Shown here in pieces: positions 1-64,000 of a stretch of DNA of 64,000 bases. Position 1 is the first letter of the stretch. Each line of letters starts with the position of its first letter. The stretch is from Faecalibacterium sp. I4-1-79 (GTDB lineage: Bacteria > Bacillota > Clostridia > Oscillospirales > Ruminococcaceae), in the NCBI RefSeq assembly GCF_023347235.1, contig NZ_CP094467.1:868001-932000 (forward strand), in the 5' to 3' direction. The notes beneath the pieces are model-generated. The model saw nothing but the letters and a program-made list of their open reading frames with translations, had not been told where the DNA came from and made no database searches. Both the position numbers and the translations under genes were made by a program.

Positions 1-84
1 CGCCTTGCGGGAGAATGTCCCCGGGCTATACCCGAAACAGCAGTATATTTCTTTGAAAATGCTGCGGCTTTGTGTGAAATTTCG

Positions 85-117
85 CGCGGCTGTCCAGAAT
101 ATGGGCGGCCGCGTTTT
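85..117 (+). terminator. Attenuator-like terminator in the infC leader
   Basis: An 11-bp stem pairs 85-95 with 103-113 (two G-U pairs), with a 7-nt loop, and is followed directly by TTTTCT. It ends about 48 bases before the infC start, so it lies in the leader of the infC-rpmI-rplT operon. Firmicutes commonly control this operon by L20-dependent transcription attenuation. That this hairpin plays that role is inference; it could instead be the terminator of a gene left of the window. Confidence 0.7.
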
Positions 118-164
118 CTATGCCAAATATTGCAACACTATGGATTTTGTTTGGAGGTGCATTC

Positions 165-698
165 ATTATCGCTACCGCTGGAAAGTCGAAGGAACTGGAG
201 ATCAACGGCCAGATCCGTGATCGTGAGGTTCGCCTGATCGGTGCAGACGGCGAGCAGAAGGGCGTTGTGTCCATTCAGGTGGCCATGCGCGCTGCAGAAG
301 AAGCCGGGCTCGATCTGGTAAAGATCGCACCGCAGGCTGTGCCGCCTGTGTGCAAGGTGCTGGACTACGGTAAATACCGTTTTGAACAGCAGAAGAAGGA
401 GAAGGAAGCCAAGAAGAACCAGAAGGTGGTCGAGGTCAAGGAGACCCGCCTTTCGCTCAATATTGACACCAACGACTTCAACACCAAGCTCAACCAGACT
501 GCCAAGTTCCTGGCAGCCGGACACAAGGTAAAGGTTTCGATCCGTTTCCGCGGCCGCGAAATGGCGCACAGTGCTCTGGGCGCAGACGTGCTGAAGCGGT
601 TTGCCGAGGCGCTGCCTCAGGCATCCACCGATAAGCCGCCCGTGCTCGAGGGCCGCACGATGTCCATTCTGCTGATCCCGAAACCCAATAAGGACTAA
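165..698 (+). CDS. infC: Translation initiation factor IF-3, non-canonical ATT start
   Basis: IF-3 binds the 30S subunit, prevents premature joining of 50S and proofreads start codon selection. The sequence shows the usual N-domain (INGQIRDREVRLIGADG) and the C-domain with the KVKVSIRFRGREM stretch, ending in PKPNKD. The only upstream ATG in frame (120) lies before the ribosome binding site. GGAGGT at 153-158 sits 6 bases before ATT at 165, with ATC at 168 as an alternative. infC is famous for rare AUU-type starts that allow IF-3 to repress its own translation, so the ATT start is preferred, giving about 177 residues. It is first in an operon with rpmI and rplT. Confidence 0.95.
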   Translation: MIATAGKSKELEINGQIRDREVRLIGADGEQKGVVSIQVAMRAAEEAGLDLVKIAPQAVPPVCKVLDYGKYRFEQQKKEKEAKKNQKVVEVKETRLSLNIDTNDFNTKLNQTAKFLAAGHKVKVSIRFRGREMAHSALGADVLKRFAEALPQASTDKPPVLEGRTMSILLIPKPNKD

Positions 699-716
699 TT
701 TTAGGAGGAAACTAAA

Positions 717-920
717 ATGGCTAAGATGAAACTGAAGACGCACTCCGGCGCTAAGAAGCGCTTTAAGCTGACCAAGAACGGCAAGATCAAGCGTGGTCAT
801 GCATTCCGCAGCCACATCCTGACCAAGAAGACCACCAAGCTGACCCGTGGCTACCGTCAGCCCAGCTACGTTGATAAGACCAACGCAGCTACCATCAAGA
901 GCATGCTGCCCTACGCCTAA
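717..920 (+). CDS. rpmI: 50S ribosomal protein bL35
   Basis: A 67-residue, lysine-rich protein starting [16 protein letters not shown], the hallmark N-terminus of bL35. It is a structural protein of the large ribosomal subunit. A strong AGGAGG lies about 7 bases before the ATG. It sits 18 bases after infC and 55 bases before rplT, the standard operon order. Length is typical for the family. Confidence 0.97.
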
Positions 921-975
921 GAGCGAGCCGCAGGTACACAAAACTTTCTACGAGATACTAAAGGAGATATAAAAA

Positions 976-1326
976 ATGGCACGTATCAAAGGCGCAACCA
1001 TGACCCACAAACGTCGTAAGAAGATGCTGAAGCTGGCCAAGGGCTTCTACGGCTGCAAGAGCAAGCACTTTAAGATGGCCAAGCAGCAGGTCATGAAGAG
1101 CGGTAACTACGCTCTGGCTGGCCGCCGCATGAAGAAGCGTCAGTTCCGCAACCTGTGGATCTGCCGTATCAACAACGCAGTTCGTCCTCTGGGCATGAAC
1201 TACTCCACCTTTATGGCTGGCCTGAAGAAGGCAGGCATTGAGCTGAACCGCAAGATGCTGTCCGAGATGGCCATCAACGATCCCCAGAGCTTTGCCGCTC
1301 TGGTCGAGACCGTGAAGAACGCCTGA
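976..1326 (+). CDS. rplT: 50S ribosomal protein bL20
   Basis: A 116-residue basic protein with the family N-terminus ([24 protein letters not shown]) and the conserved [17 protein letters not shown] core. bL20 binds 23S rRNA early in 50S assembly; in Firmicutes it also represses its own operon by binding the infC leader. An AAGGAGAT ribosome binding site precedes the ATG. It is the last gene of the operon, followed by two strong terminators. Confidence 0.97.
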
Positions 1327-1343
1327 TAAAGACCTTGCATCGT

Positions 1344-1375
1344 GACGCCCGCGCGTATACGCGGGCGTCCGTTTT
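1344..1375 (+). terminator. Rho-independent terminator of infC-rpmI-rplT
   Basis: A perfect 10-bp GC-rich stem (GACGCCCGCG with CGCGGGCGTC, loop of 6) begins 17 bases after the rplT stop and is followed by CGTTTTGT. Confidence 0.9.
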
Positions 1376-1415
1376 GTATCCGGGCATTTTTTGCGGCCAG
1401 GGAAACAAGGCAACG

Positions 1416-1463
1416 GGGCAGCGCCCTGCCGCAGAAACCTGCGGCAGACGCTGCCCTTTTTCT
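1416..1463 (+). terminator. Second tandem terminator / leader hairpin
   Basis: GGGCAGCG and CTGCCGCAG pair across an AAAC loop with CTGCGGCAG and CGCTGCCC, followed by TTTTTCT at 1457-1463. It is stronger than the first terminator, 50 bases downstream of it and 47 bases before the methyltransferase start. It may be a fail-safe terminator, or an attenuator for the next gene if a promoter lies between the two hairpins. Confidence 0.8.
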
Positions 1464-1509
1464 ATTATATCCAAAGCAGAACGCATACACACCTGTTCAG
1501 GAGGAACGC

Positions 1510-2292
1510 ATGGACGAAAAGATCACCAGCCGGGAAAACGCAAAAATAAAATATGCCTGCCGCCTTGCTTCCAGCGCAGCATTCCGCCGTACTGAGGGGC
1601 GCTTTCTGGCCGAAGGGCGCAAGCTGTGCCCGGAGCTTTGCCGCGGTGCAGAGCTGGAGACCCTGTTTTATACCGAAAATGCGCTGGAAAAGTGCCCGGA
1701 ACTTGCCGCTTTGCCGGGCGAGCACTATCTGGTAGAGGATCATGTGGCGGACAAGCTGGCAGACGTGGGCACCCATCAGGGTGTGTTCGGGGTGTTCTGC
1801 ACCCCGGTGCATACCTTGGAGGAGGTGCGCCCCGGTGGGCGGTATCTGGCACTGGAGCGGGTGCAGGACCCCGGCAATGTGGGTACTTTGCTGCGCAGCG
1901 CAGCGGCCTTTGGATTTGATGGTGTCATCCTGAGCGAGGGCTGCGCCAGTGTCTACGCCCCCAAGACCCTGCGCGCCTCCATGGGCGCAGCGGTGCGCAT
2001 CCCGGTCATTGAGACCGGTGCCATGCCGCAGGCCATCGCTCTGCTGCGGGAAAAAGGCATCACCTGCCTTGCGGCGGCGCTGTACCAGTCCCAGCCGCTC
2101 AGCGCGGCAAAGGCCGGGTATCCCGGCGGTGTCTGCGTGGTCATCGGCAGCGAGGGACAGGGTCTGACCGACGAGACCATCGCCGCCTGCAACAGCACGG
2201 TGCGCATCCCCATGACCGACCGGGTGGAAAGCCTGAACGCCGGCATCGCGGGCAGCATCCTGCTGTGGCACTTCCGGGAGGAGAGCCTGTGA
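1510..2292 (+). CDS. TrmH/SpoU-family RNA 2'-O-methyltransferase
   Basis: A SAM-dependent methyltransferase of the SPOUT (trefoil knot) class, probably acting on 23S rRNA or tRNA ribose. The N-terminal part resembles the substrate-binding domain (KITSRENAKIKYACRLASS). The catalytic domain has the three family motifs: RVQDPGNVGTLLRSAAAFG, VVIGSEGQGLTDE, and IPMTDRVESLNAGIAGSILLW. The start at 1510 follows CAGGAGGA; 260 residues is normal for the family. It overlaps the next gene by a GTGA junction, so translation with dprA is coupled. The exact target nucleotide cannot be read from sequence. Confidence 0.88.
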   Translation: MDEKITSRENAKIKYACRLASSAAFRRTEGRFLAEGRKLCPELCRGAELETLFYTENALEKCPELAALPGEHYLVEDHVADKLADVGTHQGVFGVFCTPVHTLEEVRPGGRYLALERVQDPGNVGTLLRSAAAFGFDGVILSEGCASVYAPKTLRASMGAAVRIPVIETGAMPQAIALLREKGITCLAAALYQSQPLSAAKAGYPGGVCVVIGSEGQGLTDETIAACNSTVRIPMTDRVESLNAGIAGSILLWHFREESL

Positions 2293-3416
2293 CCGGGCAG
2301 ACCAGCCTGTTCCCGCCGGAGCCTGCACCCGACCCGCTGCTGTGCTGGCTGTGGCTGGCGCAGGTGCTGGGGCCTGCCAGTCTCCACGCCGGAAAGGTGC
2401 TGGACGCCTTTGGCGGCGCACAGGAGGCATGGGAAGCGCGGGAGACCGAGGAATTCCGGCAGGCGGCAGGGGATACGGCCTTTAAGCGGGCAGCACAGCT
2501 GGATGCAGAAAGTTTCCACACGCTGGTGATGCAGTGCGATGCCCTGCGGGTGCGCATCCTGCCCTTTGACGACCCGGACTACCCGCTGGCCTTTTCCCGT
2601 ATCCCGGATATGCCGCTGGTGCTCTACTGCACCGGCGACCCCTGCTGGCTCAACGAGCCCGGGGCGGTGGGCATCGTGGGCAGCCGCAAGCCCACGGAAT
2701 ACGGCCTGAACGCGGCGGCAGATATCGGCGGCGAACTGGCAAAAAACGGAGCCATCATCGTCAGTGGTCTGGCCGATGGGCTGGACAGCGCCGGACACCG
2801 GGCGGCAGTGAAAAACGACTGCCCCACCATTGCGGTGATGGGCGTACCCATCGACCGCACCTACCCAGCAGCCAATGCCGCTCTGCGGCAGAAGATCGAG
2901 CGCAAGGGCTGCGTCATCAGCGAGTACCCGCCCTGCGGCGAGGGCGTAGGCCCCAACGGCTTTTTGCAGCGCAACCGGCTCATCGCGGCGCTTTCCTCTG
3001 CAGTACTGGTGGTGGAAGCGCGGGAAAAAAGCGGCACCATGTCTACCGTTGCCCACGCCGAGCGCTACGGCAAGCCGGTGTACGCCGTGCCGGGCAGCAT
3101 CTATTCCCCCAATTCTGCAGGCACGAACGGCCTGCTGCGGGACGGACGCGCCCGGGCAGTGGCGGGTGCAGCCGACCTGTTGGCGGCGCTGGGCCTGCAC
3201 ACCCGGCAGGCAGCACCGGCTGCCGCAAAGCAGCCTGCACCCCTGAGCGATACCGAGCGCCGGGTGCTGGCGTGCATCGGGCCAAAGCCCGTGGGCATCG
3301 AGGAGCTGTGCGTGAGCACCGGCCTGTCCATGTCCGCGCTGCTGGGCACCCTGATGAAGCTGGAACTCACCGGCCGGGTGTACAAGCAGCCGGGGCAGCG
3401 GTATGTGCTGCGGTAA
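2289..3416 (+). CDS. dprA: DNA-processing protein DprA, GTG start
   Basis: DprA loads RecA on incoming single-stranded DNA during natural transformation. Visible features: an N-terminal helical region, a Rossmann fold beginning VGIVGSRKPTEYG, the SGLADGLDSAGH motif, GPNGFLQRNRLIAALS and the VVEAREKSGTMSTVAHA motif, then a C-terminal winged-helix region after about residue 310. GTG at 2289 is chosen because GGGAGGAG ends 5 bases before it; the ATG at 2265 lies inside the upstream gene without a ribosome binding site. The protein is 375 residues, typical length. Confidence 0.93.
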   Translation: MTGQTSLFPPEPAPDPLLCWLWLAQVLGPASLHAGKVLDAFGGAQEAWEARETEEFRQAAGDTAFKRAAQLDAESFHTLVMQCDALRVRILPFDDPDYPLAFSRIPDMPLVLYCTGDPCWLNEPGAVGIVGSRKPTEYGLNAAADIGGELAKNGAIIVSGLADGLDSAGHRAAVKNDCPTIAVMGVPIDRTYPAANAALRQKIERKGCVISEYPPCGEGVGPNGFLQRNRLIAALSSAVLVVEAREKSGTMSTVAHAERYGKPVYAVPGSIYSPNSAGTNGLLRDGRARAVAGAADLLAALGLHTRQAAPAAAKQPAPLSDTERRVLACIGPKPVGIEELCVSTGLSMSALLGTLMKLELTGRVYKQPGQRYVLR

Positions 3417-3456
3417 AATTGTGGAATATTTCCGCTGGTAAAGCACACAACAGCTG

Positions 3457-3465
3457 TGGTACAAT
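3457..3465 (+). promoter_or_regulatory. Extended -10 promoter for topA
   Basis: TGG followed by TACAAT (3460-3465) is an extended -10 element 65 bases before topA, in a 113-base intergenic gap. No convincing -35 is present 17 bases upstream, which is normal for extended -10 promoters. Confidence 0.5.
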
Positions 3466-3529
3466 AATATGAGCGAATGACCGTGCATCCCTTTGGGGGG
3501 CACGTTGCAGATAGAGGAGAAAAGAAGAA

Positions 3530-5614
3530 ATGGCGAAACTGGTTATCGTGGAGTCGCCTGCAAAGGCGAAAACCATCGGCAAATATCTGGGCGATGACTA
3601 CGAGGTCACCGCCAGCATGGGTCATATCCGCGATCTGCCCGCATCTCAGCTGGGCATTGATGTGGAGCATGGCTATACCCCGCAATACATCAGCATCAAG
3701 GGCAAGGAAAAGCTCATCAAGGAACTGAAGAGCAAGGCCAAACACGCCGACGGCGTGCTGCTGGCGACCGACCCGGACCGCGAGGGTGAGGCCATCAGCT
3801 GGCATCTGGCCAATATTCTGGGGCTGGACCCCCACGAGCCCAACCGCGTCACCTTTGACGAGATCACCAAAAAGGGTGTGAAGGAGGGCATGGCCCACCC
3901 CCGCGCCATTGACGAAGATCTGTTCAACGCCCAGCAGGCGCGCCGCGTGCTGGACCGTCTGGTGGGCTACAAGCTCAGCCCGTTTCTGTGGCGCAAGGTG
4001 CGCCGCGGTCTGTCCGCAGGCCGTGTGCAGAGCGTGGCGGTGCGGCTGATCGACGACCGGGAAAAGGAGATCGAAAACTTTAAGCCCGATGAATACTGGA
4101 ACGTGGATGCCACCTTGGGTGCCGGGCACAAAAGCTTTGTGGCACGCCTTGCCACGGATGCCAACGGCAAAAAGCTGCTGCCCAAGAGCGAAGCCGAGGC
4201 GCGCGCCATCGAGAAGGGCTTGGAGGGCGCAAGCTATGTGGTGAGCGAGCTCAAGCGCGGCAAGCGCGCAAAGCAGCCCACCCCGGCCTTTATCACCAGT
4301 ACCCTGCAGCAGGAGGCCTCCCGCCGGTTGGGCTTTACGGCCACCCGCACCATGCGCGCCGCTCAGACGTTGTACGAAGGCGTGGATATTGCCGGACACG
4401 GCATGATGGGTCTGATCACCTATATGCGTACCGACAGTCTGCGCATTTCGGACGAAGCTGTGGCCGCCGCCAAGGAGTATATCGCCAGTGCTTACGGCGA
4501 GGCGTATATTTGTCCCTATAAGCGCACATGGAAAACCAAGAGCGCCACGGCAGCACAGGACGCCCACGAAGCCATCCGCCCCTCTGTGCCGTCCCTGACC
4601 CCGGACGAGGTGGACAAGAGCATCAGCGGCGACACCGCAAAGCTGTACCGCATGATCTGGAGCCGCTTTATGGCCAGCCAGATGGCAGACTGCCAGCAGG
4701 ACACCGTGTCGGTCACCGTCAGCGCGGCGGATTACCACTTCAAGGCCAGCGGCTACACTGTGACCTTTGACGGCTTTACCGCCTTGTACGAGGAAGCCAC
4801 CGACGAAAAGGAAAAGAAGGAAACGAACCTTCCCCCGCTGGAACAGGGACAGGTGCTCAAGCTGCGGGAGCTGAAGAGCGAGCAGAAGTTCACCCAGCCG
4901 CCCGCCCGCTACACTGAAGCTACCCTCATCAAGGCGCTGGAAGAAAACGGCATCGGCCGTCCCTCCACCTATGCGCCCATCATCACCACCATCATCGACC
5001 GCGGCTATGTGGAGCGCGACCAGAAAAAGCTCAAGCCCACCCTGCTGGGACGGGCTGTGGACGGGCTGATGCTGGAGCAGTTCCCCCACATCGTGGACGT
5101 GGATTTCTCCGCCCAGATGGAGAAGAATCTGGATAAGGTGGAAAGCGGCAAGGCCGACTGGCGCAAGACCGTGGATGATTTCTATCAGGGCTTTGAGGCC
5201 AGTCTGGAGCAGGCCGAAAAGAACATGGAGGGCAAAAAGGTCAAGGTGCCGGACGAGCCTTCCAGCGAGGTGTGCGACCTGTGCGGCCGCCCTATGGTCA
5301 TCAAGGTGGGCAAGTACGGCAAGTTTTTGGCGTGCAGCGGCTTCCCGGAGTGCCGGGGCACCAAGCGTCTCGTCAAGGATACCGGCGGCATCTGCCCCAA
5401 GTGCGGCAAGGGGCGTCTGCTGGAACGCAAGAGCTCCAAGGGACGCATCTACTACGGCTGCGAGCGCTACCCGGACTGCGATTTTATGACTTGGGATATG
5501 CCGGTGGCTACCAAGTGCGAAAAGTGCGGCAGCACCCTGTTCCGCAAGGGCGGCAAGCTGTACTGTGCCAAGGAGGGCTGCGGCTTTGAGATGCCGGTGC
5601 CCAAAAAGGATTAA
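3530..5614 (+). CDS. topA: DNA topoisomerase I (type IA)
   Basis: Relaxes negative supercoils by passing one strand through a transient break. The N-terminal TOPRIM domain begins KLVIVESPAKAKTIGKYLG and contains the metal-binding DPDRE at residues 81-85. The catalytic tyrosine is Tyr298 in GLITYMRTDSLRIS. The C-terminus carries three Cys4 zinc-ribbon repeats (pairs such as CDLC/CSGFPEC, CPKC/CERYPDC, CEKC/CAKEGC), as in many Firmicutes enzymes. The protein is 694 residues. GAGGAGAAAAG precedes the ATG. It is followed after 12 bases by trmFO, a pairing conserved in Firmicutes. Confidence 0.97.
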   Translation: MAKLVIVESPAKAKTIGKYLGDDYEVTASMGHIRDLPASQLGIDVEHGYTPQYISIKGKEKLIKELKSKAKHADGVLLATDPDREGEAISWHLANILGLDPHEPNRVTFDEITKKGVKEGMAHPRAIDEDLFNAQQARRVLDRLVGYKLSPFLWRKVRRGLSAGRVQSVAVRLIDDREKEIENFKPDEYWNVDATLGAGHKSFVARLATDANGKKLLPKSEAEARAIEKGLEGASYVVSELKRGKRAKQPTPAFITSTLQQEASRRLGFTATRTMRAAQTLYEGVDIAGHGMMGLITYMRTDSLRISDEAVAAAKEYIASAYGEAYICPYKRTWKTKSATAAQDAHEAIRPSVPSLTPDEVDKSISGDTAKLYRMIWSRFMASQMADCQQDTVSVTVSAADYHFKASGYTVTFDGFTALYEEATDEKEKKETNLPPLEQGQVLKLRELKSEQKFTQPPARYTEATLIKALEENGIGRPSTYAPIITTIIDRGYVERDQKKLKPTLLGRAVDGLMLEQFPHIVDVDFSAQMEKNLDKVESGKADWRKTVDDFYQGFEASLEQAEKNMEGKKVKVPDEPSSEVCDLCGRPMVIKVGKYGKFLACSGFPECRGTKRLVKDTGGICPKCGKGRLLERKSSKGRIYYGCERYPDCDFMTWDMPVATKCEKCGSTLFRKGGKLYCAKEGCGFEMPVPKKD

Positions 5615-5626
5615 AGGAAAGACTAA

Positions 5627-7003
5627 ATGAACGAATACAAAGTAACCATTCTGGGCGCGGGTCTGGCGGGCTGCGAAGCGGCTCTCTGGCTGGCGGGCAA
5701 GGGCGTGCAGGTAGATCTATACGAGCAGAAGCCCGTCCACTTTTCCCCCGCCCACAAAAGCGAGGGATTTGCGGAGCTGATCTGCTCCAACAGCCTGAAG
5801 GCTGAGCGGCTGGACTCTGCCTCCGGTCTGCTGAAGGAAGAGATGCGCCGCATGGGCAGCCGGCTGCTGACCGCCGCCGAGGAGACCCGCGTGGCCGCCG
5901 GCGGTGCGCTGGCGGTGGACCGCGATGCCTTCAGCGCCGCCGTCACCCGCATGGTGGAGCAGTGCAAGAACATCACCGTCCACCGGGAGCAGGTGGAAAC
6001 CATCGACGAGAGCGCTCCCATTCTGGTGGCCACCGGCCCCCTGACCGACGGCGCACTGGCCGATGAGATCGGACGCCTGACCGGGGACGAGCGGCTGCAT
6101 TTCTACGATGCCGTTGCCCCCATCGTCACCGCCGAAAGTCTGGACTACGGTAAGGTGTTTGCTGCCTCCCGCTACGACCGTGGCGAGGCCGACTACCTGA
6201 ACTGCCCCTTCAACAAGGCAGAATATGAGGCTTTCCATGCCGCACTGGCCGGTGCCGAGCGTGCCCCTCTACACGACTTTGACACCGGCGCCGAGCAGAG
6301 CGCAAAGCCCGACCCGGACGCCCACGGCAAAAAGGCCGATACCGTCACCGTGTACGAGGGCTGTATGCCCATTGAGATCATGGCTGCCCGGGGGGCCGAC
6401 ACCATGCGGTTCGGCCCGCTGCGCCCGGTGGGTCTGGTAGACCCGAACACCGGCCACCGTCCTTGGGCAAACGTGCAGCTGCGCGCAGAAAATAAGGAGC
6501 GCACCCTGTATAACATCGTGGGCTTCCAGACCAACCTCAAGTGGGGCGAGCAGAAGCGGGTGTTCAGCATGATCCCCGGGCTGGAAAATGCGGAGTTTGT
6601 GCGCTACGGCGTGATGCACCGCAACACCTTTCTGGATGCGCCCCGGGTGCTCAGCACCCAGCTGTGCCTGAAAAAACATCCCAATGTGTTTTTTGCAGGG
6701 CAGATCACCGGTTTTGAGGGCTATATGGAAAGCGCCGCCTGCGGTCTGCTGGCAGCACGCAACCTCTACGCCCGCTTGGAGGGCAGGCAGCTGCCCCCGC
6801 CGCCCGCCGATACCATGTGCGGTGCGCTGGTGCAGTATCTGACCACCGAGAACAAAAACTTCCAGCCCATGGGCGCAAATATGGGCATTCTGCCGCCGCT
6901 GCCCGCCGAGACCCGTCCCCGGGACAAGCGGCTGCGTTACATGGCACAGGCTGAGCGCGCTGTTGCCAGCTTCCAGCACTGGCTGGAGGAAAACGCTCTG
7001 TAA
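5627..7003 (+). CDS. trmFO: Folate-dependent tRNA (m5U54) methyltransferase TrmFO
   Basis: Makes ribothymidine at position 54 of tRNA using methylenetetrahydrofolate and FAD, instead of SAM. The FAD-binding dinucleotide fold opens the protein (VTILGAGLAGCEAALWLAGKG). Family stretches FAELICSNSLKAE, YEGCMPIEIMAARG, RFGPLRPVGL and AGQITGFEGYMESAACG are all present. 458 residues is a normal length. It lies 12 bases after topA and 29 bases before plsX. Confidence 0.96.
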   Translation: MNEYKVTILGAGLAGCEAALWLAGKGVQVDLYEQKPVHFSPAHKSEGFAELICSNSLKAERLDSASGLLKEEMRRMGSRLLTAAEETRVAAGGALAVDRDAFSAAVTRMVEQCKNITVHREQVETIDESAPILVATGPLTDGALADEIGRLTGDERLHFYDAVAPIVTAESLDYGKVFAASRYDRGEADYLNCPFNKAEYEAFHAALAGAERAPLHDFDTGAEQSAKPDPDAHGKKADTVTVYEGCMPIEIMAARGADTMRFGPLRPVGLVDPNTGHRPWANVQLRAENKERTLYNIVGFQTNLKWGEQKRVFSMIPGLENAEFVRYGVMHRNTFLDAPRVLSTQLCLKKHPNVFFAGQITGFEGYMESAACGLLAARNLYARLEGRQLPPPPADTMCGALVQYLTTENKNFQPMGANMGILPPLPAETRPRDKRLRYMAQAERAVASFQHWLEENAL

Positions 7004-7032
7004 GGCAAACCACCTGAAAGGAGAAAACAGGT

Positions 7033-8049
7033 ATGAAGATCATTGTGGACATGATGGGCGGCGACAACGCCCCGCTGGCTGTTCTGGAAGGCGCTGCACA
7101 GGCCGTTAAGGAGTACGGCGTGCAGCTCATCGGCGTGGGCAACGAGGCGCTGGTGCGCAAGACCGCCGCCGAGCACAACATTCCGCTGGACGGCATCGAG
7201 CTGGTGAACTGCACCGAGACCATCGAGATGTGCGACGAGCCCGCCCGCGCCATCCGTCAGAAGAAGGATTCCTCCATCGTGGTGGGTCTGAATATGCTTA
7301 AAGAGGGCAAAGGCGATGCCTTTGTCTCTGCCGGCAGCACCGGTGCGCTGCACGTTGGCGCAAGCCTCATCGTGCGCACCCTGCGGGGCGTCAAGCGCCC
7401 GGCACTGGCTACCATGGTGCCCGCAAAGCAGCAGGCTTATCTGCTGCTGGACTGCGGTGCCAACGTGGAGTGCCGCCCGGAGATGCTGGCCGCTTTTGCA
7501 GTCATGGGCAGCTGCTATGTGAACAAAGTAGAGGGACGTAAAAACCCCAGCGTAGCACTGGCCAACAACGGTGCCGAGGAGAGCAAGGGCACCCCCGTGC
7601 TGCGGGACGCCCATCAGCTGCTCAAGACTACCCCGGGCATCCGCTTTGTGGGCAATATCGAGCCCCGGGATGTGCCGAACGGCGAGGTGGATGTGGTGGT
7701 CTGCGACGGCTTTACCGGCAATGTCATCCTCAAGCTGACCGAAGGCGTGGCAAAGATGCTGCTGGGTATGCTCAAGCAGATGTTTCTTGCAAACCTTGGC
7801 GGCAAGCTGGCATATCTGCTGCTCAAGGGCGGCGTTACCGACCTGAAGCACCAGATGGACAGCGAGGAGTACGGCGGCGCACCCTTCCTTGGCGCAAAGC
7901 AGCCGGTCATCAAGGCACACGGCTCCTCCAAGGCAAAAGGCATCAAAAACGCCATCCGGCAGGCAAAGATCTGCGTGGAGAATGACCTGTGCGGCACCAT
8001 GCAGTCCGCACTGGACGAGCTGGCCGCAGCGCAGAAAACTGAGGAATAA
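7033..8049 (+). CDS. plsX: Phosphate acyltransferase PlsX
   Basis: Converts acyl-ACP to acyl-phosphate, the acyl donor for PlsY in phospholipid synthesis. It starts MKIIVDMMGGDNAPLAVLEGA, the family N-terminus, and contains SAGSTGALHVGA, LLDCGANVECRPEMLAAFAVMG and VVCDGFTGNVILKLTEG. The protein is 338 residues. GAAAGGAGAAAAC lies before the ATG. Neighbours are trmFO and rnc; plsX upstream of rnc-smc is a common Firmicutes order, although fabD/acpP are absent here. Confidence 0.96.
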   Translation: MKIIVDMMGGDNAPLAVLEGAAQAVKEYGVQLIGVGNEALVRKTAAEHNIPLDGIELVNCTETIEMCDEPARAIRQKKDSSIVVGLNMLKEGKGDAFVSAGSTGALHVGASLIVRTLRGVKRPALATMVPAKQQAYLLLDCGANVECRPEMLAAFAVMGSCYVNKVEGRKNPSVALANNGAEESKGTPVLRDAHQLLKTTPGIRFVGNIEPRDVPNGEVDVVVCDGFTGNVILKLTEGVAKMLLGMLKQMFLANLGGKLAYLLLKGGVTDLKHQMDSEEYGGAPFLGAKQPVIKAHGSSKAKGIKNAIRQAKICVENDLCGTMQSALDELAAAQKTEE

Positions 8050-8067
8050 AAGGGAGTAAAAACGACC

Positions 8068-8742
8068 ATGAGCCATCAGTTGGAAACTATCATCGGTTAC
8101 AAATTCAAAAACCCGGAGCTGCTGGAGACCGCGCTTACCCACACCAGCTACGCCAACGAGAGCCGCACCCCGGTCAAGCACAACGAGCGGCTGGAGTTTC
8201 TGGGTGACAGCGTGTTGCAGATCGTGTCCGCAGACTACCTGTTCCACGCCTATGCCGACCGCCCGGAGGGCGACCTGACCCGTATCCGCGCCAGCCTTGT
8301 CAGCGAGGGTGCGCTGTTCCAGTTCGCACAGGAGATCGACCTTGGCGAGTATCTGCGTCTTGGCCGCGGCGAGGAGCGCTGCGGCGGTCGCACCCGTCCC
8401 AGCGTGGTGTCGGACGCCTTCGAGGCCGTTATTGCCGCCTTGTATCTGGACGGCGGCATGGAGGTGGCGCGCAAGTTCATCCTGCCCTTCATCACCGAGG
8501 GCAAGCACGCCGAGGCGGACTACAAGACCCGTCTGCAGGAGATCGTGCAGCAGAACCCGGAAGAGCGCCTGAGCTATGTGGTGGAAAGCGAGTCCGGCCC
8601 GGATCACGACAAGCATTTTGTGGTGGCAGTGCGCTTTAACTCCGACCGCGTGGCGCGGGGCGAGGGACGCAGCAAAAAAGCCGCCGAGCAGTGCGCCGCC
8701 AAGGAAGCGCTCAAGCTGCTGGGCGTGATAAAGGAAAAGTAA
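8068..8742 (+). CDS. rnc: Ribonuclease III
   Basis: Cleaves double-stranded RNA, including the 30S rRNA precursor. The catalytic domain has the signature NERLEFLGDSVL (about residues 33-44) and the downstream acidic site SDAFEAVIAALYLDGG. A double-stranded RNA-binding domain follows, ending in ARGEGRSKKAAEQCAAKEALKLL. The protein is 224 residues. The stop codon abuts the smc start (TAA ATG), so the two are probably translationally coupled. Confidence 0.96.
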   Translation: MSHQLETIIGYKFKNPELLETALTHTSYANESRTPVKHNERLEFLGDSVLQIVSADYLFHAYADRPEGDLTRIRASLVSEGALFQFAQEIDLGEYLRLGRGEERCGGRTRPSVVSDAFEAVIAALYLDGGMEVARKFILPFITEGKHAEADYKTRLQEIVQQNPEERLSYVVESESGPDHDKHFVVAVRFNSDRVARGEGRSKKAAEQCAAKEALKLLGVIKEK

Positions 8743-11700
8743 ATGGTATTCAAGGAACTGGAGATCCAGGGCTTTAAAAGTTTTCCCGATAAGGTAAAGA
8801 TCAGCTTTGATACCGGCGTTACCGGCGTGGTGGGACCCAATGGCTCCGGCAAGTCCAACCTTTCGGACGCGGTACGCTGGGTGCTGGGCGAGACCAGCTC
8901 CCACCAGCTGCGTGCTGCCGGTAAGATGGAGGACGTCATCTTTGGCGGCACCCGCAAGCGCAGCCCCATGGGCTTTGCGCAGGTGCGGCTGACGCTGGAC
9001 AACGCCGCCCACACGCTGGATGTGGACGCGGACGAGGTGACCATCGGGCGCAAATACTACCGCTCCGGCGACAGCGAGTACACCATCAACGGGCAGGTAT
9101 GCCGTCTGCGGGACGTGTACGAGCTGCTGCTGGATACCGGCATCGGCAGGGACGGCTATTCGGTCATCGGGCAGGGACGCATTGCGGAGATCGTGGCGGC
9201 AAAAAGCAGCGAGCGCCGCGAGATCTTTGAGGAAGCCTGCGGCATTGCCAAGTACCGCTACCGCAAGACCGAAGCCGAGCGCCGTCTGGCCGCAGCGGGC
9301 GAGAACTTGGAGCGCCTGCGGGATATCCTTGGCGAGCTGGAAAGCCGGGTGGGCCCGCTGGAAAAAGAGAGCGCCAAGGCGCAGAAGTTTCTGGAACTGA
9401 GCGCCCAGCGCAAAACGCTGGAAGTGACCCTGTGGACCGATGGGGTGCACCGTGCCCGGGAAGCTGTGCGCCAGCAGGTGCGGGACTATGAGACCGCCCA
9501 GACCGACTACGAGCGTTTCGACCGGGAGACCAAGGCCGCCGAGCAGGAGGCTGAGGAGATCCGTATGCAGGCACAGCAGCTGACGGTTGCTGTCGAGCGC
9601 CTGAATGGGGATATCCGCAGCATCACCCAGCAGATCAGCGGCTCCGAAAGCCGCATCGCCGTGCTGGAAAACGATATTCTGCGCAACGACGAGAGTGCGG
9701 CTTCCTTACAACAGGAGATCGCCGCCGGGCAGCAGGATACCGCCGAAGCGGATGCCGCCTTGCAGCGCCACCGTGCCGTGGCAAAGACCATGGAAGCGGC
9801 GGGCGAAAAGCTTGCGGCGGAGATCGAAGCGCTGAACGCCGAACTTGCCCGGCTGGCAGATGCCAGTACCGCCAGCGGTGCCCGCAAGGACAGCCTGCGG
9901 GCAGAGCTTGCCGACCGCACCGCAAAGCGCACCGAGGCACAGGTGGCACAGGCTGCCGCCGAAGCAGCCGGAGATACCGCCCGGCAGCGTCTGCCCGCGC
10001 TGGAACAGAGCGCCCGGGATGCCGCCGCACAGCTGGAGGAAACAAGACAGGATCTGGCCGATACCGTAAAGTACCGGCAGACGCTGGAGGAAAACGAAAA
10101 GCAGCTGGGCAACATCCGCTCCGGTCTGGAGCTCAAGCTGCGCAGCCGCAAGGCCGCACTGGACGAAGCCGATGCCGCCGAGCAGCGGCTGGGCAGGGAA
10201 CTGGATGCTGCCCGGCAGCGCCTTTCGGTGCTGCGGGAGCTGGAGAAGAACATGGACGGCTACCAGAACTCGGTGCGCGCGGTCATGCGCGCCGCCGGGG
10301 CACGCCGTCTGCGGGGCGTTCTGGGGCCGGTATCCACCATCCTGAAGGTGGAGCCCGGGTGCGAGGTTGCCATCGAGACCGCATTGGGCGGCGCATTGCA
10401 GAACATCGTGGTGGAAAACGAAGCCGCCGCGAAAGCCGCTATCGCCCTGCTGCGCAACGACCATGCAGGCCGCGCCACCTTTTTACCGCTGGATACCGTG
10501 CAGCCCGGCGTGTTCCGGGGGCGGCTGTCCGGCACGGCACGGCTGGCCTCTGCGCTGGTGCAGGCCGACCCCCGGTACGAGAATATCGTCTCGAACCTGC
10601 TGGGGCGCATCATCGTGGTGGAGGATATCAACGAAGCCTCCCGTGTGGCACGGGACAACGGCTACCACAATAAGGTAGTTACCATGGACGGACAGGTGAT
10701 CAATGCAGGCGGCAGCTTTACCGGCGGCAGCGTGCAGCGCAGCGCCGGTCTGTTTACCCGCAAGCAGGAGATGGAAGAACTGCGCCTGAAGGCGGCAAAG
10801 CTGCAAAAGGACTGCCTTGCCGCACAGGAAAAGACCGACCAGTGCAAAGAGCAGGCAGATGCTTTGCAGGCAGAGCTGACCGCCACCGCCAGCGAGCAGA
10901 TCACTGCCGCCAACGACCGGGTGCGTGCGGAGGCGGAGCAGAAGCGGCTGGAAGCTGCTGCCGCCCAGCTGGAAACTGCCGTGCAGAACGCACAGCAGCA
11001 GATGGACACTTTGCAGGCTGCTTTGAACGACAGCCGCGCAAAGGCGGATGCCGCTGCCTTGCAGCAGGCAGAGCTGACAGCGCAGATCGAGCAGCTGACT
11101 GCCGAGCTGAGCCGCATTGCAGAGGGCAGCGACAGCTTCCTGACCCAGCAGAACCAGCTGGCACAGGCGCTCAGCGCCAAGCGGCTGGAACAGGTGACCC
11201 GCCGCAAGGATGCGGAGCTGGCTTACAGCCAGATCGCCGCGCTGGAACAGCGTGCCAAGGACGCCGCTGCCCGTCGCACTGCATTGGAAGAAAGCCTTGC
11301 CGCCCTTGCCGCCCGCAGCGAAGCCTGCCGCACCGAGATCGCGGCTATCCGCAAGGCTAAAACAGACAGCCAGACCACCATTACCCAAAAGGAGCAGGCC
11401 ATCCGCGAAGCTACCGAAAAGCGGCTTGCCTGCCAGCAGAAGGAAACGGAAGCACTGGCAAAGGCCCGCACCGTCTCCGACAGCCGCGAGGAGATGGGCC
11501 GGGAGATGGCACGCCTTGCCGAGCGCAAGGCCGCTGCCGAGACCGAGTACGACCAGACCGTGGCAAAGCTGTGGGACGAGTACCAGCTCTCAGTCAGTCA
11601 GGCCGAGGAGCTGTGCGTGGAGTTCGACAGCCTGACCGCGCTGCGGGCACAGGTGGCAGACCTGCGCAGCAAGATCCGCGCCCTTGGCAGCGTGAATGTG

Positions 11701-12300
11701 AGCGCCATTGAGGAGTACAAGGAGGTCAAAGCCCGCTACGATGATCTGTCCCGTCAGGTGACCGATGTGGAGGAGAGCCGCAACGAGCTGGGCCGCATGA
11801 TCGCAAAGCTTTCCGCCCAGATGCGGGAGATCTTCACCGACAGCTTCCGTGCCATCAACGAAAACTTCAGCCGCGTGTTCACCGAGCTGTTCGGCGGCGG
11901 CGAAGCCAGCCTTGTGCTGGAGGACGAAAGCGATGTGCTGGCCTGCGGCATCGGCATCCGGGTAGCCCCGCCGGGCAAGGTCATCAAAAATCTGGAAGCC
12001 CTTTCCGGCGGCGAGCAGGCGCTGGTGGCGATCAGCATCTACTTTGCCATTCTGGCGGTGAACCCCGCGCCCTTCTGCATTCTGGACGAGATCGAAGCCG
12101 CCTTGGACGATGCCAACGTGGTGCGGTTTGCCCAGTATCTGCGCCGCATCAGCGACAAGACCCAGTTCATCGTCATCACCCACCGCCGCGGCACCATGGA
12201 GGCCGCCAACGTGTTGTATGGCGTTACCATGCAGGAGGACGGCGTGTCCAAGCTGCTCAAGCTGGATCTGGAACAGGTTGACGCAACGCTGGTTTCCTGA
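8743..12300 (+). CDS. smc: Chromosome partition protein SMC
   Basis: Structural maintenance of chromosomes ATPase that compacts and segregates DNA with ScpA and ScpB (not encoded in this window). At 1185 residues it has the normal size. The Walker A site GPNGSGKS is at residues 31-38. Long Ala/Glu/Gln-rich coiled coils flank a hinge at roughly 510-670 (RRLRGVLGPVSTILKV onward). The ABC signature LSGGE is at 1087-1091, and Walker B reads FCILDEIEAALDDANV. It begins immediately after rnc and is followed by ftsY, the classic rnc-smc-ftsY cluster. Confidence 0.97.
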   Translation: MVFKELEIQGFKSFPDKVKISFDTGVTGVVGPNGSGKSNLSDAVRWVLGETSSHQLRAAGKMEDVIFGGTRKRSPMGFAQVRLTLDNAAHTLDVDADEVTIGRKYYRSGDSEYTINGQVCRLRDVYELLLDTGIGRDGYSVIGQGRIAEIVAAKSSERREIFEEACGIAKYRYRKTEAERRLAAAGENLERLRDILGELESRVGPLEKESAKAQKFLELSAQRKTLEVTLWTDGVHRAREAVRQQVRDYETAQTDYERFDRETKAAEQEAEEIRMQAQQLTVAVERLNGDIRSITQQISGSESRIAVLENDILRNDESAASLQQEIAAGQQDTAEADAALQRHRAVAKTMEAAGEKLAAEIEALNAELARLADASTASGARKDSLRAELADRTAKRTEAQVAQAAAEAAGDTARQRLPALEQSARDAAAQLEETRQDLADTVKYRQTLEENEKQLGNIRSGLELKLRSRKAALDEADAAEQRLGRELDAARQRLSVLRELEKNMDGYQNSVRAVMRAAGARRLRGVLGPVSTILKVEPGCEVAIETALGGALQNIVVENEAAAKAAIALLRNDHAGRATFLPLDTVQPGVFRGRLSGTARLASALVQADPRYENIVSNLLGRIIVVEDINEASRVARDNGYHNKVVTMDGQVINAGGSFTGGSVQRSAGLFTRKQEMEELRLKAAKLQKDCLAAQEKTDQCKEQADALQAELTATASEQITAANDRVRAEAEQKRLEAAAAQLETAVQNAQQQMDTLQAALNDSRAKADAAALQQAELTAQIEQLTAELSRIAEGSDSFLTQQNQLAQALSAKRLEQVTRRKDAELAYSQIAALEQRAKDAAARRTALEESLAALAARSEACRTEIAAIRKAKTDSQTTITQKEQAIREATEKRLACQQKETEALAKARTVSDSREEMGREMARLAERKAAAETEYDQTVAKLWDEYQLSVSQAEELCVEFDSLTALRAQVADLRSKIRALGSVNVSAIEEYKEVKARYDDLSRQVTDVEESRNELGRMIAKLSAQMREIFTDSFRAINENFSRVFTELFGGGEASLVLEDESDVLACGIGIRVAPPGKVIKNLEALSGGEQALVAISIYFAILAVNPAPFCILDEIEAALDDANVVRFAQYLRRISDKTQFIVITHRRGTMEAANVLYGVTMQEDGVSKLLKLDLEQVDATLVS

Positions 12301-12335
12301 TATAAAATAAACAGAAAATAGATAGGAGGACCACT

Positions 12336-13274
12336 ATGGCGTTCTTCGGATTTGGAAAAAAAGAAAAAGACAAGATGAAAACGGGTCTGGAAAAGACCCG
12401 CACCGGCTTCTGGGGCAGCATTATGAACACCCTGACCGGCAGCGTCATCGACGATGAAATGTACGATGATCTCGAGGAGCAGCTGATCCTTGCCGACGTA
12501 GGCGGCGAGGTGGCGGTGCATCTGGTGGACAAGCTCCGCGATCGTGTGCGTGACAAGGGGCTGAAAACCGGTGAGCAGGCCGCAGATGCTCTGCGCGACA
12601 TCATTGCCGAGGAGATGACCCCGGAGGCCGAGATGGCACTGGACGGCAAGCCCGCCGTCATTCTGGTCATCGGCGTCAACGGCGTGGGCAAGACCACCAG
12701 CATTGCCAAGCTGGCCGATTACTACACCCGGCAGGGCAAGCGGGTCATGCTGGCCGCCGGTGATACCTTCCGCGCCGCTGCCAGCGAGCAGCTGGAGATC
12801 TGGGCAAGCCGTGCCGGCGTGCCCATCGTCAGCGCGGGCGAAGGCGCAGACCCCGCCGCCGTCATCTTTGATACGGTCAAGTCTGCCACCGCACGCGGCT
12901 ATGATATGGTCATTGCGGACACCGCAGGCCGTCTGCACAACAAATCAAACCTGATGGCAGAGCTTTCCAAGATCAGCCGCAGCGTCAAAAAGGCAAGCCC
13001 GGAAGCCAGTCTGGAGACCCTGCTGGTGCTGGATGCCATCACCGGACAGAACGCCATCAGTCAGGCCAAGGAGTTCTGCAAGGCTGCCGATGCCACCGGC
13101 ATCATCCTGACCAAGCTGGACGGCACCGCCAAGGGCGGCTGCGTCGTGGCGGTTAAGCAGCGTCTGGGCCTGCCGGTGCGCTTTATCGGCGTGGGCGAGG
13201 GCATCGACGACCTGCTGCCCTTTACCCCGGAGGGCTTTGTGGAAGAGCTGCTCCCCCGGGAATGGAAGCATTAA
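12336..13274 (+). CDS. ftsY: Signal recognition particle receptor FtsY
   Basis: SRP GTPase receptor that docks ribosome-nascent chain complexes at the membrane. A short N-terminal region ([20 protein letters not shown]) leads into the NG domain. The G1 loop GVNGVGKTT is at residues 113-121, DTAGR at 195-199 and TKLD at 259-262. At 312 residues it lacks the long acidic A domain of E. coli, as is usual in Firmicutes. AGGAGGACC precedes the ATG. Confidence 0.97.
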
Positions 13275-13277
13275 AAC

Positions 13278-13396
13278 AAAACCCTCTCACCGTTCCGTCC
13301 GCTTACAGCGGCGCGGAAACGGAGATTCCCCTCTCTGGCGCTGGACGCGCCATCTCTCCCCGGCCGGGGAGAGTCTTTCCTCTCAGGGGGAGCTTT
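13278..13396 (-). repeat. Dispersed palindromic repeat, family C (long copy)
   Basis: Read on the minus strand, the element starts AAAGCTCCCCC and ends TGAGAGGGTTT, the same ends as the copy at 17861-17914 in the other orientation. Inside are several perfect hairpins: CTCTCCCCGG/CCGGGGAGAG, TGGCGC/GCGCCA and a CCGC/GCGG stem. It fills most of the ftsY-rdgB gap. It contains no gene. It may be a non-autonomous mobile repeat. Confidence 0.6.
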
Positions 13397-13417
13397 GAAA
13401 GCGGAAGGAGTATCAAG

Positions 13418-14053
13418 ATGAAAATTTGTGCAGCCACCGGCAACGCCGGAAAGCTTCGCGAGCTGCGCCGCATTCTGGAAGCGCAGGGACATGAGGTGGT
13501 CAGCCAGAAGGAGCTGGGCATCACCATCGAGCCGGAAGAGACCGGCACCACCTTTGCCGAGAACGCGCTCATCAAGGCCGAGACCATCTGCAAGGCCAGC
13601 GGCCTGCCTACCATCGCCGATGACTCCGGCCTGTGTGTGGACGCGCTGGACGGCGCACCCGGTGTGTACAGCGCCCGCTACTGCGGCCACCACGGCGACG
13701 ATGAAGCCAACAACGATAAGCTTCTGGCTGCCATGCAGGCGGTGCCTGCCGGGCAGCGGGGCGCAAAGTTCGTTTCGGCGGTATGTTTTATCCTGCCGGA
13801 CGGTCGGCACCTGACCTGCATGGGCGAGTGCCCGGGCAGCATTGCCTTTACACGGCTGTGCGGCGATTACGGTTTTGGCTACGACCCGCTGTTCATCCCC
13901 GCCGACTGCGGCGTGGGCAAAACGGACAAGCGCCCCAACACCGAGAAACGCAGCTACGCCCAGCTGACCCCGGACGAAAAGGACGCCATCAGCCACCGCG
14001 GCAACGCGCTGGCGGAACTGGAAAAGCAGCTGCCCAGCTTTCTGGGAGAGTGA
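13418..14053 (+). CDS. rdgB: Non-canonical purine NTP pyrophosphatase (RdgB/HAM1)
   Basis: Hydrolyses ITP, dITP and XTP to monophosphates, cleaning the nucleotide pool. The protein starts MKICAATGNAGKLRELRRIL and has ADDSGLCVDALDGAPGVYSARYCG, GDYGFGYDPLFIP and the C-terminal SHRGNAL motif. The start at 13418 follows GGAAGGAG at 13403-13410; an in-frame ATG at 13262 would run through the repeat and lacks support. The product is 211 residues, slightly longer than E. coli RdgB. Confidence 0.95.
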   Translation: MKICAATGNAGKLRELRRILEAQGHEVVSQKELGITIEPEETGTTFAENALIKAETICKASGLPTIADDSGLCVDALDGAPGVYSARYCGHHGDDEANNDKLLAAMQAVPAGQRGAKFVSAVCFILPDGRHLTCMGECPGSIAFTRLCGDYGFGYDPLFIPADCGVGKTDKRPNTEKRSYAQLTPDEKDAISHRGNALAELEKQLPSFLGE

Positions 14054-14085
14054 AGAGGCGCAAACTCAGCTGCGTTTGCCCCGGA

Positions 14086-14199
14086 CGGTTGGTACTTTCT
14101 CTGAGGACCGTCCGCTGGGGTGGGACCCTGTTGCCCGCAGGGCAATAGGGCGGGCGATGGAATGGCCCGCTTCGTGTCCGAAGAGAAATGTACCAGCCG
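14086..14199 (+). repeat. Structured dispersed repeat, family A (short copy)
   Basis: An outer stem pairs CGGTTGGTAC-TTTCTCT (14086-14102) with AGAGAAA-T-GTACCAGCCG (14182-14199), with one bulged base. The inside carries a hairpin CCCT-TTGCCC/GGGCAA-AGGG. A 71-nt block (14096-14166) is identical to 28566-28636 in the second copy. The outer arm sequence differs in that copy but still pairs. Coding potential is not seen. Confidence 0.75.
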
Positions 14200-14222
14200 C
14201 CCGCACCACCTCCCGTGAAAAA

Positions 14223-14258
14223 GTAAAATTGAAAAATCTGCAGATTTTTCAATTTTAC
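14223..14258. repeat. 16-bp YGCA hairpin, family B (copy 1)
   Basis: A perfect 16-bp stem (GTAAAATTGAAAAATC with GATTTTTCAATTTTAC) closes a TGCA loop. It is preceded by CCGTGAAAAA and followed by an A-rich tract. The same design with different stem sequence occurs at 23796, 23906 and 28832. It lies between rdgB and the CRM-domain gene; plus-strand T-runs are absent, so it is not an obvious plus-strand terminator. Confidence 0.75.
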
Positions 14259-14309
14259 AAAATATAAAAAAATTCCGCAATATCAACCTGAAAATAAAGG
14301 AGAAAAACT

Positions 14310-14606
14310 ATGCTGACTAGCAAACAGCGCGCCATTCTGCGCGGCAAGGCAAATACCATGGACCCCGTTTACATCGTGGGTAAGGGCGAGATCGACGAGA
14401 CCCTGATCCAGGGCGTGAAGGATTGTCTGGACGCCCGGGAGCTGATCAAGCTCAAGGTGCTGGAAAACAGTATGTACAACGCCCGTGAGGCCGCTACCAA
14501 GCTGGCTGAGGCCACCGGCGCAGACTGCGTGCAGGTCATCGGCTCCAAGTTCGTGCTGTATCTGCAGAAGAAAAAGGACAGCGCCTACGCTGCCCTGCTG
14601 AAGTAA
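14310..14606 (+). CDS. yhbY: YhbY-family CRM-domain RNA-binding protein
   Basis: A 98-residue single CRM domain: MLTSKQRAILRGKANTMDPVYIVGKG, ELIKLKVLEN and VQVIGSKFVLYLQKK are family stretches. Such proteins associate with pre-50S particles in bacteria. AAAGGAGAAAAAC precedes the ATG. One base separates its stop from nadD, so these form one unit with yqeK. This order is common in Firmicutes. Confidence 0.92.
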   Translation: MLTSKQRAILRGKANTMDPVYIVGKGEIDETLIQGVKDCLDARELIKLKVLENSMYNAREAATKLAEATGADCVQVIGSKFVLYLQKKKDSAYAALLK

Positions 14607-14607
14607 G

Positions 14608-15246
14608 ATGAAGATCCTTCTCTATGGCGGCAGCTTTGACCCGCCCCATAACGGCCACCTGAATAACCTGCGTGCAGCGGCAGACCGCGTGCACCCGGAT
14701 AAGATCGTGGTGATGCCGGCAGGCACCTCTCCCTTTAAGCAGGGAACGAATGCCTCCGGTGCGCTGCGGCTGGAAATGTGCCGGTGCTTTGCGGCACTGG
14801 CGCAGGAGCCGGGTATGCCGCCGCTGGAAGTAAGCGGCTGGGAGGTGGCGCAGGCCGCAGCGGGCAGCCGCAATTATACCGTGCTCACGCTGGAAATGCT
14901 GGCAAGGGAAAATCCGGGCGCTGTGCTGTATCTTGCCATTGGCAGCGATATGCTGCTCAGCTTTGAGGGCTGGCACCGCTGGCAGGACATCCTGCGCATT
15001 GCGCGGGTGGTGGTCACCAGCCGGGATATCGGCGATGCCCCGGCGCTGCACGCAAAGGCAAAGCTGCTGGACCCGTCGGGCGGACGCATCCTGTTTGCCC
15101 CGGTGCAGGCGCTGCCTATGGCAAGCAGCCAGCTGCGGGCCCGGCTTGCCGCCGGAGAGGAGTGCAAAACCGAACTGCCGGAGATGGTGCGCGCCGTCAT
15201 CCGGCGGGAGGGACTATACCGGAACACAGAAGGAAGTAGCAGATAA
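14608..15246 (+). CDS. nadD: Nicotinate-nucleotide adenylyltransferase
   Basis: Transfers AMP from ATP to nicotinate mononucleotide in NAD synthesis. The nucleotidyltransferase motif is GGSFDPPHNGHLNNLRAA (HxGH type) near the N-terminus; the second motif near the end reads PMASSQLRARLAAGE. The protein is 212 residues. It starts one base after the yhbY stop and abuts yqeK. Confidence 0.95.
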   Translation: MKILLYGGSFDPPHNGHLNNLRAAADRVHPDKIVVMPAGTSPFKQGTNASGALRLEMCRCFAALAQEPGMPPLEVSGWEVAQAAAGSRNYTVLTLEMLARENPGAVLYLAIGSDMLLSFEGWHRWQDILRIARVVVTSRDIGDAPALHAKAKLLDPSGGRILFAPVQALPMASSQLRARLAAGEECKTELPEMVRAVIRREGLYRNTEGSSR

Positions 15247-15825
15247 ATGGATCTGAAACAGGCAAAGGAGCTTGTGCGCAGCCGCTTGAGCGATAAGCGC
15301 TACGAGCATACCATCAACGTGAAAAAAATGGCCGTCAAGCTGGCCAAGCACTACGGCACCGACCCGGAGCAGGCCGCACTGGCTGCGCTTTTGCACGATG
15401 CCGCCAAGGAATTGCCCAAAGACGAGATGCGCGCCATCATGCAGGCGTACCCGGAATACGCGCAGGGCGGCGAAGCACGCCCCACACCGGTGTGGCACGG
15501 CATCTGCGCCGCCATTCTGGCGCGTACCGAATGGGGCGTTACGGACGAAGCCGTGCTCAGCGCCATCGCCTGCCATACCGCAGGCAAGGCGGGCATGACC
15601 CAACTGGATAAGATCCTGTATCTGGCTGATATGACCAGTGCCGAGCGGGACTGGCCCGGGGTGGAAAAGCTGCGCAAGCTGGAAATGAAGGACTTGGACG
15701 CCGCCATGCTGGCGGCGCTCAGGCAGACGAACGGTTTTGTGCTGTCCGAGGGCAAGCCCCTTGACCCCGAAAGCAAGGCTGCCTACGAGGATATCTTAGC
15801 GCACAGCGGGCAGAATGAAGGGTGA
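15247..15825 (+). CDS. yqeK: YqeK-type HD phosphohydrolase (diadenosine tetraphosphatase)
   Basis: HD-domain protein whose characterised relatives hydrolyse Ap4A symmetrically to ADP. Metal ligands are visible in YEHTINVKKMAVKLAKHYG and ALLHDAAKELPKDEM, followed by WHGICAAILA and ILYLADMTSAERDWPGVEKLR. The protein is 192 residues. Its ATG abuts the nadD stop, the conserved nadD-yqeK pairing. Confidence 0.92.
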   Translation: MDLKQAKELVRSRLSDKRYEHTINVKKMAVKLAKHYGTDPEQAALAALLHDAAKELPKDEMRAIMQAYPEYAQGGEARPTPVWHGICAAILARTEWGVTDEAVLSAIACHTAGKAGMTQLDKILYLADMTSAERDWPGVEKLRKLEMKDLDAAMLAALRQTNGFVLSEGKPLDPESKAAYEDILAHSGQNEG

Positions 15826-15875
15826 AAAGCCGGACGCCGGTTAAAAATGGTTCCGGTCATCCCCGGATAAAACAA

Positions 15876-15904
15876 TTGCAGATTTTGCCGTACCATGCTA
15901 TACT
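15876..15904 (+). promoter_or_regulatory. Sigma-A promoter for the LCP gene
   Basis: TTGCAG (15876-15881), 17-base spacer, TATACT (15899-15904), about 69 bases before the LCP start. Confidence 0.75.
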
Positions 15905-15972
15905 GAAGGATATGACAGGTCTGCAAGTAAAAAACTCTGCAGAGCAGTGAAAAGCTGGAGGATACAAAAAGC

Positions 15973-17346
15973 ATGAGCCAGACGCCACGCCATATCAATA
16001 CAGACCGCTCGCTCAGCCGCCCGGATCAGGCGGCGCGCGCCCCGCAGGCTGCCCCGGAGCAGAACACCCGCAGCACCGCCGGGGCGCAGCACGCCGCCCC
16101 GCCCCGCCGCCCGGCACAGCCCGACATGGGCGGGGATGGTGCACCGCGCCGCCGCAAAAAGAAGAAAAAGACCCCGCTGTGGCTGCCCTTTGCCATCGTG
16201 ATGGGGGTGATCGCTGTGATCTCCGGTGTGGTGGTGTACGGTGTGAGCCTTGTGAACAAGGTAGAGGACAGCATCCGCCCGGCGGAAAGCGCCCCCTCCA
16301 TCGTACAGGAGATCCAGACCGCGGAGGAGTACAAGGGCGATGTGGTCAACATTCTGGTCTGCGGCATCGACTTTGAAGAGGGACGCTCTTACAGCGACGC
16401 CAGTTCCAACGACGGTATGACGGATATGATCCTGTACTGCCAGTTCGATATCAAGGGCGGTGCGCTGCGGATGCTGCAGATCCCCCGCAATACGCTGGTG
16501 ACCACCCAGAACCGTAAGCTTACCCTCTCCAACGGCAAGACCTATGCCGTTTCCAACTACCAGATCAACTCGGTGGCGCTTTCCAACGGCGGCAGCATTG
16601 CCGCGCTGGCAGATGTCATCTACGACCAGTACCACCTGCCCATCGACTACTATGTCACCATCGATATGCAGGCACTGGTGGAAATGGTGGATAACTTCGG
16701 CGGCATCGAGGTGTATATCCCCCGGGATATGTCCTACGGCGGCAGTAAGCTGCTGAAGGGCTACCGCAATCTGGACGGTGCCTCGGCGGAGTTCTTTGTG
16801 CGCTGCCGCCACGGCGACGGCTACGCAAACTCTGATATCGACCGCTTGAATATGCAGCGCTACTTCTACGCAGGTCTGTTCAAGCGCGCCCGCGCCATGG
16901 GCATTACCGATATCCTGAACCAGCTGCCGCTGATATTCAAGGACTATATCCACACGGATATGGATATCACCACTATCGCAAAGCTGCTGGCGTCCTTCCT
17001 CAAGATCGACAGCTCCAATATCATTCTGGCGCAGACGCCGGTGTTCATGGGCGTGCCCAACGTGGGCAAGACTGACTCCTTTGCCGGTTATTCCTGCGTG
17101 GTGCCGGATGCCGGTTCCATCGCAAACCTGCTCAACCAGTATTTCTGCACCTACACCGGCCCGGTGGAGGTAAGCGAGCTGCACATGGTCACCGACCAGT
17201 GGCCCCACGGCAACGCATCCACCGATGCCAACGTGCAGTATATGGGACGCATCGATAAGGAATCCGACGACGCCATCCTCAGCGGCGATACCGACCTTTC
17301 CGGCGCTGTGACCACCGATGGTCAGGCAGCGGGCACCGGACAGTAA
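15973..17346 (+). CDS. LytR-CpsA-Psr (LCP) family cell-wall polymer ligase
   Basis: Membrane-anchored phosphotransferase that attaches anionic polymers to peptidoglycan. The first 70 residues form a Pro/Ala/Arg-rich cytoplasmic tail with a KKKKK cluster, followed by one transmembrane helix at about 74-96. The extracellular LCP domain has VNILVCGIDF, SNDGMTDMILYC, LQIPRNTLVTT, INSVALSNGG, DYYVTIDMQALVEMVDNFGGIEVYIP and RCRHGDGYANSDIDRLNMQRYF. At 457 residues it fits the family. Its own promoter precedes it. Confidence 0.93.
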   Translation: MSQTPRHINTDRSLSRPDQAARAPQAAPEQNTRSTAGAQHAAPPRRPAQPDMGGDGAPRRRKKKKKTPLWLPFAIVMGVIAVISGVVVYGVSLVNKVEDSIRPAESAPSIVQEIQTAEEYKGDVVNILVCGIDFEEGRSYSDASSNDGMTDMILYCQFDIKGGALRMLQIPRNTLVTTQNRKLTLSNGKTYAVSNYQINSVALSNGGSIAALADVIYDQYHLPIDYYVTIDMQALVEMVDNFGGIEVYIPRDMSYGGSKLLKGYRNLDGASAEFFVRCRHGDGYANSDIDRLNMQRYFYAGLFKRARAMGITDILNQLPLIFKDYIHTDMDITTIAKLLASFLKIDSSNIILAQTPVFMGVPNVGKTDSFAGYSCVVPDAGSIANLLNQYFCTYTGPVEVSELHMVTDQWPHGNASTDANVQYMGRIDKESDDAILSGDTDLSGAVTTDGQAAGTGQ

Positions 17347-17406
17347 CAACAAAAACAATGCCCTGCACACCGGGTGCGGGCGTGTTCCGACAGAAGGGAG
17401 AAACAC

Positions 17407-17790
17407 ATGGATAATTTCAACGACAGCAAGGCGCTTGCCATTGAGATCGCCAAGATTTTGGACAAGAAAAAGGCACAGGATGTACGGGTGCTCAAGGTGG
17501 AAAGCCTGACCGTCCTGACCGATTACTTCGTCATCGCCTCCGGTACCTCCACCACGCAGGTGGCATCTCTGGCCGACGAGGTGGAGTACGAGCTTTCACA
17601 GAAGGGTCTGGAGCCTTACAGCACCGAGGGTCACGACACCAAGAACTGGGTGCTGTTGGATTACTCCAACGTCATCGTGCACGTCTTTGTGCCCAACAGC
17701 CGCGCTTACTATGATCTGGAGCACCTGTGGGCAGACGGCGAGCCGGTGGACATCTCGGAGTACCTGACCCCGGATAGCAGCATTGAATAA
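17407..17790 (+). CDS. rsfS: Ribosomal silencing factor RsfS
   Basis: Binds uL14 and blocks subunit joining in starvation. The 127-residue protein shows the family pattern: ALAIEIAKILDKKKAQDVRVLKVE, LTDYFVIASGTSTTQVASLADEVE, and HDTKNWVLLDYSNVIVHVF, ending ARAYYDLEHLWAD-like (SRAYYDLEHLWAD). The start at 17407 follows AGAAGGGAG; the upstream in-frame ATG at 17374 is not supported. It is 60 bases downstream of the LCP gene. Confidence 0.95.
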   Translation: MDNFNDSKALAIEIAKILDKKKAQDVRVLKVESLTVLTDYFVIASGTSTTQVASLADEVEYELSQKGLEPYSTEGHDTKNWVLLDYSNVIVHVFVPNSRAYYDLEHLWADGEPVDISEYLTPDSSIE

Positions 17791-17860
17791 TTAAGGCAAA
17801 AAGGTTTGCTTTTGGCAGAACCCGCTCCGTTATTGCGGCGCAATAGGGAAAGTTGGCAGA

Positions 17861-17914
17861 AAAGCTCCCCCCTCGGGGGAGCTGGCAGGGCGAATGCCCT
17901 GACTGAGAGGGTTT
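17861..17914 (+). repeat. Dispersed palindromic repeat, family C (short copy)
   Basis: AAAGCTCCCCCC-TC-GGGGGAGCT hairpin, then GGCAGGGC-GAAT-GCCCTG hairpin, then ACTGAGAGGGTTT. The ends match the copy at 13278-13396, which lies in the opposite orientation. It lies in the 200-base gap before leuS, which otherwise shows nothing recognisable and no T-box motif. Confidence 0.65.
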
Positions 17915-17990
17915 GTACCGGAAGTACCTTAAAAGCATACACCCCCCCAAGCAACGGTATTTTGGTTAAAGTCTGGAGCTGATTACAAAC

Positions 17991-20540
17991 ATGAAGTATG
18001 ATTACAAGGCTGTTGAAGCCAAGTGGCAGAAGGTGTGGGAGGACGAAAAGACCTTCCATGTTGAGATCGACCACAAAAAACCCAAGTTCTATGCCCTTGT
18101 GGAGTTCCCGTATCCCTCGGGTGCGGGCCTGCACGTCGGCCATCCCCGCAGCTACACCGCGCTGGATGTGGTAAGCCGCAAGCGCCGTAAAAACGGCTAC
18201 AATGTGCTGTACCCCATGGGCTGGGATGCCTTCGGTCTGCCCACCGAGAACTTCGCCATGAAGAACCACATCCACCCGGCCATCGTCACCAAGAGCAACG
18301 TGGATCATTTCCGCAGCCAGCTTAAGGCGCTGGGCTTCTCTTTTGACTGGGATCGCGAGATCAACACCACCGACCCCGAGTACTACAAGTGGACCCAGTG
18401 GATCTTCCTGCAGCTGTACAAGCACGGTCTGGCCTACAAGAAGGAAATGAACGTCAACTGGTGCACCGGCTGCAAGTGCGTGCTGGCCAACGAGGAAGTT
18501 GTCAACGGCGTGTGCGAGCGCTGCGGCAGCGAGGTGGTGCACCGCGTCAAGAGCCAGTGGATGCTTAAGATCACCGCTTATGCCGATAAGCTGATCGACG
18601 GTCTGGATGGCTTGGATTACATCGAGCGCGTGTCCACCCAGCAGAAGAACTGGATCGGCCGCAGCCACGGCGCAGAAGTGAACTTCGGCACCACCGCAGG
18701 GGACACCCTGACCGTGTACACCACCCGCTGCGATACCCTGTTCGGCGCTACCTACATGGTCATCTCCCCGGAGCACGCCCTGCTCAAGGCATGGCTGGAA
18801 AAGGGCATCATCAAGAACGCCGATGCCGTCAAGGCTTATCAGGCCGAAGCTGCCCGCAAGAGCGACTTTGAGCGCAGCGAGCTGAACAAGGAAAAGACCG
18901 GCGTGCAGCTGGACGGCGTGATGGGCATCAACCCGGTCAACGAGACCGAGATCCCCATCTTCATCTCCGACTACGTTCTGTCCACCTACGGCACCGGCGC
19001 CATCATGGCCGTGCCCGCTCACGATACCCGCGACTGGGAGTTTGCCAAGAAGTTCGGCCTGCCCATCATCGAGGTGGTCAAGGGCAACACCCCGTCCAAT
19101 CTGGACGAAGCTGCCTTTACCGATGTGGCTACCGGTACGCTGGTCAACTCCGGCTTCCTGAACGGCCTGTCCGTGGTCGATGCCAAAAAGAAGATGATCA
19201 CCTGGCTGGAGGAGAACGGCAAGGGCCGCGATAAGGTCAACTACAAGCTGCGCGACTGGGTGTTCAGCCGTCAGCGTTACTGGGGCGAGCCCATCCCCAT
19301 GGTGCACTGCGACAAGTGCGGCTGGCAGCCCCTGCCCGAGAGCAGCCTGCCGCTGACCCTGCCGGACATCACCGACTTTGAGCCGGGCCCGGACGGCGAG
19401 TCCCCGCTGGCACGCCACAAGGACTGGGTCAAGACCACCTGCCCCTGCTGCGGCGGCCCCGCTACCCGCGAGACCGACACCATGCCCCAGTGGGCTGGTT
19501 CCTCCTGGTACTTCCTGCGCTACATGGACCCCCACTGCAAGGATGCTCTGGCCTCCAAGGAAGCGCTGGAATACTGGTCTCCGGTGGACTGGTACAACGG
19601 CGGCATGGAGCACACCACCCTGCACCTGCTGTACAGCCGCTTCTGGCATAAGTTCCTGTACGATATCGGTGTGGTGCCCACGGCAGAGCCCTACCAGAAG
19701 CGTACCGCCCACGGCATGATCCTTGGCCTGAACCCCCACAGCTTTGTCAACCTGCCCGCTGAGGAGCAGGAGAAGCTGCTCAAGGAGTACGGCAGCCAGA
19801 AGGCCGCCGAGAAGGCACTGGAAGAGAAGTACGGCGAGATGGCACGCCATCCCATCGTGAAGATGTCCAAGAGCCTTGGCAACGTCATCAACCCCGACGA
19901 GGTGGTGGATCAGTACGGTGCCGACACCATGCGTCTGTACGAGATGTTCATGGGTGACTTTGAGCAGGCTGCACCGTGGCAGACCTCTGCCATTGCGGGC
20001 TGCAACCGCTTCCTTGACCGCGTGTGGGCACTGAGCGACAAGCTGGTGGAGGGCGAGGGCTACCGCCCCGCCATGGAGACCCTGATGCACCAGACCATCA
20101 AGAAGGTCAGCGCAGATATCGAGAGCCTGAAGATGAACACCGCCATTGCCCAGCTGATGACGCTGGTCAACGCCCTGTACGACAACGGCGGCGCCACCAA
20201 GGCTGAGTTTGAAACGCTGGTGCAGCTGCTGAACCCCTTTGCTCCCCACATGACCGAGGAGCTGTGGGAGAAGCTGGGGCACAGCCACGACGAGCAGCTG
20301 GCCTACTATCCGTGGCCTGCCTACGAGGAAGCCAAGTGCGTGGAGGCTGCTGTGGAGATCGCCGTGCAGGTGAACGGCAAGGTGAAGGCACGCCTGAAGG
20401 TGCCCGCAGACATCACCGCCGAGGACGCCATTGCCACCGCCAAGGCAGACCCTGCTGTGGCTGCCGCGCTGGAAGGCAAGCAGCTGGTCAAGGAGATCTA
20501 CGTCAAGGGCCGTCTGGTCAATCTGGCTGCCAAGGGCTGA
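17991..20540 (+). CDS. leuS: Leucyl-tRNA synthetase
   Basis: Class Ia synthetase charging tRNA-Leu. The HIGH-type motif is HVGH at residues 48-51 ([20 protein letters not shown]) and KMSKS is at 624-628. The CP1 editing domain lies between, with [19 protein letters not shown] and the zinc-like [28 protein letters not shown] stretch. The protein is 849 residues, a normal length. The upstream region contains a family C repeat and lacks a recognisable T-box, unlike many Firmicutes leuS genes. Confidence 0.98.
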
Positions 20541-20669
20541 GAACTGCTGCTCCGCTGAATAAGCGTGAACATATCATCACCCGCAGAGGCGGATTTAGCG
20601 CAGGAAACACCCGGGAGCGTCTGTTCAAAAATCTTTCAAAAGTTTTGAGCAAAAACTTTCAAAAAAAGG

Positions 20670-20698
20670 TTGACGAACCGGATAAAATGCGCTATACT
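20670..20698 (+). promoter_or_regulatory. Strong sigma-A promoter for rpsU
   Basis: TTGACG (20670-20675), exact 17-base spacer, TATACT (20693-20698), 64 bases before the rpsU ATG. Confidence 0.85.
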
Positions 20699-20761
20699 GT
20701 CTACTGTTAGTTACCATGTAACAACGAAATTCCTGCCTCACGGTCCAAGGGAGGGAATAAG

Positions 20762-20938
20762 ATGTCGGAAATTCGTGTTAAAGAGGGCGAGTCGCTGGAA
20801 AGCGCACTGCGTCGCTTCAAGCGCAGCACTGCTCGCAGCGGTGTGCTCGCAGAGGTTCGTAAGCGCGAGGCTTACGAGAAGCCGTCTGTTAAGCGCAAGA
20901 AGAAGTCCGAAGCAGCCCGCAAGCGCAAGTTCAAGTAA
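20762..20938 (+). CDS. rpsU: 30S ribosomal protein bS21
   Basis: A 58-residue highly basic protein: it begins [20 protein letters not shown] and ends in [15 protein letters not shown]. bS21 joins the 30S subunit late and helps translation initiation. GGGAGGGAAT lies before the ATG. It has its own strong promoter and terminator, so it is transcribed alone. Confidence 0.95.
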
Positions 20939-20995
20939 TCACTTGCTTGGAATCGCACGTTGCTTTAGATTTTAAACGCGTTGCTAACGCCGATG

Positions 20996-21029
20996 TAGGG
21001 GAGCCTGTTTATGCAGGTTCCCCTATTTT
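20996..21029 (+). terminator. Terminator of rpsU
   Basis: TAGGGGAGCCTG pairs with CAGGTTCCCCTA (one G-U) around a 6-base loop, followed by TTTTC. Confidence 0.85.
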
Positions 21030-21074
21030 CATTTTAAAGCTGCTTTGCGCAGGGCAGACTGAGAGGGTCTATTT

Positions 21075-21578
21075 ATGCTCATTACCCCCGAATATGTTTT
21101 CAAGGACGTTACCCATATCACGCCGGAATGGCTTGCCGCCAAGGGCATCACGGCTCTGGTGCTGGATATCGACAACACCCTGACCGCAGACCGCAGTCAG
21201 GAGCTGCCGGAGGAGGTGGCCGCGTGGCTTGACACCATGCGCAAGGCCGGGGTAAAGCTGACCATCGTCTCCAACGGTGCGGAAAAGCGGGTGCGCCCCT
21301 TTGCCGAAAAGCTGGGTCTTGCATACCTGTACCGTGCTGCCAAGCCTCTGCCTTTTGCGTTGATGGTGGCGCAGCACCGCATGGGCGTGAAGCACCGCCA
21401 GATGGCCATGGTGGGCGACCAGCTTTACGCCGATCGCATGGTGGCGGCGCTGTATGGCATCCCCGGGCTGATGGTCATCCCCCGCGGGCCGGATTTGGGT
21501 GCGCAGGTCATCCTCAAGCGCAAGTGGGAAAAGAAACACTGGCAGAAGTACTACGACCGGGGAGGTAAGACCCTATGA
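21075..21578 (+). CDS. YqeG-family HAD IIIA phosphatase
   Basis: A 167-residue HAD phosphatase. Motif I is LVLDIDNTLTADRSQELPEEV, with the nucleophile Asp in DIDNT; motif II is LTIVSNGAEKRVRPFAEKLG; later motifs read AKPLPFALMVAQ and MVGDQLYADRMVAALYG. The relative YqeG of Firmicutes has no firmly established substrate. Its last four bases overlap the next gene (ATGA), so the pair is translationally coupled. Confidence 0.9.
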   Translation: MLITPEYVFKDVTHITPEWLAAKGITALVLDIDNTLTADRSQELPEEVAAWLDTMRKAGVKLTIVSNGAEKRVRPFAEKLGLAYLYRAAKPLPFALMVAQHRMGVKHRQMAMVGDQLYADRMVAALYGIPGLMVIPRGPDLGAQVILKRKWEKKHWQKYYDRGGKTL

Positions 21579-22444
21579 GTGAAGCTTGGAACATCCGGTT
21601 CGGCACTGCAGGCACCAGCGACAGCTTTGCCGCCCAAGGCTACAAAAGCAGTCTGGATGTGCCGGAGTACACCGCCAAAATGGGGCTGAACGCCTTTGAG
21701 TACCAGTGCGGGCGTGGGGTGCGTCTGGGGCTGGATAAGGCTGCCCGCATGGCTGCCCTTGCTGCCCAGCGGGACATCCTGTTCAGCGTCCATGCACCTT
21801 ATTATATCAGTATGTCCAGTCTGGAAGAGGACAAGCGGCTGAACAGCATCCAGTACCTGCTGCAAAGCGCGGCGGTGTGCCGGGCGCTGGGCGGCAGACG
21901 CATCATCTTCCACTCCGGCAGCTGCGGCAAACAGAGCCGGGAGGCTGCGCTGGAAAAGGCGCTGGATACCATGCGCCGCGCCGTGTCTGCGCTGGACGAG
22001 GCAGGCTTTGGAGATATGACCCTGTGCCCGGAGACCATGGGCAAGGTGGGGCAGCTAGGCACGCTGGACGAGGTGCTGACGCTGTGCGGTGTGGACAGCC
22101 GCATCACCCCCTGTATCGACTTCGGCCACCTGAACGCCCGCACGCTGGGCGGCATCCAGACCAAGGCGGACTATGCCGCCATTCTGGACCGCATGGCTGA
22201 GGTGCTGGGCGATGACCGCGCCCGGCAGTTCCATGTGCATTTTTCCCGCATCGAGTACTCAGCGGGCGGCGAAAAGCGCCACTGGACCTTTGCCGATACC
22301 CAGTTTGGCCCGGAGCCCCAGCCCCTGATGGAGCTGCTGGCAGAGCGGAAGCTTGCGCCGGTGGTCATCTGCGAGAGCGCGGGCACACAGGCCGAGGACG
22401 CGCAGACGATGCAGCAAATGTACCGCGCAGCGCGGAATGTGTAA
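21575..22444 (+). CDS. AP endonuclease family 2 (Nfo-like) TIM-barrel protein
   Basis: A 289-residue TIM-barrel protein. Metal-binding positions of endonuclease IV are visible: FSVHAPYYISMSS, RIIFHSGSCGKQSREAAL, MTLCPETMGKVGQLGTLDEVL, CIDFGHLNARTLGG, RQFHVHFSRIEYSAGGEKRHWTFAD and VVICESAG. It probably acts on abasic DNA, but relatives annotated as sugar phosphate isomerases have the same fold, so the activity is not certain. It overlaps the YqeG-like gene by 4 bases. Confidence 0.8.
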   Translation: MSEAWNIRFGTAGTSDSFAAQGYKSSLDVPEYTAKMGLNAFEYQCGRGVRLGLDKAARMAALAAQRDILFSVHAPYYISMSSLEEDKRLNSIQYLLQSAAVCRALGGRRIIFHSGSCGKQSREAALEKALDTMRRAVSALDEAGFGDMTLCPETMGKVGQLGTLDEVLTLCGVDSRITPCIDFGHLNARTLGGIQTKADYAAILDRMAEVLGDDRARQFHVHFSRIEYSAGGEKRHWTFADTQFGPEPQPLMELLAERKLAPVVICESAGTQAEDAQTMQQMYRAARNV

Positions 22445-22483
22445 AAAATTTTGTGTTTTTATCGTCTTTTTTGCCCAAACCCC

Positions 22484-22512
22484 TTGCCAAACAGGGGCAG
22501 ATTGGGTAAAAT
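22484..22512 (+). promoter_or_regulatory. Sigma-A promoter for efp
   Basis: TTGCCA (22484-22489), 17-base spacer, TAAAAT (22507-22512), 51 bases before the efp start. Confidence 0.75.
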
Positions 22513-22563
22513 AAATAGAGATATGCGTTAAGCATCTGAGATTAAATTTATGGAGGAATTCCT

Positions 22564-23121
22564 ATGATTTCTGCAGGCGAGTTTCGCAATGGCGTGACCT
22601 TTGAGCAGGACGGCCAGGTTCTTCAGGTCGTTGAGTTCCAGCACGTCAAGCCCGGCAAGGGCGCTGCCTTTGTCCGTACCAAGACCAAGAACGTCATCAC
22701 CGGTTCTGTGGTCGAGACCAGCTACAACCCCACCGCAAAGTTCCCGCAGGCTTTCATCGAGCGTAAGGACGTGACCTACAGCTACGAGGATGGCGACCTG
22801 TACCACTTCATGGACAACGAGACCTACGATGACATCCCCGTCAACGCAGCCGACGTGCCCGATAACTTCAAGTTCTGCAAGGAGAACGAGCTGTGCAAGC
22901 TGCTGAGCTACAAGGGCAAGGTGTTCAGCGTCGAGATCCCCAACTTCATCGAGCTGGAAGTCACCCAGACCGAGCCGGGTGTCAAGGGCAACACTGCTAC
23001 CAACACCCTGAAGCCCGCTACCGTTGAGACTGGCGCCGAGATCCGTGTGCCTCTGTTCATCAACGAGGGCGATCACATCCGCATCGATACCCGCACCGGC
23101 GAGTATATGGAGCGCGTCTGA
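22564..23121 (+). CDS. efp: Elongation factor P
   Basis: Relieves ribosome stalling at polyproline stretches. The 185-residue protein has three beta-barrel domains; the acceptor loop [14 protein letters not shown] carries Lys32, the position modified in other bacteria. The C-terminal signature reads [29 protein letters not shown] precedes the ATG. The modification enzymes are not in this window. Confidence 0.97.
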
Positions 23122-23135
23122 TCATTTGTCGCATA

Positions 23136-23169
23136 CCGGGCAGCGGGCAACCGTTTGCCCGGTTTTTTT
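23136..23169 (+). terminator. Terminator of efp
   Basis: CCGGGCA (23136-23142) pairs with TGCCCGG (23156-23162), followed by seven T residues. An inner CGGGCAA/TTGCCCG pairing is an alternative. Confidence 0.85.
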
Positions 23170-23194
23170 ATGATAAGTTAGGAGGGCATTTCAG

Positions 23195-23770
23195 ATGGAA
23201 CTGAACAAGAAAGCAGCCTACCTGCAGGGCTTAGTGGACGGTCTGGGCGTGGATGAGAGCACCAAAGAGGGCAAAATCATCAAGGCCATGGCCGCGCTGC
23301 TGGGCGAGATGGCCGACGCCATTGCCGCCATGGACGAGGATCTGACCCACGCCTACGACCAGATCAACGATCTGAGCGAGGAGCTGGAGGATCTGGAAGC
23401 CGACCTGTACGAGGACGAGGATGCCGAGGACGAGGACGACGACGCAGCCGACGAGGATGAGGATGCGGGAGATGACGACATCGCCAGCGAGCCCTTCTAT
23501 GAGGTAGCCTGCCCCGCCTGCGGCGAGACCGTCTACGTCAGCGAGGATGATCTGGATGCAGGCGAAGCCAACTGCGCCCACTGCGGTGTGACTTTTGAGG
23601 TCGCGCTGGAAGGCGAGGAGGACGAAGCCAAGGACGCCCCCGTGCAGTACGAAGTGACCTGCCCCGCCTGCGGAAAGACCGCCGTATTTGAGGAGGACGA
23701 GCTGCTGGATGGCGCACCCAAGTGCCCCAACTGCGGTGAGCCGCTGGACTTTGAGGTGACCGAGGAGTAA
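23195..23770 (+). CDS. CD1247-like protein with acidic linker and two zinc ribbons
   Basis: A 191-residue protein of unknown function. Residues 1-70 form a helical domain (KAAYLQGLVDGLGVDESTKEGKIIKAMAALLGEMADAI) resembling the N-terminal domain of Clostridioides CD1247-like proteins. A strongly acidic linker (Asp/Glu runs, about 65-95) follows, then two CPACG...CxxC zinc ribbons at about 108-135 and 150-185. It follows efp with its own Shine-Dalgarno sequence (AGGAGGGC). The zinc ribbons suggest nucleic acid or protein binding; this is inference. Confidence 0.8.
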   Translation: MELNKKAAYLQGLVDGLGVDESTKEGKIIKAMAALLGEMADAIAAMDEDLTHAYDQINDLSEELEDLEADLYEDEDAEDEDDDAADEDEDAGDDDIASEPFYEVACPACGETVYVSEDDLDAGEANCAHCGVTFEVALEGEEDEAKDAPVQYEVTCPACGKTAVFEEDELLDGAPKCPNCGEPLDFEVTEE

Positions 23771-23786
23771 ACGCTTCTTCATCGCC

Positions 23787-23884
23787 CGTGAAAAGGCAAT
23801 TTTGGAAAATCCGCAGATTTTCCAAAATTGCAATCTAAAAAAGAAATTCCTATGAATATGGCCAAAGCGCACGCGAAGGCCATT
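23787..23884. repeat. Family B composite repeat (copy 2)
   Basis: CCGTGAAAAG is followed by a perfect 16-bp stem (GCAATTTTGGAAAATC with GATTTTCCAAAATTGC, 23796-23831) with loop CGCA. After an A-rich spacer (AAAAAAGAAATTCC) comes GAATATGGCC and a second hairpin ATGGCC...GGCCAT (23858-23883). The second hairpin recurs at 28894-28919. On the minus strand the first loop reads C(TGCG)G, a UNCG-type loop. Confidence 0.75.
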
Positions 23885-23905
23885 TCCAATCGTCCCTGTA
23901 AAAAC

Positions 23906-23941
23906 GCAATGCCGGACAGTCCGCAGACTGTCCGGCATTGT
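23906..23941. terminator. Family B hairpin (copy 3), likely two-way terminator
   Basis: GCAATGCCGGACAGTC pairs with GACTGTCCGGCATTGT (16 positions, one G-T) around CGCA. On the minus strand GTTTTTAC follows, so it can terminate the leftward gene at 23957-24244; on the plus strand TTCATTTTAATTT follows. It has the same stem length and loop as copies 1, 2 and 4. Confidence 0.75.
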
Positions 23942-23956
23942 TCATTTTAATTTGAT

Positions 23957-24244
23957 TCAGCGGGTCTCGTTGGCCTTCTGCAGCCAGATGCCGCCAATGT
24001 CCAGCGCATTGTACAGGCCGTGCTTGGTGGTCTGGCGCGCTACGCGCTCCTGCGGTGCCTTGGTGGTATCGGTAGAAAGCAGCATCAGGTGTACCTTGTC
24101 GGCTACCTGCTGCTCGCCCACCGGGGTGGTGGTCAGGATCTGCAGATACAGCACATAGGGATCGGTCATGCTGCCGTAATACAGCTCGTTGTCCTTGCGG
24201 ACGAGGGGCTTGCCTTTATAAGTCAGTTTCGGTGTATATGCCAT
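23957..24244 (-). CDS. Conserved hypothetical protein, 95 residues
   Basis: Not recognised. It is a soluble, mixed alpha/beta-looking protein (YKGKPLVRKDNELYYGSMTDPYVLYLQIL, VADKVHLMLLSTD) without membrane segments or cysteines. It is supported as a gene by its own promoter (24277-24306), a GGGAGG ribosome binding site and a terminator hairpin just after the stop. It reads against its neighbours. Confidence 0.75.
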   Translation of the reverse strand: MAYTPKLTYKGKPLVRKDNELYYGSMTDPYVLYLQILTTTPVGEQQVADKVHLMLLSTDTTKAPQERVARQTTKHGLYNALDIGGIWLQKANETR

Positions 24245-24276
24245 CGTGAAAGCCTCCCTGTCGTTTGATTCGTCTT

Positions 24277-24306
24277 AGTATAACACATTCTGCCTATGGG
24301 ATGCAA
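24277..24306 (-). promoter_or_regulatory. Promoter for the 95-residue leftward gene
   Basis: On the minus strand TTGCAT (24306-24301), 18-base spacer, TATACT (24282-24277), 33 bases before the start codon. Confidence 0.65.
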
Positions 24307-24390
24307 GCGTTTGCGGCAGCGCTCTGTTAGTTTTGCACCAAAACAGCCCCGCACCGTGCAAAACCGGCAGTACATTTTTGGCAAATGGGG

Positions 24391-24419
24391 TTTGCTGTTG
24401 GGTGCAGTTATGCTATACT
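24391..24419 (+). promoter_or_regulatory. Promoter for the SGNH hydrolase gene
   Basis: TTTGCT (24391-24396), 17-base spacer, TATACT (24414-24419), 47 bases before the start. Confidence 0.65.
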
Positions 24420-24465
24420 ATAAATAGAACAGCCCGCATTCCGGGCCGGAAGTGAGGGAACGACA

Positions 24466-25365
24466 ATGGCAGATTATCAGGAATACCGGCGGCGCATCCT
24501 GCACCGGCGCTGGCGCAGAGTGTTTATCATCGTTGCCCTTCTGGCGCTGGTGGCTCTGCTGAGCGCCATCGGCATCCTGTGGAAGGTGCTGCACCGGGAG
24601 CGCGTGGACACCGCCCTGAGCCAGAATACCATTCTGCGGCAGGTGACCACGGATAATACATGGAACACGGTCAACTACCCGCTGGCGCGGCAGCTCCGGG
24701 TGCAGACGCTGGAGGACAGCACCGAGACCGCGCTGGACTTCCGCATGGCGGCGCTGCCGGCCAGCGCTCCGGTGGAAAAAAGCTGGTTTGCACAGGTCAG
24801 TTTTGTGGGTGACAGCCTGACGCAGGGGCTGCAAATCTACGATACCGGTCTGCCCGGGGCGCAGTTCTGCGCCTATAAGGGGGTAGGCCCCAACGCCTTT
24901 GTCAACGGTACCAGCTGCAAGCGGGCGGACGGCGTGACGGAGATCCCGTTGGACGCTTTGACCGCCCAGCAGCCCAAGGCCGTTTACGTGCTGCTGGGCA
25001 GCAACGTGCTGGGGCGGGACACCGATTACACCAGCTTTCTGACCTACTACCGCCTGATGCTGGATATGATCAGTCAGGCACTGCCGGATGCAAAGATCTA
25101 TGTGCAGTCTATCACGCCGGTACGGCCGGAGGTGAGCGCACAGGCAAACCACGCAGGGCTGAACCGCGACCGCCTGTGCCACATCAACAACGAACTTGCC
25201 GCCATTGCGCTGGAAAAGAACTGCTATTTCCTCAACCTGTGGGAGGTACTGGCAGACGAAAACGGCGACCTGATCGAAAGCTACGCCCAGCCGGACGGCT
25301 ACCACATCAAGCCGGAGGGCTACGCCGCATGGGTAGACTACCTTTGCAGCCACACCATGGAGTGA
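24466..25365 (+). CDS. Membrane-anchored SGNH/GDSL hydrolase
   Basis: A 299-residue esterase-type protein with an Arg-rich N-terminus (RRRILHRRWRR), one transmembrane helix at about 23-43, and an extracellular SGNH domain. Block I is VSFVGDSLTQGLQIY with the nucleophile Ser; the block III region reads KAVYVLLGSNVLGRD; the C-terminal DGYHIKPEGYAAW carries the Asp/His pair. Relatives remove acyl groups from cell-surface glycans or lipids; the substrate is unknown here. It has its own promoter and terminator. Confidence 0.87.
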   Translation: MADYQEYRRRILHRRWRRVFIIVALLALVALLSAIGILWKVLHRERVDTALSQNTILRQVTTDNTWNTVNYPLARQLRVQTLEDSTETALDFRMAALPASAPVEKSWFAQVSFVGDSLTQGLQIYDTGLPGAQFCAYKGVGPNAFVNGTSCKRADGVTEIPLDALTAQQPKAVYVLLGSNVLGRDTDYTSFLTYYRLMLDMISQALPDAKIYVQSITPVRPEVSAQANHAGLNRDRLCHINNELAAIALEKNCYFLNLWEVLADENGDLIESYAQPDGYHIKPEGYAAWVDYLCSHTME

Positions 25366-25379
25366 AAAAGAACATAAAA

Positions 25380-25407
25380 GACGCTGCCCTTGCGGACAGC
25401 GCCTTTT
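25380..25407. terminator. Shared two-way terminator between SGNH gene and fhs
   Basis: GACGCTGCCC and GGACAGCGCC (25380-25403) form a 10-position stem around a TTGC loop. On the minus strand the two irregular pairs become G-U and TTTTATGTT follows, giving the fhs terminator. On the plus strand TTTTGTGTTTT follows. Confidence 0.8.
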
Positions 25408-25428
25408 GTGTTTTATTAGGGTTTTTTA

Positions 25429-27090
25429 TCAGAACAGGCCGGTGATCTTGCCGTCTGCGTCTACGTCGATGTTCACGGCGGCGGGCTTTTTGGGCAGGCC
25501 GGGCATGGTCATGATGTTGCCGCAGATCACCACCACAAAGCCTGCACCGGCGGCCAGACGCACCTCGCGCACCTCCATGGTAAAGCCGGTGGGTGCACCG
25601 GTCAGCTTGGCGTTGTCGCTGAAGCTGTACTGGGTCTTGGCAATGCACACGGGCAGGTTGCCGTAGCCCATCTCGGTCAGCTCGGCCAGCGTCTTGCTGG
25701 CGGCGGCGCTGTAATTCACGCCGTCGGCGCGGTAGATCTTGGTGGCAATGGCGTTGATCTTGTCCTTCAGGGGCATCTCCAGCGGGTAGGTGTACTGGAT
25801 GGGACGATCCTCCAGGATCTCAAGCACCTTCTCAGCCAGTGCCTTGCCGCCCTCGCCGCCCTTGGCGAACACCTCGCTCAGCACGCAGGGCACGCCCTGC
25901 TCGGCGCAGACCTGCTCCACATAGGCCTGCTCCTCGGCGGTGTCGGTGGGGAAGGCATTGATGGCGACCACCACCGGCAGACCGAAGCCGTTCTTCAGGT
26001 TGTCGATGTGGCGGATCAGGTTGGAAGCACCGGCCTTGACGGCCTCGAGGTTGGGCTGGTTCAGGTCGGCCTTGGCTACGCCGCCGTGGCTCTTGAGGGC
26101 ACGCACGGTAGCCACCAGCACACAGGCAGAGGGAGCAATACCGGCATAGCGGCACTTGATATCCAAGAACTTCTCCGCGCCCAGATCAGCACCAAAGCCG
26201 GCCTCGGTGATGGTGTAGTCTGCCAGCGAAAGGCTGAGCTTGGTGGCCAGCACGCTGTTGCAGCCGTGGGCAATGTTGGCAAAGGGGCCGCCGTGGATGA
26301 TGGCGGGGTTATTCTCCAGCGTCTGCACAAGGTTCGGGTCCAGTGCGTCCTTCAGCAGGGCGGTCATGGCACCGGCTGCGCCGATCTCACCGGCAGTCAC
26401 CGGCTTGCCGTCGTAGGTGTAGGCGCACACGATGCGGGACAGCCGATCCTTCAGGTCGGAGATGCTGGTGGCAAGGCAGAAGATGGCCATGACCTCGCTG
26501 GCGACCGTAATGTCAAAGCCGTCCTCACGGGGGGTGCCGTTCACCTTGCCGCCCAGACCGTCCACGATGAACCGCAGCTGACGGTCGTTCATGTCCATGC
26601 AGCGCTTCCAGGTGATGCGGCGGGGGTCGATGTTCAGCGGGTTGCCCTGCTGGATGCTGTTGTCGATCATGGCAGCCAGCAGGTTGTTGGCGGTGCCAAT
26701 GGCGTGCAGGTCACCGGTAAAGTGCAGGTTGATATCCTCCATGGGCACCACCTGTGCGTAGCCGCCGCCGGCAGCGCCGCCCTTTACGCCGAACACGGGG
26801 CCAAGGCTGGGCTCGCGCAGGCAGAGCATGGTCTTTTTGCCCAGCGCGTTCATGGCATCGGCCAGACCTACGCTGGTAGTAGTTTTGCCCTCACCGGCAG
26901 GGGTGGGGCTGATGGCGGTGACAAGGATCAGCTTGCCCTGCTTTTTGGCGTTGTGGATCAGCCGGTGGTCGATCTTGGCCTTGTAGCGGCCATAGGGGAT
27001 CACACTTTCGTCCTCCAGACCCAGCTGAGCTGCGATCTGGGTGATCGGTTTCATCTTGGCTTCCTGCGCGATCTCGATATCGGTCTTCAT
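25429..27090 (-). CDS. fhs: Formate-tetrahydrofolate ligase
   Basis: Makes 10-formyltetrahydrofolate from formate, THF and ATP, feeding purine synthesis and one-carbon metabolism. The P-loop TPAGEGKTT is at residues 63-71, followed by [36 protein letters not shown], the family core. The start at 27090 ([13 protein letters not shown]) follows GGAGGATG; an in-frame ATG at 27201 lies inside the riboswitch and is rejected. 553 residues is normal. It stands alone, behind a ZTP riboswitch. Confidence 0.97.
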
Positions 27091-27111
27091 ACAGACATCC
27101 TCCTTGATAGC

Positions 27112-27152
27112 AAAAAAGGGCAGCTTTGCGCAGCAATTGCGCAAGGCTGCCC
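27112..27152 (-). terminator. Expression-platform terminator of the fhs riboswitch
   Basis: On the minus strand GGGCAGC-C-TTGCGCA pairs with TGCGCAA-A-GCTGCCC, followed by six T residues (27117-27112). The 5' GGGCA of the stem is also the 3' end of the ZTP aptamer (CTGGGCA), so aptamer folding and terminator folding are mutually exclusive. Confidence 0.85.
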
Positions 27153-27223
27153 AGACGGTCGGCATTGACATCCCCAGCACCCCTGCACTGTGGTGCTCCA
27201 CAAGGTTCCGTCAGCAGGGATGC
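27145..27223 (-). promoter_or_regulatory. ZTP (pfl) riboswitch aptamer upstream of fhs
   Basis: On the minus strand a perfect P1 stem, GCATCCCTGC with GCAGGGGTGC (one G-U), encloses TGACGGAACC and the P2 hairpin GTGG-AGCA-CCAC. A linker leads to GCCGACCGTCTGGGCA, close to the conserved 3' part (CCGCCTGGGCA) of ZTP riboswitches. The known class senses ZMP/ZTP, a sign of 10-formyl-THF shortage, and often controls fhs. Ligand binding should hold GGGCA in the aptamer and prevent termination (ON switch). Confidence 0.85.
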
Positions 27224-27236
27224 GGTCTATGCTGTA

Positions 27237-27266
27237 AAGATAGCACACCACCGGGGTGTTTGTCAA
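27237..27266 (-). promoter_or_regulatory. Promoter of the fhs riboswitch transcript
   Basis: On the minus strand TTGACA (27266-27261), 18-base spacer ending TGC, then TATCTT (27242-27237), i.e. a consensus -35 with an extended -10. Transcription would start just before the aptamer. Confidence 0.8.
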
Positions 27267-27309
27267 GGAGGTACAGTTACAAAAATCTCCCATAAATACA
27301 GAAAATTTT

Positions 27310-27338
27310 TTGCGTTATCCAAGGGTTTGTGCTATACT
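27310..27338 (+). promoter_or_regulatory. Promoter for the cysteine desulfurase gene
   Basis: TTGCGT (27310-27315), 17-base spacer, TATACT (27333-27338), 49 bases before the start; divergent from the fhs promoter. Confidence 0.75.
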
Positions 27339-27386
27339 TATTCTGGGTTATTATGAAAACAACGACAGAAAGCAGGAAATCCATAT

Positions 27387-28538
27387 ATGCTGCAAAACCC
27401 TCAGTTACATTATCTGGACAACGCGGCCACCACCATCGTAGCGCCCGAGGTGGCGGACGTCATAAACAAGGCCATGCGGGAGCACTGGGCAAACCCTTCC
27501 AGCCTGTACGGCCCGGGCGCGCGCAGTGAAGAGGCTTTGAACGCCGCCCGCGCCGCCGTGGCGCGCACGCTGGGCTGCAAAAGCCGGGAGCTGTACTTTA
27601 CCTCCTGCGGCAGCGAGAGCAACAATCTGGCGCTGCTGGGCGCGGTGCAGACCCGCACCTTTGGCAAGGGCATCGTGGTGTCCGGCTTCGAGCACCCAAG
27701 TGTGCAGCGCCCGCTGGAGCGGCTGGCAAAGCAGGGCTATGATGTTACCGTGGTAGCCCCCCGGGCAGACGGCACGCTGGACATTGCCGCCATGCTGGAG
27801 CGGGTGGACAAAAACACCATCCTTGTGGCCTGCATGATGGTGAACAACGAGATCGGCACCCGCAACGATGTGGAGCGCCTTGCCGCCGAGGTAAAGCGCC
27901 GCAACAGCCGCACCATCGTCCATGTGGACGCAGTGCAGGCGTGGATGCGTGTACCCATCAAGCTGGACAACATCGATACACTCTCGGTGAGCGGCCACAA
28001 GATCCATGCCCCTAAGGGCATTGGTGCGCTCTACCTTTCCGACCGGCTGGTGCAGGCTTTCCAGCCGCCCTATCTGGGCGGCGAGCAGGAGCGGCAGATG
28101 CGCCCCGGCACTGAAAATCTGCCCTACGCCATGGGTCTGGCCGCAGCGGCCACCCGTCTGGCAAAGACCATGAAGAGCCGGGACACTGCCATGCGTGCGC
28201 TGAACCGACAGCTGCGGGAGGGGCTGAAGGCCTTCCCGGAGGTGGTCATCAACAGCCCGGAGAACGCTGTGCCCGAGGTGCTGAACTTCAGCGAGATGTG
28301 CATCAAGAGCGAGACCATGCTGGCTTTTCTGGCCGAGGAGCAGATCTACGTTTCCTCGGCCAGTGCCTGCGGGCGCGGTCAGCCCAGCCACACGCTGGCA
28401 GCCATGGGGCGCGACCCGCTGGCCATCGACACCGCCATCCGGGTGTCCTTCTGCGCCGACAACACCCCGGAGGATGTGGACGCCTTCCTCAACCGCTTCG
28501 AGGACGGCATGAAGCACTTGCAGAAGATCAGAAAGTAA
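27387..28538 (+). CDS. NifS/NifZ-type cysteine desulfurase
   Basis: PLP enzyme that takes sulfur from cysteine. The PLP lysine is Lys205 in SVSGHKIHAPKGIGALYL and the persulfide cysteine is Cys328 in SSASACGRGQPSHTLAAMG. N-terminal YLDNAATT and the CGSESNNLALLGAV stretch fit the family. It is 383 residues. It lies upstream of thiI, as in Bacillus where NifZ is the dedicated sulfur donor for ThiI and 4-thiouridine; a dispersed repeat region of about 400 bases separates the two here. General IscS-like roles cannot be excluded. Confidence 0.93.
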   Translation: MLQNPQLHYLDNAATTIVAPEVADVINKAMREHWANPSSLYGPGARSEEALNAARAAVARTLGCKSRELYFTSCGSESNNLALLGAVQTRTFGKGIVVSGFEHPSVQRPLERLAKQGYDVTVVAPRADGTLDIAAMLERVDKNTILVACMMVNNEIGTRNDVERLAAEVKRRNSRTIVHVDAVQAWMRVPIKLDNIDTLSVSGHKIHAPKGIGALYLSDRLVQAFQPPYLGGEQERQMRPGTENLPYAMGLAAAATRLAKTMKSRDTAMRALNRQLREGLKAFPEVVINSPENAVPEVLNFSEMCIKSETMLAFLAEEQIYVSSASACGRGQPSHTLAAMGRDPLAIDTAIRVSFCADNTPEDVDAFLNRFEDGMKHLQKIRK

Positions 28539-28553
28539 AAACTGAAGCCGCAG

Positions 28554-28785
28554 AACGGCTGACAGTTTCTCTGAGGACCGTCCGCTGGGGTGGGACCCTG
28601 TTGCCCGCAGGGCAATAGGGCGGGCGATGGAATGGCTTGCAACAGCAACGACCGCCGCCAGCGGCGGAAACAGAGAGTTGCTGTTTGGGCAGCGGCCAGC
28701 AAGACGCAAGTGCCGCCCAAGGCACGATGCGAATGCTGGGTGCCGCAACCCGAACTCGTGTCCGAAGAGAAAGCTGTCAGCCGTT
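28554..28785 (+). repeat. Structured dispersed repeat, family A (long copy)
   Basis: Outer arms AACGGCTGACAG-TTTCTCT (28554-28572) and AGAGAAA-G-CTGTCAGCCGTT (28766-28785) pair with one bulged base. The first 71 nt after the variable arm (28566-28636) are identical to 14096-14166. The 3' block TCGTGTCCGAAGAGAAA is also shared. About 115 extra bases with further hairpins (CCGCCGC/GCGGCGG; CAGCAAC/GTTGCTG) are inserted relative to the short copy. No gene is seen in it. Confidence 0.75.
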
Positions 28786-28823
28786 CTATGGGAAGATGCA
28801 GCTTACCTGCGCGACCCCAATGC

Positions 28824-28919
28824 GTGAAAGGGTGAATGGAAAATGACCGCAGTCATTTTCCATTCACAGATAAAAATAATTCATCCGCTGAATATGGCCA
28901 GAGCGAAAGCGGAGGCCAT
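28824..28919. repeat. Family B composite repeat (copy 4)
   Basis: GCGTGAAAGG, then a perfect 16-bp stem (GTGAATGGAAAATGAC with GTCATTTTCCATTCAC, 28832-28867) with loop CGCA, an A/T-rich spacer, then GAATATGGCC and a second hairpin ATGGCC...GGCCAT with an inner GC-GAAA-GC tetraloop. It shares layout but not stem sequence with copies 1-3. It ends 31 bases before thiI. Confidence 0.75.
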
Positions 28920-28950
28920 TATAAATCCCACATCAGGAGATGCAACATTT

Positions 28951-30150
28951 ATGAAGGAAATTATTATGGGCTATCAGGGCGAAATGTCCCTGAAAGGCCT
29001 CAACCGCAACCAGTTCGAAGCAGCCATGATGAAGATCCTGCGCTACCGCCTTAAGACGGTGGGCAAGTTCAAGGTGTACTGCACCCAGTCCACCTTTTAT
29101 ATGGAGCCCGAGGAAGAGGACGTGGACATGGATCTCGCCTTTGAGCGGGTCAGCAAGGTGTTCGGCCTTGCCGCGCTCAGCCGCGCCGTGGTGTGCGAAA
29201 AGGATTTCGATACCATTTGCCAGACCGCTGAGGATTATCTGGGCAGCGCGCTGCACGGCATTCGCACCTTCAAGGTGGAAGCCCGCCGCGCTGATAAGAC
29301 CTACCCCATGACCAGCCCGGAGCTGATGCGGGAGCTGGGCGCTTACCTGCTGGGCAAGCACAACTACCTGAAGGTGGATGTGCATAACCCGCAGTTCAAG
29401 GTCATCGTGGAGATTCGCGATTACGGTGCGTATATTCACGGCCCGAAAATACCGGGTGAGGGCGGTCTACCCGTGGGTACCAGCGGCCGTGCGCTGAATA
29501 TGCTCTCCGGCGGCATCGACAGCCCGGTGGCAGCCTATCGTATGGCAAAGCGCGGTCTGGCACTGGATCACATCCATTTTGCGTCCCCTCCGTATACTTC
29601 TGAGCGTGCAAAACTGAAAGTAAAGGCTCTGGCACAGCTCATCACCGTGTATACCGGCAGTGCTAACCTGTTTGTGGTGCCCTACACCAAGCCGCAGGAA
29701 TACATTCGGGACAACGCCCCGGATGTGCTGTTCACGGTGCTGATGCGCCGCAGCATGATGCGTATTGCAAACGTGATCGCCAAAAAGCAGGGCTGCGAAG
29801 CACTGGTCACCGGCGAAAGTCTGGCACAGGTGGCAAGCCAGACCGTCAAGGCGCTGCAGTGCACCGATGCCGCACAGGATCTGCCCATTCTGCGCCCGCT
29901 CATCGGTATGGATAAGACCGAGATCATTGAGACCTCCCGCCACATCAATACCTTTGAGACCAGCATCCTGCCCTACGAGGACTGCTGCACCATCTTCACC
30001 CCGCCGCACCCGAAGATCCGCCCCGAGCTGGAGGAGATCCTTGCTGCCGAAGCCGCTATGCCCGGCCTTGCCGCGCTGGAAGCCGAGGCCGCAGAGCAGA
30101 CCGAGCGCATCCGGGTGCGCATCACCGATCAGGTAGAATTCGAGGGTTGA
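28951..30150 (+). CDS. thiI: tRNA 4-thiouridine synthase ThiI
   Basis: Adenylates and thiolates U8 of tRNA. The N-terminus (MKEIIMGYQGEMSLKGLNRNQFEAAMM) leads into a ferredoxin-like and THUMP domain; the PP-loop SGGIDS is at residues 186-191. It lacks the C-terminal rhodanese domain of E. coli ThiI, as usual in Firmicutes, where a dedicated NifS-like enzyme supplies sulfur; such an enzyme lies just upstream. The start at 28951 follows AGGAGA; an in-frame ATG at 28843 inside the family B repeat is rejected. 399 residues. Confidence 0.95.
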   Translation: MKEIIMGYQGEMSLKGLNRNQFEAAMMKILRYRLKTVGKFKVYCTQSTFYMEPEEEDVDMDLAFERVSKVFGLAALSRAVVCEKDFDTICQTAEDYLGSALHGIRTFKVEARRADKTYPMTSPELMRELGAYLLGKHNYLKVDVHNPQFKVIVEIRDYGAYIHGPKIPGEGGLPVGTSGRALNMLSGGIDSPVAAYRMAKRGLALDHIHFASPPYTSERAKLKVKALAQLITVYTGSANLFVVPYTKPQEYIRDNAPDVLFTVLMRRSMMRIANVIAKKQGCEALVTGESLAQVASQTVKALQCTDAAQDLPILRPLIGMDKTEIIETSRHINTFETSILPYEDCCTIFTPPHPKIRPELEEILAAEAAMPGLAALEAEAAEQTERIRVRITDQVEFEG

Positions 30151-30157
30151 TTTGTCC

Positions 30158-31477
30158 ATGACAGCAGAGATCATCAGTGTGGGTACCGAGCTGCTGCTCG
30201 GCAACATTCTTAACACCAATGCCCAGTACCTCAGCCGGGAGCTGGCTGCACTGGGCATCACCGTCCGGCGGCAGAGCACCATCGGCGATAACCATGACCG
30301 TCTGGCGGATTTTGTCAACGAAGCAAAGCAACGGTGCGATTTGTTGGTGTTCACCGGCGGGCTGGGCCCCACGGCGGACGACCTGACCAAGGAGACGGTG
30401 GCCGCCTGCTTTGGCGACACCCTTACCTTTGACTCCGACGAGTGGCAGAAGATCGTGGACTTCTTTACCCGCACCGGGCGCGAGACCACCCCCAACAACC
30501 GCAAGCAGGCCATGGTGCCGGTGCACGGGCATAAGGTGGTCAACCACCACGGCACCGCGCCGGGTGCATGGTTCGAGCAGGACGGTCATTGTGCCGTGTT
30601 GATGCCCGGCGTGCCCCACGAGATGAAGGCCATGTGGGAGGAAAGTGTGCGCCCGCTGCTGCTGGCGCGGCAGAGCTGCGCCCTGCACAGCCTGACGCTG
30701 CGGGTGCTGGGCGGCGAGAGCAATCTGGAGTACCGGGTGCGTCCGCTGCTGGAGAACCCGAACCCGACCGCTGCCATCTACTGCAAGACCGGTGAGTGCG
30801 AGATCCGCATCACCGCCCGGGCACAGAACGACACCGAGGCACAGACCATGTGCCGCGCCTACGCCAAAAAGTTCTATGATCTGCTGGGCGATGCGGTGTA
30901 TGATGAGGATGTCGCCGGGTTGGAAGAGACGGTGGTGCACACGCTGCAGGCCAACGGCCTGACCATTGCCACAGCCGAAAGCTGCACCGGCGGCATGATC
31001 GCCCAGCGCCTGACCAACGTGTCCGGCGCAAGCGAGGTGTTCGGCTACGGCTTTGTGACCTACTGGGAGCAGGCCAAGGCGAAGCTTGTCGGGGTAGACC
31101 CGGCGGTCATTGCGCAATATAATGTGGTGTCGGCTCCCGTGGCGGCGCAGATGGCGCTGGGCGCGGCAAAGGCCGCCGGTGCGGATATCGCGGTCAGCGT
31201 TACCGGTCTGGCAGGCCCCGGCGGCGGTGATGCCGTCCGGCCTGTGGGCACGGTGTATCTGGGCGCTGCCCGGGGAGACAAGGTCTATGTGAAAAAGCTG
31301 TTCGTCTCCCGCCCGGACCGTGCGCTCATCCGCGCCCGCGCCGCACAGACTGCGCTGGAACTGGCGCTGCGGCTGGCACAGGGCAAGACCCCTGCCGGTA
31401 CGCAGGTGCTGCCCGAAAGCGCGCAGCATGACCCAGTCGCCCTGACCGCCTTGGACGAGACCCTGCGGGCAGAGTAA
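30158..31477 (+). CDS. cinA: CinA: competence-damage / NMN deamidase protein
   Basis: The N-terminal COG1058 domain (AEIISVGTELLLGNILNTN, FTGGLGPTADDLTKETVA, LMPGVPHEMKAMWEESV) is followed by a KH-like linker and the C-terminal PncC-type nicotinamide mononucleotide deamidase domain with ESCTGG at 274-279 and VTGLAGPGGGDAVRPVGTVYLG. It thus recycles pyridine nucleotides and is linked to competence in some species; dprA is also in this window. ATG at 30158 gives MTAEII; TTG at 30152, 5 bases after GAGGG, is a possible alternative start. 439 residues. Confidence 0.93.
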   Translation: MTAEIISVGTELLLGNILNTNAQYLSRELAALGITVRRQSTIGDNHDRLADFVNEAKQRCDLLVFTGGLGPTADDLTKETVAACFGDTLTFDSDEWQKIVDFFTRTGRETTPNNRKQAMVPVHGHKVVNHHGTAPGAWFEQDGHCAVLMPGVPHEMKAMWEESVRPLLLARQSCALHSLTLRVLGGESNLEYRVRPLLENPNPTAAIYCKTGECEIRITARAQNDTEAQTMCRAYAKKFYDLLGDAVYDEDVAGLEETVVHTLQANGLTIATAESCTGGMIAQRLTNVSGASEVFGYGFVTYWEQAKAKLVGVDPAVIAQYNVVSAPVAAQMALGAAKAAGADIAVSVTGLAGPGGGDAVRPVGTVYLGAARGDKVYVKKLFVSRPDRALIRARAAQTALELALRLAQGKTPAGTQVLPESAQHDPVALTALDETLRAE

Positions 31478-31510
31478 GGGCGGCCCCTGCGGCCGCAGGG
31501 GGGATGCGTC

Positions 31511-32425
31511 ATGACAAAAGAAGAAAAGTGCCCGGCAGGCTGTGTGCTGCGGCTGTTCGGTGTGCCGGAGCAGACCGTGCAAAAGGCAGTGGAAACCCTG
31601 CCGGACACTTGGCAGGGCACCGTACACTGCCGCACCCGGGGCGCGGAAACGCTAGTGGCGCTGCAAAGCAGCACCCCGCAGCAGCTGCACCGGGCGGTAC
31701 AGCAGTTGCGGACAAGCCTTGCCCCAGCGCTGTATGGGGAAGGGGAGCAGACCCTTGCCGCTGCCACAGTGCAGGCGCTGGAGCAGCACCGCAAGCTTTT
31801 GGTGTGCAGCGATGCTGCCGCCGGGGCGCTGCTGGAGACCCGGCTGGAGAACCTTCCCGGTGCGGAAAAGGTGTTCGATTTTGGCGCTATGAGCTACGCC
31901 AACGCCGCGCTTACCGCCCGGCTCAGCCGGAAGCTGCGTAAAGCCCCGCAGGCAGAGCCTGCCCGCACACTGGCGCGGGTGCAGGCCATGCAGCGGCTGA
32001 CCGGCGCCGCGCTGGCGGTGGGCTGTGTGGAACTGCCCCAAAGCCGCCTGCTGCTGGTGGGCGGTAAAAAGGGTTGCTGGCTGCGGTGCGTATCGCCGGA
32101 GGAGAACCCCGGCCTGTGGCTGCTGGATCTGCTGCGCCGTGCCGCCTGTGGTCTGCCGCAGGCTGGGGGCACAAACTGGCAGCCTTACGGCAGAGCTGTG
32201 CCGGATGCAGCCCTGACCCCTGCCGTTCTTGCGGCTGCGCCGCCCACGCCGCTGAACCCGAAGCATCACCGGCTGGGCAAGGCACTGGTGGTGCTTTTGC
32301 TGCTGGCACTGGCAGCACTGGCTGCGGGCTGGTATTATACCGGCGGCGACCTTGCCGCCCTGCCTCAAAAACTGCAGAGCCTTGGCGCAGAAAGCCTGCC
32401 CCACGCCGGGGCAAGGCTGGTGTGA
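31511..32425 (+). CDS. Degenerate CinA paralogue with C-terminal membrane anchor
   Basis: A 304-residue protein that aligns by eye with the middle and C-terminal parts of the CinA just upstream. VLRLFGVPEQTVQKAVETL parallels LTLRVLGGESNLEYRVRPLL; ALYGEGEQTLAAATVQALEQHRKLLVCSDAAAG parallels the region ending ATAESCTGG; the ENLPGAEKVFDFGAMSYANAALTARL stretch also matches. The catalytic ESCTGG is replaced by SDAAAG (100-105), so the serine nucleophile is lost, and the glycine-rich second motif is missing. A hydrophobic helix at about 257-277 and a short tail are added. It is probably not an enzyme; a regulatory or scaffold role is speculation. Confidence 0.75.
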   Translation: MTKEEKCPAGCVLRLFGVPEQTVQKAVETLPDTWQGTVHCRTRGAETLVALQSSTPQQLHRAVQQLRTSLAPALYGEGEQTLAAATVQALEQHRKLLVCSDAAAGALLETRLENLPGAEKVFDFGAMSYANAALTARLSRKLRKAPQAEPARTLARVQAMQRLTGAALAVGCVELPQSRLLLVGGKKGCWLRCVSPEENPGLWLLDLLRRAACGLPQAGGTNWQPYGRAVPDAALTPAVLAAAPPTPLNPKHHRLGKALVVLLLLALAALAAGWYYTGGDLAALPQKLQSLGAESLPHAGARLV

Positions 32426-32456
32426 GCGCTGCGTTGGCGTTTTCACTTTCAATAGA

Positions 32457-32502
32457 AAAAACCAAGCCCGGAGGGTTCATAGACCTTCCGGGCTTGGTTT
32501 TT
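32457..32502 (+). terminator. Strong terminator after the CinA-like gene
   Basis: AAACCAAGCCCGGAGG pairs with CCTTCCGGGCTTGGTTT (one bulge) and is followed by a short T-run. It ends 5 bases before the tRNA fragment and is the last core-chromosome feature. Confidence 0.85.
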
Positions 32503-32506
32503 GCAC

Positions 32507-32551
32507 TGGCGTCCCCGATGTGATTCGAACACACGGCCTTCCGCTTAGGAG
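32507..32551 (-). tRNA. tRNA-Arg(CCT) 3' fragment: att site of the island
   Basis: On the minus strand an anticodon loop CTCCTAA (anticodon CCT), stem half GCGGA, variable AGGCC, T-arm GTGTG-TTCGAAT-CACAT, acceptor half CGGGGAC, discriminator G and CCA are all present. The 5' half is missing: bases beyond 32551 cannot pair with the anticodon stem or acceptor. This is the expected scar at one end of an element that integrates into the 3' half of a tRNA gene; the intact gene should lie at the other end, outside the window. Confidence 0.85.
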
Positions 32552-33002
32552 TAGGGGCTGAAGCCATAAATCCTAGGCAAAAGTAGGTAAAACAAGTAAC
32601 GTTTTATCAATGGATTTTTTGTTGCGCTGTCAATCCGAGTAAAGAACACAAACCCCGAAATAAAACGAGTAAAAGGCTTTTCATTAGCAGAAAATTAGCA
32701 GAGCTAATGAAAAGTGGAAGGTTCATTGTAAAATGCCCACCTTTCATTAGCTGGAAAGTGTACGTTTCCCTACGGATATTTGCTTGTTTAGCATTCGTGA
32801 ACCAGACCATACAGCCGTAGCTGGTGTGATGGACAAATGTTTTCAATAGAAAAAGACCAGAGCTTTCTGCGAGAAAACTCTGGTCTATGTAACAGTGCGA
32901 ATGGAAATGCGCATTGTCTTGTAAAAGGAAGGGGCTTATGGTATTCTTACGGGAGTAAAGGCACTGGATGCAAGGAACTTTGCGTGATTTTAGGAGTGTG
33001 CG
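32552..33002. other. Island end region: putative integrase arm-type sites
   Basis: About 450 bases without a convincing gene. CTTTTCATTAGC (32677-32688) and GCTAATGAAAAG (32703-32714) are inverted copies, and CTTTCATTAGCT recurs at 32741-32752. Repeated sites between an att core and an integrase gene usually bind the integrase N-terminal domain. A minus-strand terminator hairpin lies at 32854-32886. A small leftward ORF here has no support. Confidence 0.5.
32854..32886 (-). terminator. Hairpin terminator near the island end
   Basis: AGACCAGAG pairs with CTCTGGTCT; on the minus strand a T-run (TTTTTC) follows. The 14-mer TTTCAATAGAAAAA just before it (32841-32854) also occurs before the terminator at 32457, on the chromosomal side of the att fragment. 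Confidence 0.6.
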
Positions 33003-33407
33003 ATGGAAAAGAAATTTAATATTGTAGTCGGTGAAGATGGAACTGTAAAACTCCCAGATGCGGTTCTGGAAAAACTTGAAGTCAAACCCGGAGAGGAAGT
33101 TCGCTTCGAGGTAGATGACAATTTCTATGCAGTCAGGCTTCTATCGCGGATAGAAGCTGAACGCTTGGATTACTTGAATTGGATGCATAATAAACATTGC
33201 CCCTCTATTGAGGAAATGATTGCAGAGTCGAGAAAACAAGCCACTCAGAACATTGTGATCTCCCGTATCCTTGATGGGATGCCGGCAGAAAAAATCGCAG
33301 AAGGCTATGAAGTTTCACTCGATTATGTAAAACAGCTTACACATCAGCTGAAGATGGACATAGAGGAAGCTAAGGCGAAAAAACACAAAGAAACGGGATC
33401 ATCCTAA
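33003..33407 (+). CDS. AbrB/MazE-like DNA-binding protein
   Basis: A 134-residue protein. Residues 1-45 match the swapped-hairpin AbrB/SpoVT fold (FNIVVGEDGTVKLPDAVLEKLEVKPGEEVRFEVDD). The rest is helical and ends in a Lys/Glu-rich tail (IEEAKAKKHKETGSS), with a sequence AEKIAEGYEVSLDYVKQLTHQ that resembles a helix-turn-helix. It could be an antitoxin or a transition-state-type regulator; no partner toxin is adjacent on the same strand. It reads towards the integrase gene. Confidence 0.7.
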   Translation: MEKKFNIVVGEDGTVKLPDAVLEKLEVKPGEEVRFEVDDNFYAVRLLSRIEAERLDYLNWMHNKHCPSIEEMIAESRKQATQNIVISRILDGMPAEKIAEGYEVSLDYVKQLTHQLKMDIEEAKAKKHKETGSS

Positions 33408-33414
33408 AACAGAT

Positions 33415-33448
33415 AGCGGCAGTTTTCCATATACGGAAAACTGCCGCT
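33415..33448. terminator. Two-way terminator between AbrB-like gene and integrase
   Basis: AGCGGCAGTTTTCC and GGAAAACTGCCGCT form a perfect 14-bp stem around a 6-base loop in the 57-base gap between convergent genes. Confidence 0.75.
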
Positions 33449-33464
33449 GTTTATGTATAGAGGC

Positions 33465-34856
33465 TTATAGGTTCTTTGCAAGATTTTTAATGAGTGTAGC
33501 CATAGAGGGGTCAGCCAGCAGTTTAGCAAGAGCTGCTGCCGCATCTGTATCGACGGGACTGGCTTTGGGAGTGGATTGCTCTGCGCGAGGGAGGACTTCA
33601 GGCTCTGCACCATGATGCTGATAGAAGAAATCGTCGAATCGTTGTGCGTTCAAACGCCGATCATCATCCAGAATGTGTGCGTACTGCTCGGTGACCATCG
33701 AAGCCTGTGCATGACCGGAATCGCCCTGCACGGCTTTGATATCGCCGCCGTTCAGCTTGAGCTTGTATGTAATGCTGGAGTGTCGGAAGCTGTGGAAAAC
33801 CACTTTGGGGAGATCGTTTTCCTCAATCAGCTGCTTCAATGCACCGTTAATGGTGGATTGTTCGGTCGGCATTCCCAGCGGGCCGGCAACCACGAGATTA
33901 TAGTCTGCATACTCTGCACCCAGTGCGTCCTTTGTCATGTCCTGCTCGGCTTTATAGTGGACAAGCATTTCAGCAACTGTTTTGGGGAGAAAAATGGTTC
34001 GGATACTGCTGTCTGTTTTAGGGCTTTTCAGAACCTGGACCGTGGTGCAGCGGGAACTCAGCGAGGGAAAACGAGTGATGACATTTTTATTTTCCAAGGC
34101 GTTCAGCGAAGCAATATCTACACGCTGCAATTCCTTATTTATGTAAATGGAGGCTCGCCCGGCTTCAATGCTTTCGGGGGAGATATCCACACAATCCCAT
34201 GTCAGACCGAGCAATTCCCCTAAGCGCAGGGAACAAGAGAAGGAGAGGTTGATGCAAAGCCGGAGCCGTGGATCATCACAGACTTCTAAGGCATGGAACA
34301 GGGTCTCGGCAGTCCAGATATCACGCTTCTTTGCAGTGTATTTGGGCAAGGTGGCATAAATACAGGGATTCTTTTCCATAAGTTCCCACTTTACGGCCTG
34401 CTCAAAGGCACTTCTCAAAATTTTGTGAACCGAACGAACTGTGCCGGGAGAAACGTATTGATGCTGACGCTTTCCACACATAGGGTCAACGGCTTCGTAT
34501 TTAAGCAGCCGCTGATAATATCCCTCAATTACGCGGGTGGTGAGATCTTGCAGCTTCATTGAGCCGATAAGCGGTTCTATGTAGTTTGAAATCAGTGCAG
34601 TGTTTGATTGATAGGTTGAAAGTGCCCATTTGGTTCTTCCGTACAGGGTGACGTATTCTTTAAGCAGGTCTTTTAGAGTTCGGCACTGGGGTGCCACAAA
34701 GGTACCGACGGATTCTTTGTATTCGACCTCTTTCTTACGGTTTTTGGCATCTGCAAGGTCGGTAAAGGTTTCCCATTTCTGCTTTAGCGTTCCATTAGTG
34801 TGTTTGTAGGTATAGACAACGCAGTATCGGTTATTGCGTTTGACAATGCTAGCCAT
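33465..34856 (-). CDS. int: Tyrosine recombinase (site-specific integrase)
   Basis: A 463-residue phage/ICE-type integrase. The N-terminal arm-binding domain (MASIVKRNNRYCVVYTYKHTNG...KQKWETFTD) is followed by a SAM-like core-binding domain and the catalytic domain. Catalytic Arg lies in CSLRLGELLGL, the HxxR box is HSFRHSSITYKL, the late His is in GDSGHAQASMV and the nucleophile is Tyr392 in EQYAHIL. Its ATG overlaps the stop of the upstream HTH gene (TAATG), so the two are translated together. It should catalyse integration at tRNA-Arg(CCT). Confidence 0.95.
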   Translation of the reverse strand: MASIVKRNNRYCVVYTYKHTNGTLKQKWETFTDLADAKNRKKEVEYKESVGTFVAPQCRTLKDLLKEYVTLYGRTKWALSTYQSNTALISNYIEPLIGSMKLQDLTTRVIEGYYQRLLKYEAVDPMCGKRQHQYVSPGTVRSVHKILRSAFEQAVKWELMEKNPCIYATLPKYTAKKRDIWTAETLFHALEVCDDPRLRLCINLSFSCSLRLGELLGLTWDCVDISPESIEAGRASIYINKELQRVDIASLNALENKNVITRFPSLSSRCTTVQVLKSPKTDSSIRTIFLPKTVAEMLVHYKAEQDMTKDALGAEYADYNLVVAGPLGMPTEQSTINGALKQLIEENDLPKVVFHSFRHSSITYKLKLNGGDIKAVQGDSGHAQASMVTEQYAHILDDDRRLNAQRFDDFFYQHHGAEPEVLPRAEQSTPKASPVDTDAAAALAKLLADPSMATLIKNLAKNL

Positions 34857-35755
34857 TATACATCCTCCTCTACTTTACGTTTGGACTTCAGAACTTCATC
34901 GAAAGCATCTTTTTGGATGCGTTTTACCCTTCCCAACTTCATCGTTGGAATTCCTTCTTTGAGAACCCACGAGTCAAGTGTTGGGCGGCTGATTCCGTAA
35001 AAAGCCTGAATTTCCTGAAAACTGTAGTATTTCCCATTCTTGGGACATTGCAGTTTTAGCGGCGGCTCCTCATGCGTTTCTTTTTTCGATTTTTGAAGTT
35101 GGTATGTAGATTGGCTTTTAAGCCATGCCTTAAAACTTTTTTTGGTAATGCGCGGCCTGTCGGCCACGCGCTCAATGACGAAACAATCTCGGTATTTTTT
35201 GCAATCAAGAATCCCATAAACATTCTTGCGTGGGATACCGAGTAGTTTTGCCATTTCCGGGATGGAGATGGTTTGTGCTTCAATCTCCCGGTCACGCTCC
35301 CGGTCGGCTGCTGTGCGGTAGCGACTTTGTGATCGGTACCACCGCTCAAAGTCCTCTTTGGGAATTCTCATACAGAAGTCTGCCGTTTCTGTTTTCAACT
35401 TGCCCTGTCGGATGAGTGTATAGATCGTTTCGGGTTTCACCTTCAATATCTCGGCGGCGTCAGGAACGGAATAGGACCGTTTGCAAAGTTCCTCGCCCGG
35501 TGGCGAACCATTGACCTTATGATATTTGACCTGATTGGCATACCATTTCTCAAAGCTGGAAATAACGATACGCCTTTTGTCGTTTATCAGAATGACTTCA
35601 AAGAGATTCTTATGAAGCAGCCAATAGCTGTCTGTTTTGCCAAGGCCGAGAAGCTGCCGCATCTCACGAACCGACATGGTGGTTTTGGTAGTGGCAGGTT
35701 CAGCTTTTCCGTATAAGGGAGCCGAAGTATTCCGCATATCATCCATGAAAGACAC
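34856..35755 (-). CDS. Multi-HTH excisionase-like protein (four tandem domains)
   Basis: A 299-residue protein with four successive helix-turn-helix modules of the excisionase/MerR type, each ending in an aromatic-rich wing: MSVREMRQLLGLGKTDSYWLL, YSVPDAAEILKVKPETIYTLI, ISIPEMAKLLGIPRKNVYGIL and YSFQEIQAFYGISRPTLDSWV, spaced about 60-75 residues apart. Ordinary excisionases have one such domain. It is coupled to int and probably shapes the intasome or represses the element. Function is inferred from fold and context. Confidence 0.8.
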   Translation of the reverse strand: MSFMDDMRNTSAPLYGKAEPATTKTTMSVREMRQLLGLGKTDSYWLLHKNLFEVILINDKRRIVISSFEKWYANQVKYHKVNGSPPGEELCKRSYSVPDAAEILKVKPETIYTLIRQGKLKTETADFCMRIPKEDFERWYRSQSRYRTAADRERDREIEAQTISIPEMAKLLGIPRKNVYGILDCKKYRDCFVIERVADRPRITKKSFKAWLKSQSTYQLQKSKKETHEEPPLKLQCPKNGKYYSFQEIQAFYGISRPTLDSWVLKEGIPTMKLGRVKRIQKDAFDEVLKSKRKVEEDV

Positions 35756-35836
35756 CTCTCTATCTATGTAAAAGTTTAGCCGGGATTTCTCATCCCGGCT
35801 AAAGAATAGCAGATTTCGCGTGAAATGTTGAGGATG

Positions 35837-36097
35837 TCAAACAGCGGGATTGCGTTCAACAGTGCCATCATTGAGCCATGCTTCAAAGCTGGCTTTGGAA
35901 ATACGGTAAGCGCCGCTTACCTTGAACCAGCGGAATTCATTCTGCTTCAGCAGACGGTAGACAGTGGGACGGCTCAGGAGCAGCATTTCCATCAGGTCTT
36001 CTACGGTATAGCAGCGGCTGTCCTTTGCTGTGGAAACAGGGGAGGAAACCGAGTTGGGCGAAGGTTCTTCATGGATAATCATTGGATAATACCTCAT
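35837..36097 (-). CDS. Excisionase-like HTH protein
   Basis: An 86-residue protein with one helix-turn-helix of the same type as the previous gene: YTVEDLMEMLLLSRPTVYRLLKQNEFRWFKVSGAYRISKASFEAWLNDG. It belongs to the leftward cassette ending in int. It probably acts as recombination directionality factor or transcriptional regulator of the island. Confidence 0.8.
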   Translation of the reverse strand: MRYYPMIIHEEPSPNSVSSPVSTAKDSRCYTVEDLMEMLLLSRPTVYRLLKQNEFRWFKVSGAYRISKASFEAWLNDGTVERNPAV

Positions 36098-36112
36098 TAA
36101 ATATACTTAAAG

Positions 36113-36898
36113 TTAAAACTTAAGCGGCAACGCAGCCCGGCGGCTGCCACCATTATAAATAGTATAGACCTGCTGAAGGTACTTCATCTTGCCGGGAAGG
36201 CTTACGCCTGCGGTTCGTGCAAGGCGAAAAATCGTGAATGCATCGACCTGCCGCAGTTTGGCAATCAGACGGCTTTTACTGTATTCGGAGTGGTACAGTT
36301 CTACAAAGCGGCAGATGCCGAGCAGATTTGCAGAACTCATGGAATCAGGTTCTCCGTCCCACGCATTCAGCAAAACATCAAGGGATTCGATATACAGTTC
36401 AGGACCAAGCCGGATGAATTCGTGATAGGCGGTTGCGATGCAGCTGATCCGCTGCTTGCCCCGGCCTTCTTCAAAAGAAAGATGAACGCCAGCCAATTCG
36501 GTGGCCTGCTGGAATGCAACGGCAGCAGGCTCCCCTGCAAAAATCAGGGCACGGAGCTTCTGCCCTGCACTCAGCCGTTCCGAAATGCCTGTCTGCTGTG
36601 CAAACAGGAGGGCTTCTTCCTGCTCGGTCATGTTAAAGTAGACCTTGCAGCGAATCTGCAGATCATCACCACCGTTCAGGAACTTCCGGGCAGCGATGGT
36701 GTTCTGCCCGTCCATCACATAGTAGTGACCATCCCGGAAGCTGATCTTCGGCTCATTGGCAACCCGCTCGTCAAATTCTTTTGCGATACGGGCAACACGA
36801 GCGGGGTGAAGAGCACGCTGATAAGTGTCGCGCGGCACGATCAGCTCACTGCTGTTCAGGCACATTTCATGGTAAGGTTTTACCGCTGCGTTCATCAT
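36113..36898 (-). CDS. ParB-like nuclease-domain protein
   Basis: A 261-residue protein with a ParB/Srx-like N-terminus: YQRALHPARVARIAKEFDERVANEPKISFRDGHYYVMDGQNTIAARKFL, typical of proteins that read a DNA or nucleotide substrate with the motif G-Q-x-T/R. The C-terminal half is helical and not recognised. It overlaps the PemK-like gene by 4 bases, so the two are co-translated. No partner ParA is present, so plasmid-type partition is not implied. Confidence 0.7.
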   Translation of the reverse strand: MMNAAVKPYHEMCLNSSELIVPRDTYQRALHPARVARIAKEFDERVANEPKISFRDGHYYVMDGQNTIAARKFLNGGDDLQIRCKVYFNMTEQEEALLFAQQTGISERLSAGQKLRALIFAGEPAAVAFQQATELAGVHLSFEEGRGKQRISCIATAYHEFIRLGPELYIESLDVLLNAWDGEPDSMSSANLLGICRFVELYHSEYSKSRLIAKLRQVDAFTIFRLARTAGVSLPGKMKYLQQVYTIYNGGSRRAALPLKF

Positions 36899-37662
36899 AA
36901 AGGAACCTCCTTCTTTTTTTGCAGAAAATCAATTCCTGATTGGATAATCGAACCGATTTTCTTCTTTTCGTTATCGGATAAGCGGAAAGTGGAATACCGT
37001 TCATAACAGATATTCCAGCGGAACATAAGCGATTGAAGCGCATCATCCAGTTCTGCAACCATGAACTCAACAGAAGATTCCGTCGGGGTGGAGAGCATCC
37101 TTTCCGATATCTGCTCAATGCTATGTAGGTCGCCTTTTGTGTGCTTGGCGAGAGCAGGGGGCTGACTGTTCAGCACCCGAAGATTCTGAAACTGCTGGGA
37201 GAGCAGCTCTTTTGCAGCGGCGAGAACATCCTCCTGCGGAGGAGCCGTAAGGTATTTTCGGAATGACTTGTATCCAATGAACCCAAAGCTGTATTGCAGA
37301 CACACTGACACTTGCCGCATTTCATATTTGGACAGGTGCCCAAGGTAGCTTAACACTCTGGATTTATCTGCGGGGCGCGGGCTTTCGCAAATCGCCATAG
37401 ATGGCGCACTCAAAAAACGATTGTGCAGAATAAAATGCGTTGGCATATTTCGCTTTTTGATCTGTGTTGTCAGTGGAACGACCAGAAGAACATTGGAATA
37501 AAAATTACCGTCATCGTTTTGGACAACAATGGCAGGTCGGATGCCGCCTTGCTCGGAACCGCTGTAAGGATTCAGATCCATCATGTAGACATCCCCGCGC
37601 TTGTACATCCAGTTTGCGGGCATAGGCGGATACTCTTTCTCTTTTTTACCTCGTGTGGCCAA
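36895..37662 (-). CDS. PemK/MazF-like protein with extra C-terminal domain
   Basis: The N-terminal 120 residues match the PemK/MazF fold: KRGDVYMMDLNPYSGSEQGGIRPAIVVQND and VLLVVPLTTQIKKR, common in endoribonuclease toxins. The C-terminal 130 residues (LSQQFQNLRVLNSQPPALAKHTKGDLHSIEQISERML...) are helical and not recognised, so the protein (255 residues) is about twice the size of MazF. No classic antitoxin lies next to it; the next gene is the ParB-like one. Toxin activity is therefore uncertain. Confidence 0.75.
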   Translation of the reverse strand: MATRGKKEKEYPPMPANWMYKRGDVYMMDLNPYSGSEQGGIRPAIVVQNDDGNFYSNVLLVVPLTTQIKKRNMPTHFILHNRFLSAPSMAICESPRPADKSRVLSYLGHLSKYEMRQVSVCLQYSFGFIGYKSFRKYLTAPPQEDVLAAAKELLSQQFQNLRVLNSQPPALAKHTKGDLHSIEQISERMLSTPTESSVEFMVAELDDALQSLMFRWNICYERYSTFRLSDNEKKKIGSIIQSGIDFLQKKKEVPL

Positions 37663-38246
37663 TTTGGATTTCTCCTTTCTATCCGTATATGTAACAGTGG
37701 GCTGCTCGCACAGCCCACCCTACTATCTCAAACAGCAAATTGCTGTGATTTATAGTTCTATACCTTTCCGTATTTGTCCCCGACATCCCCGGAAACCGAA
37801 AACTCTGTTTTCGTGTGGGAAATCTTTCAGCCGTCCGGCAGCGTACCGAATCCATAGGGTTCTCACCTCTCCGTGGTTCTCACCGAGCTGCCCGAAGGCA
37901 GAAGTATCATTATTCTGTGATGGCTCTTAGCTATGGAGAAGCTGTCATCCATTTACCGTCAACCTACCGCTCATTCCCTCAGTGGGAGATCATCGCATTT
38001 GTTACGGACGTGGCTCATCATCACAGGAACGTGACTGAAGAATGCGTGTTCAATTTTCAAGGGGCGGGATAGCTTGAGGGCTGCTTTGAACGCTTGCCGA
38101 AGCTATGGCTGTATTGTAACCGATGCGGAACGAAATGAACAGGAACTCAGAGTTCACAATTTTTGAGGAAAATAGGAAGTATCGTTCCTGTTTCTCGATG
38201 AGCCGTCAAAAATATATTTCCTGACTTTATGTAAGAAATGAAGTAT
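37663..38246. other. Non-coding gap, no gene recognised
   Basis: About 580 bases upstream of the PemK-like gene. A hairpin GTGGGCTG/CAGCCCAC lies at about 37697-37718 in the likely leader. No protein or RNA gene was recognised; the leftward cassette promoter should lie here but no clear consensus was found. Confidence 0.4.
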
Positions 38247-38277
38247 TATACTCGTAAGAAACTAACTTACGAGTATA
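38247..38277. promoter_or_regulatory. 12-bp palindrome before ATPase remnant
   Basis: TATACTCGTAAG (38247-38258) and CTTACGAGTATA (38266-38277) are perfect inverted copies around a 7-base loop. It lies 13 bases before the ATPase fragment. It may be an operator left from the lost gene. Confidence 0.5.
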
Positions 38278-38289
38278 TAAATTCGATAA

Positions 38290-38418
38290 ATACACTTTGG
38301 GGAGGGAACAAACTACCACTACTACATTTTCTCGAAAGGCGGATTTACGGACGGACTACTTCAGGCACAGGAACGCGGAGAAGTACAGCTGCTTACCCTT
38401 GCCGATATTTTTGAATAA
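38290..38418 (+). pseudogene. Remnant of an ATP-binding protein, C-terminus only
   Basis: The frame ending at the TAA at 38416 encodes YHYYIFSKGGFTDGLLQAQ followed by ERGEVQLLTLADIFE. This resembles the C-terminal tail of AAA/DUF234-type ATPases found in many Firmicutes. An in-frame stop at 38287 and absence of a start show that only the tail remains. Confidence 0.65.
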
Positions 38419-38421
38419 CAC

Positions 38422-38466
38422 AAGAAACGCTCTTGCCGGTGTAAAACCGGCAGGAGCGTTTCTTGT
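38422..38466 (+). terminator. Terminator of the decayed ATPase gene
   Basis: CAAGAAACGCTC-TTGCCGGT pairs with ACCGGCAGGAGCGTTTCTTG around GTAAA, followed by TTG. It lies between the convergent remnant and the XRE gene. Confidence 0.75.
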
Positions 38467-38474
38467 TGAAGTGA

Positions 38475-38750
38475 TTATAAAAGACCTTTGATTTTTTCAA
38501 GATGATCTATAGCGGCTTGCAGTTCATTTTGAAACTGATCCCTAGAAGGATCTCGGCCCAAAAGAAGATAATCCATACTGACATGGAAGTATTCTGCAAT
38601 ATCGATCAGGATTTTTACAGAGCCATTGGAGCTTCCCCTTTCAAGATCGCCGAGGTGTCGATGGGAAACACCAAGTTTTTCCTGCGATAACTTCGCATTT
38701 GTACGCAAAGTAAAAATACGGTTACCAATAGCATTCGGATCAAAACTCAT
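38475..38750 (-). CDS. XRE-family transcriptional regulator
   Basis: A 91-residue helix-turn-helix protein: IGNRIFTLRTNAKLSQEKLGVSHRHLGDLERGSSNGSVKILIDIAEYFHVSMDYLLLG is a complete Cro/C1-type domain, followed by a short helical tail. The start at 38750 follows GAGGTCACAC; an upstream in-frame ATG at 38912 crosses a terminator hairpin and is rejected. Confidence 0.85.
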   Translation of the reverse strand: MSFDPNAIGNRIFTLRTNAKLSQEKLGVSHRHLGDLERGSSNGSVKILIDIAEYFHVSMDYLLLGRDPSRDQFQNELQAAIDHLEKIKGLL

Positions 38751-38851
38751 GTGTGACCTCCAAATTTTCGATAAAGCGTGAGAAGTCGAAAACTCGGAGT
38801 TGCTACGGATATCTAGCCGCTTGGGGCATCCACGAAAAACGGACAAACATA

Positions 38852-38881
38852 AAGCCTGCTCCTTTTTACGGGAGCAGGCTT
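38852..38881 (-). terminator. Terminator downstream of the ImmA operon
   Basis: AAGCCTGCTCC (38852-38862) pairs with GGAGCAGGCTT (38871-38881). On the minus strand TTATGTTTG follows. It lies left of the ImmA/zinc-ribbon operon that reads leftward. Confidence 0.65.
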
Positions 38882-38895
38882 CCTGAAGGCTAAAA

Positions 38896-38964
38896 AAATA
38901 GCCGGACAACAACCAACTGAGGGATCTTCAAAGAAAATCTCTCAATCAGCTGTTGCCCGGCTAT
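38896..38964. repeat. Long imperfect inverted repeat
   Basis: AATAGCCGG-A-CAACA at 38896 pairs with TGTTG-C-CCGGCTATT ending near 38964; inner bases (CTGAGGGAT / ATCTCTCA) pair as well. It forms a hairpin of about 69 nt. It may be a terminator of the leftward operon or the relic of a mobile end. The rest of 38965-39070 shows nothing recognisable. Confidence 0.55.
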
Positions 38965-39070
38965 TTGGAGCACGTTTCATACATTGCCTTGCGGCAATGG
39001 CCCGTTGCTCGGAGCGAACAGTCCATATTCAGGGTGCAATGCACCCGTATTTGTTAAAATGACTGGAAAA

Positions 39071-39274
39071 TCACCGGCATCTAAATGCCAGATCAAGTCT
39101 CAGGGTTTCTTTGCATCTATTGCACTTCACTTGTAGTATACCTGAACACCCCTCGATTTTTTGGTATAACTTATTTCCACAAACAGGGCAAAATCTCCAG
39201 CCTATGCTAAATTCTGCCTGCTGTGTAGTAGTCGGTGCTTTACCGGCAAAGGGACGGTTCTTTAACTGAATCAT
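39071..39274 (-). CDS. Small zinc-ribbon protein (Com-like)
   Basis: A protein of about 67 residues with two CxxC knuckles: FCPVCGNKLYQKIEGCSGILQVKCNRCKETLRL. Its layout resembles the Mu Com-type zinc finger. The ATG at 39274 is 6 bases after GGAGA; ATG at 39280 is an alternative that would overlap the ImmA stop. It is the last gene of the leftward operon. Function unknown. Confidence 0.65.
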   Translation of the reverse strand: MIQLKNRPFAGKAPTTTQQAEFSIGWRFCPVCGNKLYQKIEGCSGILQVKCNRCKETLRLDLAFRCR

Positions 39275-39276
39275 AT

Positions 39277-39984
39277 TCATTCTCCAAATCGCATGATGTC
39301 CAATGGATGGCAGTGGATGGGTTTGCCTTTTATAACCTGCATCTGCTGCAGTCTGATCCTGATTGCAGACCAAGAAACCCCAATCCGTCGAGCCATCTCC
39401 AGAATTTTTTCATAGTTAGGGTCAGACACTGATTTGTACAGAATCCCATTTGGCAGAGTCAACGCTACACGTTCTATTTCGGCATTGATCAGAAATGTTG
39501 GCATCAGCAGCTCTGCTGCAAGGGTATCCGCCTGCCATTCTTCCCACGAGGGCTTTCCGTTTCTCTCCCGATAGGCAATGTGCCCACGGCACTTGACTGC
39601 TTTTCCGTAGTCGTTCGGAAACAGATCAGCCAAAATCTGATGTGCTGCTTCATGCGCTATTGTGAAATTCCGGCATCCAGTGCATCTGTCTGCCGCAAGA
39701 GCAGAATCGATTACGATATCCCTCGGCATAAATACTTCAACAAGCTTTGTTCCATCCTCAAGGGTTGCTGTGAAGCTACATCTCTGGAAAACCGTTAATC
39801 CAAGGATGTGACCATCGCTACACAGCGGCAACATCTTCAGGTTCAGTCCAAGAACAGAATTTGCAAACTGCTCTGGGTTAATAGGAGCGGGGTCATTTTT
39901 GCTTATTCCGAAGAGTGCATAGTACATTTCAATATATTTGCCTGCTATGCACGAGAGTTCTGCACGCGATAAGTATCTTGCCAT
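39277..39984 (-). CDS. ImmA/IrrE-family metallopeptidase
   Basis: A 235-residue protein with the zinc protease motif FTIAHEAAHQILADLFP. In ICEBs1 and similar elements the ImmA protease cleaves the element repressor and switches excision on. A candidate target, the XRE-S24 repressor, is encoded divergently at 40715. Its ATG overlaps the stop of the upstream gene (TAATG). The N-terminal part is ordinary for the family. Confidence 0.88.
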   Translation of the reverse strand: MARYLSRAELSCIAGKYIEMYYALFGISKNDPAPINPEQFANSVLGLNLKMLPLCSDGHILGLTVFQRCSFTATLEDGTKLVEVFMPRDIVIDSALAADRCTGCRNFTIAHEAAHQILADLFPNDYGKAVKCRGHIAYRERNGKPSWEEWQADTLAAELLMPTFLINAEIERVALTLPNGILYKSVSDPNYEKILEMARRIGVSWSAIRIRLQQMQVIKGKPIHCHPLDIMRFGE

Positions 39985-40265
39985 TATGAAGCCCTACCTT
40001 CTGATGTGGCACAGTAGGCTTCCACGAACCACTTGCCCTTTTCAAGCCAAAGATTCCGCTTCTGCCCGCAAATCAGGCAGGTGAAGCAATGCCCTTTCAC
40101 GCCAAAACGTGATGTACCGTGCTTGACTGCCAAGACACGATCAATTCCATAAGTACGAGTCTTGTCATAGTTTATGGCAAGAGGACGGATCTTGCCGTCA
40201 GGAGTAAAACGAACATCCACTTCGACGTATCTTTTCTCACGGCGAAGGTTGTAATCACCACACAT
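39984..40265 (-). CDS. Small CxxC protein of unknown function
   Basis: A 93-residue protein with CFTCLICGQKRNLWLEKGKW, one or two cysteine knuckles, and a basic N-terminal half. Not recognised. It is translationally coupled to the ImmA-family gene and preceded after 43 bases by another zinc-ribbon gene, so it belongs to the same leftward unit. A 71-bp stretch across its stop and the ImmA start is duplicated at 55961-56031. Confidence 0.6.
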   Translation of the reverse strand: MCGDYNLRREKRYVEVDVRFTPDGKIRPLAINYDKTRTYGIDRVLAVKHGTSRFGVKGHCFTCLICGQKRNLWLEKGKWFVEAYCATSEGRAS

Positions 40266-40308
40266 CAGAATTCCTCCTTTTTGCAGATTTATCAGAATGC
40301 AGCGTGTA

Positions 40309-40506
40309 TTACTTGCGAATCATACTGCGTGCCACGAGCTGCTTTTCGTTTAACAGAGGAACGGACACTGTATGCTTTTTCCACTCATCCATAGAGCAGG
40401 TTACTGCTTTGCACAGACGGCATTTTGTCCAGCCGTCGGTTGCATCAAGATCTACATCATAGTTCATGGTTCCGCACATCGGGCATCTTAAATTTTCTTT
40501 TCTCAT
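40309..40506 (-). CDS. Small zinc-ribbon protein
   Basis: A 65-residue protein with LRCPMCGTMNYDVDL and TKCRLCKAVTC, a Cys4 zinc ribbon, and a basic C-terminus. The start at 40506 follows GAGGTGATA. It is the first gene of the leftward ImmA operon and faces the XRE-S24 repressor. Function unknown. Confidence 0.65.
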   Translation of the reverse strand: MRKENLRCPMCGTMNYDVDLDATDGWTKCRLCKAVTCSMDEWKKHTVSVPLLNEKQLVARSMIRK

Positions 40507-40577
40507 ATTATCACCTCTCAAAAACGCCAAATATACACGATTTCGGTCCAGAATCAACACCAAAAAGCTGTTATTTG

Positions 40578-40590
40578 CGAATTTGATTCG
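40578..40590. promoter_or_regulatory. Candidate operator in the divergent control region
   Basis: CGAAT-TTG-ATTCG is a perfect 13-bp palindrome in the 208-base region between the leftward zinc-ribbon/ImmA operon and the rightward repressor. Its position fits an operator of the XRE-S24 repressor; binding is inference. Confidence 0.45.
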
Positions 40591-40652
40591 ATTATACGCC
40601 CACTTTATGGAGATACCAATTACGCATTTGTCGCCATTTTGGAGATTTCTTG

Positions 40653-40681
40653 TTGATTTCTTATCTTTTCTATACTATAAT
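40653..40681 (+). promoter_or_regulatory. Promoter for the XRE-S24 repressor
   Basis: TTGATT (40653-40658), 17-base spacer, consensus TATAAT (40676-40681), 34 bases before the start. Confidence 0.8.
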
Positions 40682-40714
40682 AGAGCTACCGGATCACAAA
40701 GGAGTGTTCTTGCT

Positions 40715-41527
40715 ATGAAAAAGAAAACTGCGCTCACCAAAATGCACATAGCCCCATCTACGGTGTGCTATGATGCAGTCGCCGCAAGGGATAGTAATGA
40801 GGTTGGTCTGATTCTCGCAGCTGTACGAAAAAGGAATGGCTATTCACTTGTAACTTTCTCCGAACTTCTCCGCCACTATGGCGTCGATGTCAGTGACAAG
40901 GGAATCAGTAAATGGGAAAAAGGATACACCACTCCCAGCATCTACCAACTGGTTGCGATCTGCCACGCATTGAACATCAAGGAAGGACCTTCCTACTTTA
41001 CAAAGACCTTTCAGAAACCCGCCCTTCTAAATGCCATCGGGCAAAAAAAAGTCGCCGAGTACGAAATGGACTTGATTGCATCTCGGCGCTACCAGCCAGG
41101 CACAGAAGAGCCTGCGAAAATCGACTGCATAACGATGCCAGTATCGGCAGGTCTAGGAGCTTTTCTTGAAGGTGAAATGTTTCAACAGATACAGGTGCCT
41201 GCCAGTAGCGTTCCGGCAGGGACTGAGTTTGGGATATACGTTAGTGGCGATAGTATGGAGCCGCGTTATCATGACGGACAAATCGTATGGGTGAAGCGCT
41301 GCGAAGAACTTGAATGCGGGGATATCGGTATATTCGTATATGATGACTGTGGATATCTGAAAAAATACGATGAACATACCCCAGATAAGTCTCAAGCAGA
41401 GTTCTTTACCGACAGCTATGGCGTGGTGCATAACCAACCGGTTTTGGTTTCTCTTAACACCAAATATTCACCGATCCTTATATCTCCAGAGCAAAGATTC
41501 GAGGTTGTTGGAAAAGTTTTGAACTAA
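40715..41527 (+). CDS. XRE-family repressor with S24 (LexA-type) peptidase domain
   Basis: A 270-residue protein. The N-terminal HTH reads VGLILAAVRKRNGYSLVTFSELLRHYG...GISKWEKGYTTPSIYQLVAICHALNI. The C-terminal S24 domain contains the Ala-Gly of PVSAGLGAF (possible self-cleavage site), the catalytic serine in YVSGDSMEPRYHDGQIVWV and lysine in YLKKYDEHT. It is probably the master repressor of the island. The start follows AAAGGAGTG. The last 263 bases are duplicated at 48619-48881. Confidence 0.88.
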   Translation: MKKKTALTKMHIAPSTVCYDAVAARDSNEVGLILAAVRKRNGYSLVTFSELLRHYGVDVSDKGISKWEKGYTTPSIYQLVAICHALNIKEGPSYFTKTFQKPALLNAIGQKKVAEYEMDLIASRRYQPGTEEPAKIDCITMPVSAGLGAFLEGEMFQQIQVPASSVPAGTEFGIYVSGDSMEPRYHDGQIVWVKRCEELECGDIGIFVYDDCGYLKKYDEHTPDKSQAEFFTDSYGVVHNQPVLVSLNTKYSPILISPEQRFEVVGKVLN

Positions 41528-41546
41528 AAAGATGGGAGGAATTTTC

Positions 41547-41750
41547 GTGGATACGATCAAGCGTGTTCAGGATTTGATGCAAGCGCGTGATATGAATCTG
41601 TGTGTGTTGGCAAAGAAATGCGGAATATCGTATTCCACGATCCAAACCACTGCTCGTCGGGGAGGCCAGTTAAGCGTAGAGACGATTGAAAGAATCTGTC
41701 TGGGTTTGGAAATTACACTAAAAGACTTCTTTGATTCCTCATATTTGTAG
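41547..41750 (+). CDS. Small XRE-family regulator, GTG start
   Basis: A 67-residue protein that is essentially one HTH: IKRVQDLMQARDMNLCVLAKKCGISYSTIQTTARRGGQLSVETIERICLGLEITLKDFFD. GTG at 41547 is 6 bases after GGGAGGA. It lies 19 bases after the S24 repressor and is co-transcribed. A second, nearly identical copy exists at 48901. Confidence 0.85.
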   Translation: MDTIKRVQDLMQARDMNLCVLAKKCGISYSTIQTTARRGGQLSVETIERICLGLEITLKDFFDSSYL

Positions 41751-41753
41751 TAA

Positions 41754-41798
41754 AAAGCCGCTCACCATGCTGGAAACCTGCACGGTGAGCGGCTTTAA
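41754..41798 (+). terminator. Terminator of the repressor operon
   Basis: AAAGCCGCTCACC and GGTGAGCGGCTTTA form a 13-bp stem around a 17-base loop. The duplicated region carries a variant at 49122-49168. Confidence 0.8.
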
Positions 41799-41810
41799 TA
41801 CTGCTTCTAT

Positions 41811-41999
41811 TTATCCTTTGGCAACCTCCAGATAAACGCTATTCTCCATGCTCATTACTATTGAAGGAATATACGGGATCGCATTGTCATTATACCGTGT
41901 GGAAATAGTGGTCGATTTCATCTCTGTATGAGTTGCTAAATCATAAAGTGACCAGTTGCGTTCTTTACGGTGGGCGGTTATAGTATTCAGAATATTATC
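41811..41999 (-). pseudogene. Decayed XRE regulator
   Basis: On the minus strand the frame ending at 41811 reads ILNTITAHRKERNWSLYDLA, then THTEMKSTTISTRYNDNAIP, a recognisable HTH, then loses the normal family ending. No start codon with a ribosome binding site is visible upstream. A shorter, diverged piece of the same gene sits after the second regulator copy (about 49179-49240). Confidence 0.55.
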
Positions 42000-42112
42000 C
42001 GCCGCCGCTCCTCACTTTCGCACAATAAACTTTTGCTTATTATACTGTACTACGCAAAAAACATATGCCTTCTCGTCGCATAAAAAGTACGAAGTTCGGG
42101 AGTGTTAAAATC

Positions 42113-42493
42113 ATGGATAGCCTGTCCGCATTTGACGATTTATACACTGCCATCGAAGCGTGCCTCATTTACCCTGATGAAGTCATCGATCGTTTGGCAC
42201 GGGCATTCTACCCAGCCATCCTTGCCTGCTGGAACAGCGAGGAAGGCCAGCGTGAGTTTGCTGCATGGCAGGCGGAACAGGTTCATCTTGCTGGAAAAGA
42301 GAAGCAGGAAGTTCCCGCTGGGGAACTCCCTGCTGTACATATCATTCTTGTCTGTGGCTTTTGGCAGGGTACGTCCGGGTGGGCGCACCCTGTTTTTTTG
42401 TTTTTAATAAACAAGATGGAGCAAATCGGCCAGTACGATCATAGCAACAATTATAGCAAAAAGAAACACGGGCAATCAATCTCCGGGCTGTGA
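42113..42493 (+). CDS. Hypothetical protein, possibly truncated
   Basis: From ATG at 42113 the first 75 residues (MDSLSAFDDLYTAIEACLIY, RAFYPAILACWNSEEGQREF) look like a real helical domain. The later part runs through a terminator hairpin (42377-42399) and looks non-coding. It is probably the remnant of a longer mobile-element protein. Not recognised. Confidence 0.4.
   Translation: MDSLSAFDDLYTAIEACLIYPDEVIDRLARAFYPAILACWNSEEGQREFAAWQAEQVHLAGKEKQEVPAGELPAVHIILVCGFWQGTSGWAHPVFLFLINKMEQIGQYDHSNNYSKKKHGQSISGL
42377..42399 (+). terminator. Terminator-like hairpin
   Basis: GGGTG and CACCC around GGCG, followed by a run of seven T residues at 42393-42399. It supports transcription of the preceding small gene from the left. 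Confidence 0.65.
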
Positions 42494-43533
42494 TATGGGA
42501 TTACCCGGCCAAATTGATTCTTTTCCGCAAGCTCCCGGCACTGCATTGCATCCAGATGCACCGGATACCGCAGGAAGAGCATCTGCCCGTTTTTCAGCAT
42601 TTCTGCGCTCAGGCTGCCCGCATCCGGGGTGCCTGTCATGATGCCGTGTGCTCCGTGCGCCACCATTTCGCGGGCGCGCTGCCCGGCTTTTCCTGCCAGC
42701 TGCGGTCCGCTGAGAAAGACAACGCCTTTTTCCCGGCTGAGGAAAGCATCCGGCTGCACCCAGTCCGCAAAATGCGGCGGCACAGGCAACAGCCACGGTC
42801 CACCCAGCTGGATCTGCTGTAGCTGACGAAGGAAATGCGCATCGCCGTAAAATTTCAGATTCGGTGCAAAGCGTTTCAGCAACAGAAGGATCTCCGGCCC
42901 TCGGCCATATTTCGGCACCGGGAAGAACAGGAGCTGTGTCTGTTTCAGGCACTGCACGGTCTCCACACAGAGTTTTTTGACGCAAGTGTTCCAGTCTGCG
43001 TCCGTGCTGCCGTAAGCCGCATCCAGAACGGCCAGATCTGCCGTCTGGCTCCGCAGCGGGTCACAGGGGTAGAGCGGGCTGTGCTCTGCATAGTCGCCAG
43101 AAAAGAGAATGCTCTTTCCGTTCCATTCAAATCGCAGCCAGACGCTGCCTGCGCAGTGCCCGGAACGCCCCCATGTGACCTGCAGGCCGGGCAGTTCCGG
43201 CACAGAGCCGGAGCCTTTGCAAGGGCAGAGACTTTCCAGCGTTTGGATATGATTCAAGGAAAAGGGCAGTTGGGTCAGAGTAGGCAGCGTAGCATAGACC
43301 GGCCCCTGATACCCCTGCTGCGCCAGCCACGGCAGCGCCCCGGTGTGGTCTGCGTGGCTGTGGGTCAGAAAGACAGCCCGCAGTTTTTGAATCTGCTCTG
43401 CATTCAGCCGGGGCAGGTCGTCCTCTGCGCCAGCCAGCAGACCGCAATCCACCAGAAAAGCAGCACTATTCTGTTCCACATAAAAGCAGTTGCGGCCATG
43501 TTCGCCGCAGCCCCCGGCAATAAAAAGTTCCAT
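42451..43533 (-). CDS. MBL-fold metallo-hydrolase
   Basis: A 360-residue metallo-beta-lactamase-fold protein. The zinc motif is HSHADH (His58-x-His60-x-Asp62-His63) in AVFLTHSHADHTGALPWL; further ligands lie in SGHCAGSVWLRF and ILFSGDYAEHSP. The layout resembles beta-CASP nucleases (RNase J/CPSF-like), though shorter. It follows the ABC permease after one base, so it belongs to the transporter operon. Its substrate is unknown. Confidence 0.8.
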   Translation of the reverse strand: MELFIAGGCGEHGRNCFYVEQNSAAFLVDCGLLAGAEDDLPRLNAEQIQKLRAVFLTHSHADHTGALPWLAQQGYQGPVYATLPTLTQLPFSLNHIQTLESLCPCKGSGSVPELPGLQVTWGRSGHCAGSVWLRFEWNGKSILFSGDYAEHSPLYPCDPLRSQTADLAVLDAAYGSTDADWNTCVKKLCVETVQCLKQTQLLFFPVPKYGRGPEILLLLKRFAPNLKFYGDAHFLRQLQQIQLGGPWLLPVPPHFADWVQPDAFLSREKGVVFLSGPQLAGKAGQRAREMVAHGAHGIMTGTPDAGSLSAEMLKNGQMLFLRYPVHLDAMQCRELAEKNQFGRVIPYHSPEIDCPCFFLL

Positions 43534-43534
43534 C

Positions 43535-45199
43535 TCAATGCACCTTCCGATGATCGATCACCGTGTTCAAGATCAGCAGTGCCGTGGTCGAAAACAACAC
43601 ACACAGCACCGCCATCGCCATGCCAACCGAAACGCTGCCCTGCTCAAATTCCCGCACGATAAAGGTGGAGACCACCAGTGTGTTGGGCGGAGCGATCAGA
43701 CTTGCCGTTACCAGTTCCCGGAAAGCGATGATGAAGGTCATCATCCAGCCGGTGGCGATGCCCTGCCGGATCAGCGGCAGGGTGATACGCCGCAGGATGT
43801 AAACCGGGCTTCCGCCGAACACCTGTCCTGCCGCCATCAGGCTGTCACTGATTTGGGTAAAGGACGAAGTGACGTACTGCACCGTATAGGGAAGAAACAG
43901 CACCACATAGGCCAGAACCATGATGCCCATAGTGTTGTACAGCGGCAGGATGTTGTAGATTTGGTTCCAGAATAGCATAATTCCAATGACCAATACAATA
44001 CCCGGCAGCATTTCCGGCAGCAGACCAATGGCTTCTACCACCTTGCGCAGTTTGGAGTGCGACTTCCGCACCGCCAATACCAGCAGAGTGCCCAGCACTG
44101 CACAGATGGTAGCCGAAGTGACCGCAAGAAAAACGCTGTTCTTCAGAGCACTCAATCCCTTTTCGTTCTCGGTGAACAGTTCTACATAATGTGCGATGGT
44201 AAAGTTGCCCGGTGCCAGACCGTAGCCGCGGAGATTGATGAGAGATGTGGAAATGACCGAGAAGTACGGAACCCCAACTGCAATCAGCAGCACCAGAACG
44301 GTATATGCCCACGCAGCGACGGTGGCTCCTTTGCCCATGGACTGCTCTACGCGGCGGGCACCCTTGCCGCTGACCAAATTGTAACTTTTGCGCGTGGTAA
44401 TGTAATTTTGCAGCATCCACATACACAGACAGATGCCTACCAGCACGGAGGAGAGCGTGGCTGAACTGCCAAAGTCGATGGGGGCTACGGTGGCGTGGCG
44501 GTGGATCTCGGTGGTAAACACCTCAAACCCGATGCGCTTGCCCAGCGTAGAAGGCGTGCCGTATTCAGACAGCGTTTTCACAAACACCAGCAGCGCACCG
44601 ATGGCGTAGTTGCCGGAGAGCAGCGGCAGAAAGATCTTGCGCATCCGGGCAGAGAATCCGGCCCCAAACACAGCACCTGCCTCTTCCAGACTGGAGGGGA
44701 TATTCAGCATGGCGTTTTTGAGCATGGTGAGCATGAACGGAAAAACGTGCAGGCTCATCACCAGCACCAAACCGCCCAGAGTGAAGAAGATCTTTTCGCA
44801 CCCGGCAGCTGCGGGGATCAGCTGCTGCAAAAGCCCCTTTTTCTGCATAAATAAGATCCAGCCCATGGAGGCAATGTAGGGCGGCGTCATGAACGGGATC
44901 ATAAAGAGAATGTCAAAGACACGGTAGCGGGCAAACTTTGTCCGGGAGAACAGATAGGCCAGCGGTGCGGCAATCAGAGTAGACAGCAGCACCACCAGCA
45001 CACCCAACAGCAGCGAATTGCCGATCATGTGGGCGTTTTCCGGGTTCAACAGCGTCTGCACAGCGGGAGAAAAGTCAAGGCGGCCATTCTGCATGACCGC
45101 CTTGGCAAAAATCATTCCCACAGGACAGACGATCAGAAAGATCAACACCACTGCCAGCAACAGCAGCGGAAGATTCGCCTTACGATTCGTCTGTTTCAT
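43535..45199 (-). CDS. ABC transporter permease, fused double-domain (Fbp/Afu type)
   Basis: A 554-residue membrane protein with about 12 transmembrane helices and two binding-protein-dependent permease domains in one chain, the layout of FbpB/AfuB-type permeases. EAA loops are visible as SLEEAGAVFGAGFSARMRKIFLPLL and SLMAAGQVFGGSPVYILRRITLPLI. With the next two genes it forms a complete importer. Family members move ferric iron, hexose phosphates or phosphonates; sequence alone does not decide. Confidence 0.88.
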   Translation of the reverse strand: MKQTNRKANLPLLLLAVVLIFLIVCPVGMIFAKAVMQNGRLDFSPAVQTLLNPENAHMIGNSLLLGVLVVLLSTLIAAPLAYLFSRTKFARYRVFDILFMIPFMTPPYIASMGWILFMQKKGLLQQLIPAAAGCEKIFFTLGGLVLVMSLHVFPFMLTMLKNAMLNIPSSLEEAGAVFGAGFSARMRKIFLPLLSGNYAIGALLVFVKTLSEYGTPSTLGKRIGFEVFTTEIHRHATVAPIDFGSSATLSSVLVGICLCMWMLQNYITTRKSYNLVSGKGARRVEQSMGKGATVAAWAYTVLVLLIAVGVPYFSVISTSLINLRGYGLAPGNFTIAHYVELFTENEKGLSALKNSVFLAVTSATICAVLGTLLVLAVRKSHSKLRKVVEAIGLLPEMLPGIVLVIGIMLFWNQIYNILPLYNTMGIMVLAYVVLFLPYTVQYVTSSFTQISDSLMAAGQVFGGSPVYILRRITLPLIRQGIATGWMMTFIIAFRELVTASLIAPPNTLVVSTFIVREFEQGSVSVGMAMAVLCVLFSTTALLILNTVIDHRKVH

Positions 45200-45205
45200 G
45201 GAGCG

Positions 45206-46279
45206 TTACCCGTTGCTGGCACCGCAGATCTGGTTGATCTTTGCGGCATCATCGCTGGCTTCCGCCATCATCTTGTCCCAATCGGGCGTGATCTGAGGAA
45301 TATCCTCCAGATTGCTGCGCTTGTCGCACTTGATGTCGGTGCGGCCGGGCAGCAGATAAGCATTTGCCACCAGCTGCTGTGCCTCATCGCTGAACAGATA
45401 ATCAACAAATGCCTTGGCATTGTCCATGTTGGGAGCCGTTTTCAGGATCATTGCCGGGCGGGGGTTCACGATGGTGCCGCCTGCCGGGTAGTAGATGTCC
45501 AGCGGCTCGCCCTTATTCTTGGAAGAATAGGCGTTGTAGTCCACGCCGGCCACAAGGATGCCCACTTCGCCGGTGGTGACAGCTTCCAGTGCAGCCTTGT
45601 TTGCGCCGGGGACCGTCATACCGTTGTCGGCCATAGCCTGAAAATCATCCCAGCCATTCTTGACCACATAGCCTGCCACAAAGTCCTTGCAGGCACCGGA
45701 CTTTTCCGGGTCGGGGATGGCCAGCTGATCCTTATACTCTGCGTTGCCAAGGTCTTTCCAGTCGGCATCAAGCGTGGAGAACACCGTGGTGTTATAAATA
45801 ACGCCCACAGCGGATGCACTGTAACCAAACAGCACACTGTCGTCATCCAGCCAGCCGTCCACGATGAGGTCGGCGTTTTCCGGGGTGTAGCTTTCCAGCT
45901 TGTCATCTGCTTTCATGGACAGACCATCCGACCAGGAAGCCAGAATCACTACATCGGCCACAGGGTTTGCTGCTTCGGCTTCCAGACGAGCGAGGATCTC
46001 GCCGGTAGTGCCCTGAAACTGCTCTACCTCGATACCAGTCTTTGCCGTAAAGCCCTCGGCCAGCTTATCGGCCAGACCAGCCGGAGAAGGCATATAGACC
46101 GTCACTTTGCCGGTGCCGGATGCGGCAGCGGGAGTGCTATCGCTTGCCACGCTGGAAGAAGCTGTGCTGGAAGCAACCGTGCTGCTTGCGGAGCCGCCGC
46201 AGGCGGTCAAGGCGGCAGCGGCAGTCAGAGTACCCGCCACAGCAAGAAAATTACGACGGCTGATTTTATAATTACGCAT
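45206..46279 (-). CDS. ABC transporter substrate-binding lipoprotein
   Basis: A 357-residue secreted protein. The N-terminus has a twin-arginine-like SRRNFLAVAG and a lipobox with Cys27 (LTAC-GG), followed by a Ser/Ala/Thr linker. The mature part (KVTVYMPSPAGLADKLAEGFTAKTGIEVE, DVVILASWSDGLSMKADDKL, PGRTDIKC) fits the AfuA/FbpA-like periplasmic-binding fold. It lies 6 bases upstream of the permease. Ligand unknown: iron, sugar phosphate or phosphonate are all possible. Confidence 0.88.
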   Translation of the reverse strand: MRNYKISRRNFLAVAGTLTAAAALTACGGSASSTVASSTASSSVASDSTPAAASGTGKVTVYMPSPAGLADKLAEGFTAKTGIEVEQFQGTTGEILARLEAEAANPVADVVILASWSDGLSMKADDKLESYTPENADLIVDGWLDDDSVLFGYSASAVGVIYNTTVFSTLDADWKDLGNAEYKDQLAIPDPEKSGACKDFVAGYVVKNGWDDFQAMADNGMTVPGANKAALEAVTTGEVGILVAGVDYNAYSSKNKGEPLDIYYPAGGTIVNPRPAMILKTAPNMDNAKAFVDYLFSDEAQQLVANAYLLPGRTDIKCDKRSNLEDIPQITPDWDKMMAEASDDAAKINQICGASNG

Positions 46280-46344
46280 AAGGATTCTCCTTTTTCATTT
46301 CCAATGATGTATCATCAAGCCGCACCTTGCGGCAGGAAGCTGAT

Positions 46345-47298
46345 TCAGACGGCAACGATGGCACTACGGGGCAGATAAAGCGAGATCTTTTCGCCCACCG
46401 AGACCCGTCGGGGGCTGATATATGTCCAGTCCTGTCCGTTGTGGTTCAGCTGTAGCTGGTAGCTGCTGCCAAGGAACTGCACCGCCGTGACATCGGCATC
46501 GTATTTTTCGGCCTGCTCGGTGGGAACCGTCTGTGCCTGTTCCGGGCGGAACAGATGATTCTGGTCGAGCCAGTTGGAAGAGCCTACAAATCGTGCCACG
46601 AACTCCGTTGCCGGATGGGAATAGATTTTTTCCGGGGTATCATACTGCTCAATTTTTCCGGCGTGACAGACCGCAATTGCATCGCTCATGCTCATGGCCT
46701 CAATCTGGTCGTGGGTCACAAACACGCCGGTAATGCCCAACTTGGTGATCAGCGTCCGCAGTTCCGAGCGCATCTCTTCCCGCAGCAGTGCGTCCAGTGC
46801 GGAAAGCGGCTCGTCAAACAGGATGCAGGCCGGTTCAATGACGATCGCGCGGGCAAATGCCACACGCTGCTGCTGACCGCCGGACAGCTGATGAGGATAC
46901 CGCTGGGCAAAATCATCCAGCTGTACAGCGTGGAGTGCATTTTTCACCTTTTCGTCCAATTTGTCCGTCTTGCCAGCCGCCCGCAGGCCAAAAGCCACAT
47001 TTTCAAAGACAGTCATGTGCGGCCAGAGGGCAAAATCCTGAAACACAAAGCCAAGGCCGCGCTTTTCGGGCGGGATATTGATCTTCTTTTCCGAGGAGAA
47101 CACACAGCGATTCTCAAACCAGATCTCACCGCTGTCCGGCGTTTCCAGTCCGGCGATCATCCGCAACAGGGTGGTCTTGCCGCAACCGGAAGGTCCCAGC
47201 AATGTGGTCAGGCTGCCGCTTTGAATGACGAAGCTGGTAGGCTGGATCACCTGCTTTGCGCCAAAGGATTTTGTAACATGAACGAGCTTGATCTCCAT
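46345..47298 (-). CDS. ABC transporter ATP-binding protein (Fbp/Afu/Pot type)
   Basis: A 317-residue ATPase that powers the importer. Walker A GPSGCGKT is at residues 35-42, the signature is LSGGQQQRVAFARA, Walker B is CILFDEPLSALDA, and a C-terminal TOBE-like domain follows residue 235. ATG at 47298 lies 9 bases after GGAG; the GTG three codons earlier abuts the Shine-Dalgarno and is rejected. It is the first gene of the leftward ATPase-SBP-permease-MBL operon. Confidence 0.92.
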   Translation of the reverse strand: MEIKLVHVTKSFGAKQVIQPTSFVIQSGSLTTLLGPSGCGKTTLLRMIAGLETPDSGEIWFENRCVFSSEKKINIPPEKRGLGFVFQDFALWPHMTVFENVAFGLRAAGKTDKLDEKVKNALHAVQLDDFAQRYPHQLSGGQQQRVAFARAIVIEPACILFDEPLSALDALLREEMRSELRTLITKLGITGVFVTHDQIEAMSMSDAIAVCHAGKIEQYDTPEKIYSHPATEFVARFVGSSNWLDQNHLFRPEQAQTVPTEQAEKYDADVTAVQFLGSSYQLQLNHNGQDWTYISPRRVSVGEKISLYLPRSAIVAV

Positions 47299-47478
47299 AT
47301 TTTGCACTCCTACTTTTGATACCTGCTCTATGGTAGCACGAAGGATTTGTGCAAACTATCCTGCTGGGGTAAAGCTTATGTAAAAGTTTGGCAACAAAAA
47401 TTTCCCGCCAAAGAAAAACTCTGGCGAGGGCGAGCGCTGCATCACCGGAAAAATTGCATGGGTTTTACCACAATTTGA

Positions 47479-47507
47479 TTGTAACTTCTCCGGGATCATC
47501 TTATAAT
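47479..47507 (+). promoter_or_regulatory. Promoter for the HD-domain gene
   Basis: TTGTAA (47479-47484), 17-base spacer, consensus TATAAT (47502-47507), 41 bases before the start. Confidence 0.75.
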
Positions 47508-47548
47508 AATAGATACTTTCTTTCAACAAGTGAACCGAGGGCAAAGCC

Positions 47549-48205
47549 ATGACGTATAAGGACATCAAATACAACGAAGAAGTCAACGAACTGCTGAAAA
47601 AAGGCAATCAGAATCTGGGCTTGCTGGGCTATACCGACCACTCGCAGGCTCATTGCGTCCGGGTAGCAGAAACCGCTGCGCATATCCTGAAAAAATTCGG
47701 TTATTCGGAACATGACATCGAGCTTGCCCGGATCGCAGGCTATATGCACGATATCGGAAATGCCATCAACCGGAACCGCCACGCCGAATACGGTGGGCTG
47801 CTGGCCAATGAGATTCTCAAACAATATGACCTGAGCATTCCGGACCGCATCACCATCGTATCTGCCATTTCCAATCACGATGAATCTACCGGCAGAGCTG
47901 TGGATCCCATCTCGGCAGCCCTCATCATCGGTGACAAGACTGATGTGCGCCGCAGCCGCGTGCGAGAAAAGCCAAAGGCAACCTTTGATATCCATGACCG
48001 GGTCAATTACGCGGTGACAGGCCAGACTCTGAAAATCAACACCGAGAAAAAGGTCATCTCACTGAATCTGCAAATCGACACCGACATTTGCAGCATGTAC
48101 GAATATTTTGAGATTTTCCTGCAGCGGATGCTGATGTGCCGCGGGGCTGCCGATATGCTGGGAACAACCTTCAAGTTAACGGCCAATGGGGCCAAAGTTC
48201 TTTAA
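47549..48205 (+). CDS. HD-domain phosphohydrolase
   Basis: A 218-residue protein with the HD metal site HSQAHCVRVAETAAHILKKFG, YMHDIGNAINRNRHAEYGG, and SNHDESTGRAVDPISAALIIGDKTDVRRSRVR, followed by a beta-rich tail. Proteins of this type hydrolyse phosphate esters, often nucleotides. It is divergent from the ABC operon, so a link with an imported phosphorylated compound is possible but unproven. Confidence 0.85.
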   Translation: MTYKDIKYNEEVNELLKKGNQNLGLLGYTDHSQAHCVRVAETAAHILKKFGYSEHDIELARIAGYMHDIGNAINRNRHAEYGGLLANEILKQYDLSIPDRITIVSAISNHDESTGRAVDPISAALIIGDKTDVRRSRVREKPKATFDIHDRVNYAVTGQTLKINTEKKVISLNLQIDTDICSMYEYFEIFLQRMLMCRGAADMLGTTFKLTANGAKVL

Positions 48206-48262
48206 TGTGTGGCCATCTCCGCAAAGAACAGGAACCAGCCTTTATAATAAAAAACAAAAAGT

Positions 48263-48297
48263 CCCGCCTGAAAGTAAAGCCTTCACTTTCAGGCGGG
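48263..48297. terminator. Hairpin terminator after the HD gene
   Basis: CCCGCCTGAAAGT and ACTTTCAGGCGGG form a perfect 13-bp stem. The T-run is on the minus strand (ACTTTTTGTTTTTTA), so it best terminates leftward transcripts such as the decayed ATPase gene; it may also stop the HD transcript. Confidence 0.7.
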
Positions 48298-48299
48298 AT

Positions 48300-48590
48300 G
48301 TCTTTCAATATGACTGCTATGGCGGCATGCGTGACCATATCCTGTCAGATACAGCGTACTCCAGAGGTTATCTTCCGAGGCGTGCAGATAATCATAGGTC
48401 AGGTTTTCATCCACACGCTCAACGATGCAACCACCCGCCATCAGCGTTTCCAGTTTTTTTGTGATTGTACTGCCGGCATAGTCGATAAAGGAACGGATGA
48501 TGACATTTCTTCCTTGGTCAAAATGCGCTTGGTCACCCGCTCGGTGCGCTGCTTTTCTGCGGCAAGTTGCTCATCATAACGGCAGCAATA
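48300..48590 (-). pseudogene. Remnant of an AAA-ATPase-like / PD-(D/E)XK protein
   Basis: On the minus strand about 48320-48510 encodes NVIIRSFIDYAGSTITKKLE, then TLMAGGCIVERVDENLTYDY, then LHASEDNLWSTLYLTGY. This matches, from memory of the family, the central part of AAA-ATPase-like proteins with a C-terminal DUF1703-type nuclease domain common in gut Firmicutes. The upstream part (YDEQLAAEKQRTERVTKRIL) is in another frame, so the gene is frameshifted and truncated on both sides. Confidence 0.6.
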
Positions 48591-48618
48591 AGAGCGGGGC
48601 CTTGCAAAAGGCTCCACT

Positions 48619-48881
48619 CTTATCATAACGGACAGATTGTATGGGTGAAGCGCTGCGAAGAACTTGAATGCGGGGATATCGGGATATTCGTATATGATGA
48701 CTGTGGATATCTGAAAAAATACGATGAACATACCCCAGACAAATCCCAAGCAGAGTTCCTTACCGACAGCTATGGCGTGGTGCATAACCAACCGGTTTTG
48801 GTTTCTCTTAACACCAAATATTCGCCGATCCTTATATCTCCAGAGCAAAGATTCGAGGTTGTTGGAAAAGTTTTGAACTAA
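48619..48881 (+). pseudogene. Truncated copy of the S24 repressor
   Basis: Nearly identical to 41265-41527, covering only the S24 domain from HNGQIVWVKRCEELECGDIG to the stop. The HTH and catalytic serine region are missing, so it cannot bind DNA or self-cleave. It marks the left end of a duplicated block of about 600 bp. Confidence 0.85.
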
Positions 48882-48900
48882 AAAGATGGGAGGAGTTTTC

Positions 48901-49104
48901 GTGGATACGATCAAGCGTGTTCAGGATTTGATGAAAGAGCGTGATATGAATCTATGTGTGTTGACAAAAAAATGCGGAATATCGTACTCCACGATTCAAA
49001 CCACCGCCCGTCGGGGAGGGCAGTTAAGCGTAGAGACGATTGAAAGAATTTGTCAGGGTTTAGGAATTACATTAAAAGACTTCTTCGATTCCTCCTACCT
49101 GTAA
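48901..49104 (+). CDS. Small XRE-family regulator, second copy
   Basis: A 67-residue HTH protein differing at only a few positions from the gene at 41547 (for example MKERDMN for MQARDMN, LTKK for LAKK). GTG start at 48901 after GGGAGGA. It follows the truncated S24 copy and has its own terminator. It is intact and may still be expressed, but an upstream promoter is not obvious. Confidence 0.8.
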   Translation: MDTIKRVQDLMKERDMNLCVLTKKCGISYSTIQTTARRGGQLSVETIERICQGLGITLKDFFDSSYL

Positions 49105-49121
49105 ATATAGGGGCAGCAAAA

Positions 49122-49168
49122 AAAGCCGTTCGCCACGCTGGAAAATCTGCGTGGTGAACGGCTTTAAT
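49122..49168 (+). terminator. Terminator after second XRE copy
   Basis: AAAGCCGTTCGCCACG and CGTGGTGAACGGCTTT form a 16-bp stem (one G-T). Compared with the homologous terminator at 41754 several stem positions have changed on both arms, keeping the pairing. Confidence 0.8.
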
Positions 49169-49283
49169 ACTGCTTCTATTTATCCTTTGGCAATCTCCAG
49201 ATAAACGCTAATCTCCATGATTGTTACCATTGAAGGAATACATTTGCGACGATCTTCGGGCATACCGAATAAGATTTGCATTG

Positions 49284-49366
49284 GCAGTTGAAAACAGCTC
49301 AGGTTACCTATTGCAATTCTGACTATTTGGAATATACTTGTAAGTATCAAATTATTTCACTGTATG
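49284..49366 (+). repeat. 83-bp direct repeat, left copy, with promoter
   Basis: Identical to 56031-56113. It contains TTGCAA (49311-49316), a 16-base spacer and TATACT (49333-49338). The two copies bracket the AT-rich phospholipase block 49,367-56,030. Confidence 0.85.
49311..49338 (+). promoter_or_regulatory. Promoter carried by the left 83-bp repeat
   Basis: TTGCAA, 16-base spacer, TATACT; about 149 bases before the cardiolipin synthase start. The same promoter in the right copy precedes the AT-hook gene. Confidence 0.65.
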
Positions 49367-49486
49367 AGGACATCCGCACCAAACTTATCCAGTCCGGTGT
49401 AATGAAATGCAGAGAATAAAAGACAAAATTGGTATGTTCCACGAAATTTAGGGAGAAAACTGAGCAAGTAGGAAGGCGGAATATAT

Positions 49487-51046
49487 ATGAAACAAGATAC
49501 TTTAGAGGGCAAAGCAAAAACAAAAAATGGGGTAAAACGGCTGTGTTTTTCCATAATCTGCATTCTTCTGGAAGTGATTTTTATTATTACTATCGTAACA
49601 CGCTTGAATGAATATGCAGAAGTCATAAATTTATTTACAAGGATTTTGAGTGGGATCTTGGTTTTGGGATTGTACGCATCAAATAAGACATCCTCTATGA
49701 AAATGCCTTGGGTCATCTTAATTCTAATTTTCCCAATTATGGGTGTAGGCCTGTATTTGTTGATTGGTTTGAATGGTGGCACACATAAAATGCGTGAGCG
49801 GTATGCAGAAATTGATAGCAAATTGTTACCAATGCTTCCGGACAGTCAGGAGTGTTTGAGCAGAATAAAAGAAACAATTCCGAAAGCAGGAAATATAGCA
49901 AGTTACATACAAAGAAATTCGCAGTATCCAATCTATCAGAATACGGATATTGTGTATTTTGATGAAGCAGTGAAAGGATTAGAGGCACAGCTTAAGGATT
50001 TGGAGAAAGCACAAAAGTTTATCTTTATGGAATATCATGCGATAGAAGACGCTGAAGCATGGCATAAGATTCAAGATGTTCTGGAAGAGCGAGTAAAAGC
50101 AGGTGTGGAAGTTAGAGTATTCTACGATGATATGGGTTCTATAGGCTTTATTAACACAGATTTTGTGAAAAAAATGGAGACAATAGGAATTCATTGCCGT
50201 GTATTCAATCCGTTTATGCCAGGTTTAAATCTGTTTTTGAACAATCGTGATCATAGAAAAATAACAGTTATTGATGGAAAAGTCGGATTTACAGGTGGAT
50301 ATAATCTAGCAAACGAATATTTTAATTACACACACCCGTATGGACAGTGGAAAGATACAGGTATTCGTTTAGAAGGAGATGCTGTTCAGTCGCTTACAGT
50401 GACATTTTTAGAAATGTGGAATGCTGTTAGTGAAAAAGCTACGAATGATACTGATTTTAGTAAATACATTATTCATTACGATTATAAAGCACAGCAAACA
50501 GGTTTTGTTCAGCCTTATGCAGACAGTCCTATGGATAATGAGCAGGTCGGAGAAGAAGTTTATATCAGTATGATAAATAAAGCCGAAAAATATTGTTGGT
50601 TTATGACTCCATATCTAATCATAACAGACGAAATGACGCATGCGTTATGTCTGGCTGCTAAGCGAGGGGTAGACGTAAGAATTATCACACCTGGTATCCC
50701 TGATAAAAAATTCATTTATAATGTAACTCGTTCTTTTTATCATGGATTAGTTAAACATGGTGTTCGTGTTTATGAGTGGACTCCTGGTTTCTGTCATGCA
50801 AAAATGAGTGTGGCAGATGACTGTATGGCAACTTGTGGAACAATTAATTTGGATTATCGAAGTTTATATCACCATTTTGAAAACGGCTGTTTTATGGCAG
50901 ATTGTCAGGCAGTTGTGGAAATAAAAAATGATCTGATAAGAACGATGGGAGAATGTCGTGATGTGACAGACCAATATCAAACCGGACGAAGTGCATATTT
51001 GCGACTGGGACAATTATTTATGAGATTATTTGCTGGATTGCTATAA
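49487..51046 (+). CDS. cls: Cardiolipin synthase-like protein
   Basis: A 519-residue phospholipase D-superfamily enzyme. Two N-terminal transmembrane helices (LCFSIICILLEVIFIITIVT, LVLGLYA...MPWVILILIFPIMGVGLYLL) precede two HKD domains: RDHRKITVIDGKVGFTGGYNLANEY and FCHAKMSVADDCMATCGTINLDYRS. It joins two phosphatidylglycerol molecules into cardiolipin. Base composition is much more AT-rich than the core genes, indicating transfer from another gut Firmicute, perhaps Lachnospiraceae. It leads a block with a second PLD protein and a two-component system. Confidence 0.92.
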   Translation: MKQDTLEGKAKTKNGVKRLCFSIICILLEVIFIITIVTRLNEYAEVINLFTRILSGILVLGLYASNKTSSMKMPWVILILIFPIMGVGLYLLIGLNGGTHKMRERYAEIDSKLLPMLPDSQECLSRIKETIPKAGNIASYIQRNSQYPIYQNTDIVYFDEAVKGLEAQLKDLEKAQKFIFMEYHAIEDAEAWHKIQDVLEERVKAGVEVRVFYDDMGSIGFINTDFVKKMETIGIHCRVFNPFMPGLNLFLNNRDHRKITVIDGKVGFTGGYNLANEYFNYTHPYGQWKDTGIRLEGDAVQSLTVTFLEMWNAVSEKATNDTDFSKYIIHYDYKAQQTGFVQPYADSPMDNEQVGEEVYISMINKAEKYCWFMTPYLIITDEMTHALCLAAKRGVDVRIITPGIPDKKFIYNVTRSFYHGLVKHGVRVYEWTPGFCHAKMSVADDCMATCGTINLDYRSLYHHFENGCFMADCQAVVEIKNDLIRTMGECRDVTDQYQTGRSAYLRLGQLFMRLFAGLL

Positions 51047-51060
51047 GAATCTGTTGAAAC

Positions 51061-51115
51061 GACCTTTCAAAAAACAGTTGATTTAGAAGTTAACTGTTTT
51101 TGAAAGGCCGTTTTT
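51061..51115 (+). terminator. Terminator after cls
   Basis: ACCTTTCAAAAAACAGTT pairs with AACTGTTTTTGAAAGG around a 12-base loop, followed by CCGTTTTTG. The remaining gap to 51256 is AT-rich and shows no gene. Confidence 0.8.
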
Positions 51116-51256
51116 GCTATATCTAACAGTCTGTTGTACAAAGAAGATTTTGCATGGATGAAAAAACAAACCTTGTTGAGGTTAAATTGAGTTTTCTATT
51201 GTATTGTATTGCTAATGAATAAGAATAAGAAATAAAAAGGAATCAGGTGATGTACA

Positions 51257-52690
51257 ATGAAAAAGCATAAAATATGTAAAATTCTTCTTGTTATACTGGC
51301 AATTTTTTTATGTGTGGCTTTTTATGAATTGCTCGGAATCTGCGTTGCATATAAAAAGCAGCCGGAAGTGTCCAATACAACCAAAAAAGAAACAAAAAAT
51401 GGGTCATGGAACGAATGCAGTGAAAATACAGAACGGGCAGTAATCATAGAAAAGAATCCAGAAGCGCTTTTACAAAGAGTGCGTTTGATCAAGAATGCAA
51501 AAAAGGAAATTATTCTTTCTACTTTTGCATTTCAATCCGATGAAAGTGGAAAATTGATCTTAGTAGCACTGCATGATGCGGCAGACAGAGGTGTACATAT
51601 TCGTCTGTTAGTAGACGGAATGGAGAGCTGGATTGATATGGAAGGAAATCCGTATTTCTATGGATTATCTTCCCATGAGAATGTTGAAATTAAACTGTAT
51701 AATAAGGCCAATCCGTTGAAACCGTGGAAAATAATGGGTAGAATGCATGATAAATATTTGATTGCAGATGGAAAGAGATATATTCTTGGGGGAAGAAATA
51801 CATACAATTATTTTCTGGGTGATTTTCCGGGACATAAGAACTATGACAGAGACGTGTTAGTGGTTTGCGATGAACCTGAGAAAGATAATTCAGTTAACCA
51901 GTTGTTAGAGTATTTTGAAACGATATGGGAACAAGAAGACAGTGATTATTTTCATGACAATAAAAAACTGGCAAATAGAAAATCTGTAAAGAACGCAGTT
52001 TTAGAGTTGCAGAACGGCTATCAGAAATATTTTGAAGAGAATAAGGAAAGAATCTGCGATACCGATTACACGGACGAAACTTTTGAGACAGAAAAGATTG
52101 CATTAGTGTCAAATCCTATTCACACAGGTTCCAAAGAACCAGTAGTGTGGTATCAGTTGGGAGAATTGATGAAAAATGCAAAAAATCGTGTGAAGATCCA
52201 CACGCCATATATTATCTGTAATGATATGATGTATAATACATGGGAGGAGATTGCAGAGAACGTTTCAGATTTTTCTATCATGACAAATTCAGTTGCGAAT
52301 AATGGGAATCCATTTGGGGCTGCCGATTATGCGAAAAACAGAAATAGAATCTTAAGTACAGGAATTAATATCTGGGAATATGAAGGCGGTTATTCATACC
52401 ACGGAAAAAGTATTCTGATTGACGATGATCTGTCTGTAATCGGTTCCTTTAATATGGACATGAGAAGTGCATATCTGGATACGGAACTGATGCTTGTAAT
52501 TCGCAGTAAAGATATTAATAAACAGTTGGAAGAGGGCATGATGGAATATGAAAGAGTGTCCCGCCAGGTATTGGAAGATGGAACCTATCGTGATCCATAT
52601 CATGTAGAGCCAATCGAATTAACAAAGAAACGTCAGAGAAAAATATTTTTGGTACAGCATCTGCTTGGATGGGCAAGGTATCTGTTTTAA
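51257..52690 (+). CDS. Phospholipase D-family membrane protein
   Basis: A 477-residue protein with one N-terminal signal-anchor helix (ILLVILAIFLCVAFYELLGICV) and two HKD domains: RMHDKYLIADGKRYILGGRNTYNY and SYHGKSILIDDDLSVIGSFNMDMRS. The active site would face outwards. It is only distantly like the cardiolipin synthase next door, so it may be a second cardiolipin synthase class or another phosphatidyltransferase. The response regulator starts 17 bases downstream. Confidence 0.85.
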   Translation: MKKHKICKILLVILAIFLCVAFYELLGICVAYKKQPEVSNTTKKETKNGSWNECSENTERAVIIEKNPEALLQRVRLIKNAKKEIILSTFAFQSDESGKLILVALHDAADRGVHIRLLVDGMESWIDMEGNPYFYGLSSHENVEIKLYNKANPLKPWKIMGRMHDKYLIADGKRYILGGRNTYNYFLGDFPGHKNYDRDVLVVCDEPEKDNSVNQLLEYFETIWEQEDSDYFHDNKKLANRKSVKNAVLELQNGYQKYFEENKERICDTDYTDETFETEKIALVSNPIHTGSKEPVVWYQLGELMKNAKNRVKIHTPYIICNDMMYNTWEEIAENVSDFSIMTNSVANNGNPFGAADYAKNRNRILSTGINIWEYEGGYSYHGKSILIDDDLSVIGSFNMDMRSAYLDTELMLVIRSKDINKQLEEGMMEYERVSRQVLEDGTYRDPYHVEPIELTKKRQRKIFLVQHLLGWARYLF

Positions 52691-52707
52691 TAAGGAGGAA
52701 GGAAAAC

Positions 52708-53379
52708 GTGTTTCAAATATTGATTGTAGAAGATGATAAAGAATTAAGCCAGCTATTCCAAAAAGTGCTTGAGAAGAATGGATATCAAGTCAAAAGTGCA
52801 TCGGATGGAGCACAGGCATTAGAAGTATTGGTTAAGGAATATATTGATCTGATCATTTCTGATATTATGATGCCGGTTATGGATGGTTATGAACTGGTGT
52901 CGGAACTCCGTTCAGCAGGATATCAGATACCTGTACTTATGATCACTGCGAAAGGTTCCTTTGATGATATGCGCCAGGGATTTCTTTCGGGAAGTGACGA
53001 TTATATGGTAAAACCGGTAAATGTGAATGAAATGGTTTTAAGAGTCGGAGCACTGCTTCGCCGTGCACAGATACTGAATGAACACAAAATTGTGATCGGC
53101 TCAACAGAGTTTGATTACGATGCAATGACGGTTACAACTGATAAGGAAAGTCTTGCTTTGCCTAAAAAAGAATTCCTGCTTTTATATAAGCTTGCAGCTT
53201 CGCCAGGCAGAATATTTACAAAACAACAGTTGATGGATGAAGTATGGGGATACGAGACGGAGGCAGACCCACATACGATAGAGGTACATATAGGAAGAAT
53301 CAGAGAGCGTTTTAAAGATAACCCTGATTTTGAAATCGTAACAATGCGTGGAATTGGATACAAGGTGGTGAAAAAATAA
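52708..53379 (+). CDS. OmpR-family response regulator, GTG start
   Basis: A 223-residue regulator. The receiver domain has the acidic pair EDD near the start and phospho-acceptor Asp52 in IISDIMMPVMDGYEL; the C-terminal winged helix reads FTKQQLMDEVWGYETEADPHTIEVHIGRIRERF. GTG at 52708 follows AAGGAGGAAGG. Its stop overlaps the kinase start (TAATG). It probably controls the envelope lipid genes in this block. Confidence 0.92.
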   Translation: MFQILIVEDDKELSQLFQKVLEKNGYQVKSASDGAQALEVLVKEYIDLIISDIMMPVMDGYELVSELRSAGYQIPVLMITAKGSFDDMRQGFLSGSDDYMVKPVNVNEMVLRVGALLRRAQILNEHKIVIGSTEFDYDAMTVTTDKESLALPKKEFLLLYKLAASPGRIFTKQQLMDEVWGYETEADPHTIEVHIGRIRERFKDNPDFEIVTMRGIGYKVVKK

Positions 53380-54422
53380 TGGAACAAAAGAAAGAAAAAG
53401 GATTGCGGATCCGATCCTGTCTGACTGGTGCAATCTGGCTGGCACTTGTATTTTCAACAGTCATATCTGCTTTATTATTTGCTTTTTTGAATCATTTTTT
53501 TAATCTGCCGGGCAGCATACCTGTGCTTGGCTGGCTTTTGATTTTCAATACATTGATTGCAGGGCTGATCACTTCCTTTATTAATGCAAAGTTACTGGAA
53601 CCAATTACAAGACTTAGTAAAGCAATGAAGGAAGTTTCTCGGGGAGATTTTGAACAGCATTTGGAAACGAACAGCCGTATAGCAGAAGTTGGAGAATCTT
53701 ATCAAAGTTTTAACGTTATGACAAAAGAACTTCGTGCAACAGAGGTGCTGCAGATGGATTTTGTATCTGATGTTTCTCATGAGTTTAAGACCCCGATTAA
53801 TGCCATTGAAGGATATACAATGCTGCTTCAGGGAGAAGAACTGTCTCCGGAACAAGAGGAATATGTAGAAAAAATCTTATTTAACACCCAAAGACTTTCC
53901 GGATTGGTTGGTAATATTTTGCTGTTATCCAAGTTAGAGAATCAGAATATACCAATGAAAAAAACAGAATATCGTCTGGATGAACAGATCCGCCAGGCAG
54001 TTCTTTCATTGGAAACAAAATGGACAGAAAAAGAAATTGGTTTTCAGGTAGAATTGGAGGAAGTTAAATATACTGCGAATGAAGGACTTTTTATGCATAT
54101 CTGGATAAATCTTTTAGATAATGCGATTAAGTTCAGCCCTTCAAAGGGGACAATTACGATGTTTCTGAGACAAGAACAGGATTCTGTTAAGTTCATTCTG
54201 GAAGATGAAGGACCAGGAATAGAGGATGATGTAAAATCCAGAATATTTGACAAGTTCTATCAGGTAGATGGATCTCATAAAGCAGAAGGAAATGGCCTAG
54301 GTCTTGCACTTGTAAAACGGATTGTAGATAGTGCCGGAGGAACAATCAAAGCAGAAAACCGTGAATATGGTGGATGCAGATTTGTTATAGAGCTGCCAAA
54401 GCAGAAAGATGAGATTATCTAG
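53379..54422 (+). CDS. Sensor histidine kinase
   Basis: A 347-residue membrane kinase. Two transmembrane helices (about 18-40 and 48-70) are separated by a very short loop, so there is almost no extracellular domain, a layout of intramembrane-sensing kinases. HAMP-like linker at about 70-122, His134 in SDVSHEFKTPINAIEGY, then N, G1 and G2 boxes (WINLLDNAIKFS, DEGPGIED, GNGLGLALVKRIV). Coupled with the upstream regulator; it may sense membrane or lipid stress. Confidence 0.92.
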   Translation: MEQKKEKGLRIRSCLTGAIWLALVFSTVISALLFAFLNHFFNLPGSIPVLGWLLIFNTLIAGLITSFINAKLLEPITRLSKAMKEVSRGDFEQHLETNSRIAEVGESYQSFNVMTKELRATEVLQMDFVSDVSHEFKTPINAIEGYTMLLQGEELSPEQEEYVEKILFNTQRLSGLVGNILLLSKLENQNIPMKKTEYRLDEQIRQAVLSLETKWTEKEIGFQVELEEVKYTANEGLFMHIWINLLDNAIKFSPSKGTITMFLRQEQDSVKFILEDEGPGIEDDVKSRIFDKFYQVDGSHKAEGNGLGLALVKRIVDSAGGTIKAENREYGGCRFVIELPKQKDEII

Positions 54423-54455
54423 TTTTAAGATAAATTAGAAGATGGGAGAATTTAT

Positions 54456-55520
54456 ATGACATTTTATCAGGAGTTGCAGTTAAATCAGGCAGGTTCTAAA
54501 AACCTGTTGAAAAAGAGTGAAACACTAAAAGAAAAATTATATCATATGTGGGTATATCTGGTGAAGATAGCTGCTACAATGGCATTTTGTTTTTTCTTTG
54601 TTAGTATTTTCAGCATCCTATTTGGAAATGAGAACAGCATTGTAGGTGTAGTAGTCTTATTATGTCTCATGGTGTTTAGGAATGCGGATCTGGGGATCCA
54701 CACCGGACAATCTACGATGCTTTTGGCTTTGTTCTTTGTAATTATGACTGTATGTCCGCATTTAGCAAATCAGTTTTCACCGGTATTGGGAATGCTGTTA
54801 AATATTGCGGCACTGGCTGTGTTGATTCTGTTCGGATGCCATAATCCATCCATGTTTAATCAATCTACATTGGTTCTTGGGTATCTGCTGCTATATGGTT
54901 ATGATGTTACGGGAAAAAGCTATCAGATGCGATTAGTCGGAATGGCTTTAGGTGCAGCACTTACCTGCTTCGTATTTTATCGAAATCATAAAAACAGAAC
55001 TTATAAAAGAAATCTGAAAGATCTGATACAAGAATTTGATATCACTTCTTCCAGAACAAAATGGCAGCTATGTCAGATTTTATGCGTACCGATTGTCCTT
55101 TGCATTGCAGAACTTTGTAATATGCCACGTGCAATGTGGGCTGGTATTGCGGCCATGTCCGTGATTTTGCCGTCTATGGAAGATATGCACTACAGAGTCC
55201 GTAAAAGGATTGTCGGAAATATTGCAGGTGTTATATGTTTTACAGTATTATATTTTCTGCTTCCTTCGTCAATCTATGCATATATAGGAATTCTTGGTGG
55301 AATCGGTGTAGGATTTTCAGCACAATATGGCTGGCAGGCAGTATTTAACACATTTGGTGCTTTAGCCATTGCTGCAGAGACATATGGACTACAAGGAGCG
55401 GTTAGTCTTAGAGTGAGTCAAAATGTTTTTGGTGTTGTGTTTGCTTTAGCATTTTGTGTTATGTTTTATTGGTTTATGCCTAAAAAAAAGGAAAGTGAGG
55501 TGACCGTACATGCAGAGTGA
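54456..55520 (+). CDS. FUSC-like integral membrane protein
   Basis: A 354-residue protein with about ten transmembrane segments in two halves, separated by a cytoplasmic loop near residues 175-205 (FYRNHKNRTYKRNLKDLIQEFD). The second half contains PRAMWAGIAAMSVILPS...YRVRKRIVGNIAG, a pattern of FUSC/aromatic-acid exporter-like proteins. The substrate is unknown. It follows the kinase and overlaps the next gene by 11 bases. Confidence 0.75.
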   Translation: MTFYQELQLNQAGSKNLLKKSETLKEKLYHMWVYLVKIAATMAFCFFFVSIFSILFGNENSIVGVVVLLCLMVFRNADLGIHTGQSTMLLALFFVIMTVCPHLANQFSPVLGMLLNIAALAVLILFGCHNPSMFNQSTLVLGYLLLYGYDVTGKSYQMRLVGMALGAALTCFVFYRNHKNRTYKRNLKDLIQEFDITSSRTKWQLCQILCVPIVLCIAELCNMPRAMWAGIAAMSVILPSMEDMHYRVRKRIVGNIAGVICFTVLYFLLPSSIYAYIGILGGIGVGFSAQYGWQAVFNTFGALAIAAETYGLQGAVSLRVSQNVFGVVFALAFCVMFYWFMPKKKESEVTVHAE

Positions 55521-55941
55521 AGTGAATCAGGAAGAAAATTTGAATACCACTGATTTTGACGAGCACTTCGCTAAAATTTCGTCCTATATTGTAGACACAT
55601 TGCACGGCGTTCCACTTGAGATGACCGAGGATGAAAAAGAACAATTTCGCATACAGGTTATTTCAAATCAGTATGCAGAACGGTTGCTAAGTGAAGCCGA
55701 AAAGACAGAAACGTATAGAGGTTTATCAAAAATTGATATTCTCCATACAGTTTCTATCCCTCAACTGGCTAGAACAATCCCACTTAAAGGTTTGAATCTC
55801 AGTTTAGAAAAATACAGAATGCCGGATGGTGTAATAATAGAGGTTGAGAGTTCGTCACATTATTTGGGGTCATTTAGTGAGAAAAATGATTCTTCCACAA
55901 ATTGGATAGAAAAGATCATGGAGGGTGTCGGTATTCACTAG
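55510..55941 (+). CDS. Hypothetical acidic cytoplasmic protein
   Basis: A 143-residue protein, not recognised. It is acidic, has no membrane segment and is predicted helical in the first half (HFAKISSYIVDTLHGVPLEM, EQFRIQVISNQYAERLLSEAEK). It overlaps the FUSC-like gene by 11 bases, so it is translated from the same message. It ends 20 bases before a scar of duplicated island sequence. Confidence 0.65.
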   Translation: MQSEVNQEENLNTTDFDEHFAKISSYIVDTLHGVPLEMTEDEKEQFRIQVISNQYAERLLSEAEKTETYRGLSKIDILHTVSIPQLARTIPLKGLNLSLEKYRMPDGVIIEVESSSHYLGSFSEKNDSSTNWIEKIMEGVGIH

Positions 55942-55960
55942 ATGGATTCTCAAGAAGCAT

Positions 55961-56031
55961 ATGCACGAAAGTTCTGCACGCGATAAGTATCTTGCCATTA
56001 TGAAGCCCTACCTTCTGATGTGGCACAGTAG
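55961..56031 (+). repeat. 71-bp copy of the ImmA gene junction
   Basis: Matches 39947-40017 with one mismatch; there the bases span the start of the ImmA-family gene and the end of the preceding gene. It joins directly to the right 83-bp repeat without spacing. Confidence 0.85.
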
Positions 56032-56113
56032 CAGTTGAAAACAGCTCAGGTTACCTATTGCAATTCTGACTATTTGGAATATACTTGTAAGTATCAAATT
56101 ATTTCACTGTATG
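56031..56113 (+). repeat. 83-bp direct repeat, right copy, with promoter
   Basis: Identical to 49284-49366. It carries TTGCAA (56058-56063), 16-base spacer and TATACT (56080-56085), 42 bases before the AT-hook gene. Confidence 0.85.
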
Positions 56114-56126
56114 GGAGGAAATTATT

Positions 56127-56462
56127 ATGGCAAGACCCAAGGGAAGCAAGAATAAGGCTCGTACTGTAAAGGCCAGCGTTGATTATGCAGCCGTCGTTGC
56201 AGAAAAGACCGCTGAAAAGGAAAAAATCGAATCTGAGGTTGCTACGCTGACTGCAAATCTCGATGATCTGAAAACGCAGCTGAAAGCCAAGAAAGCAGAA
56301 TTGAAAGCCGCCACCAAGGAACTTGCCAAAGCCGAAAACAAAAAAGCTGCCGCCGAAGCAAAGGCAGCAGAAGAAGCAAAGAAGGGCGAAGCAGAAGATG
56401 TGCTGAAGAAGCTGCTTGCCAGCGGTATGACGGCTGAAGAAATCCTTGCAAAGCTCCAGTAA
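56127..56462 (+). CDS. AT-hook-like coiled-coil protein
   Basis: A 111-residue protein. The N-terminus ARPKGSKNKAR is an AT-hook-like DNA-binding motif. Residues 20-90 form a continuous Lys/Glu/Ala-rich coiled coil (KTAEKEKIESEVATLTANLDDL onward), ending in LLASGMTAEEILAKLQ. It may be a nucleoid-associated or structural DNA-binding protein of the island. GGGAGGAAATTATT precedes the ATG; the promoter is in the 83-bp repeat. Confidence 0.7.
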   Translation: MARPKGSKNKARTVKASVDYAAVVAEKTAEKEKIESEVATLTANLDDLKTQLKAKKAELKAATKELAKAENKKAAAEAKAAEEAKKGEAEDVLKKLLASGMTAEEILAKLQ

Positions 56463-56502
56463 TGCAATATGATGAACTGGACAAGCTGCTGAAGTAAAGG
56501 AA

Positions 56503-56547
56503 GGGGCTGTTGCACACGGATAAAAGCCGGTGCAGCAGCCTCTTTTT
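56503..56547 (+). terminator. Terminator of the AT-hook gene
   Basis: GGCTGTTGCAC and GTGCAGCAGCC pair around 14 bases, followed by TCTTTTTC. Confidence 0.8.
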
Positions 56548-56653
56548 CATTCATGCTGCAATTTTTTCAGCGTTTCAAACGTATCTAAATTAAAGTGGCG
56601 TATCATATTCCTTTTCACACATACTTGCCATTTTCAGACAGGAGGTTGCTTTT

Positions 56654-57442
56654 ATGAAAATATCTGCCGACTATCGTATGCTCGCTCTCGATGCTCTGCG
56701 CGGAAAATGGAAAACTGCTGTTCTGACAGGTATTGCCGCCAGTGCGCTCGGTGCTACCATTGTGAGCAGTTCCAACAGTGTCGTTTCCAATTCCAATCAG
56801 GCAAAGGACATTCATTTTAACCTGTTCGCCCAGCCAAACGGCGGTCGTCTGCTTGCTGTTTTGCTTGTCGGCATTGGTCTGTGGGCAATCCTCCAACTGA
56901 TCGTGGGCGGTGCAGTTCAACTGGGATATGCTCATTTTAATCTGAACCTTGTAGATGGAAATGATGCTGCCATCTCGGACTTGTTCTCTCAGAAAGATCG
57001 TCTGTGGGATGGCTTCTGCATGAAATTCCTGCAGGGTCTGTACATCGCCCTCTGGTCGCTGCTGTTGGTGATTCCGGGAATCGTGAAAACATACAGCTAT
57101 GCGATGACACCTTACATCATGTCCGAACATCCTTCGTTGACTGCAAATGAAGCAATCACAGAATCCCGGCGGATTATGGACGGCAACAAATGGCGGCTGT
57201 TCTGTCTGGATTTCAGCTTCATTGGCTGGGAGCTGCTCTGTTCGTTGCCACTGTATGCCGGGGGTTTTCTGGTTCTCAAATATTTCACCGGTTCAGAGGC
57301 TATGGCGATTTCTCTTTTTCTTCTGCTGACAATTCCATTGAGCATTGGCTTCTTTTTTGTACGCCCCTATGAGGAAGCTGCATGGGCCACTTTCTACCGC
57401 GATATTACCGCAGCACCTACCGAACCGGATGAAGCATACTGA
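56654..57442 (+). CDS. DUF975-family membrane protein
   Basis: A 262-residue protein with about five or six transmembrane helices. The start MKISADYRMLALDALRGKWKTAVL, the YAHFNLNLVDGNDAAISDLF stretch and the SYAMTPYIMSEHPSLTANEAITESRRIMDGNKWRLFCLDFSFIGWELL region are hallmarks of DUF975, a family of unknown function widespread in Firmicutes. GGAGG precedes the ATG. Confidence 0.85.
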   Translation: MKISADYRMLALDALRGKWKTAVLTGIAASALGATIVSSSNSVVSNSNQAKDIHFNLFAQPNGGRLLAVLLVGIGLWAILQLIVGGAVQLGYAHFNLNLVDGNDAAISDLFSQKDRLWDGFCMKFLQGLYIALWSLLLVIPGIVKTYSYAMTPYIMSEHPSLTANEAITESRRIMDGNKWRLFCLDFSFIGWELLCSLPLYAGGFLVLKYFTGSEAMAISLFLLLTIPLSIGFFFVRPYEEAAWATFYRDITAAPTEPDEAY

Positions 57443-57491
57443 CTTTTATACTATTTCGCAGATGTGACCGGATTTTCGAGGTGATCTGCGT

Positions 57492-57650
57492 ATGGATAAG
57501 AAACCTGACCGTTCCGAAATAATTGCAATGACCCTCTTATTTGCTTTAACGCTGGTGCTTACGGTATTAAAAGTGACGAGAACGGTTTCACTGACTTGGT
57601 TGTGGGTGCTGGGTCCGCTTTGGCTTGGCACATATCGGTACCGTGATTAG
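57492..57650 (+). CDS. Small transmembrane protein, 52 residues
   Basis: ATG at 57492 follows GAGGTGAT with 6-base spacing. The protein begins with a charged stretch MDKKPDRSEI, then two hydrophobic segments (IAMTLLFALTLVLTVL and LTWLWVLGPLWLGTYRY) and ends RD. A perfect terminator follows immediately. Function unknown; small hydrophobic proteins like this often accompany DUF975 genes or act as holin-like or regulatory peptides. Confidence 0.7.
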   Translation: MDKKPDRSEIIAMTLLFALTLVLTVLKVTRTVSLTWLWVLGPLWLGTYRYRD

Positions 57651-57659
57651 GGCTGCTTG

Positions 57660-57687
57660 CGCTGGGAGATTTCTCCCAGCGTTTTTT
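57660..57687 (+). terminator. Terminator after the 52-residue protein
   Basis: CGCTGGGAGA and TCTCCCAGCG form a perfect 10-bp stem with a 2-base apparent loop, followed by TTTTTT. Confidence 0.85.
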
Positions 57688-57930
57688 ATTCCTCGGAGAT
57701 GCCGAGATATTGGTCGATCTCCATGATACCCTCCCCACTGACCTCCACCAGATCTTCAAAGGGCACTACGGTGTCGCCCACCTGCAAGGTGCGGAACACC
57801 GGGTCGATGCGGTCTGCCTTGCCAGTCAGGGTGACGTAGTTGCCCACTGCGGGAATCTCCGGGTGGGCGGTATCCGCCTTGAAGTACCGCACCGTGATGG
57901 TCATGCCCTTGGTGACCTGCATCTGTAGGA
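57686..57930 (-). pseudogene. YolD-like fragment
   Basis: On the minus strand a frame encodes VTKGMTITVRYFKADTAHPE, then VGNYVTLTGKADRIDPVFRT, then LQVGDTVVPFEDLVEVSGEG, resembling the C-terminal half of YolD-like proteins found beside Y-family polymerases in mobile elements. The N-terminal half is absent or frameshifted, and no polymerase gene is nearby. The gap 57931-58079 shows nothing recognisable. Confidence 0.5.
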
Positions 57931-58079
57931 AAGTTCTCGGAGGTGACTTTTCTGACGTTATTACCCAATGGCATTCAATGGGCCGATAGGTAGGCAACGA
58001 AAACAGCCCAAAGACAACCATCTTTTTGAGAATGCGAACGATACGCGGCAAGTGACGACGAGGTGTATAATTGCGCCCT

Positions 58080-58406
58080 TTATTCTAAAGGTTTTTGGAC
58101 GTTCTGCTTTTCGTGAACGTCATGCACCATCTTTGCAAGCGCTAGCACGACTTCCGGTTGACGGAACGAGATTTTCAGCAGCTCCATCACCTGATCGTCG
58201 GTCAGCTCTCCCGGACAGACCAGAAAGCTTTCCAGCATTCCAGCACGGGTGCAAAGACGATGCACACGCTCTCTCCGGTTCAGCTCCGACATCCTGCGTT
58301 CAAGGATCTTTTCCCGGTGCTGGCAAGAGCGCAGCTTCTGCTCTGCTTTGGCTTTTTCGCTACGGAGGTAGGCAAGGTCGGTTTTGGGTTGGGTCAATGG
58401 CATCAC
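58080..58406 (-). CDS. DUF3847-family protein
   Basis: A 108-residue helical protein: LRSEKAKAEQKLRSCQHREKILERRMSELNRRERVHRLCTRAGMLESFL is the coiled-coil pattern of DUF3847, seen next to relaxase genes of conjugative and mobilisable elements in Firmicutes. A C-terminal part (ELTDDQVMELLKISFRQPEVVLAL) completes it. No relaxase is present beside it here, so the mobilisation region appears to have been lost or moved. Confidence 0.75.
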   Translation of the reverse strand: MMPLTQPKTDLAYLRSEKAKAEQKLRSCQHREKILERRMSELNRRERVHRLCTRAGMLESFLVCPGELTDDQVMELLKISFRQPEVVLALAKMVHDVHEKQNVQKPLE

Positions 58407-58420
58407 GCTCCTTTTTCAGA

Positions 58421-58468
58421 AAATAAAAAGCCAAACAATCAGACCTGCTTTGCAACTGATTGTTTGGC
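58421..58468 (-). terminator. Leftward terminator
   Basis: GCCAAACAATCAG (58430-58442) pairs with CTGATTGTTTGGC (58456-58468); on the minus strand TTTTTATTT follows. It ends the small leftward unit 58501-58964. Confidence 0.8.
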
Positions 58469-58500
58469 GAGGAAAAGCGTATATGGTTTTGGCAGTTGAA

Positions 58501-58758
58501 TCAAACAATGATAACGTGAACAGCACGCTCGTAATCAACTTTGCGAACGTATATTGTGTAGAGCGTTTGATAATTGACCTTTTGAAATGCAGTTCCGGCT
58601 CTTTCACGGGTTCCCATTGAAAACAGAGACGGTGATGATAAATCGCGTGCTTTTGTTCGATAGGCTATTCCTGCCTTTTCTAAAAGCGATGTGTATTTTT
58701 GGTATTGAGATTGATTCGAGCAAACAACCAGCTCTTTTTGATTGAAAAATGGCAACAT
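58501..58758 (-). CDS. Small DUF2007-like protein
   Basis: An 85-residue protein: ELVVCSNQSQYQKYTSLLEKAGIAYRTKARDL then YTIYVRKVDYERAVHVI resembles DUF2007-type small signal-transducing proteins (beta-alpha-beta ACT-like). The start at 58758 follows TTAGGAGTTTCT. It follows the interrupted membrane gene after 17 bases. Function unknown. Confidence 0.65.
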   Translation of the reverse strand: MLPFFNQKELVVCSNQSQYQKYTSLLEKAGIAYRTKARDLSSPSLFSMGTRERAGTAFQKVNYQTLYTIYVRKVDYERAVHVIIV

Positions 58759-58775
58759 AGAAACTCCTAAGCATC

Positions 58776-58964
58776 TCACTTCTTGTCGAAAAATTTCAGC
58801 AGAAGTCCGATTATCAATGCAACGCCGCAGACCAATATAACCAGAATGGTTTGTGATGACAAGACGAAAAGCGGTTGAGGAAGCAGTCCCAGCATTCCAC
58901 CAATAATAAATAAAAGCAATATTAGAATCACAATTGCAAATAGGATTGGCTTCTATTTTTTCAT
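58776..58964 (-). pseudogene. Small membrane protein gene with in-frame TAG at codon 4
   Basis: On the minus strand GGGAG is followed 9 bases later by ATG AAA AAA TAG, and the same frame then stays open for 58 codons: KPILFAIVILILLLFIIGGM, LGLLPQPLFVLSSQTILVIL, VCGVALIIGLLLKFFDKK, a clear two-helix membrane protein. It is either a gene killed by a nonsense mutation (for example from an ATA codon) or is expressed from an internal start or by readthrough. Confidence 0.6.
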
Positions 58965-59105
58965 GCTGACACACTCCCTTCTTCAAGAAACAAACTATTA
59001 TACGCGAACTCTTATAGATGCATTGAAATCATCTGCATCTTATTGTTACTATACATACAATAGAAGATTTCGTCCATGCTTTTGTACTAACATGGATAAA
59101 ATCTG

Positions 59106-60428
59106 TCACGAAATCGGAGTGAACGGTATATCAGCAGTGAACTGGAACCACCCATTTTCATAGAACATCGTATACTCTCCACTGTATTTTTCAAGAATCA
59201 GCCGGATGTTCGCAAGTCCAAAACCATGCAGCTGTGGTTCTGGTTTTGTAGTTGGAATGGAACCATTTATAATTACAACCGGTTCCGATGTGTTTCGGAC
59301 AGAGACAAAAAAGTCTTGCTGTGCAACGGCCATGACATGAATCGCTTTATCGCCCTTATCATACTGCTGACACGCTTCAATGGCATTATCCAAAAGGTTT
59401 GATAGAAGCACTACCATATCGGAGACATCAAATGGAAGATTTGATAGATCATTCACTTCAAAATCAATGCTGATCTTCTTTTGAGTTGCTTCGGCAGCTT
59501 TTGTATTGAAAAGTGCGTCCAAGATGGGATGATGTGTGTTGACAAGGAATAGCCGATCAGTTTGCTGTTCGGTGATTTTTTCAAGATATTCTTCAGCGGC
59601 AGAATACTCTTGATTCTTCATCAATCGATTTAGGATATTCAGGTGCGCCCGGAAATCGTGAACTTTTTTCCTTTGGGCAGAATAAAGTTCGCTTGCCGAA
59701 GTCATGTTTTTCGATTGTAGCTGAATCTGCTGGTTAAGCATCAATAATTGTTCTCTTTCCGATGCTGCATACTCCATTTGCTCCAATAAAAAGAGGACTG
59801 CGACGTTTGAAATAAAAATGAGAATACAACAGCCAGCAGAAACAAACTCTTCTATATTATGACCGCTTGTAACGTAAAGTAGGATCACAAGCATTACAAA
59901 CGATGCGCATGGGAATAGAAAGTACAGTATCAGCTGCGAATGTTGAGCATCGCTTCTGGGTCTGTTGCCCATACGCTGAAGCATCATTTTGCGAAATAGC
60001 GCAATAATAAATAATTCGGATGAATAATAAGAGATTCCATAGATTAGGGATAACGTCTTGTCGGCTTGAAACGTCTGAGCATCCATCCCACAAACCGATG
60101 TTGCAAGCATTCCGACTGCAAAAGATAAACTATAAGTCAAGAGATATTCTACAACGATAAGAAATAATAAAAACTTTCCTGAGATATTCTCATATAGAGT
60201 TCTGGCAACAATAAAGCAGGATAGTAGAATCAAGAGAATTTTGACGATTTGGTTTCGATTTAAGGCAATAACACTGAATTCAATGGATGCATACATTAAA
60301 ATAGTTTGAACTATTACACCGACAAGGAATCTATGACCTTTCCAACGGTGCGAAGCAAAAGCGTCTAAAAACAGACATACGCAGACTGAATCTATGATTG
60401 TGTAAACCAAACTGATCAAAGCATCCAT
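59106..60428 (-). CDS. GHKL sensor histidine kinase (AgrC/ComD type)
   Basis: A 440-residue kinase. The first 215 residues hold six or seven transmembrane helices, the layout of peptide-pheromone receptors such as AgrC, ComD and BlpH. The cytoplasmic part has His257 in VHDFRAHLNILNRLM, LLDNAIEACQ, and GFGLANIRLILEKY. The 13-base overlap with the response regulator couples translation. No AgrB/AgrD is present; the nearest peptide gene is the GG-terminated micropeptide at 61947. Confidence 0.92.
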   Translation of the reverse strand: MDALISLVYTIIDSVCVCLFLDAFASHRWKGHRFLVGVIVQTILMYASIEFSVIALNRNQIVKILLILLSCFIVARTLYENISGKFLLFLIVVEYLLTYSLSFAVGMLATSVCGMDAQTFQADKTLSLIYGISYYSSELFIIALFRKMMLQRMGNRPRSDAQHSQLILYFLFPCASFVMLVILLYVTSGHNIEEFVSAGCCILIFISNVAVLFLLEQMEYAASEREQLLMLNQQIQLQSKNMTSASELYSAQRKKVHDFRAHLNILNRLMKNQEYSAAEEYLEKITEQQTDRLFLVNTHHPILDALFNTKAAEATQKKISIDFEVNDLSNLPFDVSDMVVLLSNLLDNAIEACQQYDKGDKAIHVMAVAQQDFFVSVRNTSEPVVIINGSIPTTKPEPQLHGFGLANIRLILEKYSGEYTMFYENGWFQFTADIPFTPIS

Positions 60429-61132
60429 CTACTTTTACCTCGCCAATGTAAATATTTCTGTTTTAGCTCACTATAATTCTTTTCGCTTGGAGCCAGACAA
60501 AGACCACCGCGCAATTGGACTTTATTGTATTGAAAGATTTCGACATAGTGCATATTGACAAGATAGCTTTTTTGAATACGAAGGAAACCGAGTGGCTCGA
60601 TTTTTTCGGATAGTTCCGTTATGTTGCCGTAAAATTGGTATGCTGGGCGTTTTTCGTCCAACAAGTGCATAACAATGATTCTTCGATGAGATTCTAAATA
60701 CAGAATGTCATTTACAGGTACATCGATAATTTCAGAGTTGATTGAAATTGTGACAAGCTGTTTCCGTCGAAGTACTTCTTGGACAGCTGAATCAAAGTAG
60801 GAATCAAGTTTAGCAGAGAGATCTGCTTTTAGTAAGTATCGAAAGGCTTGAACCTCAAATCCCTCTGGAGCATACTGAATGAAATTCGTAATGAAGATAA
60901 TCACAATATTTTCATTTTCTGCTCGTAACTTTCTGGCAAGCTCAATTCCATTTGTTTCGCCCATATCAATATCCAGAAGCGCAATATCATAAGGACGAGA
61001 AAAGTCTATTTGACTTGGCTGCGAAACTCCATAAAATCTTGATGCTACATGCGTTTCCTCACTTTTCTTTTTGAGTTCTTCAATAATAGAATCAACAATC
61101 TGCTGGTCATCATCACAAACCAAGACATTCAT
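60416..61132 (-). CDS. LytTR response regulator (AgrA/ComE type)
   Basis: A 238-residue regulator. Receiver domain with CDDDQQI near the start and phospho-acceptor Asp54 in IALLDIDMGETNGIEL; conserved Lys in FRYLLKADL; LytTR DNA-binding domain from about 135 (ISINSEIIDVPVNDILYLESHRRIIVMHL, FLRIQKSYLVNMHYVEIF). The start at 61132 follows GGAGGGATTTC. LytTR proteins bind pairs of 9-bp direct repeats 21 bp apart; such a pair lies at 61764-61792. Confidence 0.92.
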   Translation of the reverse strand: MNVLVCDDDQQIVDSIIEELKKKSEETHVASRFYGVSQPSQIDFSRPYDIALLDIDMGETNGIELARKLRAENENIVIIFITNFIQYAPEGFEVQAFRYLLKADLSAKLDSYFDSAVQEVLRRKQLVTISINSEIIDVPVNDILYLESHRRIIVMHLLDEKRPAYQFYGNITELSEKIEPLGFLRIQKSYLVNMHYVEIFQYNKVQLRGGLCLAPSEKNYSELKQKYLHWRGKSRWML

Positions 61133-61207
61133 TTTGAAATCCCTCCATTGCACATGGGAATGCTTTTTATCACACAACATACAGCCCTGCTCCTCACAAG
61201 TCAATTG

Positions 61208-61264
61208 AATTTCAATATAATCGAACATTATATGTAGTATAGTACGATTATGTTGAAATTTCAA
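61208..61264. promoter_or_regulatory. Divergent promoter with 16-bp inverted-repeat operator
   Basis: AATTTCAATATAATCG (61208-61223) and CGATTATGTTGAAATT (61245-61260) are inverted copies with one mismatch, 21 bases apart. The right arm overlaps the leftward promoter: on the minus strand TTGAAA (61264-61259), 17-base spacer, TATACT (61241-61236). On the plus strand TTGAAT (61205-61210) and TTATAT (61228-61233), 17 apart, could serve the XRE gene. The XRE protein is the natural candidate to bind. Confidence 0.7.
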
Positions 61265-61299
61265 ATAGTACACTTTATATAGGATAGGAGTGTACGGGA

Positions 61300-61656
61300 A
61301 TGGAGCATTATTTAGGAGAAAAACTAAAAAAGCTGAGAGAAAGTCGTGGCTGGACGCAGGCGGATTTGGCTAAACGGTTAAATAAGGCTGTATCCACAGC
61401 CAGTGGATATGAAAGTGATGCACATGCAATTCCGTTGGATGTTCTTGCAAGCATTTCATCCTTATTTAGCATTTCAACAGATGAACTCCTAGGACTGGAT
61501 GCGCCAGAAGTACTATCTCTTTCTGGATTGACTGGTGCGCAAAAGAAAACTTTAATTAAACTCCGTAATGAATTGCTTTCGCCAAGCCGAAAAGGAAATG
61601 ATCTTTCGCCGCAGCAGATGGAAATTCTTCATGACATAATAAAAGCCTTCGGTTAA
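61300..61656 (+). CDS. XRE-family regulator divergent from the two-component system
   Basis: A 118-residue protein. HTH: LGEKLKKLRESRGWTQADLAKRLNKAVSTASGYESDAHAIPLDVLASISSLFSISTDELLGLD, then a C-terminal helical region LTGAQKKTLIKLRNELLSPSRKGN. It shares an intergenic region, with a large palindrome, with the LytTR regulator, and probably represses it and itself. Confidence 0.9.
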   Translation: MEHYLGEKLKKLRESRGWTQADLAKRLNKAVSTASGYESDAHAIPLDVLASISSLFSISTDELLGLDAPEVLSLSGLTGAQKKTLIKLRNELLSPSRKGNDLSPQQMEILHDIIKAFG

Positions 61657-61700
61657 CGATTGATTTTCAATACAGTACGGGTGCAAGAATATTACTTAGA

Positions 61701-61740
61701 TATGACCCTCAATGCTGGATGCCCAGTGTTGAGGGTCATA
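61701..61740. terminator. Terminator after XRE gene
   Basis: TATGACCCTCAA and TTGAGGGTCATA form a perfect 12-bp stem, with a further CTGG/CCAG stem inside; TTATTTG follows. Confidence 0.8.
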
Positions 61741-61763
61741 TTATTTGCAACCACACCGATTTC

Positions 61764-61792
61764 GTTACAAATTTTCTCTCTGTTGTTACAAA
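61764..61792 (+). promoter_or_regulatory. 21-bp-spaced direct repeats, candidate LytTR site
   Basis: GTTACAAA occurs at 61764-61771 and 61785-61792, exactly 21 bp start to start (two helical turns). It lies 14 bases upstream of a -35 element. LytTR regulators of bacteriocin operons bind direct repeats with this spacing. The repeat does not match the general LytTR consensus at every position, so assignment to the neighbouring regulator is inference. Confidence 0.55.
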
Positions 61793-61806
61793 ATCATGGA
61801 CAGGGA

Positions 61807-61836
61807 TTGATTCTTGTGCTTTGATATTTTTAATAC
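61807..61836 (+). promoter_or_regulatory. Promoter for the micropeptide operon
   Basis: TTGATT (61807-61812), 18-base spacer, TAATAC (61831-61836), 111 bases before the peptide start. The non-optimal spacer and -10 fit an activator-dependent promoter. Confidence 0.55.
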
Positions 61837-61946
61837 CTAAAGCACGAATATGAGATTGATATGAGGTGATCCCAGTGCAGAACTTAAAATATTAACCGAT
61901 TCCTCGAATGCAGGTATGATGTTTTACAAAAAGGAGATGACTCAAC

Positions 61947-62021
61947 ATGACCGCAACTAAAAGATTGGTATCCACACCTTTTTTAACCGAAAAGGATTAT
62001 TATCAAGCGGTTGGTGGTTAA
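61947..62021 (+). CDS. 24-residue peptide ending in a double-glycine leader motif
   Basis: Codons from ATG at 61947, 6 bases after AAGGAGATGA, give MTATKRLVSTPFLTEKDYYQ-AVGG and a TAA. Counting back from the final Gly-Gly, Leu is at -12, Thr -11, Asp -8, Tyr -7, Ala -4, Val -3: the spacing of double-glycine leader peptides of class II bacteriocins and ComC-type pheromones. No core peptide follows. It may be a bacteriocin gene truncated exactly at the processing site, or a free leader used as a signal or decoy. It is followed after 12 bases by a membrane protein gene. Confidence 0.6.
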   Translation: MTATKRLVSTPFLTEKDYYQAVGG

Positions 62022-62033
62022 AAGGTATAGAAA

Positions 62034-62432
62034 ATGAAGAAAGCTCTATATACATTTCTCCTGTGGGATTTGTTTCTATTTGCTACGGGCTTAAACGACC
62101 TTGTTTTTTATAGAAATGTTACATTGTCGGAAAGCGCAACGGTGGTAGATTGGGCGCAACCAGCTTTTGCAAGTGTTACTTTATTTCTGATTTTGCTTTC
62201 AATTTACTATGGATTGCACCAACTCCTCTTTGGGAAGAATTTTTATTTGAAGTTGGAAGTTAAGCAGGAAGATATTGATAAAATGCGAGATTTCATTTTC
62301 ATTTTATTAAAAAAGGAAAAAATTGATCCAGATAAGTTGCATCAGCACTTAAAGTATCTGATAATTGCTGAAGTCGTTTTGTGGTGCATTTTCATTATCT
62401 ATCTTTTTGTATCAAGGTCTACAGCAATCTAA
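62034..62432 (+). CDS. Small membrane protein, possible immunity protein
   Basis: A 132-residue protein with three transmembrane segments (ALYTFLLWDLFLFATGLNDLVF, FASVTLFLILLSIYYGLHQLLF, LIIAEVVLWCIFIIYLFV) and a charged loop VKQEDIDKMRDFIFILLKKEKIDPDKLHQ. Not recognised. It is co-transcribed with the 24-residue peptide, a position in which bacteriocin operons carry the immunity gene. It is too small and lacks the motifs for AgrB. Confidence 0.7.
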   Translation: MKKALYTFLLWDLFLFATGLNDLVFYRNVTLSESATVVDWAQPAFASVTLFLILLSIYYGLHQLLFGKNFYLKLEVKQEDIDKMRDFIFILLKKEKIDPDKLHQHLKYLIIAEVVLWCIFIIYLFVSRSTAI

Positions 62433-62449
62433 TCCCATTACGGAAAAGT

Positions 62450-62486
62450 GAAAGCTCGCCAGATTTTATGTCTGGCGAGCTTTCAT
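62450..62486 (+). terminator. Terminator of the peptide operon
   Basis: GAAAGCTCGCCAGA and TCTGGCGAGCTTTC form a perfect 14-bp stem around TTTTATG. Confidence 0.85.
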
Positions 62487-62579
62487 AATACTCTAATTCA
62501 TAGCATTATAGCAGTTCTCTTTTCAGTCACTACGACTGTAAGTAGATGGCTGATTCAATTCGGATATTTTAATTAGAGA

Positions 62580-62861
62580 TTAGTCTTCCAGTCTACCATG
62601 GTCACAGCCAAGTGAGAGATAATGCTCAATTTCATCACCCAGCACAAGTTGGGCATACTCCAAAGGCTTATTGTACAGCAACCAGTCCAGTTTCGCCCGC
62701 TGTACCGGGGTGTTGCCGTACTCGTCCTCAATGGCGATACAATCAATGGAAAGGGTGGTGCCATCTTCAAATCGGGCTTCCGCCCGGTTGGTGTCCATGT
62801 TGTAGCGACAGGAAAGCACTTTTTGAGAGTGATTATGGTCGAAATTCTGATTTCGTTTCAT
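62580..62861 (-). CDS. DUF6061-family protein
   Basis: A 93-residue protein: VLSCRYNMDTNRAEARFEDGTTLSIDCIAIEDEYGNTPVQRAKLDWLLYNKPLEYAQLVLGD follows the pattern of DUF6061 proteins that accompany TnpV and serine recombinases in gut Firmicutes elements. Function unknown. GGAGCGATTC precedes the ATG. Confidence 0.75.
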   Translation of the reverse strand: MKRNQNFDHNHSQKVLSCRYNMDTNRAEARFEDGTTLSIDCIAIEDEYGNTPVQRAKLDWLLYNKPLEYAQLVLGDEIEHYLSLGCDHGRLED

Positions 62862-62933
62862 TTGAATCGCTCCTTTAATGATTTTGAAATTTAATTTTCA
62901 ACGATATGTGGTATCTTTTTTCTTTCTCTTAAG

Positions 62934-63221
62934 TCACCCAACAGCACTGTCCCGCATCTGCCGGACGGTCAATGCAAGCTGCTCCTCGACTTGCTTGTCC
63001 AGCTTGGCAAGGTAGCTACCCAGCTCCCCGGACAGGAGCAGTTGATTGTACCGGATGGGATGCTGCTCCTTCAGATACATTTTATGTAAGCGGCCCCACC
63101 GCCCGGTGGGGTGCTGCTCTGCCGGGGCTGCTGCGGTCAGATTCGGCAGATAGTGGTCATTGACAAGGTTGTAGTCCAGACCGTTAGCGTTGTCATGGAT
63201 GGAATTTTTCATGATAGTCAT
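62934..63221 (-). CDS. TnpV transposon-encoded protein
   Basis: A 95-residue protein: LDYNLVNDHYLPNLTAAAPAEQHPTGRWGRLHKMYLKEQHPIRYNQLLLSGELGSYLAKLDKQ is the TnpV pattern. TnpV is found with Tn4451/Tn5397-type recombinases; its role is unclear. It overlaps the recombinase stop by 4 bases. Confidence 0.85.
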   Translation of the reverse strand: MTIMKNSIHDNANGLDYNLVNDHYLPNLTAAAPAEQHPTGRWGRLHKMYLKEQHPIRYNQLLLSGELGSYLAKLDKQVEEQLALTVRQMRDSAVG

Positions 63222-64000
63222 GCCGCATTGTCCTCCTTTGGTTTCGGCGTTGGGGTTGCTTCTGGGTCTGGTTTTAGATTTCCTTTTTTCTTGTGATAGA
63301 ATTCCAAGGTTTTCCTGTTGTGGTTAATCCTCCTGCACTCCTCGGAACAAAATTCCTGCTGGCTGTGTGTAGGCCAGTAGGAATGCCCACATACGGCACA
63401 GGCACGTTGCCTGTAGTAGTGAGTTCCTCTCTCGGCTTCTCTATCCGCTTTCTTTTGCTCCTGTCTTGCCTGATTCCAGCAGTCTCTTGAACAGAAAAGC
63501 TGTCGGTTGCTCGTAGGTGTAAACACCTTCCCGCAGTACGGACACGTTTTGGTTTTAATGATTTCGCCACCGTTTTTAGCGATTATCTTTGCCTTTCGCT
63601 TTTCTCGATAGGCTTTTTCACGTTTGCGCTGTTTTTCCATGCGCTGCTGTTCTTCCTGCTCCTTCTGCGCTTTTAGTTCGGCAAGTTCTTCCTCGGTATA
63701 AGCAATATCGACTTGGCCGACATAGTTGAAATAAATGTCAACCTTTTGTGTGCGGGCATTGCCTGCACCCTCGGCTTCATAAACAACGATTTTATCGACA
63801 AGTTCGTTAAACATTGAATCGGAGATTTCTGTTGGATTTTTGCACTTACGAATCAGCAAAATAAAATGTTGAATATCAACAGAACTTGACTTATCTTCGG
63901 CAATTTCGGATTTCATCGTTTCCATCTGCGATTCCAATTCTGCTTGCTCGCTATCATACTGTGCCATCAGCTGCTTGTACTGTCGTTCGGGCAACAGTCC
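63218..64000 (-). CDS. Large serine recombinase, C-terminal part (runs off the window)
   Basis: The leftward frame is open to position 64000, so the start and catalytic domain lie outside. Visible: the segment LLPERQYKQLMAQYDSEQAELESQ, a zinc-ribbon/DUF4368-type region (FNELVDKIVVYEAEGAGNARTQKVDIYFNYVG), a basic coiled coil, and two CPYCG/CxxC-like motifs (CPYCGKVFTP, CAVCGHSYWP). It resembles TndX/TnpX-type recombinases. The two extra C-terminal zinc motifs look like those of recombinases from gut Firmicutes. With TnpV it marks a nested element. Confidence 0.85.
   Translation of the reverse strand, partial: GLLPERQYKQLMAQYDSEQAELESQMETMKSEIAEDKSSSVDIQHFILLIRKCKNPTEISDSMFNELVDKIVVYEAEGAGNARTQKVDIYFNYVGQVDIAYTEEELAELKAQKEQEEQQRMEKQRKREKAYREKRKAKIIAKNGGEIIKTKTCPYCGKVFTPTSNRQLFCSRDCWNQARQEQKKADREAERGTHYYRQRACAVCGHSYWPTHSQQEFCSEECRRINHNRKTLEFYHKKKGNLKPDPEATPTPKPKEDNAA

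Follow-up and report, generated by a model that had tools for sequence, protein, structure and literature searches.

A candidate Agr receiver lacking its own signal genes, with an orphan immunity-like gene, in a Faecalibacterium genome

Faecalibacterium ranks among the most abundant bacteria of the human gut. In the portions of the Faecalibacterium literature consulted, none of the matches listed deals with an Agr system or a bacteriocin regulon. The locus described here lies in a window of 64,000 nucleotides (the whole stretch of DNA that was analysed) from Faecalibacterium sp. I4-1-79, and comprises the following features:

58776..58964, minus strand: gene for a 62-residue membrane peptide behind the second LytTR-type site, broken by an early stop
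59073..59112, minus strand: second site of the LytTR type; it overlaps the stop codon of the kinase gene and lies at the place of the missing agrBD
59106..60428, minus strand: AgrC-like polytopic GHKL histidine kinase, 440 residues, intact (Pfam, orthologues, dN/dS)
60416..61132, minus strand: AgrA-like LytTR response regulator, 238 residues, intact (Pfam, tblastn synteny)
61208..61260, no strand: probable XRE operator, a large palindrome in the gap between the regulator gene and the XRE gene
61300..61656, plus strand: XRE (HTH_3) regulator, 118 residues, divergent from agrCA
61700..61741, no strand: terminator-like hairpin 3' of the XRE gene (inverted repeat I2)
61761..61800, plus strand: LytTR-type promoter site, half-sites TTCGTTACA and TTGTTACAA 21 bp apart
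61863..61895, plus strand: leader micro-ORF, in which a 10-nt stretch matching the anti-Shine-Dalgarno complement precedes GTG CAG and the frame closes after 6 codons
61947..62021, plus strand: 24-codon remnant ending in GG, in which the start region of one secreted-protein gene runs on in frame into the final 16 codons of a toxin-like gene
62034..62432, plus strand: intact 132-residue membrane protein behind the toxin-like tail, putative immunity protein

The kinase and regulator reading frames overlap by 13 bases (60416-60428), as an earlier note on this DNA had stated, and Pfam confirms both genes. The kinase combines six hydrophobic segments with a GHKL domain (PF14501, 1.3e-21), as in polytopic AgrC, and the regulator has the Response_reg (PF00072, 1.1e-13) and LytTR (PF04397, 2.3e-13) domains of AgrA. 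Judged by sequence, the two are an AgrC/AgrA pair, and the peptide-signalling two-component system proposed in that note is supported; relatives of the locus carry agrB and AgrD-like genes. Among 31 congeneric genomes, four others have a kinase orthologue at least 95% identical. The sensor part of the window kinase is 97% identical to that of locus L088 versus 41% to the second AgrC of its own genome, and the kinase part 96% versus 62%.

One locus, whose kinase is 96% identical to the window's, has two binding sites behind the kinase gene, and agrB and an AgrD-like gene stand between them. In all four orthologous loci tested (L057, L088, L121 and L122), agrB directly follows the post-kinase site, matching the Pfam AgrB model PF04647 with E values of 2.5e-17, 1e-18, 2.4e-24 and 2.1e-20, respectively; a fifth agrB, in genome G298, matches this model too. 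The same four loci contain small AgrD-like reading frames with a common PxCxGWxYQ core, which were called by position and core and gave no match to Pfam AgrD. Since neither the AgrB peptidase gene nor the AgrD precursor gene is present in the window locus, it was classed as one half of an Agr system, the receiver, and not as a complete one.

Through alignment behind the kinase, it was found that 917 bp between the two sites of L088, agrBD included, are missing in locus L086, which has an additional gap in its cargo downstream; the left breakpoint of L086 is also that of the window and of loci L085 and L087. In total, four genomes (the window's own and three more) lack the agrBD stretch, and the breakpoints fall within the repeated site. 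An AgrB of this clade (at least 36%) was detected in five of the 31 genomes, namely G303, G298, G297, G317 and the window's own genome, there at a second, different locus. G308 and G309 have just a 24% AgrB belonging to another system, and in G311 no AgrB was found at E 0.001. The earlier note was right that no AgrB is in view, but its minimal module does not hold: by comparison with the agrB-bearing relatives, the missing gene is a deletion and not a minimal design. Behind the second site, the 62-residue membrane peptide gene that is broken in the window has an intact copy in L082.

On the other side of the regulator, the divergent XRE gene (HTH_3, 1.4e-12) and its large palindrome, both reported before, were confirmed. 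The palindrome arms (61208-61226 and 61242-61260) span 19 nt each and are 89% complementary. An XRE gene is present in five of 14 kinase-regulator loci compared, and four of these five keep the palindrome; it is conserved in L057, L088 and L121, was not found in L123, and is absent from the XRE-less L085, L087 and L120. The XRE protein probably represses itself, agrCA or both through this element.

The 21-bp direct repeats also stood up. The repeat GTTACAAA occurs at 61764 and 61785, a spacing of exactly 21, and the pattern was found at four places in the genome itself and at 19 places in nine of the 31 congeneric genomes, before different cargo genes, with no occurrence of the reversed pattern. 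Since this pattern was derived from such sites themselves, a spacing test with half-site weights is the more independent evidence. By scanning spacings 12 to 40 in the flanks of chosen two-component loci, eight region-strands (one of them a training site) scored above 14 at spacing 21, versus at most three at any other spacing; distant orthologous loci favour a spacing of 21 bp. A spacing of 21 bp also separates the half-sites of Agr in S. aureus. The target promoter in the window has, by sequence, two direct half-sites to which AgrA is predicted to bind. A point against the receiver reading set out below is that, of the nine genomes carrying this pattern, three (G171, G310 and G321) have distant kinases only, at 30-34%, and a fourth, G298, has a truncated one.

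The promoter block is conserved ahead of different cargo. The terminator-like hairpin is partly common to other promoter copies (aligned with L022 and L024), and most of the other copies are followed by related leader micro-ORFs. A -1 frameshift at the micro-ORF into the frame of the tail, open in L002, was dropped because the window has that frame closed and because unrelated genes are preceded by the same leader. The constant N-terminus of a polymorphic toxin (Rhs-like) was also rejected, the common part being promoter and leader DNA and not protein.

Behind this block, the 24-residue reading frame exists and ends in GG as described, but its reading as a double-glycine leader fails. Its 5' part is 85% identical to L025 over 39 nt and its 3' part 84% identical to L014 and others over 32 nt, in agreement with the protein alignment; the tail corresponds to the last 16 codons of a gene for a Sec-type secreted protein of about 250 residues. 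Such tails occur at 12 sites in the 31 genomes, in five distinct contexts, and the full toxin-like gene stands at two of the 12 (one of the five contexts), inside intact agrCA/agrBD loci of G310 and G321. The G310 locus (GHKL 4.4e-16, LytTR 8.8e-19, AgrB 1.1e-32) falls in another Agr clade and has weak repeats of its own, both of which count against the reading given below; that of G321 is 99.9% identical to it over 5601 nt, representing one haplotype.

The earlier note had likened the locus to ComDE/BlpRH/PlnBC systems, with the 24-residue peptide as a processed GG-type signal controlling the operon. This reading, to which the good ribosome-binding site, the position downstream of the LytTR site and one C39-type exporter gene in the genome would lend themselves, is very improbable. 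The full-length homologues make the GG the C-terminus of a Sec-type protein, a stop follows it in place of a core peptide, and the 24-residue fusion is found at the window's site only, among the 12 tail sites. No ABC exporter or C39 peptidase is encoded in the locus, as that note had observed; the only C39 (PF03412) reading frame of the whole genome lies at 1.97 Mb, outside the window and about 1.04 Mb away.

The full-length relative has a Sec signal, predicted from a hydrophobic segment, and about 245 residues; in L037 the reading frame has 254 residues, and the N-terminal segment occupies positions 10-28 of the 248-residue form. It matched no Pfam, NCBIfam or PADLOC model and no PDB chain, and searches for it in plasmids returned nothing. 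Class III bacteriocins of the geobacillin 26 / alicyclobacillin 24 type resemble it in size (about 240-250 residues), Sec signal peptide, secretion and lack of a GG leader (PMC13176240). Membership of the geobacillin-26 family, considered on size and Sec signal, was rejected, since alicyclobacillin 24, the one member compared, showed no detectable similarity (BLASTP E 0.31, hhalign probability 0.5%). In a wider draw of 394 genomes of the order, 11 gave matches: two are Faecalibacterium tails (G000 and G171), and in the other nine the aligned part is N-terminal (E 2.9e-4 to 9.9e-4, at positions 3-120 of the profile), which was taken as signal-peptide chance. No match came from G165, G310 and G321, whose copies are full-length; presumably these genomes lay outside the draw.

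The membrane protein that follows the tail has two segments above threshold in the hydropathy scan (37-55 and 109-127) instead of the three helices first described; three are seen in its counterpart next to the complete toxin-like gene. Nine further copies, 68-74% identical, occur in the genus. It has no Pfam match, and nothing was found in genome and viral contigs, in plasmids or in phages; the three matches obtained beyond the genus are weak (E 0.005-0.008). From its position, the protein may protect against the secreted protein: a membrane protein of about 130 residues stands directly behind the toxin-like 3' end at all 12 tail sites, including the intact ones of G310 and G321. The bacteriocin/immunity connection suggested earlier is probable. 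The alternative, that the protein helps secretion, is itself a toxin or serves the Agr regulon as some unrelated small effector, fits its want of an annotated family, the two families beside tails between which homology was not detected, and the fact that most copies stand without a tail, and is nevertheless unlikely in view of the 12 concordant sites. For the window's own family, the connection with the toxin depends on two loci with remnants, because eight of its ten loci have no tail within 1200 nt upstream (in one, 241 nt were available) and none of the ten adjoins a full toxin-like gene.

With agrBD, the toxin-like gene and the neighbouring peptide gene lost or broken, three separate losses fall within about 3.3 kb, and the locus could be decaying without present function, the rest being on its way out. 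Transposon-type genes at the right border would agree with this, as would G298, where a truncated kinase and a regulator not found by tblastn mark a more decayed state. Decay is nonetheless considered rather unlikely. Kinase, regulator and membrane protein are all intact, with dN/dS well below 1: 0.05-0.15 for the kinase and 0.05-0.27 for kinase and regulator together among the agrBD-less loci compared (only two changes lie behind one regulator pair), and 0.11-0.15 for the membrane protein, whose dS is near saturation. Moreover, the agrBD-less form is found in four of the five genomes with a kinase at least 95% identical.

The best explanation, which is considered probable, is that the locus is an Agr receiver that lacks a signal of its own and drives expression of an orphan immunity-like gene. 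AgrC should sense a cyclic AgrD-type peptide from other strains and phosphorylate AgrA, which should bind the half-sites at 61761-61800 and switch on a short transcript consisting of the stub of the secreted toxin-like gene and the intact small membrane protein; the latter would protect the cell when neighbours make the toxin. A deletion from one copy of the binding site to another removed agrBD, and of the toxin-like gene the 3' end is left. The sequences themselves establish both losses relative to other loci, together with the gene identities, the conserved site and its spacing, the identity of the tail and the conservation of the membrane protein; signal sensing, AgrA binding, toxicity, immunity, the direction of regulation and the order of the losses are what we infer. 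Because the signal genes and the toxin are lost while the membrane protein is kept, the cell may listen to its neighbours and arm itself without attacking. If true, Faecalibacterium strains eavesdrop on each other's signals and time their protection against a secreted protein that belongs to no known family. The cognate cyclic peptide, the binding site, the toxin and the protector are all predictions open to test.

Compared with known systems, the window shares with Agr (agrBDCA of Staphylococcus and Clostridia) the polytopic GHKL kinase, the LytTR regulator and direct half-sites at the promoter, two direct repeats being described at Agr target promoters of S. aureus. It differs in lacking agrBD, in the divergent XRE gene with its palindrome, and in targets that are exchangeable cassettes of secreted protein and membrane protein. 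Pneumococcal blp 'cheaters', as described, have lost signal and toxin output, retain receptor and immunity, and respond to a neighbour's peptide by making immunity (PMC4739721). The window locus is comparable in losing signal and toxin while keeping a receiver and an immunity-like gene. However, Blp relies on GG-leader peptides and on an ABC transporter with a disruption in blpA (PMC4739721), whereas in the window system the secreted protein is Sec-type, the signal is of the Agr type and agrBD is missing. Orphan immunity genes of T7SS and T6SS toxins are also reported to be kept without a toxin, but follow another secretion route, while the window gene is probably under quorum-sensing control.

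More tentatively, the Agr regulon could be a swap platform, in which a constant block (LytTR site, weak -10 and leader micro-ORF) receives exchangeable cargo and recombination between copies of the site itself yields social variants. Such variants would include the talker-listener-attacker of the G310 type, the listen-only and immune-only form of the window, and a talk-only form in G298, where agrBD is intact, the kinase truncated and the regulator gone. The binding site would then serve as the switch and also as the place where these loci break in evolution.

The ORFs, the kinase-regulator overlap, the palindrome, the repeats and the short ORF described in the earlier note were all found where it had placed them, in a window spanning 868001-932000 of a 3.23-Mb single-contig genome. 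The elements on which the argument turns are the following:

59106-60428, minus strand: AgrC-like GHKL kinase
60416-61132, minus strand: AgrA-like LytTR regulator
61300-61656, plus strand: XRE gene
61761-61800, plus strand, and 59073-59112, minus strand: two copies of the site, a pair of LytTR-type half-sites 21 bp apart
61863-61895: leader element near GGAGGTGATTCC(A/G)(A/G)TGCAG, a strong ribosome-binding site plus an ORF of few codons
62034-62432, plus strand: membrane protein of 132 residues

Judged from its sequence, the locus is rather probably an Agr receiver without its own signal, which would drive an orphan immunity-like gene. It would work as Agr quorum sensing does, minus the signal makers, and in outcome would resemble the pneumococcal blp 'cheaters', as portrayed in PMC4739721.

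Besides the window's own genome, kinase orthologues at least 95% identical are carried by G303, G308, G309 and G311, and nine further compared loci, one of which is the own genome's second locus, have kinases 39-54% identical. What follows the site directly behind the kinase at four loci (L057, L088, L121 and L122) is an AgrB homologue (PF04647, E 2.5e-17, 1e-18, 2.4e-24 and 2.1e-20, respectively) and a small ORF whose core reads PxCxGWxYQ. No Pfam model names these small ORFs, which we take to be AgrD-like from their position, size and core, and partly from the general features of AgrD. When the region behind the kinase was aligned, L086 was found to lack 917 bp present in L088 between its two sites; the window, L085 and L087 have the left breakpoint in common with L086 and differ on the right side. 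The AgrB of this clade occurs in 5 of the 31 genomes of the genus set (one genome per species) and was not found in G308, G309 and G311. The agr set of the own second locus is complete, and since the sensor part of its AgrC shares 41% identity with that of the window, compared with 97% for L088, the peptide to which the window kinase responds is most likely produced by other strains. Reciprocal decay may be represented by L089 (G298:C1:694403-695650), a possible 'talk-only' locus, where agrB (PF04647, 3.9e-19) and the AgrD-like gene look intact, the kinase has shrunk to its C-terminal part, fused to an XRE tail, and no regulator was found within 16 kb.

Promoters at two further positions on the chromosome can be aligned with the window site, as can one that flanks the kinase on its opposite side. 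The 21-bp repeats to which the earlier note drew attention proved recurrent, with 19 occurrences of the pattern in 9 of the 31 genomes and 0 of the reversed pattern; a close kinase is present in six of these nine genomes (truncated in G298) and absent from G171, G310 and G321. Spacings of 12 to 40 were scanned in flanks of nine loci chosen by the authors, with half-site weights derived from eight sites. The mean best-pair score was 9.4 at spacing 21 versus at most 4.5 at any other spacing, and eight region-strands (one being a training site) scored above 14 at spacing 21 versus at most three at other spacings; L125, L126 and L127 hold weaker 21-bp pairs (13.1, 13.3 and 10.3), and there other spacings scored higher. 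AgrA binds two direct repeats upstream of P2/P3, according to PMC4227749.

The cargo genes behind the sites differ, most of them encoding a secreted protein or a small membrane peptide, and despite this a promoter block of 87-208 nt with 71-87% identity is common to the sites. Downstream of most distinct sites lies a leader micro-ORF with a strong ribosome-binding site, missing in L080/L081 and missing or only degenerate in L066/L082. The leader element recurs in L022, L024, L003, L078, L079, L083, L002, L012, L014 and L029, located 3' of the majority of Agr-type promoters and, in some cases, at truncated toxin-like copies that have no promoter. Behind the second window site, the gene for a 62-residue membrane peptide (58776-58964, minus strand) is broken by an early stop, with an intact copy in L082. 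An ORF of about 85-91 residues (58501-58773, minus strand), without a Pfam family above cut-off, is found again in L083 and L088, after cargo genes that differ.

Across the genus, DNA that would encode DYYQA(I/V)GG turned up at 12 sites in 8 of the 31 genomes. In G310 and G321 this frame belongs to an ORF of 254 residues whose N-terminus carries a signal-peptide-like segment; the other ten sites hold the tail only, of 14 (eight sites), 24 (the window) or 39 residues measured from the first start codon. At all 12, an ORF of 129-132 residues begins no more than 120 nt away. At 95% identity over a context of 600-odd nt, the 12 sites collapse to five distinct contexts, one of them full-length, and because of this, and because the two intact loci represent one haplotype, confidence in the receiver reading was lowered slightly. 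A further full-length relative of 241 residues, 27-29% identical, occurs in G165, from another genus of the family, and a contig under the title Bacterium 1xD42-67 holds a C-terminal half. In size and route this secreted protein is similar to geobacillin-26-type bacteriocins, as treated in PMC13176240; membership of that type failed a sequence test against alicyclobacillin 24.

In the intact G310 locus, agrA and agrC lie on the plus strand, and agrB, the agrD-like ORF, the toxin-like gene and a membrane protein gene run divergently on the minus strand; kinase, regulator and AgrB each match their own Pfam models, and this stretch of 5601 nt recurs in G321 with 99.9% identity. A repeat with 21-bp spacing (7 of 9 matches) between agrB and agrA is only suggestive, since other spacings also reach 7.

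The 24-codon ORF of the window had been read in the earlier note as a GG-terminated micropeptide with leader geometry. It matches the toxin-like tails in its 3' part (61990-62021) and, in its 5' part (61929-61967), the beginning of another secreted-protein gene, found in L025, so the 24 codons instead have the look of two genes joined in frame by a deletion, with a toxin-like tail at the end. The genome has one GG-type exporter with a C39 peptidase, at 1.97 Mb, far from the window locus. L025 (G000:C1:735000-749000) is an array of cargo remnants without promoters, comprising two leader elements, a secreted-protein gene start resembling the one ahead of the window toxin tail, as well as a toxin-like tail in truncated form plus its membrane protein.

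Counting the window's own, this membrane protein is encoded at 10 loci of the genus, spread over 9 of 31 genomes; the nine other copies are 68-74% identical. A toxin-like tail lies upstream in two of the 10 loci and was not found in the other eight, with 241 nt readable for L003; the full toxin-like gene adjoins none of them. Compared with four other copies, its dN/dS was 0.11-0.15, at dS values of 0.95-1.65, near saturation. We infer an immunity role only from its position and its retention where the toxin-like gene was lost, because searches gave no match in Pfam, one in NCBIfam far under its cut-off, none in PADLOC and only two in the PDB (E 0.67 and 0.73), and homology was not detected with the second family, which lies beside the full toxin-like gene.

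Of 14 loci bearing both kinase and regulator, 5 have the XRE gene, a count that omits the distant pair in L056 and for which L125 offers just 757 nt ahead of the regulator; in G298 the end of the kinase is joined to a fragment of XRE. The palindrome is kept in the window, L057, L088 and L121, was not found by the scan in L123, and is missing in three XRE-less loci examined. XRE is 90% identical between the own genome's two loci (L057 7765-8118 and window 61300-61656) while their kinases are 53% identical, which suggests that XRE was exchanged between them. On the right, the locus is bordered by DUF6061, TnpV and DUF4368 genes (62580-64000, minus strand), and on the opposite side by a DUF3847 gene; these borders are a mobile-element setting.
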